A stretch of DNA of 64,000 nt, from positions 4,712,001 to 4,776,000 of the forward strand of contig NC_089430.1 of NCBI RefSeq assembly GCF_026210795.1, written 5' to 3'. Within the stretch, counting starts at the first letter, position 1. Every line of letters starts with the position of its first letter. Under the pieces are notes generated by a model. It was not told the DNA's origin, searched no databases, and saw only the letters and a program-made list of their open reading frames with translations. Position numbers and translations under genes: made by a program. This stretch comes from Rhizophagus irregularis. Taxonomy: Eukaryota; Glomeromycota; Glomeromycetes; Glomerales; Glomeraceae. Below, piece by piece: positions 1-64,000 of this stretch.

Positions 1-360
1 TGATAATAAAAAAGAAAAAAAAAGTGTTAAATATCAACTTAAATTTATATTATTATTAACTACTAGGTAAACGGAAACCGTTGAATTTTATCGCTCAATT
101 AAGAATCTGTATTTTATAGTATACAATATTTATAATATTTCACTTAAAATTATATAAATAACGAGAATTTTTTTAAAAATTATCTTTACTTTATTATTAA
201 TTGAGACAAATTTCACAATTTATTGGCATCTAAAAGAAAACTAAATTATAATTTGTGTAGAATATTATTCTAGCTAATCATTTAACATAAAGTGAATAAA
301 AAAGAAAAAATAAATTGTAAATTATAAAACTAATAAAAAATTGAAATAATATTTATAATA
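1..360. other. AT-rich flank downstream of gene A1
   Basis: No gene is visible. The stretch is extremely AT-rich and lies directly 3' of the A1 stop codon, so it probably contains the A1 3' UTR. I see no clear repeat or RNA gene in it. Confidence 0.5.
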
Positions 361-882
361 TTATTTCGATATTCCAGAGTAACCAGAGCCTTCACCATCC
401 TGAGTGGTCATTGCACCATTAGGAAGACGTTTCCTAAGTTTATTGCTATGACAATTACGTTTATTATGGTGAATTTTTTTGGTGAGAATACCATTGTCAT
501 CACAGTCAATACTCATATTTGTAAACTTATGTCTGAAAGATTTGGTACCGCCACGACCATTTGGTTTTATATTCAATCCATCCGTGAGATCGAAAAGTGT
601 ATTTTTGCACTCATCAATAATTTTCATTCCGTAAGACGCGTTTGTATCATCGAAACCTTTGTTAAAGATTCCTGCGACTTCAGTGTGACCATTTTCGTCT
701 TGGGCAAAGAATACGTAACCTATAACCGGACCAGAATTGAAATCCGCGGCGGCGACAGAGCAACTGCATTGATGTCGTTTTTCAGGAGTATTAGATAACA
801 GTTCATTACTACTTGGAAAAGCTGACGAAATAGTAACGAAAGATAAAAGAATAAAAAAGGTCAAAAACGTAAAGTATTTCAT
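361..882 (-). CDS. Gene A1: small secreted SOD-like protein with dibasic-processed ends
   Basis: Single-exon gene, 173 aa from the Met at 882; another Met lies two codons upstream at 888. The open frame runs on to 1014, but that would place the start upstream of the TATA box at 998-1006, so the inner start is chosen. Residues 1-21 are a typical hydrophobic signal peptide. An EKR site at 34-36 precedes the mature QCSC motif. The core (about 45-140) reads like a Cu/Zn superoxide dismutase beta-barrel: GPV.G.V.F.Q, EVAGIF.KGF, GGTKSFRHKF, IDCDDNGI. The His-x-His copper ligands are not seen (MKII stands at that place), so enzymatic activity is doubtful. A second KR at 151-152 precedes a 21-residue tail starting LPNGAMTTQ that is strongly conserved in A2 and A3. 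It is divergent to gene B1. The SOD-fold assignment is by eye only; a CHRD-like or unrelated beta-barrel is possible. Confidence 0.8.
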   Translation of the reverse strand: MKYFTFLTFFILLSFVTISSAFPSSNELLSNTPEKRHQCSCSVAAADFNSGPVIGYVFFAQDENGHTEVAGIFNKGFDDTNASYGMKIIDECKNTLFDLTDGLNIKPNGRGGTKSFRHKFTNMSIDCDDNGILTKKIHHNKRNCHSNKLRKRLPNGAMTTQDGEGSGYSGISK

Positions 883-997
883 TGTCATATTTTTTTTTAA
901 AAAAAAGGGAAAAATTAATTGTTTTCTCTTGATATTATTTCTGTTTATTATTCGAATATTGAATTCGATGAGGAATGGAAGAAGGGTAGAATCCACC

Positions 998-1006
998 CTT
1001 TTTATA
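998..1006 (-). promoter_or_regulatory. TATA box of gene A1
   Basis: On the minus strand the sequence reads TATAAAAAG followed by GGTGGATTC, about 115 nt before the chosen start codon. The same TATAAA(AA)G motif lies about 100-130 nt upstream of A2 and A3, and the following GGGTG.ATTC is shared with A3. Confidence 0.6.
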
Positions 1007-1014
1007 TTTCTCAC

Positions 1015-2365
1015 AAGAAAGAATTTATATTAGTCGAATAATCAGTAATTTGATTAATTCTTTCTTTTGTTCTTGATCTAAAAATACATGTAAAAATTTA
1101 AAAATATAGAAATGTTACATAAATATGCTACATTGCATAAGTTATTGAAACTTTCTAATTTCTTCGATATTTTAATTAAAGTTCCTTGTCGGAGATTGTA
1201 TGAATCATAAAATTTTAACATTTTCGTCATTTGTAATAAGTTTATTAGTAAAATCTATATATAAATTTAACGCTAAAAAAAACAAAAATCATTATTGAAT
1301 ATGTTGTATGATTGTGTTTACATAAATCAGAAATGAGTTTATTCACGCACACATATTATTTTGCATGCATAAATAAAGTATAAAAAGTAAACAATTAAGG
1401 AAATAAACATCACCGAATGATAACATATAAATATTTTTATGGTACACGTGATAATTTCAGGAACGGAAAAACTTCGGAGGAAAAAAAAAGAGTTTTCATT
1501 GATTTGTTCAAAAGCCTAAAAGAAGTTAGATCCCATCTTATATATCTTATATATATAAGGAAAAAGAAAATGCAACGAATAAAAAAAGTAATGTTAAATG
1601 ATGCATAATGCACAGATTGACCCGAAAATGTCAATCATAATAATAAAATTGATTTTTATCTTTTTTATCTTAAAATGAACAATACATTATTACTTCAATT
1701 AATTTAATTAATAATTTTACTTGTACGTGTATCCTTAAAGTAGTAACACAATCAATTTCATTGATTCTTTATTTCCGGATTTGAGAAATTTTTGTGCCGT
1801 GAATATAAACATTTTTATCCATTATAATAAGTTTTACGATACACCGATAGTCACTACGTTACGTAAATTTCATTATATCATCAGTAGATAGAATTTATGA
1901 TTGCGATGAACAACGAAATTTGTTCGTTCATGAAAATACATGAGTGCATAATCATAAAATTCATATCACATTATTGATAATCACAAGAAAGAAATGATAA
2001 AAAAGATCTCTTGGCAAGAATTTTCGGGAAAAACTCCGAAGAATAAATAAAGTAACGTCACTAAACTTATTTTGTTTATTTTAATAAAAAAAATTTTTTT
2101 TTTTTTTTTATGCATTTTATGCATCAAACAAAATCTAACTCTTTTTAATTTTCTAAATCACTTTTTATTACTCTTCCGCTACCATAATAATTTCGAAAAA
2201 GGTTAAATTCTTTACGAAAATTTTGGGGACTGGTTGAAAAAAAAAAACTCCAACAATATAATAAAAAAACAAGTTAGTTGTATATACTCTAAAAATTTAT
2301 GTCTTGTTTTCTTTTCCCTTTTAAAAAAAAATTCGTCTCTCTAAAGTAAATGCTACTTTTTTAAG
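1015..2365. promoter_or_regulatory. Shared divergent promoter region A1/B1
   Basis: About 1.48 kb separates the A1 and B1 start codons, with no convincing gene inside. Blocks recur in the same order in the A2/B2 spacer. Near A, at 1035-1130, the shared block contains GATCTAAAAATAC. A middle block at 2037-2080 contains GAATAAATAA and AAACTTATTTTGTTTAT. Near B, at 2236-2280, the shared block contains AAACTCCAACAATAT and CAAGTTAGTTGT. Their retention in both spacers suggests regulatory use or recent duplication; the sequence alone cannot separate these. Confidence 0.45.
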
Positions 2366-5300
2366 ATGAGGTTATATTATATTTTTCTTTTATCAATTAT
2401 TTTACTGGCGATATTACCAATAAAATCATCCATTATAATTGAAGAACCAATACCTGAAACCCCTTCAACTCCTCGCGTGTTAAATATAGATAATTATGAG
2501 GATGGCACGATAGTCGTTCGAATAGTTCGTTTAAACTATACAGCTCCTCCCAAATTTTGTCTGGAGGAAAACTTATCAATTCGCACAATTTATCCCAATG
2601 GAACTGTTAAAGGATTTGATCTTTCAGCAGATACATTAAATATACAACCTTTCAATTTTTGTCTTCTTTCAAAATTTAACCCTCTTAGATTTTACCCTGT
2701 AAAAAAAAATTTTTTGTTTTTAACTTACGCGGAAGCTGAAGATGTAAACAATCCTTTCACTTATAATGATTGGGGGATGATTATCGACTTAGATGGAGTA
2801 ATTAAAAGGTATATATGTAATATAAATTAACTTATTTATTTATATATTTGATATGAGCATAAATAATAAAGATTATTATACCGCTTCTTTATAGTAAATT
2901 TTGGTTAGGTACATCTTTTGTTAATACTACTACTAACGAATGGTTGCCCGCTCAAGATTCTATCAGACTAAATATCCATAGAGATAATGGATTTCTTCGT
3001 ACGGCACCCATAACTAGTACTAATTCTATGATCTTGCAACAATTCAAAGTGTAAATATTATATTTTAATTTACGAAAATTAATTTTAATAATTTTAATGT
3101 ATAATTTAATAAATATTTCTACTTCTTTTATAAGAAATGAAAATGGTGAAATCCAACTTCTTGCAAAATCTTATATGAATTTTACGGCTACTCCAGTCGA
3201 AACAGTTGCAACAATGGACGGAGGATACGCGATTATTTATCCTGGTATTACGCCGTCATCAACAATCCCTTTTGCTCCATATATATCGATCCATGGCTTT
3301 TTTTTACAAAATGGAAATCCAGAACCGCAAGGTCCATTTGTTCTTTATCAAACTCCAAATCCGGTATCAAAAATTATTTTACTTGATTGTGGTTTTACTA
3401 AAGTGGGATTTGGTCAAACTTGTATACTGGTTTTAAACGTTGCCCCAGCAACAGATCAAAATACGTTTATTAAAATGGATTTTCTTTCAACGGGAACTGT
3501 ATATAATATTACTATTTTTCAAAACCCTGCTGATCTTACTGATTTTGCCATTATGCCATTAGATTATGGAGGTTATCTCTTATTTAGTACAGCACCAAAT
3601 CTAGATAAAACTAAACTTAATCTTTATGGTTATATTTTGGATGACAATAGTAAACGTTATAATTGGAACATATCATATCCTACTATAACAAATTTTATTG
3701 GTGATATTTTAATTTTACCAAATAATACTCTTGTAATCCCTCAACCGGAATCTGGACAAACTTGGGGTTTGATCACCACTGATTTGTATAAGATCGAGGG
3801 TGCACGTGGTAAGGTGATACGAACGAGAAATAATATAATTACAGTATATCGTATAAAATATTTTTTAACTTGTATAAACTTTTAAAATGTTACTAGATCA
3901 TGGTTATGGAAATTTACATATCTTCAACACAACCCCGATCATTGGTGATACTATAGATCCATCTGGAATTGAATCCCTTACAATTAAATTTTATAGTAAA
4001 GTCAATTTATCACCTTATCGTAACGTTACGATTTTACAAGATGGTGGTATTATACGTCAAATTACTTCTGTAAGCAACGATAATGGAAATTTTGTAGAAG
4101 CTATTGATGACTATACTATTAAAATCAAAGTGATTGATAGTACTTTTAATCAGCCTAATACAAAGTATTATGTTTTAATTGATGATGGTTTTGTAGAGAG
4201 TAAAGATCTTCAAGAACCTATCATTGGAATACAAGATAATGCTTGGAATTTTAATACAAGTAAGTGTTTATCTTATTTAAAATGAAAGTGATGTTGCATA
4301 TACATAAAATAAAATTCCTTCTTTTCTTCATAATAGCTCAACAAGAAGTTACACAAAAAAGTATTTCAACTTTTTATGAAACAAAATTAAACGAATCTAG
4401 CATTAACGGAAAAGTTCGATTGACTGCAGAAGGAACCACTTATTTCAAAAGTTTCAAACATGATAAAATTAAACGTAAAGAATTTTTTGATAATTTAACA
4501 CAAGAATTGGCCAAAGCAGTCCCTGTTGGTCCGGAACGAATAACTACAAATGAAAGACATGAAATTGATACTTCCGTTTCACCCGAACAATACATTATAT
4601 CTATTAATATTAAAAGAGCCAAGAATTCAAATGACAGCAGATCTGTTAATTTGGTCGCTAGTGATTTAAATACTTTAATAAAATATAAACTTATTACTGT
4701 TATTGGTTCTGGAGTATATACAAATTATTTAGATGAAGAATATGGATATGAACCCATACGTAAGAATCCAATTTTTTTTCGGATAAAGGATTTCATCTCA
4801 AATAACTAAATAATATTTTTTTTTTTATAAAAATAGCCAGGTGGTTAGAAGAACATTTGAGTAGTATTCTTGGAACAATTGGATTGAACATTATATTATT
4901 GTTGTTTGCTTATTGGGTAAATATTCATTTAATATTAATATATTACAAAAAATAAAAAAAAATTTTTCTAACTTTTCCCCTTTTTTTAGAACAAAACATT
5001 TGCAATTTATACATGTGGCAACGCTATTGAAAAATTTGTGACGACAATTCTTTTTACTAGCATAGATGCGGGTAGCGTGGAAAATATCTTCACTACAAGG
5101 TAAAAAAAACCCCCTAAAAGTAAAATAAAAGAAGTATATTTATAGGTTTGTTTTTTTTCCAAATACTGATTTATTCTCTTCCCTTTCCCTCACTTTTTTT
5201 CTTCTAGTCTTTTTTTTGTGACATTTCCGTTTATCGTAAATTTGGGATTTGCATTTAAAGTTGTAATTGATGAACTTATGGGATATGATTTCCAAAAATT

Positions 5301-6626
5301 ATTAGAAAACATTAAAAAACTTAATGACTTGGTAAAAAAAGGCAACAATTCCACAGTAGAAGTTAACGATCGCAAAAAAAAATTTAAGAAACTCATAAGA
5401 GAAACTAGAAAAGAATTAATAAAAATTGAAGAAGAAGTTAGCGATCTTAAGAAAGATGTTAATGAAATATTAAAGAATCCTGTTGATGATGTAAAAACCA
5501 AGGAAAAATTGGTGAAAATTATCGATCATATAACAAAATTAGTAGACATTAGTGGACATTTAGATGAACTTTGGAAATTATTAGAATTTAATAAATTTGT
5601 TGCTATAAAATTAGAAGAAATTATCGTCGAAAAAGAATCGGAAGTAGATAACAAAGAATCAGAAGTAGATAACAAAGAATCAGAAGTAGATAACAAAGAA
5701 GTTTCAAAAGTTAATGAAGGAATTGTCAAAAAATTTGCAAATGAATTAATTAAAATTCATAATCTTATAATAAAGGAATTAAAAGAAGTTAAAGAACTTA
5801 ATGAGCAATTAAATAAAGCTGTAGACCTTATCGTGAATGAATCAAAAGAAGAACCTCCGATGAGCGAAAATGAACTCACGACGAGCGAAAATGAACCTAC
5901 GACGAGCAAAAATAAATTTATGAGCGAATTAAAAAAACTTGAGAGCTTTAAAAAGGAATTAGAGGAATTAGAAAAACTTGAAAGCTTTAAAAAAAAATTA
6001 GAAGAATTGAAAGAAAATAATGAAGAAAGTAACGGAAAGGATAGTATTCGGATAAAAATTAAGAAATTGTTTAGTAGGCTTCAAGAGAAATTCGAAGAGA
6101 TTATAAAAGCGATAGAAAAAAAGCGGCCGCCGAAGAAATATCGAAAACTTTCAAAATGGTTAAGAGATTATAAAGATAATCAAACAATTGTTATAATATT
6201 CACGATATTAGCAGGAGTCGATATTTCACATTTAGAATTGCTTGGATCACAGTTACAAATTCCAAATATTAATTATTTTGGTCTTGAAATTCGAAATATT
6301 AATTTCAATGCTGAATTATCTCAAGCAGCAGAAAATAGTTTATTTTGGGGTGATGTCACTAATATTTTCATTGAAGATGTTTCTACAATATTTATTCAGG
6401 TATGTAAATTATTTTTGTATTAATATTTTATTTTTTTATTAAACCAATCATTAAATTTTATTTTATTTTTCAATAGTGTTTTTATTTGTCTCAAGTTGTA
6501 TCATTTGGTTACACGCCCATATACACTATTTCAAAATCTATTATACATCTCATTAATAACGTTTATCACATACATCAATATAATAAATCCTCAGACACCA
6601 ACCCGGGCGAACCCAATAATTTGTAG
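2366..6626 (+). CDS. Gene B1: multi-exon membrane protein with Ig-like ectodomain and coiled coil
   Basis: Nine exons: 2366-2808, 2895-3050, 3135-3808, 3897-4259, 4337-4759, 4837-4916, 4990-5099, 5208-6399, 6477-6626. All introns are GT..AG (73-108 nt), and the exons total 3591 nt (1196 aa). Residues 1-22 are a signal peptide ending near IKSS. Residues 23-424 form a beta-rich ectodomain with many N-x-S/T sites. Exon 4 (about 425-545) resembles a bacterial-type/SbsA-like Ig module: ..KYYVLIDDGF.., then IIGIQDNAWNFNT. Exon 5 ends the ectodomain. Hydrophobic segments lie in exon 6 (about 695-713), early exon 8 (about 751-772), late exon 8 (about 1076-1095) and across exons 8/9. Residues about 775-1060 are a charged coiled coil with three ESEVDNK repeats. 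It is probably a surface protein of a fungal lineage-specific family. No enzymatic motif is seen and the function is unknown. Confidence 0.85.
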
Positions 6627-6852
6627 AATGAATGGAGATGCTCAAAATTTAACTAATAATTTTTATTGTTCGATCAATACAACTTATTAAATTAATTATT
6701 ATTTAAATAAATGTTATATATAATAATGCAGAATTGCAGACGTCGTTAAAATTTTTATTTTTCCAAATAAAATTTCTAATATATAAATGTTATACACGAT
6801 CTGCCTAACAAAAATTTTGTTTCTTTACTTATTGTGTCGTTCGCCAATTAAT
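6627..6852. repeat. Edge of the A/B segmental duplication, copy 1
   Basis: The sequence 3' of B1 up to about 6852 (for example GATCTGCCTAA, TTGTTTCTTTAC, ATTGTGTCGTT) matches 29311-29485 behind B2. Similarity stops shortly after the shared AATTAAT, which marks one duplication breakpoint. The open frame crossing this place (6787-6987) has no coding support. Confidence 0.55.
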
Positions 6853-7530
6853 GACCCTAATGAACAATTGTTTATGAGAAAAATCAGGGTGGCGGGCTAT
6901 GCATGCGCAATACCGGCGGTCGTCATATTGATGAGTCCTTTCGAGAATAAACTGCTGATTAATTTTAAACAATACGTTTCTTTCTAACAAACGAAAAATT
7001 ATTCACTATGTCCATTTTTAGAGATTGTCAGTGTGGGGCAAGTCAGAACTGTAATTCAATTGACACTACAAATATTAATCCATGCTAATAATATTCACGG
7101 AATTAATAATAAAACCACTTAGACTAGATTTTGCCGATCATGTAGAAACATTAAAATTTTACAGGGTTGGTGAGTTTTGCAGCATATTTAGGGTCATTGT
7201 CGTGTCCAAAAATTGTTTCTTCAGTTGAAGTTAAATCACCTTCAATCAAACGAAGATCAGTTCAGCTGCAAACTCCTTTCGTTGTAAACCATTATACTAC
7301 AATCGCTAATCTGATTGTTGTTTACATTTTCCTTCCAACAATACTGAAACTTACTTTCTCATCTTCTTTCAGTCTTCATCAGGACAAAATTTTCGTGTAT
7401 CTTCTAGGTAAGACTTATTTTTCTCTCAACCATTTCTTTAGAATACCATATAATATTGCATTGAATATTATTTGTTTTTAAATTTATCTTGTATGCCAAT
7501 AGCAGTAGAACATCGATAGCAAGTTAGTAT
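6853..7530. other. Intergenic, no gene recognised
   Basis: AT-rich DNA with a short GC-richer patch near 6885-6940. No exon structure, RNA gene or repeat stands out. It ends at the target-site duplication of the hAT-like element that follows. Confidence 0.4.
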
Positions 7531-7538
7531 AATACGAT

Positions 7539-9739
7539 TAGTGCTTCGATCCGGGTAGAAATCGTTATCCGGATAAATTAAAAAAATTATCCGGCTTTTA
7601 TCCGGATAGAAACCGAACCCCGGATATATACTTGCCGCCCATTTAAATGGGATGGGAGTCCCATCCCATCCCATCCCATTCCATCCCAAATCCCAAATCC
7701 CATTCCCATTCCAATCCCAAATCCCAATCCCAATCCCATCCCAAATCCCAAATCCCATCCCAAATCCCATTTCCTATAATTTCAGCCAAATTTTATAATT
7801 CCGGCCAAATTTTCCTTTTTGGGCACTTGAGTAACGTTACACAATCCAAAAAAGGCAATTTTGATTCTCATCAAAAACGGGAAATGAGTTACACAATAAT
7901 CCAAAAAAGGATATTCTATGTCGATCACTTAATTCCGGCCAAAATTAAAAATTACGTGACTCCGGCGATAAATAGCAAACTCCTTTTTTATTAACATAAA
8001 ATTTTTTCAAATATAATACTCTTTAATCTAAGAATTGATTAATTACAGATTATATGATAATAATATGAATGCTTAATAGGTTAATACTTTACAAATAATT
8101 AAATATACAAAAAATTATAAATAAATCTCTTTAAAGATATTATATCTTATACTGTATATGCTAATAATTTAAATTTAAATTAAAAAAATTAGAAAACTAA
8201 ATCCATTTTTATTGAATACCAAGCCATTTTAATTAAATACTAAGCATTTGATGTTAATGAATTATTATTTATTATTTTATAGATAAATTTTTTATTATTT
8301 TAATAAATAGGTTAAAATAAAGTTAAAATATTACATTTTTGTTATAAAAAATTTATAATTTTGTAATGTTTTTTTATAATAAAAAGGCAAATGCAACAAT
8401 AAAAAATTAATTCCAAATATTTCTTATTTAATTGATATTACAGGACCTCAGACATCTATTATAGAATTCATAATGGCTTTTTGCAAAAATTAACCTAATC
8501 TGCTCTTTTTTTTTATTATTTCTTGCAAGAAATATTTTTATTTTATAGAGCTTAATATTAGCTACAAATTAAAAAAAAGTTTATCAAAATTGGATCACTG
8601 GATATTGAGAAAATCGCAAAAAACTAATTTGAAAAAGGACCGTAATACTAGAGCTGTAATTCTGGCCGGAATTATATGATCGGCATAAAAATTTCCTTTT
8701 TCGGAATGCTTGTGAAACCAAATCTCCCATTTTTTGTGGGAAGAAAAATTTCCTTTTTTGGAATTTTGTGTAACATCACGTGATAGATAGACCAATGGGA
8801 GTAAGGTTACACAATATACATGTATAAGATTAATGGGATATGGGATGGGATATGGGATATGGGATTGGAATGGGATTGGGATTTGGGATTGGAATGGGAT
8901 TATGACAAATGGGATGGGATAAATGGGATATGGGATGGGATATGGGTGGGATGGGATATGGGATTCTCCCAATCCCATTTATATGGGCGGCAAGTATACC
9001 CGGATAAGATTATATATAAAAAATTTTTTTATTGATCGATCTTAACAAATAATATCAGTGGCATTAACCTAATTAAATTTTGACTTAATATTTTTAACTA
9101 AATTGGTGATATTTTATTAATTTTAAATAAAATAAAATTTTAATTTCGGCCGGCACTATGAATTTTGCCTGTCAATTTTTTGAAAATTTGAGAAACGTAA
9201 AATTTTGCAATAAATACATTATTATAAATATAAAAAACACGATAAAATCGTAAAATAATGGAAGATTAGGCATAAACCAATTATTTTTATTATATTTATA
9301 TACTGTACTATTTTGTAACTTAAAATTAATCAATTCAACCTATCTATTAAAAAAAACTTTTTTTTTTAAATCATGGATCGACAGTAATTTGGGCCAAACA
9401 TATAATGGCGGCCAAAATTACAAAAATCCCAAATTTTGTTTAGCTGGGTTCAGGCCATCTATAATGCCAGCCCGAATTTTATGAAATTGCTTGATATTTG
9501 TCAAGAGGCAGCAGTATCCGGATTACTGCCGACCATCGAATGTTCTACTAGTAATTTTAGTAAGATAGATTATGATTTTAATAAATGGTAATTTAATAGA
9601 TAATAATTTCAATAAATAAGTAATTTAAATGATTAAAAAAAAATTTTTATAATTTTTTTTATCCGGATAATGGGTCAAGCTATTTTTTTTTTGGATATCC
9701 GGATACCGCGGTTTTATCCGTGCACGGATCGAAGCACTA
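7539..9739. mobile_element. Nonautonomous hAT-like DNA transposon, 2201 bp
   Basis: Perfect 15-bp terminal inverted repeats, TAGTGCTTCGATCCG at 7539-7553 and its complement at 9725-9739. They are flanked by a perfect 8-bp target-site duplication, AATACGAT, at 7531-7538 and 9740-9747. Eight-bp duplications and ends of the form YARNG are typical of the hAT superfamily. No transposase frame is present. Motifs of the type ATCCGGATA recur near both ends. The element is interrupted by a second element at 7627-8998. Confidence 0.85.
7627..8998. mobile_element. Second hAT-like element nested in the first, 1372 bp
   Basis: Inverted ends TATACTTGCCGCCCAT at 7627-7642 and its complement at 8983-8998 extend imperfectly to about 30 bp. 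The flanking 8-bp duplication is CCCGGATA at 7619-7626 and 8999-9006, inside the outer element. Both subterminal regions carry arrays of GGGAT-type words in inverted orientation (about 7645-7775 and 8828-8965). Inside these lie inverted blocks about 170 bp long containing CCAAAAAAGG, GTTACACAA and ATTCCGGCCA. The long inverted arms would allow foldback. No protein is encoded; frames that run through the GGGAT arrays are low-complexity. Confidence 0.8.
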
Positions 9740-9747
9740 AATACGAT

Positions 9748-10260
9748 AAACGACCTGTAATTTCGTATGACAATCTAAATTGACATATATATTATAGTTC
9801 AAAAGTATTGTATGAATACAAAAAAAAGAGTAAACTGAAAATATCAAATATTTGGATATGTCAGGAGGTTATCAATTCCAGCAGACATTTAACGTGAAAG
9901 ATAATTAAACTTTATTACTTGCATATAAACACAAATATTTTATTAAGGCCATGTTCATTGCTTAAGCATCTCTTTCAATGATAAGATATGACTAAGGCCA
10001 TAACAAACTTAATCTTATGGTTTTCACAATATAAAAATTTCATCAATAACCCGGCAACCGGCCTTTAATTTTTTTTTTCCAAAAATTTTATGTGAAATTT
10101 TTTTTTTTAATTTTTAAAAAATTCTCACCCGACATAGTAATAATATAAAAAATTTTTTTTTGGGACCTAACAAAAACTGACCTGGCCGGGATATGAAAAC
10201 CATTTTTACCATTTTTGCCACTTTGTGTCGCCTAATCTAATTTTTATTTGATTTTATAAT
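9748..10260. other. Intergenic, no gene recognised
   Basis: AT-rich with long T/A runs; no gene, RNA or clear repeat boundary is visible. Confidence 0.35.
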
Positions 10261-10261
10261 T

Positions 10262-10650
10262 GAACTTCCTAAAATAAAAAAGAATAAAATAAATGAAATA
10301 AGGAGAAGAAATAAAGGAAGAGGAAAAGAGAAAAAAAACAAAGGAAAAAAAGAAAACAAAAGGATAAGAAAAAGTGAAAATGAAATATAAACAAAATGGA
10401 ACAGGAAATGTAGTACAAAATGTGATAGTAAATCACAAAATGGAATAGAAAGTGGAGAAACAAAATGGAACATGAAGTAAAGAACAAAATGAAACGTGAA
10501 GTAAAGAAAGTGAAGTAAAGAACAAAATGGAACATGAAGAACGAATGGAATAGGAAATAAAAGAGGGAAGAAAGGAAATAAAATGAAATAAAATGAAAGG
10601 AATAAAGAAACGAAATAAGAATAAAGAATAAAAGAAAGAAATGAGGTTAG
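10262..10650. repeat. Degenerate purine-rich minisatellite tract
   Basis: About 390 bp of almost pure A/G on the plus strand, built from variants of AAAATGGAACATGAAGTAAAG. Open frames on the opposite strand translate only to Phe/Leu/Ser-rich low-complexity sequence and are not genes. Confidence 0.7.
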
Positions 10651-12238
10651 TGTGGTGGTATGGGCCGATTTGATGCATTAAGTAGTAAATTTGTTATTTA
10701 TTAAAATTTTTGTTAAAAAATTTCAATGAAGTATTTTTTTTCTATATAACAATAATTGTAAAGCTTAACAAATTTACTTTAGTTACAAAATTATTATTTT
10801 TGGCAAGATAGTATAAAGTTATAATAATAATCATCTATCGTCTCCTCAAAAACCTGTTGTCCACCTGTTGGACATGCTGTAATTTTGGCCGAAAATACCG
10901 TAATTTTAGCCAAATTTCCCTTAAAATATCCGATAATGTTGGCCAAATCCATTTTATGCGTTGAATCGGCCCATATGAATCAAAACCAAACCCATGCAAA
11001 TTTATAATACCTAATTCTTCAGTTTGGCCGAATAAGTTGTAAGTGTTAAAGCATACTAATTAATATATAAAGGCTTTCAAAATTTCACTTTGTTTACGGT
11101 GCAATAACACTTTATTACGATTGACATGTACCTCAGACTAATTAATAAAGAAATAGTTATTTTGTTTTTTAAAAATTATTTATAGCTAATATTTTAAATA
11201 TGTAATAAAACATTGTATTTAACGCTATTTTTAATAATAAAGTTTCTTATAATATTTAGTAAAAGTTGTAAAAAAAATAACATTGTTATCGTGGAATTTC
11301 AATTGTACATTTCTGGTAGTGAAAATTTTATGGTGATCATGATTCATGAATACGATTTCAATACTATATCGTTATTTTTTATTGTACAAGTAAAATTCAA
11401 TTCTTGATCGACCGAAAAAATGTATAACCAATCAGATCATAGTTACAATTAAGCACAGTTTTTGGATTGGATCTGGGTGAACACCAATTTTTTTTGTAGA
11501 TCTATTTGACTGACCGCTGATCGCATCAGCAACCAATTATCTAAGATGCAAATTTTTACGATAAATCCGATTCGGTTTAGAATTGAACAAATTGAACAGG
11601 GCTAGTGTTACAAATTATTGATCGATCGATCGCACGTATACTAATGCTCGACTTCAAACGTAACAATAATATAGCATAGTTTGAATTATAATTTGATATT
11701 TCATTTTAAATTAATAAGACCTAACATGAAGAATAACGTGTTCATCCGAAGACGCAGCTGCTATAGTACAGAAAAATTATTTCATCGTTAAATGTCTAAA
11801 AAGACTTTTATTGTAAATAAAGGTCTATTAGAAGATTAATTTGAATAATAATTTCACACGAATAGAACAATTAGTTTTGACATCTTATTGTTTTTAATGC
11901 GAAATTTTCAATTAATCACAATGACATCCTATTAAGTTAGTTTGTATTAACGACATAAATGTATTAGGTAGCATCAAATTTGTTTTTATATGCAAGGGAA
12001 AAATCTGATCGCGGTAAAAAAATCAACCTAATAAGCCTAATAAGGGAAAAATCAGCCCATATGAAATGTACAAGCTACAAATATGAGTATGAGATCATAG
12101 TTTTACTTCTCAAGCCACACCACTCAGTTGATCATCAAAAGTTAGAAATTATGTCATAAAGTTGATCACTTGATTTTCTTGTATTTTATTATTGATTTAT
12201 TGATCATGAGACTACTGATTATTATAATAATTATTCAA
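10651..12238. other. Intergenic, no gene recognised
   Basis: AT-rich DNA. Near 10659-10678 and 10955-10975 there is a short imperfect inverted pair around GGGCCGATT, possibly the remains of a small element. No coding signal. Confidence 0.35.
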
Positions 12239-13749
12239 TGAAATTGTATCATTGTAGTAATTATATAAATATATTAAATAAAAATTTTTATAGTATTACG
12301 CTGTATAGCTACTAATATTTTATAAAAGAACCAAAGAACCAATAACTATAATAACTACATCAAATAGGGAATTTTATTTTCATCATTGCGTTCACGATAA
12401 GTAGTCAAAGAAAGTTATAGTGAAACATGACAATTTTCATTTTTTTTTTACATTTACTATTTATCGCCGTTATCGAAAAAAAAATTCGACGATATTATTG
12501 GTCATATATATATATATATATTTTCATAAGTTTGAAGTATTTGAGTTACCATTAAAAGAACCACTAATGAAACGTACTTACTTTCAATGTTAATTGAACA
12601 AATCTCAAACATTATCTGTTATTCGAAATTTTAAAGGCTAGTGAAACTTCAAAATTTATTGGTCAAAAAATTAGATTTTTAATTTTTTTTATTACTTTTG
12701 TTGTGGTTCTAGAAACTCATAGGTGTCTAGATTCATTCGTATATTTCCACGTTACTCGATATCACTTCGTCAGATCAACTTGTTTGTAAATTACACGATA
12801 CTTATGGCCAAGGAAGCCAAGGAAAGTATACCAAGTTAGTTATTAATACTTATTGAGTTCAAAAAGACAAATTGTCAAGATGATAAAATTAGACCATAAA
12901 ACTAGTGCCAAGAAATCACATTTTATTCATACTATAATAATAAATTATTTTTTAAATAAAAAAGGAATTAAAGGTTGTTACAAACGTCTAACCTAATAAG
13001 GAACATAAATGTACAAGCCATAAATTTGAGCAACTTCATAATTTCTTAATAAATCTTAATGCATAAAATTTGTGTTTGTGTGGAAGAATATCGCTTGATG
13101 ATCATTTATCATCGATTTTTTCGATAGAAGATGAATATTTATTATTGTTATTGCAATTTTGAGTTGTAAAATTCACCAATTTATGTAAATTTTCCAAAGA
13201 AAATTTTGATAAATCATATTCTAATTCGCAAGGGATATTATTTAAAGTAAATTTTGCATTAAAAATAGAAATTTGTTTATTCTTATTTTTTTTTATGGGA
13301 TTCATATAAAAATTGTCAACAATTTCTTCTAATTTATTTACTTTACTAGAAAAAAGTTTGATAGAATCGCTCGTTTCTTTACAATCGGAGCAAATTTTTT
13401 GGGGGTTTCTTTTTTTTATTTTATTCTCGAAACGAATTTTTTGAACATATGGCGGCGTTCCGCACGTTTTTTGTCCATAATTTTTTGATGACATTATAAC
13501 GAAAGTAAATAAAACTTATTATTTGTTAAATGCTATAAAAAATAAGGTTCAGTTTATATATAGTTTTTTATTCGTAAATATTGCATCATATCTCTATTAC
13601 TTAATTATTCTAAATCAGCAAATTAATGAAATATTTGAATATCGTCGAATTTATTTTTTAAATTATTGGTTCTTTTAATATCAGTAACTATACGGCGTAA
13701 TACTATAATTTTTTTTTATTTATATAATTACTACAATGATACAATTTCA
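12239..13749. repeat. Inverted-repeat-bounded segment with one ORF inside
   Basis: The sequence from 12239 (TGAAATTGTATCATTGTAGT and onward, through TATAGTATTACGC) returns as an imperfect inverted copy ending at 13749. The arms are about 90-100 bp. They enclose about 1.3 kb including the 130-codon ORF at 13102-13494. I find no target-site duplication, so mobility is not proven. Confidence 0.5.
13102..13494 (-). CDS. Hypothetical protein, 130 aa, inside inverted repeats
   Basis: Intronless frame of 130 codons with coding-like composition: Lys/Asn-rich but not repetitive, with two CxxC-like cysteines (ICSDCK at about 35-40) and an N-terminal CGTPPYVQK. It has no signal peptide and no membrane segment. 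I do not recognise the family. It lies alone in a gene desert between the inverted arms described for 12239-13749, so it could be cargo of a degenerate element or one exon of a larger gene. The start is the first Met of the frame; nothing decides it further. Confidence 0.4.
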   Translation of the reverse strand: MSSKNYGQKTCGTPPYVQKIRFENKIKKRNPQKICSDCKETSDSIKLFSSKVNKLEEIVDNFYMNPIKKNKNKQISIFNAKFTLNNIPCELEYDLSKFSLENLHKLVNFTTQNCNNNNKYSSSIEKIDDK

Positions 13750-15536
13750 GCAAACAAATTAAATATATCATTTGAAGATCAAAAAACAGTAACCTTGGCG
13801 TTCATTTGTTCTCTACTTAAATAAAGGGCTGTTTTGTGTTGTTAAAAACTTTAAATAGAACATTTAGTCCTTTTTGGTCACTAGTTGAAACCGGATACTT
13901 CGGAGTTTCTTTTATACCTAATATAAATAATCTATATCACTCAGAAATGCATGTGATAAATATTTCGTGCATTAATTTATGGTTTGAAATCTATTTGGCC
14001 AGATCTTATTGTCAATGTTATCAAAGCGTCTTTATTAGTGATTTTAATTGTAATTAGAACTAGAAATAATGTGCATTAATCAGTAATCGCTAATATCAAC
14101 TCGTTAATCACAATAAAAATTAGTAATAATATCAATTCATCTGCTATTTTATATGTATATTTAACTATTTACGTCCATGCTGTTCACCTCCTGGTAAGTA
14201 AAAAAGTCGCGGAAAAAAACGAATAATCGTGCAATAATGTCAATCAAATATTAGCACAAATCAGAACTTACAGTATATTGTATTATCATTTGAATCTGTT
14301 CTTTTAACTAAAAATGTACTATAAACTATCCCTTTTTGTTTCATTATTAATAATTATTAGTAATAGCTTGTAAAATATAAAATGCAGTATAACTAATTAC
14401 GTAAAATTATAAATCAATTTACAATCGATCGAGGAAAGCATAATGTTATTTATGGAAAGACTTGGCGCCAAGTATCCAACTATTGGTAGAAATCGGAAAA
14501 AAGTTAAGATTTATGATAATAATCTGTGCATTGATTATTAAATGGAAAATGCAGAAACAAAATAAAATTTAAATTATATTATTCTGTCATTACACGACAA
14601 AAGTGATATACAAAAGTGATATACAGTATTATCCTTTATCTGTATAATAAATAAAATTTCATATTTGCGTATTGTCCTTACTACGTCCGCCGATTGCGTT
14701 TCTTTCAAGCATTTTCGGAATATACGGAGATAAGAATGACAAAAAAACCTTATTATTAGAAATCAAAAATCCAAATTTTGGAAAAAATTTTTTTTATTGG
14801 TTCACTTCCTGATCACGATCATCACGATCATGTACACAAAGTTAGTTAAATTACTCAAAAATTCTAGCTTTCACCCTTTTTAGCTGATGACTCACTAGTA
14901 CAGGACCCTTAAATATATATACAGGGATAAGGTACACAGATGCGTTGTCATCATAGTGAAATTAGACAGAGTAAAGTACAATCTAAGAATTTTTCATCCA
15001 TAGTTAGGTATCAAAATTTTTATATGTAAAAAATTAGTTTGCATATTTTTGGCCTAAATTTGGCTAATCTTAATAAATATTTACTGTACGTGAAAGAAAT
15101 TTCTAAGGGTTAAAAAGTGAAATTTTAGAAAAAATATTATTGAAAAAAATGGTAAATTAGAATAAATTCTATTTTTTCACGTTAGTATTTGTTTTTTATA
15201 AATAATATAGAAGTCATGATAAAATAATTAATAACTTAATGTCTGAAATTTTATTTGCGTATTTTTGCAGGATTTTCAATATCGGGTGTCAATTATGCGT
15301 ACTACTCATATAAAAGTCTCTCATAGTAAAAAATTTTTCGCCATCTGACCCTTTATTAAATATATATATATCTGGGTCCTACTAGTACCTCTGATTTCTG
15401 TGTCAACGAAACCAGCTAATTTAAGTTAGTTTCGCCATATTTCTAAATTTCGAAACTTCCAAAACGCGGTAATATTGACAAAAAATTTTGATTAATGAAA
15501 CCTATCAAATCAATTTTCATTTTTTATTGTGGAACT
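13750..15536. other. Intergenic, no gene recognised
   Basis: AT-rich, with no convincing exon or RNA gene. A weak inverted pair around CTAGTACAGGACCC (near 14893) and GGGTCCTACTAGTA (near 15375) may mark an old small element, but no target-site duplication is visible. Confidence 0.35.
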
Positions 15537-15646
15537 CCCCAACAAAAAAAGCTCGGGCACTTGATCCGGGATGTGGCTGTGTTTGAATATAAATAAATAT
15601 CACAGCCACATCCCGGACACGTGCCCGAGCTTTTTTTTTGTTGGGG
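15537..15646. mobile_element. Foldback hairpin MITE, about 110 bp
   Basis: Near-perfect palindrome: CCCCAACAAAAAAAGCTCGG at the left and its complement at the right, with arms of about 45 bp (second half CCGGGATGTGGCTGTG) around an AT-rich loop. The GC-rich arms stand out from the AT-rich surroundings. No target-site duplication was found, so transposition is inferred only from the structure. Confidence 0.55.
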
Positions 15647-16808
15647 AAGATGAGAGGGGATCAATGGGATCATCAGCGGATCATAAACAAAAAATTTTAA
15701 ACAAATAAAACTAATTGACTAATAATATTTAATACAAAATGTTTGGTTAAACGAGACTATTTATTGGAGCGGCCTTAAATTTTAATAAATTGAATAAATT
15801 TATGAGATTTCACAAAAAAAATATTTAAATTTTTAAATTTTATAATTTAATTTATTTTATTTTATTTTAAAACAAGTTAACATTAAACATGGCAGGGAGC
15901 TATAGTCATAGTATAATTAGAACTGTAATAATTCTGACTTTTTTTTTAATTAAGTTGGTTTATACTACCATACAGTATCATAATTATTATGATAAATAGT
16001 TTTTAAGATTTAAAGAGAATTTCTAAATTTTAACTGGTGGAAAAATTACTGGTAGATCATGTGATTGTGTATTAAATATTCATGTGATTTATTATGATGA
16101 TGCAATTTCATTTGGCTCGCTTCGCTCGCCGGGCTTTTCTAGCCAAACCATAACTTTCACTTTATTTGCAAAATTTTTGATTATATTTAACATATCTATA
16201 AAAAAAAATGAGAAATTACTCTTAACTAGCTATTAACATAATTTTTTTCTCATTTGGTAAAGGATGATCATTTTCGGTTTATTTTGCTTGTTAATCATTT
16301 TTGGCTTAGTTATTTCACTTGTTAATCATTTTAAGGTTAATTATCTTGATTGTTGTTTATTTTTTGGTTTAAAAATAAAAATATATATATATCAGAATAT
16401 GTGATTAACTTTAAATAACAATACAGAAAGATTGTTTATTACTTGATAAAGCATTTATTTAATATTTACTATCATCATTTTGGAATTACGGCTCTGGAAA
16501 AAAATTTTTCATGATTATATTGTAATAAAACAATTCTACTATCCGATTGTTGATCATTTTTAGTTCTGGAAAATTATGATAACTGAATATCATAATAATA
16601 AGACAATGATAATGAAATTTTACCATTTAGTTGTTGTTTATTGTTTTGTTTCAAAATAAAAAATTACTTGATATAACATTTATTTAATTTTATCATCCAA
16701 TTGTTGAGAAAAAAAATTTTATGATAACATTATAATAAAACAACAATCTTATTATCTGATTGTTAATCATTTTTAGAATTACTACCCTGAAAAAATTTTC
16801 ATGATAGC
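15647..16808. other. Intergenic, no gene recognised
   Basis: AT-rich; a short GC-rich motif GGCTCGCTTCGCTCGCCGGG lies near 16114-16133. No coding or RNA signal. Confidence 0.35.
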
Positions 16809-16816
16809 ATTATAAC

Positions 16817-17531
16817 TAAAGTTGCCTGCCAAAACTCTACAGGCTATTGTCGAAATGTCGAAACTAAAACCTGTAGAAATGCCGAAATGCCGAAATAGTT
16901 TCAACATGTCAAAATTGTCGAAACCTAAAAATATTACGTTTCACGTAATAACACGGCGTCCAATGATCGTAGAAAGATGCACCATAGCTCGTTGGAATCG
17001 TCTCATAACGACGAGTCGAATGGTGGTTAGATCGTCTTTCTACGATCATTGGATGCCGAGATAATAGACGAAACGTCAAACGGCGCAGTAGCGCAAAATA
17101 CAAAATGCCGATTTTTGACGTTTCGCTCAATATCTCGGCATCCAGTGATCGTAGAAAGACGATCTAACCACCATTCGACTCGTCGTTATGAGACGATTCC
17201 AACGAGCTATGGTGCATCTTTCTATGATCGTTGGATGCCGAGTTATTAAGTGAAACGTCAAATGGCGCAGTATCGCAAAATACAAAATGCCGATTTTTGA
17301 CGTTTCGCTCAATATCTCGGCATCCAGTGATCGTAGAAAGACGATTTAGCAACCATTCGACTCGTCGTTATGAGACGATTCCAACGAGCTATGGTGCATC
17401 TTTCTATGATTATTGGACGCCGAGTTATTACGTGAAATGTAATATTTTTAGGTTTCGACAATTTTGACATGTCAAAATAGTTTTGACAATTTTGACATGC
17501 CGAAACTCCCTAATTTCGGCAGGGAACTTTA
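16817..17531. mobile_element. Foldback hAT-like element, 715 bp, with internal inverted units
   Basis: The ends TAAAGTTGCCTGCC (16817) and GGCAGGGAACTTTA (to 17531) are inverted copies with one mismatch. They are flanked by a perfect 8-bp duplication ATTATAAC at 16809-16816 and 17532-17539, and the end fits the hAT form YARNG. The interior is a mosaic of a roughly 90-bp unit (GATCGTAGAAAG, AACGACGAGTCG, AACGAGCTATGGTGCAT) in alternating orientation, with a roughly 180-bp direct repeat (17060-17235 versus 17245-17420). All open frames here come from the repeats. Confidence 0.8.
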
Positions 17532-17539
17532 ATTATAAC

Positions 17540-17994
17540 GATAATGTAATGACGACGATAATGAAAATTTACCATTTGATTATTGTTTATTTTTTGGTTC
17601 AAAATAAAAAAAACAAATTGTTTATTTACATAATATTAAAATTTGTCATCCGGTTGTTGATCATTTTTGGCTAACAAAAAAATTATTCAGTTTTCACATG
17701 ATTTGCTAAAAATTTTATCCCATAATTTTTAAGCAAGAAAGATCATTCTATATAAGTGCAATATCACCCTATGGGTGGGTGGGTGGCGCGTCACGTTATT
17801 GTTATGACTTAAAATGATTGACATGTCATGATAGGTTAACGTTAACTTAACGTTAACATAAGATTAGTTTTTGAGTGATTTCCATTTTAAGATGCTGATC
17901 CCCCATCTTTGGTATTGATTTGCTGATTATATAAATACATTTCAAATCAAGCTTTTCTATTTTAGTACGATCGGCAACCAACAAATCTTTTAGT
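17540..17994. other. Intergenic, no gene recognised
   Basis: AT-rich apart from a short GGGTGGGTGGGTGG run near 17774. No gene seen. Confidence 0.35.
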
Positions 17995-18240
17995 GTTTTA
18001 AATATAGACAATGACGGGAACCATACAAGTCTGTGGGCTGAGCTCTTACAAAAGGATTACTACTACGCTACACTATACTCGTATAAACCCAACCTCCTCG
18101 TAGAAGAGATCGTACTGCCTGTTATTTATAAAATAACACTAGGCATTAACAGCATTGCACGTAAAATTGGTAGCCGGATAGGATCCCCCTGGGTGTCGAC
18201 TACCGAAGTAGTCTACCATTGGTTGGTAACACGGTTGTGA
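17995..18240 (+). other. GC-richer island with a predicted RNA-like hairpin
   Basis: About 245 bp with near-balanced base composition inside a very AT-rich desert. It contains the exact hairpin GACTAC-CGAA-GTAGTC (about 18199-18214), enclosed by a second pairing GGTAG (about 18168) with CTACC (about 18213). A 30-codon frame begins at 18011 (MTGTIQVCGL...), with a stop after the 30th codon. I do not recognise a tRNA, 5S, SRP or spliceosomal RNA. It could be the 5' part of a retroelement, a structured ncRNA or an exon remnant. Confidence 0.3.
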
Positions 18241-18287
18241 TTAAATTTTACCAAATTTCTTCCCCACGTGACTTCGAGGCGTAGCAC

Positions 18288-18705
18288 TCGTTCTTATACG
18301 ATCACGTGCTATTTCTTATGCAAATAGCGGCAATACCTTTTACGTATCTTTCTTGGACCATTTTCTTGTACGATCATATATCTCAAGTATAATAATGTTT
18401 TGATATAAAATATTAAAATAAAAAATTTAATTTAATTTAAATACAGTATATACAGTATATATATATTCATAAATATCAATACTGTTTACTACTGTATTAT
18501 TTTTCATTAAGTATTATAAGTCCATTTATTAATAATGTCTTGCAAAAAAATTCTTTTTGTATCTATACTCTATACTCTTGTAAAAAGAAAAAAATAATTA
18601 AATAACAACGCGTTAATGCTTTTGATTTTCAGGTCAAGAAAAGAACCAACATATCCGAATTATTTGATTGTATAAGAAAATAGCACGTGATCGTATAAGA
18701 ACGAT
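18288..18705. mobile_element. Putative MITE with 38-bp inverted ends
   Basis: TCGTTCTTATACGATCACGT at 18288 and the inverted copy ending at 18705 continue as an imperfect repeat of about 38 bp (GCTATTTCTTATG.. versus GCTATTTTCTTATA..). The element is about 418 bp. No matching target-site duplication was found, so the boundaries may be eroded. Confidence 0.5.
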
Positions 18706-19441
18706 ACATTTGTGCCAAATATTGATAAAATTTACTGTATTAGCGAAACATTTCCGAATAAAAATTAAATATTAAATTTTAGACCATATCATTATATTAT
18801 CATAAAAATAAACAAAATTTTTTAATTTTTTTTTTTAAGCAACTTTATTATAGAAAAAAAAATTTTGTCTAAATTCTCTGGTTCAATATTTCTATATCAA
18901 GTTTTATTCCACAAAAAAAGCCTTTTTTTGTTTTGTAACTGTATGTTATGTTTAACAAATCATTGTAACTAAGAATCCTAATAATAGCCGTCACTTTCGA
19001 GTACATAGTAAACATACTGTAAAAATGTAGTGTATTCGTGCTACGTATCTCATAAGGAGTCGTTATGGGCTTAAGGTTAAACGCAAACGCTTAAACGTGG
19101 TGAACTGGTGATCGGTTCTAGGCCTTTCCTTATTTGGTAATAAACAATGTAAATCTGTATGTGCACGTAACTACACTAAATCATGTTATCGTAACACGAT
19201 CGTCTTGGATTACGCCATATCAATTGAAATATTGCAACTAATTCTAAGTATTCATTAGTGTAAATTTCTAGTTAAGTTCATAATTATAAAGCAACATTAT
19301 GGTGACATATATTACAAGTTTTAAACTGACATGCATTTCATTAATGAAGGTAACATTTTTTACATTTCTGCACATCTATATTTGAAGTAGAAAATTTAGT
19401 AACTACAAAATCACAATCATGTGATATTTGATAATTACATG
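18706..19441. other. Intergenic, no gene recognised
   Basis: AT-rich, with no exon, RNA gene or repeat end that I can support. Confidence 0.35.
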
Positions 19442-19449
19442 ATTGTAAG

Positions 19450-20048
19450 TAGTGGTGCAGACTTTTGAAGCTTAGTTAGTTACGTCATTTTTTTTCAACG
19501 TCCCGTCAGTAGCGTCACATTGTCGTATGACGTCATAAATGACTTTTGCCATATGGATTTTTTAGAACTTTTGACGTAATTACTTTTAAATTTTCTAGGC
19601 TTTGTATAATAAACTTTTGGTGTAACTACTTTTAAACTCAATATATTTTTTTTTATTTGAAAACTGCTTTTAAGTTTCGAAATTTAACATATCGGCATAT
19701 ACTACTACTATAATTTTAGGAGAAAATGGATTGCGTGAAGAACTAAATATACCTAATACTAATAAAGAATTTAATAATAATATAGAATTTAATCCTATTA
19801 ACATAGTTTGATGATGTTTTAAATACATGCTATCATTATGATTTTATATCCTTCGTTTATATACTAGTAATAGTAAAATTGCATATAGAAAAATGTTAAA
19901 TAATGCTGTTAATTAAAAGAAGCAGTAATTGATTATATATAAATAATAAAAAATATGCTAATTTATTTAATATTTTTATTTGTTTTAATTATTTAGTTGT
20001 TTTTTTTTAATTACGTCATACGTTAAAACTGCATTACCAGCACCACTA
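19450..20048. mobile_element. hAT-like MITE, 599 bp
   Basis: The inverted ends are TAGTGGTGC (19450-19458) and GCACCACTA (20040-20048), and TTACGTCA-type subterminal words recur inverted. The flanking 8-mers are ATTGTAAG (19442-19449) and ATTGTAAC (20049-20056), a target-site duplication with one mismatch. The TAGTG end agrees with the hAT pattern. There is no coding capacity. Confidence 0.65.
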
Positions 20049-20056
20049 ATTGTAAC

Positions 20057-20538
20057 AAGATGTTTTAAAACAATTTAAATCAATTTTTTTTGTTTTAAAA
20101 CATTGATCGGCATGATTATTGCGCAATTATTTTTTAATGACATTTTTTGTATTTTTAAGCAACCCTTTTTAAAATTATTCTCGTGGAAGACCATCATCGG
20201 AAGACGTCCGTAAGCACTTTGAAAAGTTACGAAAAACACCTCGCCAAAAGTGTGTAATTATTGTGGGAAATGACATTAGTTATTGATTTGATTGATCGAT
20301 TAGAAGATTATATTATATAATTTTTTTTTTAAGAGTTAGCGCACATTTTATTTAACGAATCACTAGTATCACTAAGCTATATTCCTAACAAGGTCGGTCC
20401 GGCTATACTCTAAATATATATTATATAATAAAGTGCTTAAATTTTTATTGCAAATATGTATTACGTCGTAAAGGCTAATAAAGTGTTTAATGTTTTAAAA
20501 CGCCAAAATTGTTTTAAACATGTTTTTTGCCATCCCTA
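20057..20538. mobile_element. Second element abutting the hAT-like MITE
   Basis: The right end reads GGCAAAAAACATG..CCATCCCTA (inverted form TAGGGATGGC), followed by ATTGTAAC at 20539-20546. The same 8-mer stands at the left junction (20049-20056). Subterminal blocks TGTTTTAAAACAATTT are inverted between the two ends, but the outermost bases of the left end are missing. This suggests an older hAT-like copy that was hit at its left border. Confidence 0.45.
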
Positions 20539-20546
20539 ATTGTAAC

Positions 20547-22771
20547 TGAGACACTATCCATTAAGTTCTTAAAAATGTTTATCAGGAAAAAAGAGAAAAA
20601 AAATAATACGAGAACAATTGCTTCGAGCCATATCTGAATTTAACGGATAACACTATTGTTATCGTCTCATAGATTAACGCCACTAAGCCTACTTTATTGA
20701 TAAAGTGAAAAAAATGAAACCATTTTTACTAATTACATTTTCTTTACTCCATTATGTAATGCAGTAATAATTTTTCAAATCCTTTCAATTACATAATAGG
20801 AAAATGTAATACTTTATTTGGTGTTATTCTCAAAAAGGCAGAACTTTTTTTAGGTTTGTAAAATGTGTATTTAAAAAATTTCTTATGATAAAATCATTTT
20901 TCATTTTGTTATATTTTTTAGTTTCATTGTAATTTTGGTTTCATTGAAAAAAAAAAACGACAGCCAACCACATTATCTTTTATCATTATCACCGAATGAT
21001 TTTCGCCGAATGATTTCTATTGTTTTTATTTTTAATGGCGCTATTCTTCTATATTATTGAACGGGATTTTTTGGGTTAGTCCTATTTATAATAAAACCTG
21101 ATATTAAACAAACAGTATAATTTTCACATAATTATACAGAAAAATAGTCGGTGTATTAAATTCCGGTTGTGTTACTTCATAAATTCGATAAAATATATGA
21201 TATTTCTTTAAAAGAATACATATACAGGTGCATTAATAAAATAAAATAATAAAAATGGATATTTATTTGAAAATTTTTTAATAAAATCATTTTTTATTAT
21301 GATTAACATTCAGTGGAACTGAACTTTAATATTATTAAGCAACAACACTTGAAAAATTTTTTTTTTTATAAAAAATATGTACCATAATCCCTTCTTCCTT
21401 TTACGGAAAATAATTCAATAGTATTTTTCCGCTTTGATGCATGCAAATTAAATGTAATGAAATAATGAATTTCGAATTTTGGGAATCATTGTAGATGACG
21501 TAATATAAGGTATTGTAAACACAAACACCCTAAATTTTTTCGGTGTTTTTAATTTAGTGCCACCCCTAATTGTGTAACCAAATGTAAATCCTTCATTTTT
21601 TTTTTTCAAATCGCTTCTAATAATATTTTCTCACAAATTTATCATGATTTATAAACCTTTTACAACAATATATACACTTGCAAGGTTATACAGCCAAGAG
21701 TAAAGTTTTCAAGTTATGAAGTTTCACGGATTTTCTTTGATTTTTCTTTTTGCAAAAGTTTGTTTTAAAAGTTACACTTTCAAAAAAAAAAACTTTAGAC
21801 AAGTATTAATTTAATAGGTTTAAAATTTTATAAACATTTATTATGTATATTTAAATGGTTATAACTATGTAGATAATTTTAAGGCATTAGGACAAACTTT
21901 GTTTGTTCTTTTAAAAAATTAAAAATTTGAAATTGATCACATGATTACACTTATTTCTATTGGTTCTCACTGCGTACTGCGTTGTAACAATAGCTTCATC
22001 ACGTGAAATTGAAAAATCTGAACAATTAACCGTGGAAAATGTCGATCACATGGAATGTTTTATTCATTGAAGTACTACTAGTACTACCTACTACTGTAAT
22101 AATTGTATTGATCTTTTATTTATTATTTATTATATTGATCGGCTAGAAATTCTTTAATATTGTACTACTAAATTTTGTGCTACTAAATTTTATATAAAGA
22201 AAGAGATGACAAAAAATCACGTCATTTAAACTTGAAAATTTACAGTATTTATTTGAATGACCTCATAATAAACATATATAAAGATTAAAGAGTATGTATA
22301 ATAAAATATATTTTAAATTGTTTTTGACACGAAAAAAAAAATTATAATCTCGTGAGTTAGTTATATAGCATTAAAGATTGCAAAGTGGACTAAAAAAAGA
22401 AATGAAGTACTGACTACTCAAGCCGAAAATTCTAACAGTATTATTTACTTTAGTTCTGATAATAGAAAAGGAAAAAAAAATGTTAATCAACTATTATTAA
22501 ACGGAATGTAAATGACCATCATTGTACAGTAAAGTGTTACAAAAATAGTGACGTAAAGTGGAAAAAAATACACCGCGTCGTTCGGCCCGAACTAAGTTCC
22601 GTACAATAAAGAGATCGATGATAAAATATTATTTTTTCAATTAAACAATAATTATTATATTTCATTTAAAATTGTTTTTATTTTATTTATTAATATTTGA
22701 CAATTTAATACAAAAATTTTAACACTTAAAAGACAAAAAAGAAAAAAAAATGTAAAATTATAATTCTAAAA
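20547..22771. other. Intergenic, no gene recognised
   Basis: AT-rich desert up to the 3' end of gene A2. Short patches such as GCCACCCCTA near 21560 resemble hAT-type ends, but no partner end was found. No gene or RNA gene is supported. Confidence 0.35.
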
Positions 22772-23302
22772 TTATTTAGATAATCCGGCGTAACCATGGC
22801 CTTCACCATTTTGTGTTGTCATGGCACCATTAGGACCACGCTTCTTGAATTTACTGCTATTACAGTGACGTTTACTATGGTGAAGAGTTTTGGTGAGAAT
22901 TCCATTGTCATCGCAGTCAATGGACATATTTGTGAACTTGTGTCTAAAAGATTTGGTACCGCCGCAGCCATCTACTTTTATATTCAATCCATCCGTGAGA
23001 TCGAAAAGTGTATTCTTACACTCATCAACAATTTTAAATCCGTAAGACGCTTTTGTATCTTCGAAGCCTTTTTTAAATATTCCTGCGACCTCTGTGTGAC
23101 CACTTTCGTCTTGTGAAAAAATCACAAGACCTTGAACTGGATCGGAGTTGAAATCGGCCATTGCATATGAACATTTGCATTGATTACGCTTTTGGAGCGT
23201 ACTAGATAATAATCCATTATCAGTTGTAAAAGCCGAAGCCGATGAAATAGTTGTGAGAGATAAAAGAATAAAGAGTTTCAAAGTTGCAAAAGAATAGTAC
23301 AT
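22772..23302 (-). CDS. Gene A2: small secreted SOD-like protein
   Basis: Single exon, 176 aa, paralogue of A1 and A3. A signal peptide (about 1-24) is followed by a QKR site at 37-39 and the QCKC motif. The core again shows DFNS.PV.G.V.F.Q, EVAGIFKKGF, a DECKNTLFDLTDGLN block and GGTKSFRHKF. It has one extra Cys (DGCGG) that A1 and A3 lack. No HxH metal site is visible. KKR at 153-155 precedes a 21-residue tail starting GPNGAMTTQ; 16 of 21 positions equal those of A1, although the signal and pro-region have diverged. It is divergent to B2, with TATA at 23429-23437. The SOD-fold call is by eye; secretion is well supported. Confidence 0.82.
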   Translation of the reverse strand: MYYSFATLKLFILLSLTTISSASAFTTDNGLLSSTLQKRNQCKCSYAMADFNSDPVQGLVIFSQDESGHTEVAGIFKKGFEDTKASYGFKIVDECKNTLFDLTDGLNIKVDGCGGTKSFRHKFTNMSIDCDDNGILTKTLHHSKRHCNSSKFKKRGPNGAMTTQNGEGHGYAGLSK

Positions 23303-24790
23303 ATTTGTTGTTTGTTATTTTTTAAAAATAAGGGGAAAAAGTAATTCTTTTTGGAAAATATTTTATTATTGATTCTTTGTTTCGAATATTGAATTGGTGA
23401 AGAGGGTGGAGAAGGGTGGAGCTCAATTCTTTTTATATTTTTTAACTTATTAGTCGAATAGTAAAATTCTTTCTTTTTGTTCTGATCTAAAAATACGTGT
23501 AAAAGTTTAAAAATAAAAAAAAATGTTGCATAAAATATATTGCATTATATAATTTCTTTAAACAAGTTCTTTGTCGGAAATTATGAAGCGGAAATTTTAC
23601 TTTTTCGTCATTTGCAATAAGTCTTTTTAGTAAATATGAAAGTTCTATATATAAATTTTTACGCCATAAAAAAAATGACATTGAATTTGAAATTAAGATT
23701 TTTTTTAAAACATTTCTAATATTAGAAGAATATTACCAAAAAAAAAATCATTTATTTGAATATGTTATGTTTAAAAATTACAATGAAGAAAATGAATTTA
23801 TTCATATACATGCATAAAAGTGAAAAATCAGCAATTAAGGAAATAAGCATAATCCAAATGTTAGATTTTTGTATGCATATATTTTTTGCATTAAAAGGTC
23901 GTGATTCCAGAAAAAAAAGGGTTCCATTAAGTCGTTAAAAGGCCCAAAAGAAGGTTAGATCCAATTATATAAGGAAGGAGATCAACAAATAAAGTAAATG
24001 ATGTTGTAGATTGAAAATTGTTGTTAACTGAAATAGTTCTAGTTAATAAAATAAGGTAATAAAAAATGATTATCTTTAAAATGACAATCCATTTTATTAT
24101 ACGTGCATCTTTTTCGGCGGATTTTAAACATTTTTATCCATTGTATATATACTGCATATTTTAAAATTTTAAAAAATATCATATATAATAGAACCTTTTA
24201 TATTTTTGGCTGGTGGGAACTTTCAAGAATATAAACTCCGGAGAATAAATAAGTAACGCCATTAAACTTATTTTGTTTATGAAAAGTATTTTTTTTTTCA
24301 AATTTCATTTTTTTTTATGCATTAAACAGGTCCGAATCTTTTAAATTTTAAATGAATGATAAAATTATTAAGAGATCTAAAAAAGGTTAAATTCTTTTAC
24401 GAAAAATTTCGGAATAATGGTTGAAAAAAACTCCAACAATATTAACTACATTGTTACGTTAACTACATTGTAAAATATCAAGTTAGTTGTGGTAATATCT
24501 TTTTAATCAATGATCCAAAATGTCTTGTTCAATAATTTTAACCAATATGGTAATATATATTTGAAAAATTTCAGTGATCTATCCCTATAAAAAAAAAAAA
24601 TTCTGAAAAAAACTCCGATAAATGATAATTTTTCTAGTTTTCATTTCGAAGTAACTCGGGTACGTGATCATTTTTCTGAAAAAATTTTTTATAGGGTATT
24701 TTTTAAACTGGGGTTCATTTCTTTTTCATTGATTTTTTTTTTTAAAAAAAAAAATTATTCTCTAAAAAATTAATTTCAACTTTTTCAAAG
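23303..24790. promoter_or_regulatory. Shared divergent promoter region A2/B2
   Basis: About 1.49 kb between the A2 and B2 start codons. It includes the A2 TATA box (23429-23437, TATAAAAAG on the minus strand), a GATCTAAAAATAC block (about 23483) and the AAACTTATTTTGTTTAT block near 24262. An ACTCCAACAATAT / CAAGTTAGTTGT block lies at about 24430-24492. All of these are shared with the A1/B1 spacer. A 114-bp MITE (24583-24696) has been inserted close to B2. Open frames here are short and unsupported. Confidence 0.45.
24583..24696. mobile_element. CCCTATAA-family MITE in the B2 promoter, 114 bp
   Basis: The inverted ends are CCCTATAAAAAA and TTTTTTATAGGG, with an inverted subterminal TTCTGAAAAAA. 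The flanking 3-bp duplication is TAT (24580-24582 and 24697-24699). It has the same end sequence as the elements at 51647-51941 and 62293-62348. It lies 94 bp upstream of the B2 start codon, and no equivalent exists before B1. Confidence 0.75.
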
Positions 24791-27700
24791 ATGAAGAAGT
24801 TGAAGTTATCTTTTATTTTTCTTTTATCAATTATTTTACTATCGATATTACCTGTAAAATCTTCCATTACATTTGTAGAAGAAACACCTGAAACCCCTTC
24901 AACTCCTCGCGTGTTAAATTCAAATTTTTATGATGATGGCACGATAGTCGTTCGAATAGTTCGTGTAAACTACACAGCTCCTCCAAAAATTTGTGTGGAG
25001 GAATTCTTATCACTTCGTATAATTTATCCCGATAAAACTATTAAGAAATTGGATCTTTCAGCAGTTAAATTAAATATACAACCTTTCAACTTTTGTCTTC
25101 TTCCAACCGCTAATCCTATTAGATTTTACCCTGTAAAAAAAAATTTTTTGCTTATAACTTACGCGGAAGCTGAAGATGTAAACAGTCCTTACACTTATAA
25201 TGATTGGGGAATGATCATCGACTTAGATGGATCATTTAAAAGGTATATATGTAAATATAAATTAACCTTTTTATATATTTGATATGAGCATAAATAATAA
25301 AGATTATTTCGCTTCTTTTATAGTAAAATTTGGTTAGGTACATCCTACGTTAATACTACTACTAACGAATGGTTGCCCGCCCAAGATTCTGTCACATTAA
25401 ATATCCATAGAGACAATGGATTTCTTCGTACCGCGCCCGTAACTGGTACTAATTCTATGACCTTGAAACAATTCAAAGTGTAAGTATTAAATTTTAATTT
25501 ACGAAAATTAATTTTAATGTATAATTTAATTTATATATATTTCTTCTTTTATAAGAAATGAAATTGGTGAAGTTCAACTTCTTGCAGAAACTTCTATGAA
25601 TTTTACGGCTACTCCAATCGAAACAGTTGCAACAATGGACGGAGGATACGCGATTATTTATCCTAATTATGAATTTACAACAACAACAACAACAACAATG
25701 CCCCTTGCTCCATATATGTCGATCCATGGTTTTTTTTTACAAAACGGAAGTCCAGAAAAGCAAGGTCCATTTGTTCTTTATCAAACTCCAAATCCGGTAT
25801 CAAAAATTATTTTACTTGATTGTGATTTTACTAAAGTGGGATTTGGTCAAACTTGTATACTGGTTTTAAACATTGCACCAGTAATAGATCGAAATACGTT
25901 TATTAAAATTGATTTCCTTTCAACTGGAACTGTATATAATATTACTATGTTTCAAAACCCTGCTGATCTTATTGATTTTACTGTTGAGTCATTACAATAT
26001 GGTGGCTATCTCTTATATAGTAGAGCACCATTTCCAAATGATATGACTAAACTTAATCTTTATGGTTATATTTTGGATGACCATGGTAATCGTTATGATT
26101 GGAATATATCATACCCTACTACAACAAATTTTAATGGTGATGTTTTAGTTTTACCAAATAATACTATCGCAATTCCTCAACCGGAATTTCAACAAACTTG
26201 GGGTTTGCTCACCACTGACTTGTACAAGATCAAGGGTGCACAAGGTAAGGTGATACGAACGAGAAATAATATAATTACAGTATATCGTATAAAATTTTTT
26301 TAACTTGTATAAACTTTTAAAATGTTTACTAGATCATGGTTATGGAAATTTACATATCTTCAACACAACTCCGAACATTGGTGAAATTATAAATCCATCT
26401 AAAATTGAATTCCTTACAATTCAATTTTATGATAAAGTTGATTTATCATCTAATCATAACATTACAATTTTACAAGATGGTGGTATTATAAGACAAATTA
26501 CTTCTGTAAGCCATAATAATGGAGATTTTGTAAAAAATATTGATGGTTATACTATTCAAATCAAAGTGATTAATAGTACTTTTAATCAGCCTAATACAAT
26601 GTATTATATTATAATGGATGATGGTTTTGTAAAGAGTAAAGATCTTCAAGAGCCTATCATTGGCATACAAGATAATTCTTGGAAGTTTTTTACAAGTAAG
26701 TGTTTTATCTTATTTAAAATGAAAATAATATTAAATATATATAAAATAAAATTCTTTTTTTTTCATAATAGCTAAAGAAGGTGTTACGCAAAACAGTGGT
26801 TTCTCAAATTATTATAAAAAGAAAGTAAACGCATCTGCCATCAACGGAAAAGTTCTATTAAACGTAGACGGGACAGATTACTTCAGAAGGATTAAAGACG
26901 ATAAAATTAAAGTTAAAGAATTTTTTGACAATTTAACACGAGAACTGGCCGAAGCAATCCCTGTTGATTCGGAACGAATATATACAAATTACAAACATGA
27001 AATTGATACTTCCGCTTCACCTGAACAATATATTCTATCTATTAATATTGGAAAAGCCAAGAATGAAACCGAAAGATCTGTTGATTCTATCTCTGATAAT
27101 TTAAATACTTTAATAAGGAATAAACTTATTACTGTTATTGGTACTGGAGAGTATACAAATTATTTAGATGAAAGATATGGATATGTACCCATACGTAAGA
27201 ATCCAATTTTTTTTTCGGATAAAGGATTTCATCTCAAATAACTAAATAATAATTTTTTTTTTTTGTAAAAATAGCCAGGTGGATACAAGAACATTTGGGT
27301 AGTCTTCTTGGAACAATTGGATTGAACATCATATTATTGTCACTTGCTTATTGGGTAAATAATAACATTTAATATTAATATATTATTAAGATTATTATTT
27401 AATTTTTTTTTTAATTGAATATTGACAAAAAATGAAAAAATCTAACTTTTTTCTTTTGTTTTTAGTGTAACTCAATTGCAATTTTTTCATGTGGCAACGC
27501 TGTTGAAAAATTTGTGACGACAATCCTTTTTACTAGTAATGATGCAGATAGCGTGGAAAAAATTTTTCCTGCAAGGTAAAAAAAAAATTCCCCTAAAAAA
27601 ATGTATAGACTTATTTTAATCAAATACTGATTTATTCTCTTCCCTTTCCCTCACTAGTCTTTTTTTCGTGACATTCCCGTTTATCGTAAATTTAGGTTTT

Positions 27701-29310
27701 GCATTTAAAGTTGTAATTGATGAACTTATGAGACATGACTTACGAAAATTATTAAAAACCATTAAAAGACTTAAAGATGACTTAGTAAAAGAAGGCAACA
27801 ACTCTACAGTAGGAGGAGGCAACAATTCTACAGTAGGAGGAAGCAACAATTCTACAGTAGGAGGAAGCAACAATTCTACAGTAGGAGGAAGCAACAATTA
27901 TACAGTAATAGATGTCAACAATTCTACAGTAGTAAATGTCAACGATTCCATAATAGAAGTAGACAACAATAATACAGTAAAAGATGGCAATTTTAGTGTA
28001 GAAGATGGATCAAAGAAAGACGAAGTTGCCAAGCGCGAAGAAAAAGTTAAGAAATTTACGAAAGCGTTAAGAGAAACTAGAAAAGAATTAAAAAAAATTA
28101 ATGAAGAGTTAACAGAAGTTAGCAATCTCTCGAAAGGATTAAAAGAAGTCAATAAAAGTATAAAAAAATTAAAGGATTCAAATCCAAATTATGTAAAAGA
28201 CATCATGGAAAAATCAAACACAGTAAAAGACATCGTGGAAAAATTGAGAGGGATCAACAATCTTAGAGAAAGATTAATGCAAGTTGAAGATTTTACAGAA
28301 GAAATAATAGAAATTTGTAGAAATTTAAATGTACTTGGCAAATTATCAAAAGAATTGAAAAAAATTGATGAATTGGAAGTTATCCTTTCCAGAGAAGAAT
28401 CGGGAGAAGGAGGTACCATTAAGGAACATGTGGAAGAATTAAAAGAAGTTGTACACCTAAAAGGGCGATTAAATAAAGCTTTAAACCTTATGAATGAGTT
28501 AAAAAAAGAACTCCCGACGAGCGAAAAAGAATCTACGACGATCGATGAACTTACGAAGAGCAGAGATGAACTTACGAAAAGTAAAAAAGAACTTATAAGC
28601 GAATTAGCAAAACTTGAGAGTTTTCAAAAAGAATTAGAAAAATTAGAAAAACTTGAAAGCTATAAAGAAGAATTAGAAGAAGAATCGAATGAAGGAAATA
28701 ATGAAGAAGATAATAGAAGAGATAGTATATGGGAAGGAGTTAAGAAAAGGTTTAGTAGACTTATAAGTTTTCATGAGAAAATCGAAGAGGAGGCTAAAAA
28801 AGTGATAGAAAAAGATCAGCCGCCGAAGAAATATCGAAAATTTTCAAAATGGTTAAGAGATTATAAAGATAGTCAAACAATTGTAATAATATTCACGATA
28901 TTAGCAGGAGTTGATATTTCACATTTAGAATTGCTTGGATCAAAGTTACGAATTAAAATTCCAAGTATTGAATATTTTGATCTACATACTCGAAATATTG
29001 ACGTTAATTTTAATGCTAAATTATCTCATGCAGCAAAACATAGTTTATTTTTGGGTGATGTCACTAATATTTTCATTGAAGATATTTCTACAATATTTAT
29101 TCAGGTGTGTAATTTATTTTTGTATTAATTTTATTAATTTTTTATTTTTTTATTAAACCAATCATTAAAATGTTATTTTATTTGTTTAAGTGTTTTTATT
29201 TAGGTCAAGTCGTATCATTTGGGTACACACCTATTTATACTATTACAAAATCTATTATTCATCTCCTTAATAACTTATTTCACATATATACATATAAACG
29301 TAATCCTTGA
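24791..29310 (+). CDS. Gene B2: multi-exon membrane protein, longest paralogue
   Basis: Nine exons: 24791-25242, 25324-25479, 25556-26244, 26333-26695, 26772-27194, 27275-27354, 27466-27575, 27658-29104, 29191-29310. They total 3840 nt (1279 aa) with the same intron phases as B1. The layout is a signal peptide, a beta-rich glycosylated ectodomain, an Ig-like exon 4 ending IIGIQDNSWKFFT, a membrane segment in exon 6, and membrane segments at both ends of exon 8 with a coiled coil between. Exon 8 is 255 nt longer than in B1. Part of the gain is a 24-nt repeat (27780-27900) encoding NNSTVGGS units, each with an N-glycosylation sequon. Exon 3 has a short Thr run from an ACA repeat. The last exon uses an AAG acceptor (29188-29190), and its frame ends 30 nt earlier than in B1. 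The function is unknown. Confidence 0.85.
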
Positions 29311-29485
29311 ACATCAACCCGGGTAAACCCTTAATGGAAAGGCTATTGTTCGATCAAATACAACTTATTATTTGAATAAATATTTTATATTTTATTTAAT
29401 TTTCTAATATATAAATGCTATACATGATCTGCCTAAAAAAAAACTTTGTTTCTTTACGTATTGTGTCGTTTGCTAATTAATATTC
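29311..29485. repeat. Edge of the A/B segmental duplication, copy 2
   Basis: Matches 6627-6852 behind B1 (ATGATCTGCCTAA, TTTGTTTCTTTAC, TTGTGTCGTTTG, AATTAAT) and then diverges abruptly. The stop codon of the minus-strand pseudogene that follows (29473-29475) lies within this shared strip. Confidence 0.55.
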
Positions 29486-31145
29486 GCATGACTTTTGCTT
29501 GTGTGTTTCAGAGTTTCGGAGGCACTTAATGTTCGATAGTTGCGTAGGAAGCTAAAACAAGGTCCTTCAAGAACAAAATAAAGACCATTGTCAGAAAGAT
29601 CAACTCTGATTATCCGGCCATCTGGAACTTTACGTGACAAATATTAATCGCATATAACTTAAACAACATAATCAATACAAAGAACTTTACCAGCAAATTG
29701 TATGCCTGACTTAAATTTTTCATTGTTTCATCTAATAAATCTTCTTTAAGAAATTTGTCAAGTACACCTTTTGTTGTTCTCAGACATTTTGAGCGATCAT
29801 GAATAGCCTTGGCAGATGTTAGATTCTTGATGCACTCTGTATGATTTAGTTCAATATCTTTGCATTTATGAACAATCCTCAGGTTGATTTTTCATCGTCT
29901 CTCGTTATATTTTCTCCCTTTATATTGCTATTAAGCGAGTGTAGATAACATAATAGAGATAATCTTACCAATGAAGATTCAAAATATCCAAGACATCATT
30001 GAAAATGTCATTCAGAATAGCATTTATCACATAATCCATTTCGCTAAGATTTTTTCGTTTTCCGATTTTCTCATTAAATAAGTATGAATTATCAAGATAT
30101 TTGTCGATCCTCGCAAAAGCATTAGAAAGCATTAGTAATAGACTTAATATAGTAAATTACATAATTAAAAAAAAACTAATTTTAACATCTTACACATGAT
30201 TGATCGCGATTTGTCGCGACTTGTCGAACCATTGGAGTATTCTTGTTAGTTCTAATATTCCCATGCATCAATATATCAACATAGTGCCCACACATCTGAG
30301 AATGAATAAATGGATTAAACAATGGTAGTCGTATATGCGTATATGTCAAAAGTTAATAAACACTTACTTCATCATCAATATTGACGATCGCTTGAATTTC
30401 ACCTTCAAAAGAATTGGTAATCATGTTGATTTGACTATACACCTTCTTTATATCATTCCATCCATTCCTGAACCAGATATGCGTATCATTACAAAATTCT
30501 GAGAACAAATCTGTATCGAAGAAAGTCCTAAATTGTATTTGTAATAGTCACATTAGCAACTTTTCCCTAGTGTACTATATCAATAATGATTAAATTCATA
30601 CCGAATAACGCTCATTGTCCGTTTGCTTTCTTGCTTTTCGTTGAGACTGATTTCACTAATTCGGCAGTGTTTTTGTAAGTGCATCAATGATGGTCATCTT
30701 TCAACTTCCAATCAGTCTCATGAGTTTCACTCGCATACTCTTCGTTGCCTGATTCCAATGATTCCAGTGGATTAGAAGGTTTAATATGAAAGATTTAGGA
30801 TTAGTAATAGTCTTTAACTAACATGTCAATTTATCATTAATTTCCCACCCTACCTAACCATCGAACCAAGTAGACCACTTGTATTCCAGTGGGTCCAGTG
30901 CCGGATCAGCGAGCACCTTTGTCATTAGATCATCTATTTGCTAGCACCAGTTGCGTAGCTCAGTAAATAGCAACCTAGTAGGCCTAGGTAGGTCTAGCCG
31001 TGCACTTTCTTTTCAACTACCTTCCCAAATAAAAAGATTTTTATTTACCTTTTTATATCCATCTAGAAGCACCTGTGCTCTTTACCGCCTGCTACTTTGA
31101 TCAGAACCAGAAATTGCTTCGAGATATTACGTAAAAATCTATTTT
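29473..31145 (-). pseudogene. Broken multi-exon hypothetical gene
   Basis: The minus strand contains a series of coding-like blocks separated by intron-like spacers. One lies at about 31055-31145 (..AQVLLDGYKK, then a GTAAAT donor). One at 30845-31000 reads ..LLFTELRNWC, an in-frame TAG, then QIDDLMTKVLADPALDPLEYK. One at 30690-30780 reads ..ESGNEEYASETHE... Others at 30380-30540 (TDLFSEFCNDTHIWF, YSQINMITNSFEGEI), 29990-30100 (YLDNSYLFNEKIGKRK), 29720-29870 (CIKNLTSAKAIHDRSKC) and 29473-29640 (RVDLSDNGLYFVLEG) follow. Frame changes between blocks and the TAG argue for decay, although some breaks may be introns I mis-joined. No family is recognised. The last residues before the stop fall in the duplicated strip behind B2, so the original 3' end was probably replaced at the breakpoint. 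Confidence 0.5.
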
Positions 31146-31659
31146 TCAATCAAACGGCTCTAAATTAGGCCCATTTAGAAAGTCAGGAATCACCAGCTTC
31201 CAGGATTTATTTTGAAATATTCGGACATATGTATTATAGATATTATATAATACTTGGCATGAGAAATATTGATAATACAGTTAATTGAGGTATATATAAA
31301 ACTTTTTTTCTTCCGGGGGATTGGAAAATTTTGTACAATCGTAATAATAATAATATCTTATTTTAAAATAATACAATATATATTCTTGACATATTTATCC
31401 GTGAGATACTTAACAGTTAACAGTTAACGTTAGAAAAGATAGAATGTGAGAATCGATTAATATATATAGAAATCGATTGTCACATGTTAACAGTTGACAA
31501 GTCGCCTTTAACCATTTACGTTTTATTGGTCAAATGATAATCGGTCATGTGCTATAAGATTCAAAATTACCACTTTCACACTTTCACATTATCTGTTATA
31601 TTGTTAACCCCAAAAAATTTTTACGTTACGTTATATCTCATTAAGACAAAAATATTATG
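31146..31659. other. Intergenic between the broken gene and the LINE remnant
   Basis: AT-rich. It contains a small inverted pair around GTGAGAATCGATT (about 31447) and AATCGATTGTCAC (about 31471), next to tandem TTAACAGTTAACAG words. No gene. Confidence 0.35.
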
Positions 31660-33248
31660 TTTCTCAGTCAAATTATTTCGACTGGCGCATCATAGCCAGA
31701 CCAGACGTTCTTTCACGAAAAGGCAGGAATGGACGAACCTTGAATGGTACAAATTCTTAATAGAAAATATTCGTACAAACAAAGAAACCTTCGTCTTAAC
31801 TTGGACTTCAGCAGCCCTCCCATTATTAACATTAATGTTACACGTCCCAAAATTCCTCTGGTCTCGTTTAATTCAAGCAAAGACTCAAGAACCTGGTTGA
31901 TTTCTGGTCCCCATGAACTAACGACATAGTTTATGGAAGAATTTTAGAAATCACATAGACCGCATTGTCCACCAATGCTTTTTATGGAACTCTAACCAAT
32001 CAATCTTAGGAGATAGCCATAATTGTGTAATGCATCGCCCATACTACGTGGGAGGGCATAGGAGGATTTAAGACCTAAATGTGTTTATCTGGGTCAAATT
32101 ATAAAATTTTCACAACAATTTATATCCATTATACTCCCAAACAAAGAAATATCCGTATTATTAACAAACATTCGCACCATACCTTCCGTTGTACTGCCTA
32201 CAGCGATTTTCTAGTTATAATTCATTTACCAATAGAACGGCCTTTACCTCTTCCTAAGGTTTCAATCAACTGTACAGTTATCTGGTGTAATTATAGATCA
32301 GTTAATTAATATTTCTATTGCGATTAATAGTTCATCAAATATCTCAATTTATACGGATGGCTCAATTACAGATCCCGATTCGGTTTTATCAGAGTTAGGT
32401 TTAGGTTGGATCATAGATCTCCCTACCAACATCACGCTGAAATTCAACGCTTCAACCGAACGCTGGAGTTCCTCCATCAAAGCGGAGGCTTTAGCAACAT
32501 GTACCGCTTTAATTACGTGCCCAAAAGATAGTTTAGTTAACATCTTTATAGGCTCAACAATGTTGCAAATAATCCGTTGATACCATAGCTATTTTAAAAA
32601 TCAACAATTATCTCATCAATCTGGAAAGCCATAGAACTGATAATCCTTTACCAAAGTCAAAGCTAATTCTGATGACGTCTTAAATGATGAAGCCGACAAA
32701 CTAGCAAAGCTGGGTGCGACTTCACCGTATATTATCATCATCAATAAAGACATCGACACATTTATCTCAACAATGAATATTCAATGGGCAACTCAATTGT
32801 GATCGATAGGAATATATGGAAAACAATGAGGTCTATTTTTAACAACAACTTACTTTATTAAAAATGCGTTCATAAACAACCTCATCGACTGGCCATGGAC
32901 TAAACCATGGATTAATCACAACCAAACAGATCGCCCAACGTCACTTTTAAAAATTAGCGAAACTTATGTTATAAACTGAAATCGTTCACACAATCGCTGC
33001 CAACTGGAGATCTTAATACATATTACCCTCAGATTATTTAACACTCTCACATGTTTTCACCGCAATCAAGAATTAGGTTCTAGCCGCCATTTATGGACGT
33101 GTCATCATAACGTAAGAAATTTTCAATAAACATAAACAAATCCTTATCCAAACTCTTGAACAACATTGTGATAAATTGTTGATTTTACTCAAAGTTTCTA
33201 TTGAACGCAATCCTATATTCAAATGGATATCAAACCTCGACGGGCCTA
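31660..33248 (+). mobile_element. Degenerate LINE-type retrotransposon 3' part with RNase H domain
   Basis: Frame-shifted remnants on the plus strand. The clearest block, at about 32300-32573, reads ISIYTDGSITDP, then GLGWIID, then SSIKAEALATCTAL and NIFI; these are the YTDGS and ..AEA..A.. motifs of a retroelement RNase H. A later block near 32655-32730 (NDEADKLAKLGA) fits the C-terminal RNase H motif with its Asp. Upstream blocks at 31680-31900 and downstream blocks to about 33240 (LWTCHHN.. with a Cys/His-like pattern) look like the linker and tail of a non-LTR element. Several stops and frame changes show it is dead. No reverse-transcriptase core is visible, so it is 5'-truncated, as LINEs commonly are. 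It ends abruptly against a gene-B relic. Confidence 0.7.
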
Positions 33249-34065
33249 CCATCAAGAATCTATCATTGGTATACAAGATACTGCTTGGAATTTTTTAAGT
33301 AAGTGCTAATGTTACGTATATGCGTAGAAGAAAATTCTTTTTTTTTTCCATAATAGTTCAATTGCTCAATTAACCAAAATTTCGAAATTAATTAAAATAG
33401 AAAATACAGATCCTACTCACGAGAAAAGAATGCGAATAATTAATGGCGCCAATTAAAAAGTTAGTTCGAAAAGTATATCAAATATGTACAAACGCATCTA
33501 GCATTGAAAAGTTTGGTCGACTTCAGAGTTACTTCAAATGTTTTAAAGATGATGTATGTATGTATGATAATTTACACAAGAACCGGCTAAAGCAATCCAC
33601 TTGCTAATTTGATGGTCGCTGGTGATTTGAAAGAAATCAACGTTAACGGAGATGAATCACAAGAAGTCATCATTAACAAAGAAGAATTGAAAGAAGTTAT
33701 CGTTAACAAGAAAGAATTAAAAGAAGTTAGCATATTTAGAGAAGAAATTGGTAGAGAGTTTGAAAGTTAATGAATCCACGGAATAATTAAAAGATGAGAG
33801 AAAGTAAGAGATGGAGTAATATATGGGAAGGAGTTAGATATGGATTAGTAAAATTATACATATAGGAGGAATGTGGAAAATGCTGAAAAATTGGTAAAAT
33901 GGTTAAGAGATTATAAAGGTAATCAGTATTTTTAAATTAATTTTTTTTACCTTTTATTAAGCCAAACATTAAAATTCATTTAATTATTTTTTTGATAGAA
34001 TTTAGTTTGATTCAAGTTGTATCATCTCGTTACATCATATACACTATTTCGAAATCTATTATATA
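33249..34065 (+). pseudogene. Gene B5: truncated, decayed fifth copy of gene B
   Basis: Begins in the middle of exon 4 with QESIIGIQDTAWNF (33252-33294), followed by the conserved GTAAGTG donor and a ..CCATAATAG acceptor (33356). An exon-5 relic reads ASSIEKFGRL..YFKCFKDD, then DNL and AKAI, with frameshifts. Exons 6 and 7 are gone. Charged repeats of the exon-8 coiled coil (ELKEVIVNKKELKEV) follow, then KWLRDYKGNQ near 33900. A copy of exon 9 (CAAGTTGTATCATC.. CACTATTTCGAAATCTATTA) lies near 34010-34065. The 5' half is absent, and the LINE remnant stands in its place. Confidence 0.75.
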
Positions 34066-34956
34066 ATACGATCATATATATAGAATAATCTTTCAAATTT
34101 TTTATTGTTCGATCAATAATTTAATTATTATTTGAATAAAATATTTCTATATACTGTACGATCTGTACGTATATAATGATGAATTTTCTAATACAATTAG
34201 ACGGTCAGGTATCGTAATTGTGATTAGATCATATACTGTAACAGCTATCACGTGCAACCGCAGAGGCAAGTTTGACGTGCGTTAACTATATGTAATAAGA
34301 TGCCATTGTAATTTACGTGAAAAACCCGCATCGAAAGATAATAAGATGTTAAAACTAATTGCATAAATTTGAAATTATTATTATTATTCAAATTAGTCAT
34401 ATTAAATATAAATGTACGTAACATGAAATTTAAATTTTTGTATTAAAGATTCTAAGTGGCAAATTGTCGAATGTCGATCACTATATTGTAATACGAAGGT
34501 AATATAAACTTCAAATAACTTCATTGAATTCTGATCGATCGATCACATTTGATCGATGATGGCGTATAATTAAAATAATTTGTTGTAAATAATTTGACAT
34601 TGTTTTCCTCTTTTGGATCAAAAAAAAAGAATTAACTATACCGCGTCGATAACACGCATAGTATTATACATTATTGTATTTGAAACGTTATTACTAATCT
34701 TTAGCATCTAAGAAATAAAATTTTATATTTATTCACGTAACTAGACAAGAGTAATGAAGTGAGGATATTATAGCACTCATCAATAATTTTGAAATTCGTA
34801 CTGTCACTTTGATCACAAATTAGCAGTAAGTTAAAAAGAGTTATTACAATAAATTACTTTATTAAACTCATTATGATAACAATTATACATGATAAATAAT
34901 GAAAAAAAAATCGGTAAAGTACCAATAATATTTGTGATTTAGTAAATATTAACTAA
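34066..34956. other. Intergenic between the B5 relic and B3
   Basis: AT-rich, no gene recognised. The two B units converge here (B5 plus, B3 minus), so this is the probable inversion boundary of the cluster. Confidence 0.35.
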
Positions 34957-37900
34957 TTAATTATTATCTACTGATTTCGTACAAGGAAATATTCTACCAA
35001 TGATGATTCTAAATGATCCAGCCCAACTATTTCCCTGTTCCGACATATATTTATATATACAACGTAGATTATTTATGAGATGTAAAAAGGAATATAATAT
35101 AATGTATATAGGCGTGTAACCAGCTGATACAACTCGGCTCAAATAAAAGCTCTATTGATTAAAAAAAAATATTAAAATTTAATTAATGAAAAATATTAAT
35201 GTAAAAAGAAATTTTCATACCTGAATAAATATTTCGGCAAGATCATTTATGAAAATATTAGTGATATTTCCAAAAAATATTTTACGTTTTGCTGCATAAG
35301 ATAAATTAGCATTAAAATTAAGATCTCGAATTCGTGATGGCACCTTTGATTTAAGCCAATTAAGCCTACAAGTTTGAATTTGTAACATCGATCCAAGTAA
35401 TTCTAAATGTAAAATATTAACTCCTGCTAGTATCGTGAATATTACTACAATTATTTGATTATCTTTATTATCTTTTAACCATTTTGAAAATTTTCGATAT
35501 TGCTTTATCGGCTGATCCCCCTTAATTTTTTTCAACCCATTTTCTATTATATCTTTAATCTTATAAATCTGTTCTTTACTTTCTTCCCAAACATTACTAC
35601 AATACCGATGGTTTTTCTTCTGTTCTTCTCGATTTTCTACGTAATCTTCATTATTTTGCGATAATTTAACTTGAATTGATTCCATACAACTGATAATATC
35701 TTTCAATTCTTCTTTAAGTTTGCGTTTGTTAGATATTTTTTCCTCATTTTTTATTCCTAATTCTTTTATATATTTGTTAGTTTTTATAAAATCAAGTTCT
35801 TTAACTTTTTTTAATATTTCTATAAGTTCGCTAAATCTTTTGAATTCTTTCATAAGAGCGTTAAATTCTTCGATATTAATTTCTTTTAATTTTTCTTTTA
35901 GTTTAATACGTTCTAGTTCTATAAGTTTGATTAAATCTTCTGTAAATTTGATGACTTCTTTTAATTCTTTTGTGAAATTTTCAACTTGATCTATTTTTTC
36001 TAAGAGTTTCTTAACTTGTTGCAAGTTTTTTATAATAGATTTTACTTCCTTCAATTTAATTTCTTCTTGACTCTCTAATTTACTTATAAGATCATTAGCA
36101 TCTTTTAATTTTTTCGTAATTCCTTTAAATTCATTTAAATCATCTTTAACTTTTTTTAGCTCAACTTTAGCTTTTTTTAATACCATTGTAATTTCGTTAT
36201 TAACTATTTGTAACTTTTCTTTGTGATCGCTGTGATTATTACCTTTTTCTAATAGATCATCGTAACTGTCTAATATGTCTAATAATTCTTTAACTTTTTT
36301 TAATAATTTTGCAAAGTCATTTGAATCAAATCTCGTGAGCTCATTTAATACAATAACAAATGCAAAACATAAATTTACGATAAATGGAAATGTCACGAAG
36401 AAAAGACTTTGAGATGGAAAAGGAAAAGAAAAAAAAAATTATTGTAAGTAATTTTTTTTTCGTTTTAACGTTAATTTCACTATATTTAAAACTTGTTTTA
36501 CCTTGTAGTAAATATATTTTCAACGGCTCCTGCATCTCTTCTAATAAAAAGAATAGTCATCGTAAATTTTGCAATAGAGATACCACATTCAATAATTGCA
36601 AATGAATTAAACTGAAAATAAAATATCATTTGTCAGCAATTAGTTTTTACTTCAATTAAAAATTACAGTAATTATATTTTTTTTTTATATACCATAAAAG
36701 CAATTATGATCAATAATATTGTATATATAACTAAACCAATAAGGCTCATCAAATATTTATCTATCCAACTGGCTGTTTATACAAAAACAAATAATATTAA
36801 ATTTTGTTATATGAGATAAGATTCTTTCATACGAAAAAAAAAAATGGATTCTTACGTAAGATTTTATATCCATATTCATGATCCAAATAATTTGAATATT
36901 CTCCAGAACCAATAACAGTTATAAGTTTATTCTTTATTAAAGTATCTAAATCTTCAGCGATTGAATTATCTGACTTTTCATCTTTATTCTTAGCTTTTTT
37001 TATATTAATAGCCAAAATGTATTGTTCAGGTGAAACTGAAGTATCAATTTCATATCTTTCATTTGTTGTTATTCGTTCTGAACCAACAGGGACCGCTTTG
37101 GCTAATTCTGATGTTAAATTATCAAAAAATTCTTTACGTTTAAGTTTATCATGTTTAAAACTTTTAAAATAAGTGGTTCCGTCTGAAGTCAATCGAACTT
37201 TTCCGTTAATACTGGAGTCAATCATATCTTTAATTTTCTCTTTCAAATTGGATTTACTTGAAACACTTTCGTTTTCTGTAAAAGAAAATTTTCAAGAAAA
37301 AATGGTCATATTCGTAAATATAATTTTTTTTTTTCGTTTTATTTTTTTTCGTTCAAAATAAGAGAAATTTTATATAGAACTTACTTGTTATAAAACTCCA
37401 ACCACTATTTTGTATACCAATGATAGGTTCTTGGTAATTTCTATTTTTTACAAAACCATTGTCAATTAAAACATAATACTTTGCATTAGGCTGATTAAAA
37501 GTACTATCAATCACTGTGATTTCAATGGTAAAGTCATCGATATATCTTACAAATTCTCCATTATTATTGCTTATAGAAGTGATTTGACGTATAATACCAT
37601 TCCCAGTACCATCATCTTGTAAAATTGTAACATTATAATTCGGTGATAAATCAACTTGATCATAATATTTAATCGTAAATATTTTGGTTTCAGATGGGTC
37701 GATAATTGCGTTAACTTCTGGAATTGTAGCATTGATTTGTAAATTTTCAAAACCATTATCTAGTAATATATAAGTAAAGTTAAAAAATAAAGTTAATAAT
37801 TATTTAGGAATTAAAATTTTTTTTTTTTCGTTTGAATCATTTTACCTCGTGCTCCCTCGATTCTACTTAAATCAATGGAGATTAAAGACCAACTTTGACC

Positions 37901-39253
37901 AACTTCCGGTTGAGGAATTATAAGAGTATTGTTAGGTAAAATTGTAATATCAGCTTCACTATTCGTCAAGGTGGGATATGGAAGACCCCAACTATATTGT
38001 ATACCATTGGTATCCAAAATAAAGCCATAAAGATTAAGTCTAGTTGCATCATTTACAATTGGTTGTGTATAATATAAGAAATAACCTCCATATCGTAGTG
38101 ATTTAATATTATAGTTAACGCCGCCTGGACTTTGAAAAGCTTTAACATCGTATGCAGTCCCTGATGAAAGAAAATCAACTTTAACAAATGTGTTTTGACC
38201 TTGTGCAGTGTTTAAAGTTAAAATACAAGTTTGTCCGACTCCTATGTAGGCAAAATCACAATTAATTAAAGTAACTTCTAAAATTGGAGCTCGAGTTTGA
38301 TAAAGAATAACTGGCTCTTGTATAATATTTTTTCCGTATTCTAAGAATATTCCATATAATTTCATTTGCGGAGAAAAGGGGATAGTTGACATCGTAATAT
38401 TAGGATAAATAATCGCATATCCTCCATTTGTCGTTGCAACTGTTCCAATTGGATGACCCGTAGGATATTCGATGATTGTTTCTCCGAGAAGTTGTATTGC
38501 ATTATTTTCATCACTAAAGTGAAATATAAAGATTGAATCAATATTTTATAATTAAATTAATATTTTATTGTCTTAATAAATTACATTTTGTATTGCTGTA
38601 AAGCAAACCCAGTAGAATTTGTTATAGGTGTAGTACGAAGAAATCCATCATCACGATGAACGTTTAGTGTAATAGTAGAATCTTGATCGGGCGACCATTC
38701 GTTAGTATTAGGATTAACAAATGATGATCCCAGTTTAGATTTACTATGAAAAAGAAATTATTATTTAGGCGTGTAGTTTTATTTTATTTAAAAAATGAAA
38801 AAGTCAAATTTATTTTATTTACTTGTGGATAACTCCATCTAAGTCAACAATTAATCCCCAATCATCATAAGAATATGGATTATTTACATCTGCAGCTACC
38901 ACAAAAGTTACGAACAAAAGATTTCTTTTTATTGGGTAAAATTTAATTTTTGAAAGAATACAAAAATTAAAAGGTTGAATGTCCAATGAAATATCAAATT
39001 CTTTAATAGTTCCATCTGGATAAATCGTACGAATTGAAAAGGATTCCTCAAAACAAGTTCTGGGAGGAGTTGTATAATTTACATCATGAGCTATTCGAAT
39101 AACTATTGTACCATCATCGAAATTTTTTATATTCATCACGTTAGGTGTTTTAATTTGCTTTTCTTCATATGTAATAATTGATGATTTTACTGGTAATATT
39201 ACCAATAAAATTGATAAAAAAAGTATAAGATTTAACCTCATCGTAAATTTCAT
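34957..39253 (-). CDS. Gene B3: multi-exon membrane protein, inverted copy
   Basis: Nine exons in order of translation: 39253-38823, 38743-38585, 38513-37846, 37759-37385, 37275-36856, 36772-36693, 36611-36502, 36406-35221, 35151-34957. They total 3624 nt (1207 aa) and the phases equal those of B1, B2 and B4. The signal peptide ends near LPVKSS. The ectodomain carries conserved blocks NGGYAIIYP, GVGQTCILTL and IIPQPEVGQSW. The Ig-like exon 4 ends IIGIQNSGWSF. Exon 5 contains INGKVRLTSDGTTYFKSF and SPEQYILAINI. The exon-8 coiled coil is long and Lys/Glu/Leu-rich but lacks the perfect short repeats of B1 and B2. Conserved HLELLGS and FFGNITNIFI lie near the last membrane segments. The C-terminus is longer (exon 9, 64 codons). 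It is divergent from A3. Confidence 0.85.
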
Positions 39254-40449
39254 ATGAGTTAAAATTTTTTAAACAAAGGAAAAAAAATTTTTTTTTTAAA
39301 GATAAATTATTATTATTGAAATTTTTTTAGGGGAGCGTCATCAAATTTATTATGTGACTTTTTTTGGATCGTTGAATAGAAATTTTCTTTTTTATTTTTA
39401 TATATTTTTTTTATTTTATTTTTATCTTTATTTCTTTTTTTATACAAATGTTACTGAAATTTTCTTATCGGTAGTTAAAAAAAATTATTATAAAATACAA
39501 TCAATTTTGATGGAAAAATAAATATATAATTTCTTACATTATGAATAGTAGATAAAAATAAAAATATACATAATCTATAATCTAACTTTTTTTATTATTC
39601 GTTACGTTACAATGAATGTAATACGGATTCAGCCGAGATTTTACAAGGGTAGGAAAAAAAAATTTTTTTTCATTTTTTTTTTATGCATAAAAATGTAGTA
39701 ACATTCAATGCAATACTTTTTTTTATTGCATTACATATACATTTGATTATCTCTTTACCGAATATACTAAACAAATAAGAACATCCATTCAAAATTTTAG
39801 AAATTTCTAAATTTATAAAACGGGTAAACTTTTTGGCTGTCCATTAACAAGTTTGTCGTACAAAAATTTTTATCCGTTACATGCATAAAAGAAGCGTTAA
39901 TATTGTTCGATTATTTGTTTGAATACAAAGTTTATTATTACCATAATAGTTATTTAACATTTTTAGATTCTTTGAATCATTTTTTTTTTTAGTTTATCAT
40001 AACGGAGTCAAATAATTTTATCCGAAATTTCTTTCGCCTTTTTTGTTATTATTTTGAACGGACCGTCCGGATTACCAAATTAAGTTGATTCAATTGTACG
40101 ACTATTTTTGGTGTAGTGCAAAGTTGTATTTTAATTTTCTCCAATGATAAGAAACTTATTACGGAAGACAAAAGTGCTGAGTTCACAGTCCGCGAATTTG
40201 ATAATAAAATTTAAAAGGTTCATTGACCTTAATCACACTCGTACGCATGCATATTTACATATTTTTTTTTTTTTTTTTAGTAATTAGATGAAATCAAAGA
40301 AATATTTATTAATATAAATTCCTCCTCCTTTCGAAAAAATATATAAAGGGTGAATTCCACTCTCTCCAATTCCTCACGATAATAAAAGTAATAATAAAAT
40401 ACTTTATCACGTCTTTTTTTCCTTTTAAATTTTTAAATCAAAAAAAAAA
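39254..40449. promoter_or_regulatory. Shared divergent promoter region B3/A3
   Basis: About 1.2 kb between the B3 and A3 start codons, AT-rich with long T/A runs and no gene. The A3 TATA box (TATAAAGG, 40342-40349) is at its right side. I could not align long blocks with the spacers of pairs 1 and 2, so this copy is more diverged. Confidence 0.4.
40342..40349 (+). promoter_or_regulatory. TATA box of gene A3
   Basis: TATAAAGG about 100 nt before the A3 start codon, followed by GTGAATTC. It is equivalent in place and sequence to the A1 element (TATAAAAAGGGTGGATTC). Confidence 0.6.
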
Positions 40450-40965
40450 ATGAAATATCATACATTATTATTTTTAGTTCTCTTATACCTTATTGCCGTT
40501 TCGTCAGCTGCTCCAAATGGTAGTAAATTATTACCCAGAGCATTTGAAAAACGAAATCAATGTAGTTGCAGATTCGTGGTCGCAGATTTCAATCATGGTT
40601 CAAGTAGGGGTATCGTGACCTTTGCTCAAGACGAAAGAGGTGATACCGAAGTCGCAGGAATTTTCAGCAAGGGTTTCGATGATGAGCACGCAAGTTATGG
40701 ACTTAAAATTGTTGACGAATGCCGTAATGTCCTCTTTGATCTTACGGATGGGTTAAATATAACACCAGACGGTTCTGGTGGTACCAAATCTTTTAGGCAT
40801 AAATTTAGTGAATTTAGTGTTGACTGCGACAGCAATGGTATTCTTACCAAAAAAATTCATAATTCCAAACGTACTTGTCATAGCAATAAAATTAGGAAAC
40901 GTCTTCCTAATGAAGCGATGACTACTCAGAATGGTCAAGGCATGGATTATACAGGGATCTTTTAA
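40450..40965 (+). CDS. Gene A3: small secreted SOD-like protein
   Basis: Single exon, 171 aa. The signal peptide (about 1-20) ends in AVSSA. EKR at 33-35 precedes NQCSC. The core keeps the family blocks: VADFNHGSSRGIVTFAQ, EVAGIFSKGF, ASYGLKIVDEC, LFDLTDGLN, GGTKSFRHKF and VDCDSNGIL. The GPV of A1 is replaced by GSS, and no HxH copper motif is seen. A second dibasic site, RKR at 149-151, is followed by a 20-residue tail beginning LPNEAMTTQNG and ending in GIF, one residue shorter than in A1. It is divergent to B3. The tail is as conserved as the barrel, which fits a processed peptide or a folded extension. Confidence 0.82.
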   Translation: MKYHTLLFLVLLYLIAVSSAAPNGSKLLPRAFEKRNQCSCRFVVADFNHGSSRGIVTFAQDERGDTEVAGIFSKGFDDEHASYGLKIVDECRNVLFDLTDGLNITPDGSGGTKSFRHKFSEFSVDCDSNGILTKKIHNSKRTCHSNKIRKRLPNEAMTTQNGQGMDYTGIF

Positions 40966-42635
40966 ATGATACTGCATATTACATTTTTTTTTAAATTTCA
41001 AAAAAATATATTAGTTAATATTAGTTATATTTTCAGCACAACGTGCAGGTAATCAAATAGGTTGTTCGACCCCATAATAGATTATTCGAGATTTCATTTA
41101 ATTCTTTGATTTTTTGTAAAACGTCATTTTTTTTTTTGGTCGCAAAACAAAAATGCGAGGCGTTTTTTTTTTGTAAAATTATTTTTGTAATTTTGTATCT
41201 TTTTTTTAAATAACATAATAAATTAATAAACATGTATTTTAAAAATAAATATTATTATAAATTTTAAACTGAATATATTGTTCTGCGCTTAATTGTGTTA
41301 CATTTACGATTTGGAATGAAAACTTAGAACCTGACCATTTCGTAAAAAACGACATGAGTCAAATTATTAAAAATTTTACATCTATAATATATTATCTATG
41401 ATATTTTATGAAGAAAATAGGCATTTTTTTCATGATGTTTTTCTTTTGATAAACGGTTTACTACTGTCCAATATTTTTAATTACAATTTGCAAAATATTT
41501 CTAATATTTCTAACTAGAAATCGGAGTTAAATTTGTACAAATTGGAAATTTTCTTATAAAGTATCACGAATTCACAAGAACTGGTAAATTATATTAATTT
41601 AAAGAATAAAAATGGAAAATTTATGTTAAATAGTTTTAACTCCGTTATATTTGTATTGTACAGATAATATTAAAAAACATAAAATATAAAATTAGTACTA
41701 TTATATTCTATTTATGGATCATTCGTCACATTATGTTTTTTATTTATTGATGATAATCAAAAGTTCATACTGAAAAAAATAAATTCTCGATCATTTCCTA
41801 TTTACCTATTATATATGACGCTTTTGGTTAATACTTATGTAAATATTGTAATATTTCCTATTTACCTATTGTATATGACGCTTTTGGTTAATACTTATGT
41901 TACCAACTTTAACATTATCCATATTTGTATCTATTGAATGAATTATTTGTGTAGTTTATCGGCGTACTACACATTGTCGATTACACAAAAATGAAAATGT
42001 CTCAACCCATTGTTCCACAATGAGTGACGACAATATGTATCATATGACGACTGATTTATGCAGTACATACTGTATATGACTTTAACATACTTCCTCCATG
42101 ATACGAAAAAAACTTTTTAAATTCCAAGTTTACTTTTGGACTACTACAGATTTCTGAACAAACTATAACATTCTTGCACATTTCCAGAAATCTCTTAGAC
42201 ATTCTCTGGCGTGATGTTTTAAATGAAGTCGTTATCCTAGGCACAGTCCATGAATAATTTATTAAAAAAACGTGACATTTGTTTCACAATCCTTGCGTTA
42301 CAAGATCATCTCATCTTATAGGCCTGAAGTAAAAAAAAAAAATACGTTCAAATAAACGACGCAAAGTTCAATGGTCTTTTAGATTCTTATGAGTTTTTGA
42401 TATAGATAACAATTTCATAATAAATATTTTTTTTTGTTTTTCAAAAGTTTTAATGCGTGGTAAAGTTGTAAGCATTTATTATCAATAGTAATACAATAGT
42501 AATATAAAATAATAAAAATAACAAGAAAAAAAGAAAAAATTTTTTCTATAAAAAATTTGTCACATATTATTATGTGTTCGTTTTAACTTCTTCTTTTTCT
42601 TTCTCAGATTGCCAGGTTTGAGATTTTAGCCCTTT
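40966..42635. other. Intergenic, no gene recognised
   Basis: AT-rich. It holds a 48-bp direct repeat with a 60-bp period at 41793-41840 and 41853-41900 (ATTTCCTATTTACCTATT..ATATGACG), one base differing. The minus-strand frame at 42056-42244 is the only non-trivial ORF and has no recognisable features. Confidence 0.4.
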
Positions 42636-45600
42636 TTATATGTAGCGAGCTGTGAGCATATGTTTAATTATTAAAAATCCTTTACTGAAGAAATCTATAC
42701 TAGATTTTGAAATGTTGTATACAGGTGTATAACCAAGTGATACAACTCGAGTCACATAAAAACTCTATTAAAAAACAAATGAATTTTTAATGTTTGATTT
42801 AATAAAAGATAAAAAAATTAATATAAAAACTACTTACTTGAAGAATGATTAAAGAAATATCTCCAATAATAGCGCTAATGAATACTCCCCATATCATTTT
42901 ACGTTTTGCCGCATGAGATAATTTAGCATTCAAATAAATGTTAAACCATGGAATTGTCATCTTTGAACCAAGTAATCTTAAATATGTAATGTTAACCCCT
43001 GCTAATAAAACGAATAGTGCTGTTACTTTTCGATGTTCTTTACTATCTTTTAACCATTTTGAAAATTTTTGATATCCCTTTTTTTGCTTTATTGAGTGAC
43101 TCCTTTTTTCCTTTATTCCATTTATTATATTTAATAAACTCCATTTCTTAATTTTTTCCTCGTTTTCATTATTATTTCTATCCTCATTTTCTACTTCCTC
43201 TATATCATCTTCTGCATCGTCGTCTTTTTCGTCTTTTACACGACTATTTAATTTATCGGCGAAATTTTTAATGTTTTTTAATTCTCCTTTTATAAGAATG
43301 TCTTCTAATTTCCTTTTATCTACAAATATGCTTACTTCTTCTGCAAATTTCTTAACTTCTTTTAATTTTTTTGTAAGCACCCTAATTTTATTTAATTCTT
43401 CTGCAAGTTGTTCGATTTCTTCTGATTTAACTGTAAAACTGTTCACTTTTCTGACCAAGTTTTCTGAGAGGTTTTCAACTTCTTTTAATTCTTCTGCAAA
43501 ATCCTCAAATTGCATTATTTTACTTATAAGTTTATTAATTACTTTTAATTTTTCTTTAATATTTTTTACTTCTGTATTATTTATTGTTTCATTTTCTGTA
43601 TTATCATTTTTTTCTTTTACGATAATTTCGTCAACTATTTTTATTTCTTCCATGAGTTTATTAAGTTTTTCTAAATCTTCATTTATTATTAGCTCTCTTA
43701 TAACTTTTTTCAATTCTTTACTCACTTCATCTGATTTTGTTACATTGTCATTATCAACTATTAATTCTTTTGTAGAATCAGAATCGTCGGATACTTCTTC
43801 ATTTAATAGTTTATCAATAAGTTCATCAATTTTTATTAATAAATCTGTGAGGTCGGTTCTCATAAATTCATTGATTATAATTATAAACGCAACCCCCAAA
43901 TTTACGACAAACGGAAATGTCACAAGGAAAATACTAAGAGAAATAGAGAGAAGTGTAAATAAATATACATATATATATATTTTTTTTACTAAAAAATAGA
44001 AAAATAGTTTTATTTAATTTAATACTTAATTTACCTTATATTAAAAATTTTTTCAATATGTCCTGCATCTATACTAGTAAAAAAAATTGTCGTCACGAAT
44101 TTTTCAATAGAATTACCACACGTATAAATTGCATAATTTTTTTCCTAAATAAAAAATAAATTATTCTATTAGTACTTAGTTTTACTGATTTATTTCGATT
44201 AAAAATTTATGATAATTATAATCTACCTTTGCAGAAAATGATAAGAGTCCGATATTAAGTAAGACTGTTATAATAAGTTTTTTCAAATTTTCTTCTATCC
44301 ACCTGGCTATTATCAAAAAAAAATTCAAAAGTATCTTTAAAATAAAATTCTTAATTAAAATATATATTTATAAAATCTTATTCTTATTCTTACGTTTGGT
44401 TACATATCCATATTTATGATCCAAATAATTTGAATATACTCCAGATCCAATAAGAGTGATGAATTTATTCTTTATTAAAGTATCTAAATCAATAGCTGCT
44501 AAATTAACTGATATTTCATCTTTATTCTTTGCTTTTTCAATATTAATAGATAAAATATATTGTTCTGAAGAAACTGAAGTATCAATTTCATATTTTTCAC
44601 TTGTAGTTACTCGTTCTGTACTAACAGGAATTGCTTTAGCCAATTCTCGTGTTAAATTATCAAAAAATTCTTTATATTTAAGTTTGTCATCTTTAATACT
44701 TTTAAAATAATTTGTTCCTTCTGAAGTCAATCGAACTTTTCCGCTAATACCAGCAGAGTTTACCTTTTTTTGATATATTTCTTTTATGCTAGTTGATTCA
44801 TGATCATCTTCTTGAACTATTAAAAACAAATTATTATTTTAAAAGTTTTATTTATATATGAATTCGTTTATAAAACACTTACTAGTTGTAAAGTTCCAAG
44901 CGCTACTCTGTATACCAATAATAGGTTCATGATAACCTCTACTACTTGCAAAACCATCATCAATTAAAACATAATATTTTCCACCAGGCTTATTGAACGT
45001 ACTATCAATTATTGTAATGTTAATAATAGAACCAAATTCATCATCAATAAGATTCACAAATTTATCGTATCCATCGTTGCCAGTAGAAGTCATAGACGTC
45101 ATTTGACGTATAATACCATGACTAGTACCATCATCTTGTAAAATTGTAACATTACGATTTGGTGATAAATCAACTTTATTATAATATTTAATTATGAGAA
45201 ATTTAGTTTCAGACGGGTTTATAACGTCACCAATTTTAGGAATTGTGGTATCGATATGTAAATTATCATAACCATGGTCTAAAAAAAATATATATATATA
45301 AAGTTTATATAAGTTTAAAAGGTATTAAAAAAAAAAAAAAAAGAATTTCTGTGTAACGTTACCTCGTACCCCCTCAATTTTATACAAATCAGAAGTGATC
45401 AAAGACCAACTTTTTTCTCCCTCTGGTTGAGGAATTACAAGTGTGTTATTTGGTAAAACTAAAATATCAGCTATAGGATTTGCCAACGTGGGATATGTAA
45501 GGCCCCAATTAAAGAGGTTACCGTAGTAATCCATAATATAACCATTAATTTCAAAGTTTTTCTTAATATTTTGTACTCCATAATATGAGAAATAACCTCC

Positions 45601-46792
45601 ATATCTTAATGATTGAATACTATAATCTGTGGTAATTTCTGAACTCTGAAAAGTAGTAATATTATATACAGTTCCAGATGAAAGGAAATCAATTTTAATA
45701 AATGTTTTATCAGTTAATGTAGAGCTTGCAATTATCATACAAGTTTGTCCAACTCCTACATAAGTAAAATCACAATCAAGTAAAAGAACATTTATTGGAG
45801 TCAAAGTTTGATAAAGTACGATTGGCCCTTGTGTGATTTCTTTTCCGTATCTTAATAACATGCAGTAAATTCCAAACTGTGGAGTAAGAGGAGTTGTTGA
45901 AATGGTTGCTGAACCCGTATTATTAGGATAAATAAGTGCATATCCTCCGTCCATCGTTGCAACTGTTTCAAGCGGGTAGCCTGTAGGATATATGTTTATA
46001 GTTTCTACAATCTGCTCTATTCCTCCATTTTCATCGCTTAAAAAAGGAAATAATAATATACGTATGTTAAATCAATTTTAATTATGTTTTTATAATTAAA
46101 ATTAATATGATAAATTACATTATAAATTGCTGTAAGGAATAACCAGTAGAATTTGTTAAAGGAGCGGTTCGGAGAAATCCATTATCACGATGAACATTTA
46201 GCGTGATGGAATCTTGACCTGGCTTCCAATCTTTAGTAGTGATATTAACGTACGATGGTCCCAGCTTAATTTTACTATAAATGAACCAAGTAAGTATTAT
46301 TTTATTTTTATATATATTTAAAGATTTATTTGTTTACCTGTGAATTCCTCCATCTAAGTCGATAACCACTCCCCAATCATTATAAGTGTAAAAATTGTTT
46401 ATATCATCAGCTTCCGCGTAAGTTATTAACAAAAAATTTTTTCTTACTGGATAAAATCTAAGAGGATTTGCTTTTGGATATTTTGGAAGAATACAAAAAT
46501 TAAAAGGTTGTATATTTAATGTATCTGATGAAAGATCAAATTCTTTAACAGTTCCATTGGGATAAATTGTACGAATAGATAAATAATCCTTAAGACACTG
46601 AAATTTGGAAGGATCTTTACGAACTATTCGAACGACTATAGTATTATCATCATAACAATCTAAACCGAACACTCTGGGTTGTTGTTCAGTTGAATTTTGA
46701 TTTTCTTCAAAAATGATTGATGATTTTACTGGTAATAATACCAATAAAATAATCGATAGGGTTATAAAAAGTGATATATGATTTAATTTCAT
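42636..46792 (-). CDS. Gene B4: multi-exon membrane protein without an A partner
   Basis: Nine exons in order of translation: 46792-46338, 46274-46119, 46036-45363, 45278-44883, 44816-44394, 44306-44227, 44144-44035, 43933-42838, 42764-42636. They total 3519 nt (1172 aa) with the same phases as the other copies. The signal peptide ends near LPVKSS. Ectodomain blocks MDGGYALIYP, GVGQTCMI and VIPQPEGEKSW are conserved. The Ig-like exon 4 is slightly longer and ends IIGIQSSAWNFTT. Exon 3 uses an AAG acceptor. Exon 8 is the shortest of the family; its coiled coil is Glu/Asn-rich with an acidic stretch (DDDAEDDIEEVE). Exon 9 ends ..HMLTARYI. No A gene or recognisable relic lies on its upstream side (46.8-48.5 kb). 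Confidence 0.85.
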
Positions 46793-49700
46793 TTTGAAAT
46801 TTTTTTATTTTTTTTAGAATTAGAAAAAAGGTAAAGAACTTTTCTTTTTTTTTTTAGAGTACGTCAGATTTTTTAAAACATGGTTAATGAAATTATTTTT
46901 TAATTTTATGATGTTGTTGATTATTTAATCCGCTGCATTTTATTGGGCACAGGACTTTTGTTTTTAACATTCAAAAACTTTCAAAATACTTGAATATCAA
47001 TTCTTAATTGACCATTGTAATCCGCTTATCTCCGAGATGTATCACCGTGTCGATTATCTCTATAATTTCTTGTAAAGTGTAAAGTAAAAAAATAAAATAA
47101 ACATATAAACAAAGCTTTTTAATTGTTACATTATTCTTATGCGATTTAGGGGTGAAAATTTTATTTTTTTTTTGTCTTACCTTTTTTTAATATTGCATAC
47201 GTGAATCCGTATGCTGATTATGTAATCTTTAATGAAACCAAATTTAGTTATTCAACTATCAATGCAAGCAATACAATGAACTATAAAATAAAATGATTAT
47301 CAATTTTTGAGTTTGAATAGAAAAAAGAAATTTATATTATTTATATTTACATAAAATAATGACTTTTTAAGCGTTGAATCATTTTCTTTATTTATTTTCT
47401 TTATTTATTTAATATATGAGCAATAATGATTTTATTACTTTTAATGCAATGTATAATGATAACACTTTTATTATAATGAATTCATAAATATATATTATTA
47501 CTTTTATTCTAAAATAAAATAATGAAAATAATAAAAAAAAAGAACAATTAAAATTAGAATAAAATAAAAAGGAATTATTTCATCCGTTCTCCTTAATTAT
47601 AGTTCATTTATCATATTTTCATTCAATCAGCCATAATAATCTCGGATAAACTATTTTTAACGATACCCATAAAGAGAGAAGAAAAGAATGCTGCAAATAA
47701 AAAAAAAATTATTTAAAATTCATTCAAAGATTCAAAAAAAAAGTTACACTTAATAAACTTTGTTAAAAATTTTGATGAAATATTTATTAAACAAATAAAA
47801 AAATATAAAATGTGTTATGTATAAAATATTCGGTATATCAATAGTCATGTTATATATTACTAAAATTAATGTTATTATTAATTAAACAATTGTTTACTTG
47901 AAAGCTTTAAGTTTACTTAAACCGGAGCATCTCTTCCGAGTTCCTTCCGAGTTCCGGCAGACAAAATTAGACTAAATTAGAAATTTTGTTGCGTAATTGA
48001 AGTTAATTTTGTTTACGTCGTTTGCGGGTATGATTCCATTTTGACTTTTGATAATTAAAATGTATTAATTTAGTTTAGTTTTGAAGCATAATAAAAAAAA
48101 AGTATTAAATAAATATACATATAGTACATGTACTGTATAAAACCAATTTAAGAACGGATCATGTTAAAATAACTTTTTTTCTAGTCTCGTTACACCTTTT
48201 TTTTTGATTTTGATAATACTAAGCCCGTATTCCTTTTTTGTCATTGTAAAAGATTTACTTATACTAGAACTAACGCACTATACAATCATGTATCACAGTA
48301 TGCATGTCGATCGTAATAACAAACAACACAGAGCAGTCAGTTACATTGTGCTGTGCAACATTGAAACTAACCGTTATTGAATTACTTAACGATGTTGTAT
48401 CCACTTACACAATGTATCACAATAAGTACGACTAAAAATGTCGAAATTTTCGCTTACTCCCCCCGTATCAGGTATGTATTCTATTTGATTATTTAATATT
48501 TACTATTTACTTGATTATTTATGGAATTTTTCGATGAAGACTTTCTTTTTAATCTAAATAAATGAATACAAATATTATCAATATAATGACTGCCTTTTTT
48601 TTAAATATTTTTAATAATAAAATATATTGTATATTCCTTTCTTAATTTATACTAATTAATAATAAATTAAAACAAATAAAAAAAAAATATTTTTTTTTAT
48701 AACAAATCAAATAATTAATTTTTTTTAATGGGATGAACCCTCAACCGCTGTATCTTTGACGACAGGGTTTAAGATTAGGTTAGGGTTAGTATGTTAGCAG
48801 CTATTAAAATATATCATACCTTTCTAAATTTATTTTCGTAAAGGCGTGACCGTCGACCTAATTTTATGAAAATTTATAGAAAAATTTTATATGTTAAACA
48901 TATTTTATAAAATCTTAAATTATGGGACTTGTAAATACTTGTATAAAATAAAATATCGACCGCTGATCTCAAAATTTTAAGTCCATAAAATGAGAATCGT
49001 GCGTACCTTTAAAGGAAGTCAAAGCGTATCGTCATAAAATTAATTTTTTTAAAAAATCTGTTTGTTCCTTTTGTTATATAATTCCTGATAATGTAGCATT
49101 TATTATTATCATTAATTAAAAGCTTGATTAATTTTTACATAATAAATATCTGAATGATCACCCTATGCATTAAAATTTAACGTTAACGATAAAATTGATG
49201 TTTTGGTCTGCCGAACTTATCATAGTGCAGGCTGAGATTTATGGTCCAATCACGTGATATTGACGTGTCAAAAAAAAATTATTTTATAGAAACTGTTTAA
49301 CGGTAATTAAGTTTCACTGACAGTCCAATCAAAACTGTACTACATAATAACCCAATGTAATATTGATCCGAAAAAAATAGTAGTAAATACCACTTCAAAC
49401 CCATCATCTAGCTTTAAGGGCTTTTACAAGTTGATTATAATTAATATCATTGGAAAGAATTATGGAAGAATCAATATTTAATTTGCATATTTCAAAATAT
49501 CTCTTTCTTGTCTGATGTTATTGTATTAACTCTAATGAAATCTTAGCACTCGAATAATAAGATCACATTTGTTAATAACTTTTCATTTAAAGCTAGTGGC
49601 GTGAAAGTACATTTAATGTGTCTCATTATGATAAACCCAGTGCGTGAGTTTTTTTGATTAATAGATAATGTAAAACTTCAACATTTTTACATGTTAGAAA

Positions 49701-51304
49701 TCAATTTTCAAAAGATGAGTTGGATGCAAAAACATTGAGATATTACACCACCGATTTATCATAGAAGGATGAGACAAAGCTCATTAGAATTTCCATAATA
49801 AGATGCATTGAATGGTGATATTTTCATGCCACTAGCTATTAAGATGAAAAGTTAGCATTCTTTTAGTTTAAATATTTATGGGAATAACATTGCAATGGAT
49901 TTATGAAATTTGGCAAAACTCTGTTGCTGCGCCCTCGGGAATTAAATAAATTTTTTTAATAATACCAGTCAATCATTATAATTTCGGTCACCAGTAATCA
50001 TCACTCCAGTTAGAAAAATTCTTTATAAAAATAAAAAGTAATTTATTTTATATATTTGATATAATTTATATATAAAATATTATTTGGGTTACTTTTAGTA
50101 TAATTTATTATGCAAAATATCATCTGAACTGCAAAGAATTAAAATTGACTTAAAGAAACAAGCTTTTTCCTAAAAAAATGTCAAATAATAACGCGCCTTT
50201 AGATAGTGGAAAATTGATTAGACGCATGATTTGGGGCGGGGCTCATTTTTGACTAAATTTGGTGACTTAAATAAAATTTGATGACCAAATATTTATTTAA
50301 TTTTGACATGACGGACAAATTTGGGATATTTCATAAACCCGCCATGATGGCTCATTATATTGAGGCTAGAGCTATGAAAAAATGACTTCTTTATTCGTCC
50401 CCATTCTTTCAACTTTTTTAATCTCCATCGCTTTCTAAATTGTTTTATTTCCGTCAACGTCATATTCCTTAGACACCATTGCTTTTATTGTTGCTAACAT
50501 ATTTGGTAGTGTTCAATTATTATTAATAGGTGAGTAATTTTATCTAATAGCGATGACAAACAATTTTAAACAAAAGCCCATGGACAAACTTTGAGAGATG
50601 ATAACAAAAACGAGTATGTAATGATAATTTTATCCAAACAATTTGAAATTAACCCTTTTTCACATGAATGTTTATTTCTACCCGAGAGGTTCTTATGATC
50701 ATTCTCCCGCAAGCTTCTGATGAAAACATTAGAAAGTATAAGAGACAACTGTATTACGGGCGTCCTACACTTGTATTTATTTTTTGTATGTTATATCACG
50801 CCACTAGTGTATTTGTAAAAAAAATTGCTTGGCAAAAAAGTGATCCATGTTCCAAATTAAAACGGAGGCGTATGTGATTCGCTTTAATGATGTTCTTTTA
50901 ACTTAGTTTCGTATCATTAAGCTTTGTTTTTTTATAAGAATTAAAAGGCAAAAATAAGATTTTGTTCGCAAGTGATCCTTTACACACTGGAAATTGCATT
51001 AAGAATGAACCGCTATGTACTGTATCTTAAAAATCAATAAAATTTCACCTAAAATTTTTTTCAAAATCCTTATATTAATTTTTTTCGCTTTATTGGAAGA
51101 TTTTACGAAGTTAAAAGGAGTAGTAAGCATTATTCATTAAAAAAAATAAATTCACTTATAAAATTGATTTAACATTTTCTTCTGTATTACTTTGCGTATT
51201 AGCGTATATTGATCATGAAATTATTAACTTTTAATCTTTTAATTCTTAAAAAATGTATCATCTTGCCCAAAATCACTCTTGCACACTCTCACTTTAGTAA
51301 GTAC
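46793..51304. other. Gene-poor region upstream of B4
   Basis: About 4.5 kb of AT-rich DNA. It contains the B4 promoter but no gene A relic that I can recognise. A very short TTAGGTTAGGGTTAG run (near 48774) and a possible first exon at 48438-48471 (MSKFSLTPPVS before GTATGT) are too weak to annotate. Open frames at 50566-50877 have no supporting features. Confidence 0.4.
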
Positions 51305-51577
51305 TCAAGCAATACCAATCAGCTCCTGCTGGTTGAGCATTTTGGTTGATGAATCATGAATGCATTGGGTATTGTGTTTGATGTTTCCATGTACAGTGTA
51401 CATTTCAGTCACATTCGCAAAGTGGAACACGAAGCATGAATTTTCATCTCTGTGATCATTTTGTTGAAATCCATCGGTCGCAAATGCATCTATTATCACT
51501 TGGTAAGCTTGCAATGAGTGTTGATTTATCCAATTTTGATTTAGAGAAATTATTAGAATAGGATCAAAATCATCCAC
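51305..51577 (-). CDS. Unrecognised ORF fragment, 90 aa
   Basis: Frame of 90 codons with mixed, non-repetitive composition (WINQHSLQAYQVIIDAF, ENSCFVFHFANVTEM, NTQCIHDSS), more protein-like than neighbouring AT-rich frames. It has no signal peptide or membrane segment, and the family is unknown. It lies on the same strand as, and downstream of, the micro-exon-like array at 52634-53906, so it could be a terminal exon of that unit, but a MITE and about 0.7 kb lie between. It could equally be a gene relic. Confidence 0.25.
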   Translation of the reverse strand: MDDFDPILIISLNQNWINQHSLQAYQVIIDAFATDGFQQNDHRDENSCFVFHFANVTEMYTVHGNIKHNTQCIHDSSTKMLNQQELIGIA

Positions 51578-51646
51578 GCCATTATAGTACTAATGAATAT
51601 CCATATTTGTGGATGACAGATATTCATGGATATTCATGTGGACAAT

Positions 51647-51941
51647 CCCTATAAAAAAAAAAAATTCGGAATTTGTCCTGAAAAGTATGGAAAATGTCCG
51701 GAAATTTTCCGTGCGTCCGGAAAACATTCGGAAACGGTCACGTTTTGGAACACTTTCCGGACGCACAAATTCCAGACATTTTCTTGACACTCCAGAATTT
51801 GTCCAGAATTTGTCCAGAATCGAGCGTCCGGAAAATGTTCCAAAACATGACCGTTTCCGAATGTTTTCCGGACGCACGGAAAGTTTCCGGACATTTTCCA
51901 TACTTTTCAGGACAAATTCCGAATTTTCTTTTTTTATAGGG
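51647..51941. mobile_element. CCCTATAA-family foldback MITE, 295 bp
   Basis: Near-perfect palindrome. The ends are CCCTATAAAAAA and TTTTTTTATAGGG, and the arms of about 120 bp carry GGAATTTGTCC, TCCGGAAA and GTGCGTCCGG words in mirror order. The 3-bp duplication is AAT (51644-51646 and 51942-51944). The overlapping open frames on both strands follow from the palindrome and are not genes. Confidence 0.8.
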
Positions 51942-51944
51942 AAT

Positions 51945-52620
51945 GGATAGACGGATTGTAACACTACATGCCGTCAAAGTTCATCAAGAAATTTTTCAGG
52001 TGATATATAGCGATATATCACTTTATCGATATATATCACATTATTTAGAATGTGATATATATCGATAATAATCACACTCGTCGAGTAGTATCGATATAGA
52101 TAAAAATGATAAATCATCAAATTTAAACCTAACAGCTAAATGATAAATATTGATATTTAATATAAATAATAAACAATTGATATTTAACATGAATAATAAA
52201 CAATCGATATTTAACTTTAAACATCTTAAACGATAAACATTTTTATTTAATCATCATAATATTGCAATATACAAATAAAACGAAATAAAAATATAATAAA
52301 TACAAATTTTATATCATATTAAATATAGTAATTCTACTCATAAATTTTAACCTGAACTCCAAAGGGACGGAATTGATGAAACCTACAAGAAAAGTAAATA
52401 TAAACGTTAGCAAAAGTTTCTAATTAAATAAAATAAAATAAAAAATCTAGTTCACAACAGGATGTTGCAAAACTAGAATAATGGCAGAATCTAAAAATCT
52501 ACACACCAAATTTCACATGTCCAAAAGCCCAACTGTCTAAAAAAAGAGAAAGTTAAGCTGATACCTAAAAAAAAAATCAGTTTTTTCAAATAAAAATCAA
52601 AAAAAAAAAAATATTTTTAA
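51945..52620. other. Intergenic, simple-sequence rich
   Basis: Begins with ATATATCGATA-type palindromic words (about 52000-52100). The rest is AT-rich, and toward the right it grades into the exon-like array, where one further poor unit (about 52510-52566) may exist. No gene. Confidence 0.35.
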
Positions 52621-52633
52621 AGCTTCAATTTAC

Positions 52634-53906
52634 CGATCCAAGTCACCAAGGAAGATCAGTATCTAATAAAAAAAGAAATAAAGTTAATCCAATTTTTTTC
52701 AAAAGAAAAAATTCACAAAAAAAAAATTTTGAAGACTTACCTAAGGTCGAAAGTTTTGAATGTGTCTAAACAAAGAGCCGATAAAATTAAACTTTTTTTT
52801 TTTTAAAATAAAAATAAGTTTCAAAAAAAAGTCTTCAAAACTACCGATTTAAAGTGGTAATGTCAAAGTTGACCTAACTAGAAAAAAAAAGAAATAAAAA
52901 ATTAAAAATTTTATTTTGAAAAAGAAACAAAAATAAGTTTCGGAATGAAACCCTCAAAACTTACTGATCTAAAGTCTAAAGTCGAAGCCATTATATACCT
53001 AAAAAAAAGAAAAAAAATTAGAAATTTTTACTTTAAAAAAAAGCCAAAAAAGTTTCAAAACGAAAAGAAACTTTCAAAACTTACTGATCTGAAATGAAAG
53101 ATTGAAGCCGATAATATGCCTAAAAAAAAAAAGAAATTGTTTAAAAATTTTTTATTTAAAAAAAAAGAAATAAGTTTCAAAGCAAAACTTTCGAAATTTA
53201 CCGATCTGAAGGCTGACTGAAGCTGATACCTAAAAAAAGAAAAAAAAATAGATTACCGTATTTTGCTATTATTAAGTACCCCCAAAAATAAGCACCCCGG
53301 CCAGAATTATGGCGATTTTGGCCAGAATTATGAGCATCTTGGCCGGCATTAAGTGCAAAAAAGGGGTGCTTAATTACTGCCAAATATGGTATTTTTTTTT
53401 TAAAAAAAATACCTAATTCAAAAGAAAGAAAGAACTTTCAGAACTTACCTATCAAAAGCCTAAAAGGAAGATTAAAGGTGATATCTAAAAAAAAAGAAAA
53501 AAAATTAGTTTTTTTTTTCAAAAAAAAAATATTAAGTGCTTTGAAGCTTTTGCTTCAAAACTTACCTATCCAAAACCTAAAAGGAAGAAAAGTCGATATA
53601 AAAAAAAAAATGATTTTTTTTCAAAAAATATCAAAAGATGTTTTGAAGTTGTAGCTTCAAAACTTACCATATTATGCCAAAATTCAAAGCTGCGTCTGAA
53701 TCTGAGATATTAAAAAAAAAAAAAAAAATTATTTAAAAAAGACTGATTTCACTCGTCCAGACTCGTCTAAAAAAAAGGAAAAAATATGAAGCGTTATAAA
53801 CGTTTTGTTAAACAAAATAAATTTTAATCGTTACAATTCCCTTACTAAAATCAAATTCCACGTGTTCAGCCCTTACCAAAATTCAAATCCACGCAACCAG
53901 ACCTGT
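52634..53906 (-). repeat. Tandem array of tiny exon-like units bounded by splice-like sites
   Basis: On the minus strand, short GC-richer segments of 25-36 nt alternate with AT-rich spacers of about 75-105 nt. Most segments are followed by a GTAAG/GTAAA-type donor and preceded by a T-run ending in TAG. Clear units on plus coordinates: 52634-52662, 52741-52765, 52844-52877, 52965-52998, 53085-53119, 53202-53229, 53449-53484 and 53877-53906. Poorer units lie at 53566-53600, 53668-53710 and out to about 54110. Several units are related (CTGATCTGAA.., AGTCGAAGCC..), so the array arose by tandem duplication. Lengths are not multiples of three. One spacer is enlarged by a MITE. Transcription and splicing cannot be shown from sequence. 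Confidence 0.5.
53255..53390. mobile_element. MITE inside one spacer of the exon-like array, 136 bp
   Basis: The inverted ends are ACCGTATTTTGC and GCCAAATATGGT, with inverted subterminal words TTAAGTACCCC / GGGGTGCTTAA and several GGCCAGAATTA words inside. The 3-bp duplication is ATT (53252-53254 and 53391-53393). Subtracting it brings this spacer (53230-53448) back to about 80 nt, the usual size in the array. Confidence 0.65.
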
Positions 53907-55253
53907 CTAAAAAATAGAAACGTTAATAATCGTTACTGTAAAAATAAAAAAAAAATAAGGAAACTAACCACTGAATTCCAAAATGTTTAAAGACCTGGCT
54001 ATCTAGAATTTTTTACGCATCCGAAGGTCGAAATGTGGCAAACCCTAAAAAAAGAAAGGTTAGTAAGGCCAAAAAAAATTAACATTTCCACAAGAGATCC
54101 GCTGAAATGAAAGTGTTACCTAAAAAATAAATTCATAATTTTTTTACTTGGTGAAAAGCGGTTAATTTAGAGGATGAAAGAGAGGAGGAAACGAAAAGAA
54201 AGGGAGAGAGGAGAACGAGAGAGAAGAAGAACAAAAGAAGAGGGGAAAGGTAAAAATGGAGGAGAGGAGGAAAAAGGGAAAAACGGAAAAGAGGGAGGGG
54301 GATTTTATTAAAAAAGTTTAAAATAGTTTAAAAAAAGTAGATTAGTATTATGTGATACACGTAATACATAATTTTATAAAATAGAGGGGATTATAATTTT
54401 TTTTCCAACAGAGTGGAGAAAAATTATAAAGATGATGAGTTGGAATTCAAGTAGTTTCAACTTGGACGGTAGTAATCATGTAAATAAAGATAACAAGCAC
54501 CTGTTTTGTTCAAAGAAATACAAAAAGCTAACGTCGAGCAAGTCGTTGTAAAAGAAAAGGGATAAAACCAAAGAGGTGGTAAGTTTGTTAGTAAAGTATC
54601 TGTCATTTATGGTCGTAGGTATTAGCATAGATTTTGATTAAAAGTTAAATTAAAATCATAAATAGCTAGTACGTTTTGGTATATTCAATTTTTTTTGTTT
54701 TTTTTCGTTTTGGATAGTTAGTAGATAGATACTTTATTAGGAGATGTAATGACGTCTAAATTATAACAAATTGTTGTATAACAGATAATAATTGTTATAA
54801 TATTAATAAAGTTAATTAAAAAAAATAATAATAATTTTTTTTTATAACATATCGAGATAATAAAATAAAATAAAATAAATTTATTTGGGGATTGCTAACC
54901 ATTGGGGGTTTTTTCCAAATATGTCACATGATGTACAATATAGAGTAAATTAGTAATTTTATTAATCGGCTGATGGATAATTTTTTTAATTTCTGAATGT
55001 TTGATCGGCGAAACTAAAATTTATGAAATTTTATTTGCAAATACTAAAATTTAAGTAAAAAATCACTGGCTTTATTTTTAATGAAGTGATGCAAATAAAA
55101 AAAACAATAACAATAAATAAATAGATAATAAAATTACAATGATCAAGGAGAAAGATGCTAATAAAAAAATGAAGCAACAATGGAGTAATGGAAAGTAATA
55201 GAAGATGAAAGGGAGTAAAAAAGAGTGTGATAGGAAACAAAAAGGAGAAATAG
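53907..55253. other. Intergenic, purine-rich patch, no clear gene
   Basis: The left part (to about 54125) holds the degenerate end of the exon-like array. At 54172-54300 there is a purine-rich GAGGAGAGG-type tract. The rest is AT-rich with no gene. Confidence 0.4.
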
Positions 55254-56010
55254 GACATGATGAGAGACGAAAAGAAGTGATGGAGACAAAAAGGAGCGAT
55301 GAGACGAAAAGGAGTGATGAGAGATGAAAATTAAGTGATGGGAGACAAAAAGGAATGATGAGACGAAAAGGAATGATGAGACGAAAAGGAATGATGAGAC
55401 GAAAAGGAATGATGAGACGAAAAGGAATGATGAGACGAAAAGGAATGATGAGACGAAAAGGAATGATGAGACGAAAAGGAATGATGAGACGAAAAGGAAT
55501 GATGAGACGAAAAGGAATGATGAGACGAAAAGGAATGATGAGACGAAAAGGAATGATGAGACGAAAAGGAATGATGAGACGAAAAGGAATGATGAGACGA
55601 AAAGGAATGATGAGACGAAAAGGAATGATGAGACGAAAAGGAATGATGAGACGAAAAGGAATGATGAGACGAAAAGGAGTGATGAGACGAAAAGGAGTGA
55701 TGAGAGATGAAAATTAAGTGATGGGAGACAAAAAGGAATGATGAGACGAAAAGGAGTGATGAGACGAAAGGGAGTGATGAGAGATGAAAAGAAATGATGG
55801 GAGACGAAAAGAAGTGATGGGAGATGAAAAGGAGTGATGAGAGACGAAAAGAAGTGATGGGAGGTGAAAAGGAGCGATGAGACGAAAAGGAGTGATGAGA
55901 GATGAAAAGAAATGATGGGAAGATGAAGAGGAGTAATGGGGCGAAAAGGAGTGATGAGAGATGAAAAGAAGTGATGGGAGACAAAAAGGAATGATGAGAC
56001 GAAAAGGAGC
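55254..56010. repeat. 18-bp minisatellite
   Basis: The core, at about 55346-55690, is roughly nineteen head-to-tail copies of the 18-mer AATGATGAGACGAAAAGG. Degenerate copies (GAGTGATGAGAGATGAAAA, GGGAGACAAAAAGG) extend to 55254 and 56010. Because 18 is divisible by three and the unit lacks stops, several frames stay open on both strands, but they encode only a hexapeptide repeat and are not credible genes. Confidence 0.85.
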
Positions 56011-57056
56011 GATGGGCATGTAACCGCCTTCTTTTGATAAATTCTAAAAAACAAGTACCATCATTACTGATTATGTATTACCGATAATAGCGATATCGAA
56101 TTTTTTTTCAACAGCGATTTGAAATAGATTACAATGATGAATCATAATCATTAAATTCTGATCACTGATTGCTGAGATAATGTGATTAAACGGCCATTTT
56201 TAAGAGGTGTCGGATACTTTTGGCAGGTGTCGTGCATGACAAAGAAAATAAGAAAATTAGATCGTTGATTACGTAAGATCCACGTAATAATGCGTCCTGA
56301 AAATGGAAATTTTACTAGTAAACTCGATGCTGATGTAAATATTATTTTTACAAATAATATCGATATGGGGATTAAAATTCTATTTATTTTTATTTGGTAA
56401 ATTTGGTAGTATAAAAGGTAATATAAAACTATCTTGTCAAATTATGAATTTCTTCAAAAATGTCTTTTTAATGTAATTTAATTTGAAAAATATTTCCAAG
56501 GATACTTTTAACTGGAAAAAACATTAAGTCTTAAAGGTGAAAAATGAGTTTGAGACAATCAATACAAGCTAAAAGGTGAAAAATGTGGATCAAAAAAGTA
56601 AAAAAAGCTCAGATTTAAAGTGATATAATTTAATAAAATGAAATCATTTATCTTTATAATTTAAAAATTTAACAAAAAAAAAATACGGTCAAAACTTCCT
56701 TTGATCATTGTTTTTTTTTTTGAAAAGTCACTTTGCTTTTGTAAATTTTTCACACGTTCACGCATCCAGAAAATGTCATGTTTTAAATTAATAACTACAT
56801 CAATCAAATCAAAACCCAATTTTGCATAGTATTAACATAAATTAGCCTTTAAGATTATTTCAAAGAATCTGGTAGGTTGGTAACATCCTTTTGAACAAAG
56901 TATTGTGGTCAATGTATTGTCATCACGAAATCCACCACCGTCAGAATAATAGCAGAAAGAGAATTTTTCATTCCACTTATACGAAATAATATTTCTGCCT
57001 GTTTTTTACGCGAAAAAAAATTTCTCTACATATAGTTTAGAAAATTTCTTAATTTA
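56011..57056. other. Intergenic, no gene recognised
   Basis: AT-rich; a short direct repeat AAAGGTGAAAAATG occurs near 56535 and 56570. No gene or RNA signal. Confidence 0.35.
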
Positions 57057-57296
57057 CACGGGGTGTTCATACACGTATCACGTGACTTTATTAATAAGTT
57101 ACTGTATGTAAAAAAAATTTTTAATAAATATAATTTTAAAGGGAACATGCGTCAAAGTTGATTTTGAATGCCAATTTTGATTATTTAACAAATTCTTTTT
57201 TTTTCCTGTTTTCGATTAAATTTAATTCTGCCCAACATTAAATGATCAGCATAGGAAATTTACTTTTTTGGAAACCCGTGTTTGAACACCCCGTGT
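57057..57296. mobile_element. Tc1/mariner-like MITE, 240 bp
   Basis: The inverted ends are CACGGGGTGTTCATACACG and CGTGTTTGAACACCCCGTG (one mismatch over 19 bp). They are flanked by TA on both sides (57055-57056 and 57297-57298), the TA duplication of the Tc1/mariner superfamily. No transposase. Confidence 0.7.
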
Positions 57297-57633
57297 ACAA
57301 ATAGAAATCGCCTATAGTTTATTACTGAAAGAATATTATCACCTAAGATACAAAAAAATTACAGCTGTTAAAGTACAGAAATAATGCATCGTGAACTATT
57401 TAATAATAGGTAAATTACGTGGGTTACTGCAGTTTCGTTAAATGAATAAAAGAATTTATTCTGATACAATGGTCAATAGTTTACCAAATAATCCATAAGT
57501 AAATTTTATATAATTTATTAACTAGCTTTAAAATATAAATAAAATATAAAGAAATATTACATTTAAAAAAAGTTCTAAAGAGTTAAAAAAGAATATTTTA
57601 TCGTAAATATAATGGGAAATTAACGAAAGTTGA

Positions 57634-60600
57634 TCATTCATCAATTTGATCGTCATTTTCTTTTTTTTCAACAACTTCATCGTTAGCATTAGCCTTATCC
57701 TTTTTAGCATTATTTTCTAATACTTCTTGAATATGTTTTTTGAGTTCATTTATAAGTTCATTTTTTGTTTCATTCAATTTTTCTTCCCTATATTTATCCT
57801 TAATTGCTACTAAACTTCTCAACTCATTACTGATAAACGGAGGATAATTAAAATCAGCCTTATTATTATCAATTGCATTAATTAATTTACGAACTTCGGA
57901 AACAGGCATATCATAATAACTAAAATAATTAAATAAAATATAGTTAACAATATAATGGGACAATAATTAACAAAAATTTTTAATATTGATAAATTAACTC
58001 TTACATCCAATCTGGAAACCATTCTTTGTTATCACGTCTCTGACTTGGTAACATATAGAATAATTCAATCTCTGCAATAATCTTTAAAAATAAAGTGTAA
58101 TCAGTGAAAATTTGATATCATCACCGAATATAGTAACCAAGACAAAAAAACTATTACCTGTGCTTTTTGAAGTAAAAATTCTTCTTCTTTGTTATAATCA
58201 GCAATTGCTATGTTAAGCAATCCAATAAATAAATTCATAAGATAGATTACAGTGAAAAATGTAAAAGCAACTAATAAAAATGTCATTGTGGGATTTTCAC
58301 GAAAAGTCCATGATGATAAAGATCCAGAATCACCAGTAAGCATTTTATAAACAGCTAAAAGTGAAGTAGGAAACCAATTAAACAAATTTGTATTTGAATC
58401 TGAAGGTTGAATTATATTATTTATAGTTCCATCTGAATTAACAAAATCATATTTAGTTACAAGGTTCTGTGGATCGTTATCATCATTAACTTCAATTGAT
58501 CTTAGAATAATAAAAAATGCTTGAGCAAATCCAAGTATAATAAAAAATAAGACCACCAAAAATGGAAAAACTGTTTGGGCAACACCAATTATTATGGCAA
58601 AATATTTTCCAAACGAACTAAATACTCTAAAAAATAATAAGAATTTAAAACTTAATAATATAAAAGATATAGCCATAAGCCAATGGGGTGGATTTTTACT
58701 GATAAACCAATAAAGAGATATTATAACGGGTAATGAATAAGCCCCTACATCTATTAATTGATTGAATTAAAGTTAATTTAGTTTTAATATATCATATGCA
58801 AATAAATAATAAATTTCCTTACCAAATAAATTCCATAGATCAGTGAAATATTTTTTTGGTCTCCATAGACACTGTCGAATTTCAAAAGATAATTGTATGA
58901 TGCCAAATATAATTGTAATTTTGTAAAGTGAACCACGATAAAAATCAGCAATGGACAATGCTGTAGAAGCTAGTGTATAGCAAATATAAAAAATTGTATA
59001 GATAACCCAAATAAAAGAATAGTAAATCCATCCAAAAGTTTTCCACTTAAAGTCTATGATCGCAGCAAAATTCCACCAATTATATAAATTATTACTATCT
59101 ATATTACAAAAAAGAATCTTTTTTGGTTTATATAAAAATTCATTCCAAATATTATTCTTTTTTGGTACCATCATGATTGTTTTTAGTCCTGTAATCATTT
59201 TTTTTAGTATTGTGGTATCGGTGTCATCTTGGTATTCACAAAAAATTTGAGGAAAAGGAACAATGAGACTGATTGTTCTGGTTTCTTTCTGTGACTTATT
59301 TAAATATCGATCATATAATGAAGATATAGACTTAAAGTAATTACTACCCAGATGTGATTTTATAATGCAATTATTTAAGTATGAGTTAAGTGAAGTATCT
59401 CTTGAACTACTAATGGAATTACAATTAGGAGATAACATAATAGATGTGTATGCCATATATTTAATTAAGAAATCAGAATAACAGTTTTGACATAATTCAG
59501 GCAAATTTAAACTAATAAAAGGCAACAATGTGTTTTTGTAATCTCCTGAATTACTTGTAATTGATTCAATAATTTTATCAATAATTTGTTGAACAATATC
59601 ATCATAATTTTTCTTAATGGTTATTTTTAATATTTCTGATCCAAATTTTATAAATAACTTTCTATCGTTTATAATTTTTATAACCATTGGTTTAAAAATA
59701 TTCTCCCATCCAAAAGTAGTATCGTTTTCATTCCATAATTTCAAAAGTTCTGATCCAAATTTTGATAATCCTATTGTATCATTTATAATATTATCACTAT
59801 ATAAATCTTTTATACTCGATAATGGTATTGAAGATCTATAATCATTAAATTCATTATCTAGAAGTTTTTTAAAGTGGTAATTAATTAGTTTAATATCGTT
59901 ATTATCTATTTGTTCAAAATATAAAATATTTTCAATTTTTTCTCTAATATCATTCCATTCATTATTACTCCAAATGTATTGACATCTCATATCTTCAATG
60001 TTATAAATATTGATTCCACTCCCCTTAATTAGTACCAAATACCGGTTATTTAATAATTTAAATGAAAGTATATAAGACCTAAGATTAAAAATGTATGATG
60101 TACCACGATCCCCATGCTTACTGACTTTTATATGATCCTCATACTCATATCTCTCTAGGAACCATTCCTTTTCATTAACCTCATGTTCTATTCGAACCCC
60201 ACCTTCTGGTATAACCCTATCAATGCCCTTTTCGATGATATCCTTAAGCATTTCTTGAATAAATTTTAAAGTAGAAAAAGAGTAAATACTACTATCTTGG
60301 TCAATCTTGTTCGATATGTTTGTTAATTGTTGTAATCTACTTTCATCTAACCAATCTGTGACACAAACATTATTATTATTGTCAATGGAAACTTTTTTAT
60401 TTAATTTAGTTATCACATTCTTCTTATTAAAATCATTCATATTTCCAATATCACCAGTAATATCTATTACATTAGAAGGCTGATAAGGATCGATAAGCCT
60501 ATATTTATTTTCTTTTAAAACCTTAACTATTAATCCTTCCAAACCATATTTTAAAGTTATGAATTTTACTGGAACTTCGTGATAGTAAAGATTTTCTACG

Positions 60601-61630
60601 AATAATTACTATTAAAATTTATAAAAATTTTTTATCATATCAAAAATATGCTGTATATATTGTAAAAATAATACCAACCACGTGAATATATCATCCCACT
60701 TTCCATTGAAAATATCCGAATACCTGAAAAAATATCTGTCGCCCATAATGTTTGATTTTTATTCGCAATTGCTTGAAAAGTATACCTCAACGGTTGAGTA
60801 TCTAGTATATTGTATTGGTTATCTAAGGTCATTGTCGATAAATTAAATTGAAGTATTAACGTTTCAGAATTTCGTAAAAAAAGAAATAACTTTGATTGAC
60901 ATATAAGACAACCCGATAAGTCATGAATTTCTATATCATAAATATGAGAATATTCCCAAGAAACTGTTTTATTTGGCTTATTTGTAAAACAGAACTTGCA
61001 AATTTTGCGATCTTTTATTGTTACTTGAATTAAATCACCATTAGGAAGGAATCCAATATCTTGCTTGGGAGGTACATAGTTATATTCAGTAAGGGAATAG
61101 GGACACTTTAGTTCAAGATATCGATTACTAAGAGGATTACTATTTAAATCAATAAGACCTAATTACAGTATAAATTATTAATTAAACAAAATTAAATTTT
61201 TTATTATTCTCATTAATTGAGTCAATAAATACTTACAATAGTTATCACCGTCTTCCTCACCCCAATAAAAAAATAACAAAATTTTCTTGCATAGAATATA
61301 TGACTTTATATAGTAGGACTTTTTGAGTCGATCTACTAACTGAAAATAAACATCGGATTTGGGTTGAATATGCTTATTCTTTTCAATATTAACATACCAT
61401 CCAAGAACTGAATTATTTTCTTTACTATAAGTTACAACATAAGCTTCATTGTCAGTATCATTGATGTATTGAGAAACAAAAATACGATCAATTGATTCCC
61501 TATGTTTTTCCTTATTTTTTTCATCCTCATTATCAGTCGCTTCCATTTGTACTTTCGTACTATCATCAAAACCATGATCCGCAATTGGAAGTCTAGTATC
61601 TTCTGGAGATTCAATTTTTTCGGGATCCAT
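57634..61630 (-). CDS. Ion-transport-domain (TRP-like) membrane protein, 1200 aa
   Basis: Six exons in order of translation: 61630-61237, 61158-60679, 60595-58823, 58750-58158, 58081-58005, 57919-57634. They sum to 3603 nt. Exon 2 ends at an unusual GTTGGT donor, chosen because other joins hit a stop. Residues 1-130 are acidic and soluble. Residues 130-330 hold repeating beta-type blocks (WDxx-like, possibly a propeller: SWEYSHIYDIEIHDLSG, LWATDIFSGIRIFS). A long middle region follows. Hydrophobic segments begin late in exon 3 and continue through exon 4: FRVFSSFGKY, VFPFLVVLFFIILGF, a pore-loop-like FNWFPTSLLAVYKMLTGDSG (filter about 1020-1025) and a last segment VIYLMNLFIGLLNIAIADY. This is the ion-transport S5-pore-S6 pattern of TRP/polycystin-like channels. 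The C-terminal 95 residues are a charged coiled coil. It is probably a cation channel; ion and membrane are unknown. Confidence 0.82.
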
Positions 61631-61769
61631 ATCACGTTAATGAATTTTATTTCAAAATCCACAAAAAAAATTTTTTTTTTTTTTGCGCTTTTTATAAAAA
61701 AAAAAAATAACAAATTACAAGATTATTTTATTAAAATTTCCATTTATAGTAAGCATAATAAAATATGCA
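61631..61769. promoter_or_regulatory. 5' flank of the channel gene
   Basis: AT-rich, with long A/T runs directly upstream of the start codon. No clear TATA box at a fixed distance can be named. Confidence 0.3.
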
Positions 61770-62760
61770 CGGTAAACCAATTAATTAATTTATTTGATGA
61801 TAAAGTCAACTTGATTAGATAGAAAAAAATTAAAATTTTACATGTATGGTACAAAATTTTACGCCAAAGAGAACGATAAGAAAAAAATTTTTTTTATTGT
61901 GTAGGATAAAATAGGAAATTGAAATCATATGAATTCAAACATTATGTAAAAGAATAGTTCCAGTTTAATTTTGTGAGAAATTGATAAGTTTCTTCTTGAA
62001 ATTTATTTATTTAATTATTGATTTATTTGCATGAACGAGTTTAAAAAACTAGATTTTATGATTAAGTTTATTAGCATAATGGAATACGATCGATAAATCA
62101 ATAACTTATTTGACGAAGTTAAATTATTTAATTGGACAAAAAAATTAAAAATTAAAATTTTGTAATGCATAATGCATATGCATGTGTTTAGTACAAAATT
62201 TTGCGCCAGAGAGAACAATAGATAAAATTCTTTTTTTTATTGTAGCTTTTTTTTTATTGTGTAGGATAAAATAGGAAATTGAAATTATACGATCCTATAA
62301 AAAAATTTCTGGGAAAATTGATCAATTTTCTAAAAAATTTTTATAGGGAGAATTCATGTAAAAGAACAGTTCCAGTTTAATTTTGTTATTCTTGAAATTT
62401 ATTTATTTAGTTATTGATTTATTTATAAACGAGTTTAAAAACTAAATTTTAAGATAAAGCTTAATAGCATAATGAAAATATGCACGGTAAAATCAATTAG
62501 TTTATTTGACGAAATTAACTTTTAATTGAACAAAAAAATTAAAAATTAAAATTTCATTATGCATAATGCAGAGTACAAATTTTGTGCGATAATTTTTTTT
62601 TATTGTGGCTTTAATTGTGTAGGATAAAATAGGAAGACAAATGTTGTTTAGTACAAAATTTTGCGTCATAGATAATAATAGAAAAAAATTCTTTTTTTAT
62701 TTTGGCTTTTTTTATTGTGTAGGATAAAATAGGAAATCCATTATTCATAAAAAAATCAAT
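61770..62760. repeat. Tandem repeat with about 360-bp period
   Basis: The word TGTGTAGGATAAAATAGGAA recurs at about 61899, 62259, 62617 and 62717, giving periods of 360, 358 and 100. Accompanying words AGTACAAAATTTTGCG, GTTCCAGTTTAATTTTG, TTATTTGACGAA and TAATGCATAATGCA recur in the same order. There are two full and two partial copies. The second copy carries a small MITE absent from the first. Confidence 0.75.
62293..62348. mobile_element. CCCTATAA-family mini-MITE, 56 bp, with empty site next door
   Basis: The ends (T)CCTATAAAAAA and TTTTTATAGGG flank a short palindrome around TTGATCAA. The first C of the left end is mutated. The paralogous site in the previous tandem copy reads uninterrupted (..CATATGAATTC.. 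at about 61927), whereas here it is split as ..TACGA[element]AGAATTC.., so the insertion is directly visible. The presumed 3-bp duplication is CGA/AGA with one change. Confidence 0.7.
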
Positions 62761-62888
62761 AAGTTCTCTTCTATAATTCTATTACATGCGAAACTTTAAT
62801 TTGTTTATGTTCGAATGCATGCATGAATGAATTAAAAAACACCAGATTTAAGTTTAATATCAAACTATCTTGTCTATGTATCTAATAA

Positions 62889-64000
62889 GGATCCGAAACG
62901 GGTATATGATAAGTTTCGCATCTCATTACATACAAAACTTTAACATTTTTATAAAAGAACGTTTCTAGCGTTCTTTATTCTTTTTTTTTTGTAGGTTTCG
63001 GTACTCCAAGGTTCCCGAAACGGTAAGTTTCGCAACATCTTGTTGCGAAACTTTAAAATTATTTTTTTATTTTTTCAAAGAACGTTTCTAACGTTCTTTA
63101 TCTTTTTTTTTTGTAGGTTCGGTACTCAATATTTCCAAACTTTAACATGGTAAGTTTAAACTTGAATTTTTTTATATTTTTTTTTCGCTAAGAACGTTTT
63201 ACTTATGTTCTTATTTTATTTTTTTTAGAGAACGGTAAGCCGGGGAAAGGGATTTTATTTTTTTAAAAAAAAATCTTTTCGTTAAGAACGTTTTACTAAC
63301 GTTCTTTTTTTAAATTTTTTTAAGGAACGCTTCCTGGACCATTCAAGGTGAAATTGATGCAAGGTAAGCTAGGGGAAGGGATTTTTTTTTTTCTCTTTTT
63401 TTTATTTTTTTTCGCTAAGAACTTTTACTGACGTTCTTCTTTGATTTTTTTAGATGGATACTATAACCAAAGAAATGCAAACCCAACGAAAAATTTATAA
63501 TACAAAAAAAAAAATAACGTGGTGAGAACGGCTTCCTAAGATGGAACGGATCAAGGTAAGCCGAGGGAAGGGGAATTTGTTTTTTTAAAAATTTTTTTTC
63601 GTTAAGAACGTTTACTAACATTCTTCATTGTCTTTTTTTTTAGAGAACGGCTCCCCGGACGAAATGGATATGAGGTAAGTTGGAGAAAATATAATATATT
63701 TTTTATTAAACAAAACGTTGACCAACGTTTCGATTTTATTCTTTTGTAGGTCCACGGTCCTGTTAGTTTCTGGGCGGAATTTGAAGGTAAAACTTCAAAA
63801 TTCTTTTTTTTTTTACTTTATTTAAATGAGACATTAGCTAACGTTTCAATTTTATTTTTTGTAGGTTTTCAGCTTTCCGGACGCCTCTTGGACGGAATTT
63901 CGAAGGTATTCCTTCGAATAAATTTTTTCTATTAATTTTATCTAGTGAACGTCATGTTCCTTTTTTTGTAGGTCCAGAACACCGCCAGACTCCATTTCAA
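62889..64000 (+). repeat. Tandem array of micro-exon-like units, continuing past the window
   Basis: At least eight short GC-richer segments are each preceded by a T-rich tract ending in TAG (once AAG) and followed by GTAAG/GTAAA/GTATT: 62995-63022, 63117-63149, 63229-63234 (6 nt), 63325-63363, 63454-63555, 63644-63674, 63750-63786 and 63865-63905. A ninth opens at 63972 and is cut by the window end. A poorer unit precedes them near 62889. Most spacers (50-110 nt, very AT-rich) contain an inverted pair AGAACGTT..AACGTTCT just before the T-tract. The segments share words (GGTACTC, GAACGGCT, CCGGACG, GCGGAATTT). The four last segments joined leave two of three frames open for about 45 codons. 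Coding is possible but not proven. Confidence 0.55.

What the first reader, a model, noticed from the sequence alone, without database searches (positions are those of the whole stretch)
62889..64000. Array of micro-exon-like units with splice-like borders and a hairpin in the spacers
The units are 6-41 nt (one 102 nt), each framed by T-run-TAG and GTAAG. They are GC-rich, while the spacers are very AT-rich and mostly carry the inverted pair AGAACGTT/AACGTTCT just upstream of the acceptor. This is not a normal gene, where exons are unrelated, nor a plain satellite, where the whole unit is alike: here the splice-like borders and exon-like cores recur while the cores vary. It could be a micro-exon gene making combinatorial peptides, a repeated 5' leader, or a repeat family that hides itself by splicing. 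The array is open at the window edge, so the main body may lie to the right.
Basis: partly seen in the sequence, partly recalled or inferred. Interest (0 to 1): 0.8.

Follow-up and report, generated by a model that had tools for sequence, protein, structure and literature searches.

The report
Transposon-borne arrays of intron-like repeats
In what looks like the genome of a plant-root fungus, hundreds of dispersed repeats are built from short non-coding pieces separated by what look like spliceosomal introns, a good number of them carried inside DNA transposons; whether cells really splice them has not been tested.

Summary
Window 62902-63971 has eight complete cores (6-102 nt, 44% GC) between nine spacers (66-94 nt, 24% GC). 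Each spacer starts GT and ends AG; an AACGTT inverted pair is exact in three and partly kept in four more. The array ends about 320 bases past the window edge. It is one old copy of a dispersed repeat: 371 units in 26 loci, and 748 exact branch-hairpin-plus-TAG sites genome-wide against 7 for the reversed pattern. A second, decayed array lies on the minus strand at about 52.3-54.0 kb. Several copies are the inside of non-autonomous DNA transposons of two kinds: Plavaka-type (TIR CATCGGGAAATTTTTT, 2-bp target duplications) and CACTA/tnp2-type (TIR CACTGGTCGAAAT). Cores are non-coding: no length bias mod 3, stops in every frame, 8 of 79 indels divisible by 3. They diverge faster than spacers. 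Across divergent units GT, CTAAC and AG stay in register, and outer pairs of the branch hairpin show compensatory changes. A peptide-making micro-exon gene is not supported. Best reading: a transposon-borne, tandem, non-coding intron/exon module. Splicing itself is unproven without RNA.

The parts
62902..62994 (+). first, weak spacer (GTATATG...TTTTGTAG) with branch-side inverted pair AAAGAACGTTTCTAGCGTTCTTT at 62954-62976
62995..63022 (+). core A, 28 nt
63023..63116 (+). intron-like spacer A: GTAAGTT, donor-side hairpin 63025-63053 (13-bp stem), branch hairpin 63077-63099 enclosing TCTAAC, acceptor TTGTAG
   Evidence: fold z -5.61; HMM hit 62999-63113, E 1.1e-11
63117..63149 (+). core B, 33 nt
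63150..63228 (+). intron-like spacer B, branch hairpin with one arm changed
63229..63234 (+). core C, 6 nt
63235..63324 (+). intron-like spacer C, branch hairpin 63284-63306 enclosing ACTAAC; acceptor is AAG
63325..63363 (+). core D, 39 nt
63364..63453 (+). intron-like spacer D, branch hairpin degenerate
63454..63555 (+). core E, 102 nt, stop codons in all three frames
63556..63643 (+). intron-like spacer E, branch hairpin AAGAACGTTTACTAACATTCTT with one arm changed
63644..63674 (+). core F, 31 nt
63675..63749 (+). intron-like spacer F, branch hairpin 63713-63730
63750..63786 (+). core G, 37 nt, ending in the left arm of the donor hairpin (63780-63799)
63787..63864 (+). intron-like spacer G
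63865..63905 (+). core H, 41 nt, ending in the left arm of the donor hairpin (63899-63918)
63906..63971 (+). intron-like spacer H, branch hairpin degenerate; the array continues past the window to about 64316 (L005 2316)
52330..54000 (-). second, more decayed array of the same build on the minus strand: GGTAAG/AGTAAG/GGTAAA donors, several followed by hairpins, T-run AG acceptors
   Evidence: read and listed; HMM support weak (best E 9.8e-4 and 1.1e-3), one branch-hairpin anchor at 53018 with donor and AG

Best explanation
The array is one degenerate copy of a large repeat superfamily whose tandem unit (about 120 nt) is an intron-plus-exon module. A non-coding core of about 40 nt is followed by a spacer of about 80 nt with the signals of a U2-type intron: AAG|GTAA donor, a hairpin at or straddling the donor, CTAAC branch site in or at the loop of an AACGTT/AACGTT hairpin, T-tract, and an AG that puts the next core 22-27 nt after the branch A (286 of 360 units). 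The unit spreads in two ways: tandem duplication of units, and transposition of whole arrays as the inside of non-autonomous CACTA-type elements moved in trans by Plavaka-type or tnp2-type transposases. Any sense transcript would be cut into many micro-exons by the host spliceosome, leaving a short non-coding RNA. Shown here: the anatomy, its dispersal, the transposon ends and target duplications, transposase-coding partners with the same ends, the lack of coding, the register of the splice signals, and compensatory changes in the outer pairs of the branch hairpin. Inferred: transcription, splicing, transposition in trans, and that selection for splicing (not only shared descent or DNA-level palindrome upkeep) keeps the signals.
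For: Dispersal: 133 places from 40 of 193 scored candidates; 371 units in 26 loci, one strand per locus. Signals in 39 representatives under 72% identity, GT not required: G 87%, T 97%; C79 T85 A97 A100 C72; first AG at +19..+26 from the branch A in 79% against 15% in base shuffles. Independent loci: in 10 loci not used for the model, 38 branch-hairpin anchors all lie on one strand per locus; of 37 testable, 31 have a donor-like site 30-85 nt upstream against 15% in base shuffles, 17 of those 31 reading GGTAAGT. In the window, 4 of 16 such anchors have both donor and AG, all four in the two arrays; the other 12 have neither. Hairpin: outer pairs 7-9, not used to choose the fold, are Watson-Crick in 212 of 288 cells against 64-84 when one arm is slid; pair 8 shows all four pair types (63 of 96 against 25.5 shuffled). 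Transposon: 16-bp TIR 326 hits against 29 control; identical 2-bp flanks in 8 of 9 copies judged; Plavaka domain E 6.6e-25 in L037 with the same ends; second TIR 247 against 3, partner L049 with Transposase_21 E 2.5e-11.
Against: No RNA was available, so not one junction is proven. Units are related by descent, and the first set was found with a model that includes the signals, which inflates conservation; shuffles ignore relatedness. Between close copies only GT is quieter than the spacers (7 of 321 = 2.2% against 532 of 8811 = 6.0%); CTAAC (59 of 828 = 7.1%), AG (23 of 318 = 7.2%) and the hairpin arms (branch side 241 of 2625 = 9.2%, core-end arm 106 of 1215 = 8.7%) are not (pairs share loci). 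Branch pair 10 shows no signal (50 of 96 against 49.9). Donor-hairpin support is weaker: 84 of 100 fold, 216 of 420 outer cells pair against 92-162 slid. The commonest donor in the transposon arrays is GTAAA (179 units), weaker than GTAAGT. The window copy has neither TIR. Of 8 stretches folded, 4 had z of -4.1 or below, the others -2.16, -1.83, -0.90 and -0.87; the last two did not cover a whole intron in register. One family-1 copy (L028) and one family-2 copy (L017) lack matching target flanks.
Confidence: 0.6

Rival explanations
1. A plain transposon-internal tandem repeat that is never spliced: the GT/CTAAC/AG pattern is inherited from one captured intron-exon pair, and the palindromes are kept by DNA-level processes (template switching) or serve transposase binding.
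For: Arrays are tandem, several lie inside TIR elements and units are related by descent; variation inside the arms is largely C-to-T/G-to-A at CpG, as expected of a methylated silent repeat; AG, CTAAC and the arms are not quieter than the spacers between close copies.
Against: Loop letters that a palindrome does not need (CT of CTAAC, GT of the donor) are kept in diverged units, and different-looking arrays keep donors, 17 of 31 GGTAAGT, at the right distance.
Confidence: 0.25
2. A functional non-coding RNA locus family whose product matters: the spliced exon chain, or hairpin introns that feed small-RNA pathways (mirtron-like).
For: Two stable hairpins per intron in four of eight stretches folded (z -4.1 to -5.6), compensatory changes, and a 3' region that is 90-100% identical in the 40 scored places of 157 candidates while arrays differ more.
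Against: Cores change fast and lengths vary; no Rfam family reaches its threshold in four loci; no small-RNA data at hand; the hairpins are two short ones, not one intron-long foldback as in a mirtron (recalled).
Confidence: 0.1
3. A micro-exon gene family making variable peptides.
For: Many cores are 39-45 nt long, so an in-frame ancestor of 42-nt exons is possible.
Against: No mod-3 bias, stops in all phases, 8 of 79 core indels divisible by three and faster change in cores than in spacers; no better in ten independent loci (41 unique cores, 17/14/10 mod 3; 11, 14 and 17 of 41 with a stop).
Confidence: 0.05

Closest known systems
Non-autonomous CACTA/EnSpm-type DNA transposons (Plavaka and tnp2 families)
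   Same: Terminal inverted repeats, short target duplications, transposase-coding partners with the same ends; Plavaka is reported as prevalent in R. irregularis DAOM197198 (PMC11075540, passages read).
   Different: The inside is a tandem array of intron/exon-like modules instead of a deleted transposase gene, and the same module sits in two families with unrelated ends.
Introners / introner-like elements (PMC9860276, passages read)
   Same: Repeats that carry splice signals and spread with transposon hallmarks (TIR, TSD).
   Different: An introner is an element that makes new introns in many genes; here introns come in tandem with their own non-coding exons, and the TIRs bound the whole array, not one intron.
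Stwintrons with internal symmetry in Hypoxylaceae (PMC8469720, PMC9024468; search listing only)
   Same: Repeated fungal introns with internal symmetry.
   Different: Those are nested introns in genes; these are serial introns around non-coding cores.
Micro-exon genes (recalled, as in schistosomes)
   Same: Many very short exons in a row.
   Different: No reading frame and no exon symmetry here.
Short interrupted repeat cassettes, SIRC (PMC10342631; search listing only)
   Different: No splice-signal order or branch hairpin is mentioned in the listing.
SP7-like effector genes of R. irregularis (PMC11333574, abstract and passages)
   Same: Repeat-containing family reported in the same fungus, considered first.
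   Different: SP7 genes are described with a conserved intron before the first repeat and the motif Y[KR]Rx[AP]x[AP]; the array has many introns and no coding frame.

Membership tests
Plavaka-type CACTA element (non-autonomous), for family-1 copies such as L021, L039, L040 | paired terminal inverted repeats | tested here: met
   Perfect 16-bp TIR pair in L021, L009, L039, L040; L028 has an altered left end and L007 lacks the right end; 326 ends genome-wide against 29 control
Plavaka-type CACTA element (non-autonomous), for family-1 copies such as L021, L039, L040 | short target-site duplication | tested here: met
   Identical 2-bp flanks in 8 of 9 judged: L035-L040, L021 TC/TC and L009 TA/TA; L028, with its altered left end, does not match; L041's left flank was not shown
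Plavaka-type CACTA element (non-autonomous), for family-1 copies such as L021, L039, L040 | transposase-coding partner with the same ends | tested here: met
   L037 Plavaka PF18759 E 6.6e-25; PF18759 hits lie inside six TIR pairs (compared by eye; one search listed 100 of its 326 ends)
Plavaka-type CACTA element (non-autonomous), for family-1 copies such as L021, L039, L040 | actual mobility in trans | not testable with these tools
   no strain comparison or excision assay
CACTA/tnp2-type element (non-autonomous), for L010 and L017 | TIR pair, target duplication, coding partner | tested here: inconclusive
   TIR CACTGGTCGAAAT pair in both; flanks ACT/ACT for L010 but TGT/ATG for L017; partner L049 with the same ends has Transposase_21 E 2.5e-11
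Plavaka or CACTA element, for the window copy | TIRs flanking the array | tested here: not met
   Family-1 TIR: no match with up to 2 changes in window plus L005; family-2 TIR: one two-change match of 13 bases at 68596, judged chance; three 11-base inverted pairs around the array look like chance
U2-type spliceosomal introns | GT donor, branch CTRAY, AG acceptor in order and spacing | tested here: met
U2-type spliceosomal introns | removed from RNA by splicing | not testable with these tools
   no RNA data
Introner | single intron copies inserted at new sites in coding genes | not tested
   Three pattern hits without a listed neighbour were opened (L056-L058) and by eye show two or more units each; insertion into coding exons was not searched
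Introner | transposon ends coincide with the intron's ends | tested here: not met
   TIRs bound elements of 3.3-5.1 kb holding a whole array, not one intron
Micro-exon gene | open reading frame across exons, exon symmetry | tested here: not met

The most novel reading that the evidence does not exclude
A new kind of repeat: transposon-carried arrays of true spliceosomal introns with their own non-coding micro-exons, whose branch sites sit in a hairpin kept by compensatory mutation. If spliced, each copy is a chain of up to about twenty introns with no coding purpose, which would make the fungus a natural laboratory for how RNA structure around a branch point affects splicing and for how splicing of transposon RNA interacts with RNAi.
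Probability: 0.45. Interest if true: 0.8.

Novelty: new variant of a known kind. Interest (0 to 1): 0.62.

Why it matters
Passages of PMC11075540 say about two-thirds of R. irregularis transposable elements remain unclassified; this superfamily, probably hundreds of arrays, could explain part of that and could be misread as multi-exon genes by annotation tools. If the arrays are spliced, they give many natural variants of one intron, with and without intact hairpins, for measuring how structure at the donor and branch point controls splicing, and they bear on why a transposon would carry introns it cannot need for coding.

Tried and rejected
SP7-like effector gene: my first idea from one core that reads like a peptide repeat. 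Dropped after PMC11333574 passages (different motif, a conserved intron before the first repeat) and after the coding tests.

tRNA/SINE origin: the terminal core holds a T-arm-like hairpin (GTTGG-AATCGAA-CCAAC; likeness recalled), but ARAGORN, run with the bacterial code, finds no tRNA in five loci and Rfam nothing over threshold in four.

Covariation inside the donor-hairpin arms: first test weak (7.55 matched of 10 against 6.9-7.1 with partners shuffled), because the arms are self-complementary TTCGAA and vary mostly at CpG; replaced by the outer-pair test.

Transposon ends for the window copy: none found. The 61.7-62.9 kb sequence to its left is a separate repeat.

A covariance model for a genome-wide unit count was not built; the pattern count is exact-match only. 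Host introns were not collected for comparison. Literature: one search returned no paper; the rows listed by 36 (15 of 164), (15 of 53; 10 of 36; 15 of 148; 4 of 4) showed nothing on such arrays; these cover only the held open-access library.

Full report
Source. The window is G000:C2:4712001-4776000 of a 146.7-Mb genome in 32 contigs, about 27% GC. I take it to be Rhizophagus irregularis DAOM197198: PMC10234402 (passages) reports 32 scaffolds, 146,773,001 bases and scaffold N50 5,085,394, and contig C13 here is exactly 5,085,394 long.

The observation. Between 62902 and 63971 there are eight complete cores and nine spacers. All nine spacers start GT and end AG after a T-run. GC is 0.435 in cores and 0.242 in spacers. 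The AACGTT inverted pair is exact in three spacers (6 rows in the window against 0.06 expected, four of them in the array), keeps one arm in four more and is degenerate in two (by eye). A second inverted pair lies at the donor in some spacers. The array goes on to about 64316 in window coordinates, ending in a core with GTTTGTTGGAATCGAACCAACTGG. The bases after that match a different set of places: five others on C2 between 4.23 and 4.57 Mb and a few weaker ones elsewhere (40 of 119 candidates scored). At two C2 places read, they follow what looks to me like the end of a gene (by eye).

A dispersed family. A search with 401 bases of the array gave 133 matching places from 40 of 193 scored candidates. 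An HMM built from 21 units of three loci found 371 units in 26 loci, always on one strand per locus (L001-L003, which overlap others, and L006 were left out). The series of spacings between branch sites is nearly the same in several loci (L009, L011, L021, L025, L028), so whole arrays were copied.

Carriers. Aligning four copies with more flank showed sharp ends: 5' CATCGGGAAATTTTTT and 3' AAAAAATTTCCCGATG. With up to one mismatch this end occurs 326 times against 29 for the reversed control. L039 (3.3 kb, 16 unit hits on the array strand and 1 on the other) and L040 (3.7 kb, 20 and 2) are complete copies flanked by AT on both sides. Identical 2-bp flanks occur in 8 of 9 copies I could judge: L035-L040, L021 and L009. 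L028 has an altered left end and unlike flanks, and L007 has lost its right end. Elements of 6.4 kb with the same ends (L035, L036, L037) gave no unit hit and code for a transposase: L037:2134-2853 hits Plavaka PF18759 at 6.6e-25. PF18759 hits fall inside six of the listed TIR pairs (compared by eye). L010 and L017 have other ends, CACTGGTCGAAAT, 247 exact occurrences against 3; their flanks are ACT/ACT in L010 and unlike in L017. L049, a 9.3-kb pair of those ends, has a 789-aa frame with Transposase_21 at 2.5e-11. So the same module is carried by two element families with unrelated ends. The window copy has neither. I did not establish the ends of every locus.

Non-coding cores. Of 274 cores (256 unique) the lengths mod 3 are 94/83/79 for the unique ones, and 70, 71 and 137 of 256 contain a stop in the three phases (total stops 87, 100 and 172 against about 196 in base shuffles, so two phases have fewer stops than random, which the recurring arm and core motifs may explain). 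In 14 pairwise comparisons of copies, cores differ more than the rest of the spacer in 13; the exception is L010/L017. Sums over pairs, which share loci, are 533 of 4584 sites in cores and 532 of 8811 in spacers; 8 of 79 core indels are multiples of three. Much of the change inside the hairpin arms is at CpG. In the window the 102-nt core has stops in all frames. Cores do share a motif: C[CT]GGA occurs in 116 of 256 against 12.7 shuffled, and in 11 of 41 cores from independent loci against 1.6. It may be a splicing enhancer or only descent.

Splice signals. In 39 representatives below 72% identity, chosen without requiring GT: G 87%, T 97%, then CTAAC at 79/85/97/100/72%; the first AG lies 19-26 nt after the branch A in 79% against 15% in base shuffles. 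Spacers average 55 nt from donor to branch A and 25 nt from there to the next core. These units were found by a model that contains the signals, so I looked elsewhere. The pattern AACGTTN{1,4}CTAACGTTN{12,21}TAG occurs 748 times, reversed control 7. The first 100 listed hits form 55 clusters, with 68 hits in clusters of two or more. I fetched ten of these loci, picked by me, outside the first set (L050-L059). Using only the branch hairpin as anchor there are 38 anchors, all on one strand in each locus. Of 37 testable, 31 have a donor-like site 30-85 nt upstream against 15% in base shuffles, and 32 have AG at the right distance against 32%; the AG was partly built into the choice of loci, the donor was not. 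Of the 31 donors 17 read GGTAAGT. As a control, the same anchor scan over the whole window gives 16 anchors: 4 have both donor and AG, three in the given array and one in the second array; the other 12 have neither. Against this, between close copies only GT is quieter than the spacer (7 of 321); CTAAC (59 of 828), AG (23 of 318) and the hairpin arms (241 of 2625 and 106 of 1215) are not.

Hairpins. I chose the loop by the six inner pairs and then tested the outer pairs in 100 representatives below 80% identity (GT required in this set). Branch hairpin: 96 of 100 fold; outer pair 7 is Watson-Crick in 85 of 96 (47.6 shuffled), pair 8 in 63 (25.5; GC 23, CG 21, AT 10, TA 9), pair 9 in 64 (37.3), pair 10 in 50 (49.9, no signal). 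Sliding one arm by 1-3 bases lowers pairs 7-9 from 212 of 288 to 64-84. CpG decay can turn C-G into T-A on both sides, but not into A-T or G-C. The donor hairpin is weaker: 84 of 100 fold and 216 of 420 outer cells pair against 92-162 slid. Shuffles ignore relatedness, so this is support and not proof. Of eight stretches folded, four have z of -4.1 or below, the others -2.16, -1.83, -0.90 and -0.87; the two weakest did not cover a whole intron in register.

How it probably works. The unit behaves as an intron/exon module that duplicates in tandem and rides in transposons. If transcribed in the sense direction, the host spliceosome would remove the spacers one by one and leave a short non-coding chain of cores. 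I think the branch hairpin helps present CTAAC or shortens the distance to the donor; that is inference. Why an element without coding capacity keeps introns is open. Possible reasons are stability or export of a transcript, avoiding RNAi that is triggered by poorly spliced RNA (a link known from Cryptococcus, recalled; papers seen only in the listing), or harmlessness when inserted in genes.

Known or not. The rows listed by searches of the held library showed nothing on such arrays (most listings were capped; 61 was empty). The R. irregularis TE paper PMC11075540 (passages) mentions Plavaka and many unclassified repeats, and the word intron does not occur in its main text. I file it as a new variant of non-autonomous CACTA-type elements, with an introner-like aspect that fails the introner definition because the transposon ends do not coincide with intron ends.

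Noticed in passing
window 52330-54000, minus strand: A second array of the same build (GGTAAG/AGTAAG/GGTAAA donors, several followed by TTTTGAAG..CTTCAAAA-type hairpins, T-run AG acceptors), more decayed (HMM support weak); it would also explain the 120-bp tandem repeat reported at 52883-53181.
   Followed up: partly
L031 5800-6001 with L021 1-660: Upstream in the family-1 element sits another tandem family of about 105 bp with a changed but still paired donor hairpin (TTCGGAG..CTCCGAA) and no AACGTT branch hairpin that I could see.
   Followed up: partly
L035-L037, L041: Plavaka-type elements also carry frames on the opposite strand (for example L035 4500-6116); the two pieces sent to Pfam gave nothing above a curated cut-off, perhaps an accessory protein.
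   Followed up: partly
L038 (C2:4703802-4705633, left of the window): A 1.7-kb element with the same CATCGGGAAATTTTTT TIR and AT/AT flanks but a different inside (only one unit hit): a second non-autonomous type.
   Followed up: partly
window 61700-62880: A separate repeat (motif GTGTAGGATAAAATAGGAAAT in several copies) directly left of the array, with partial matches on other chromosomes.
   Followed up: partly
L056: A two-unit fragment of the superfamily lies just after the stop codon of what looks like a mitochondrial carrier gene (my reading, not searched), so array pieces may sit in host 3' UTRs.
   Followed up: no
L010 1300-1540: A long imperfect palindrome of ATACACATATC-type repeats interrupts the array.
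   Followed up: no
L010 4030-4500: A short tandem satellite AATTCAGAATAAAATTTACCGC near the CACTGGTCGAAAT end.
   Followed up: no
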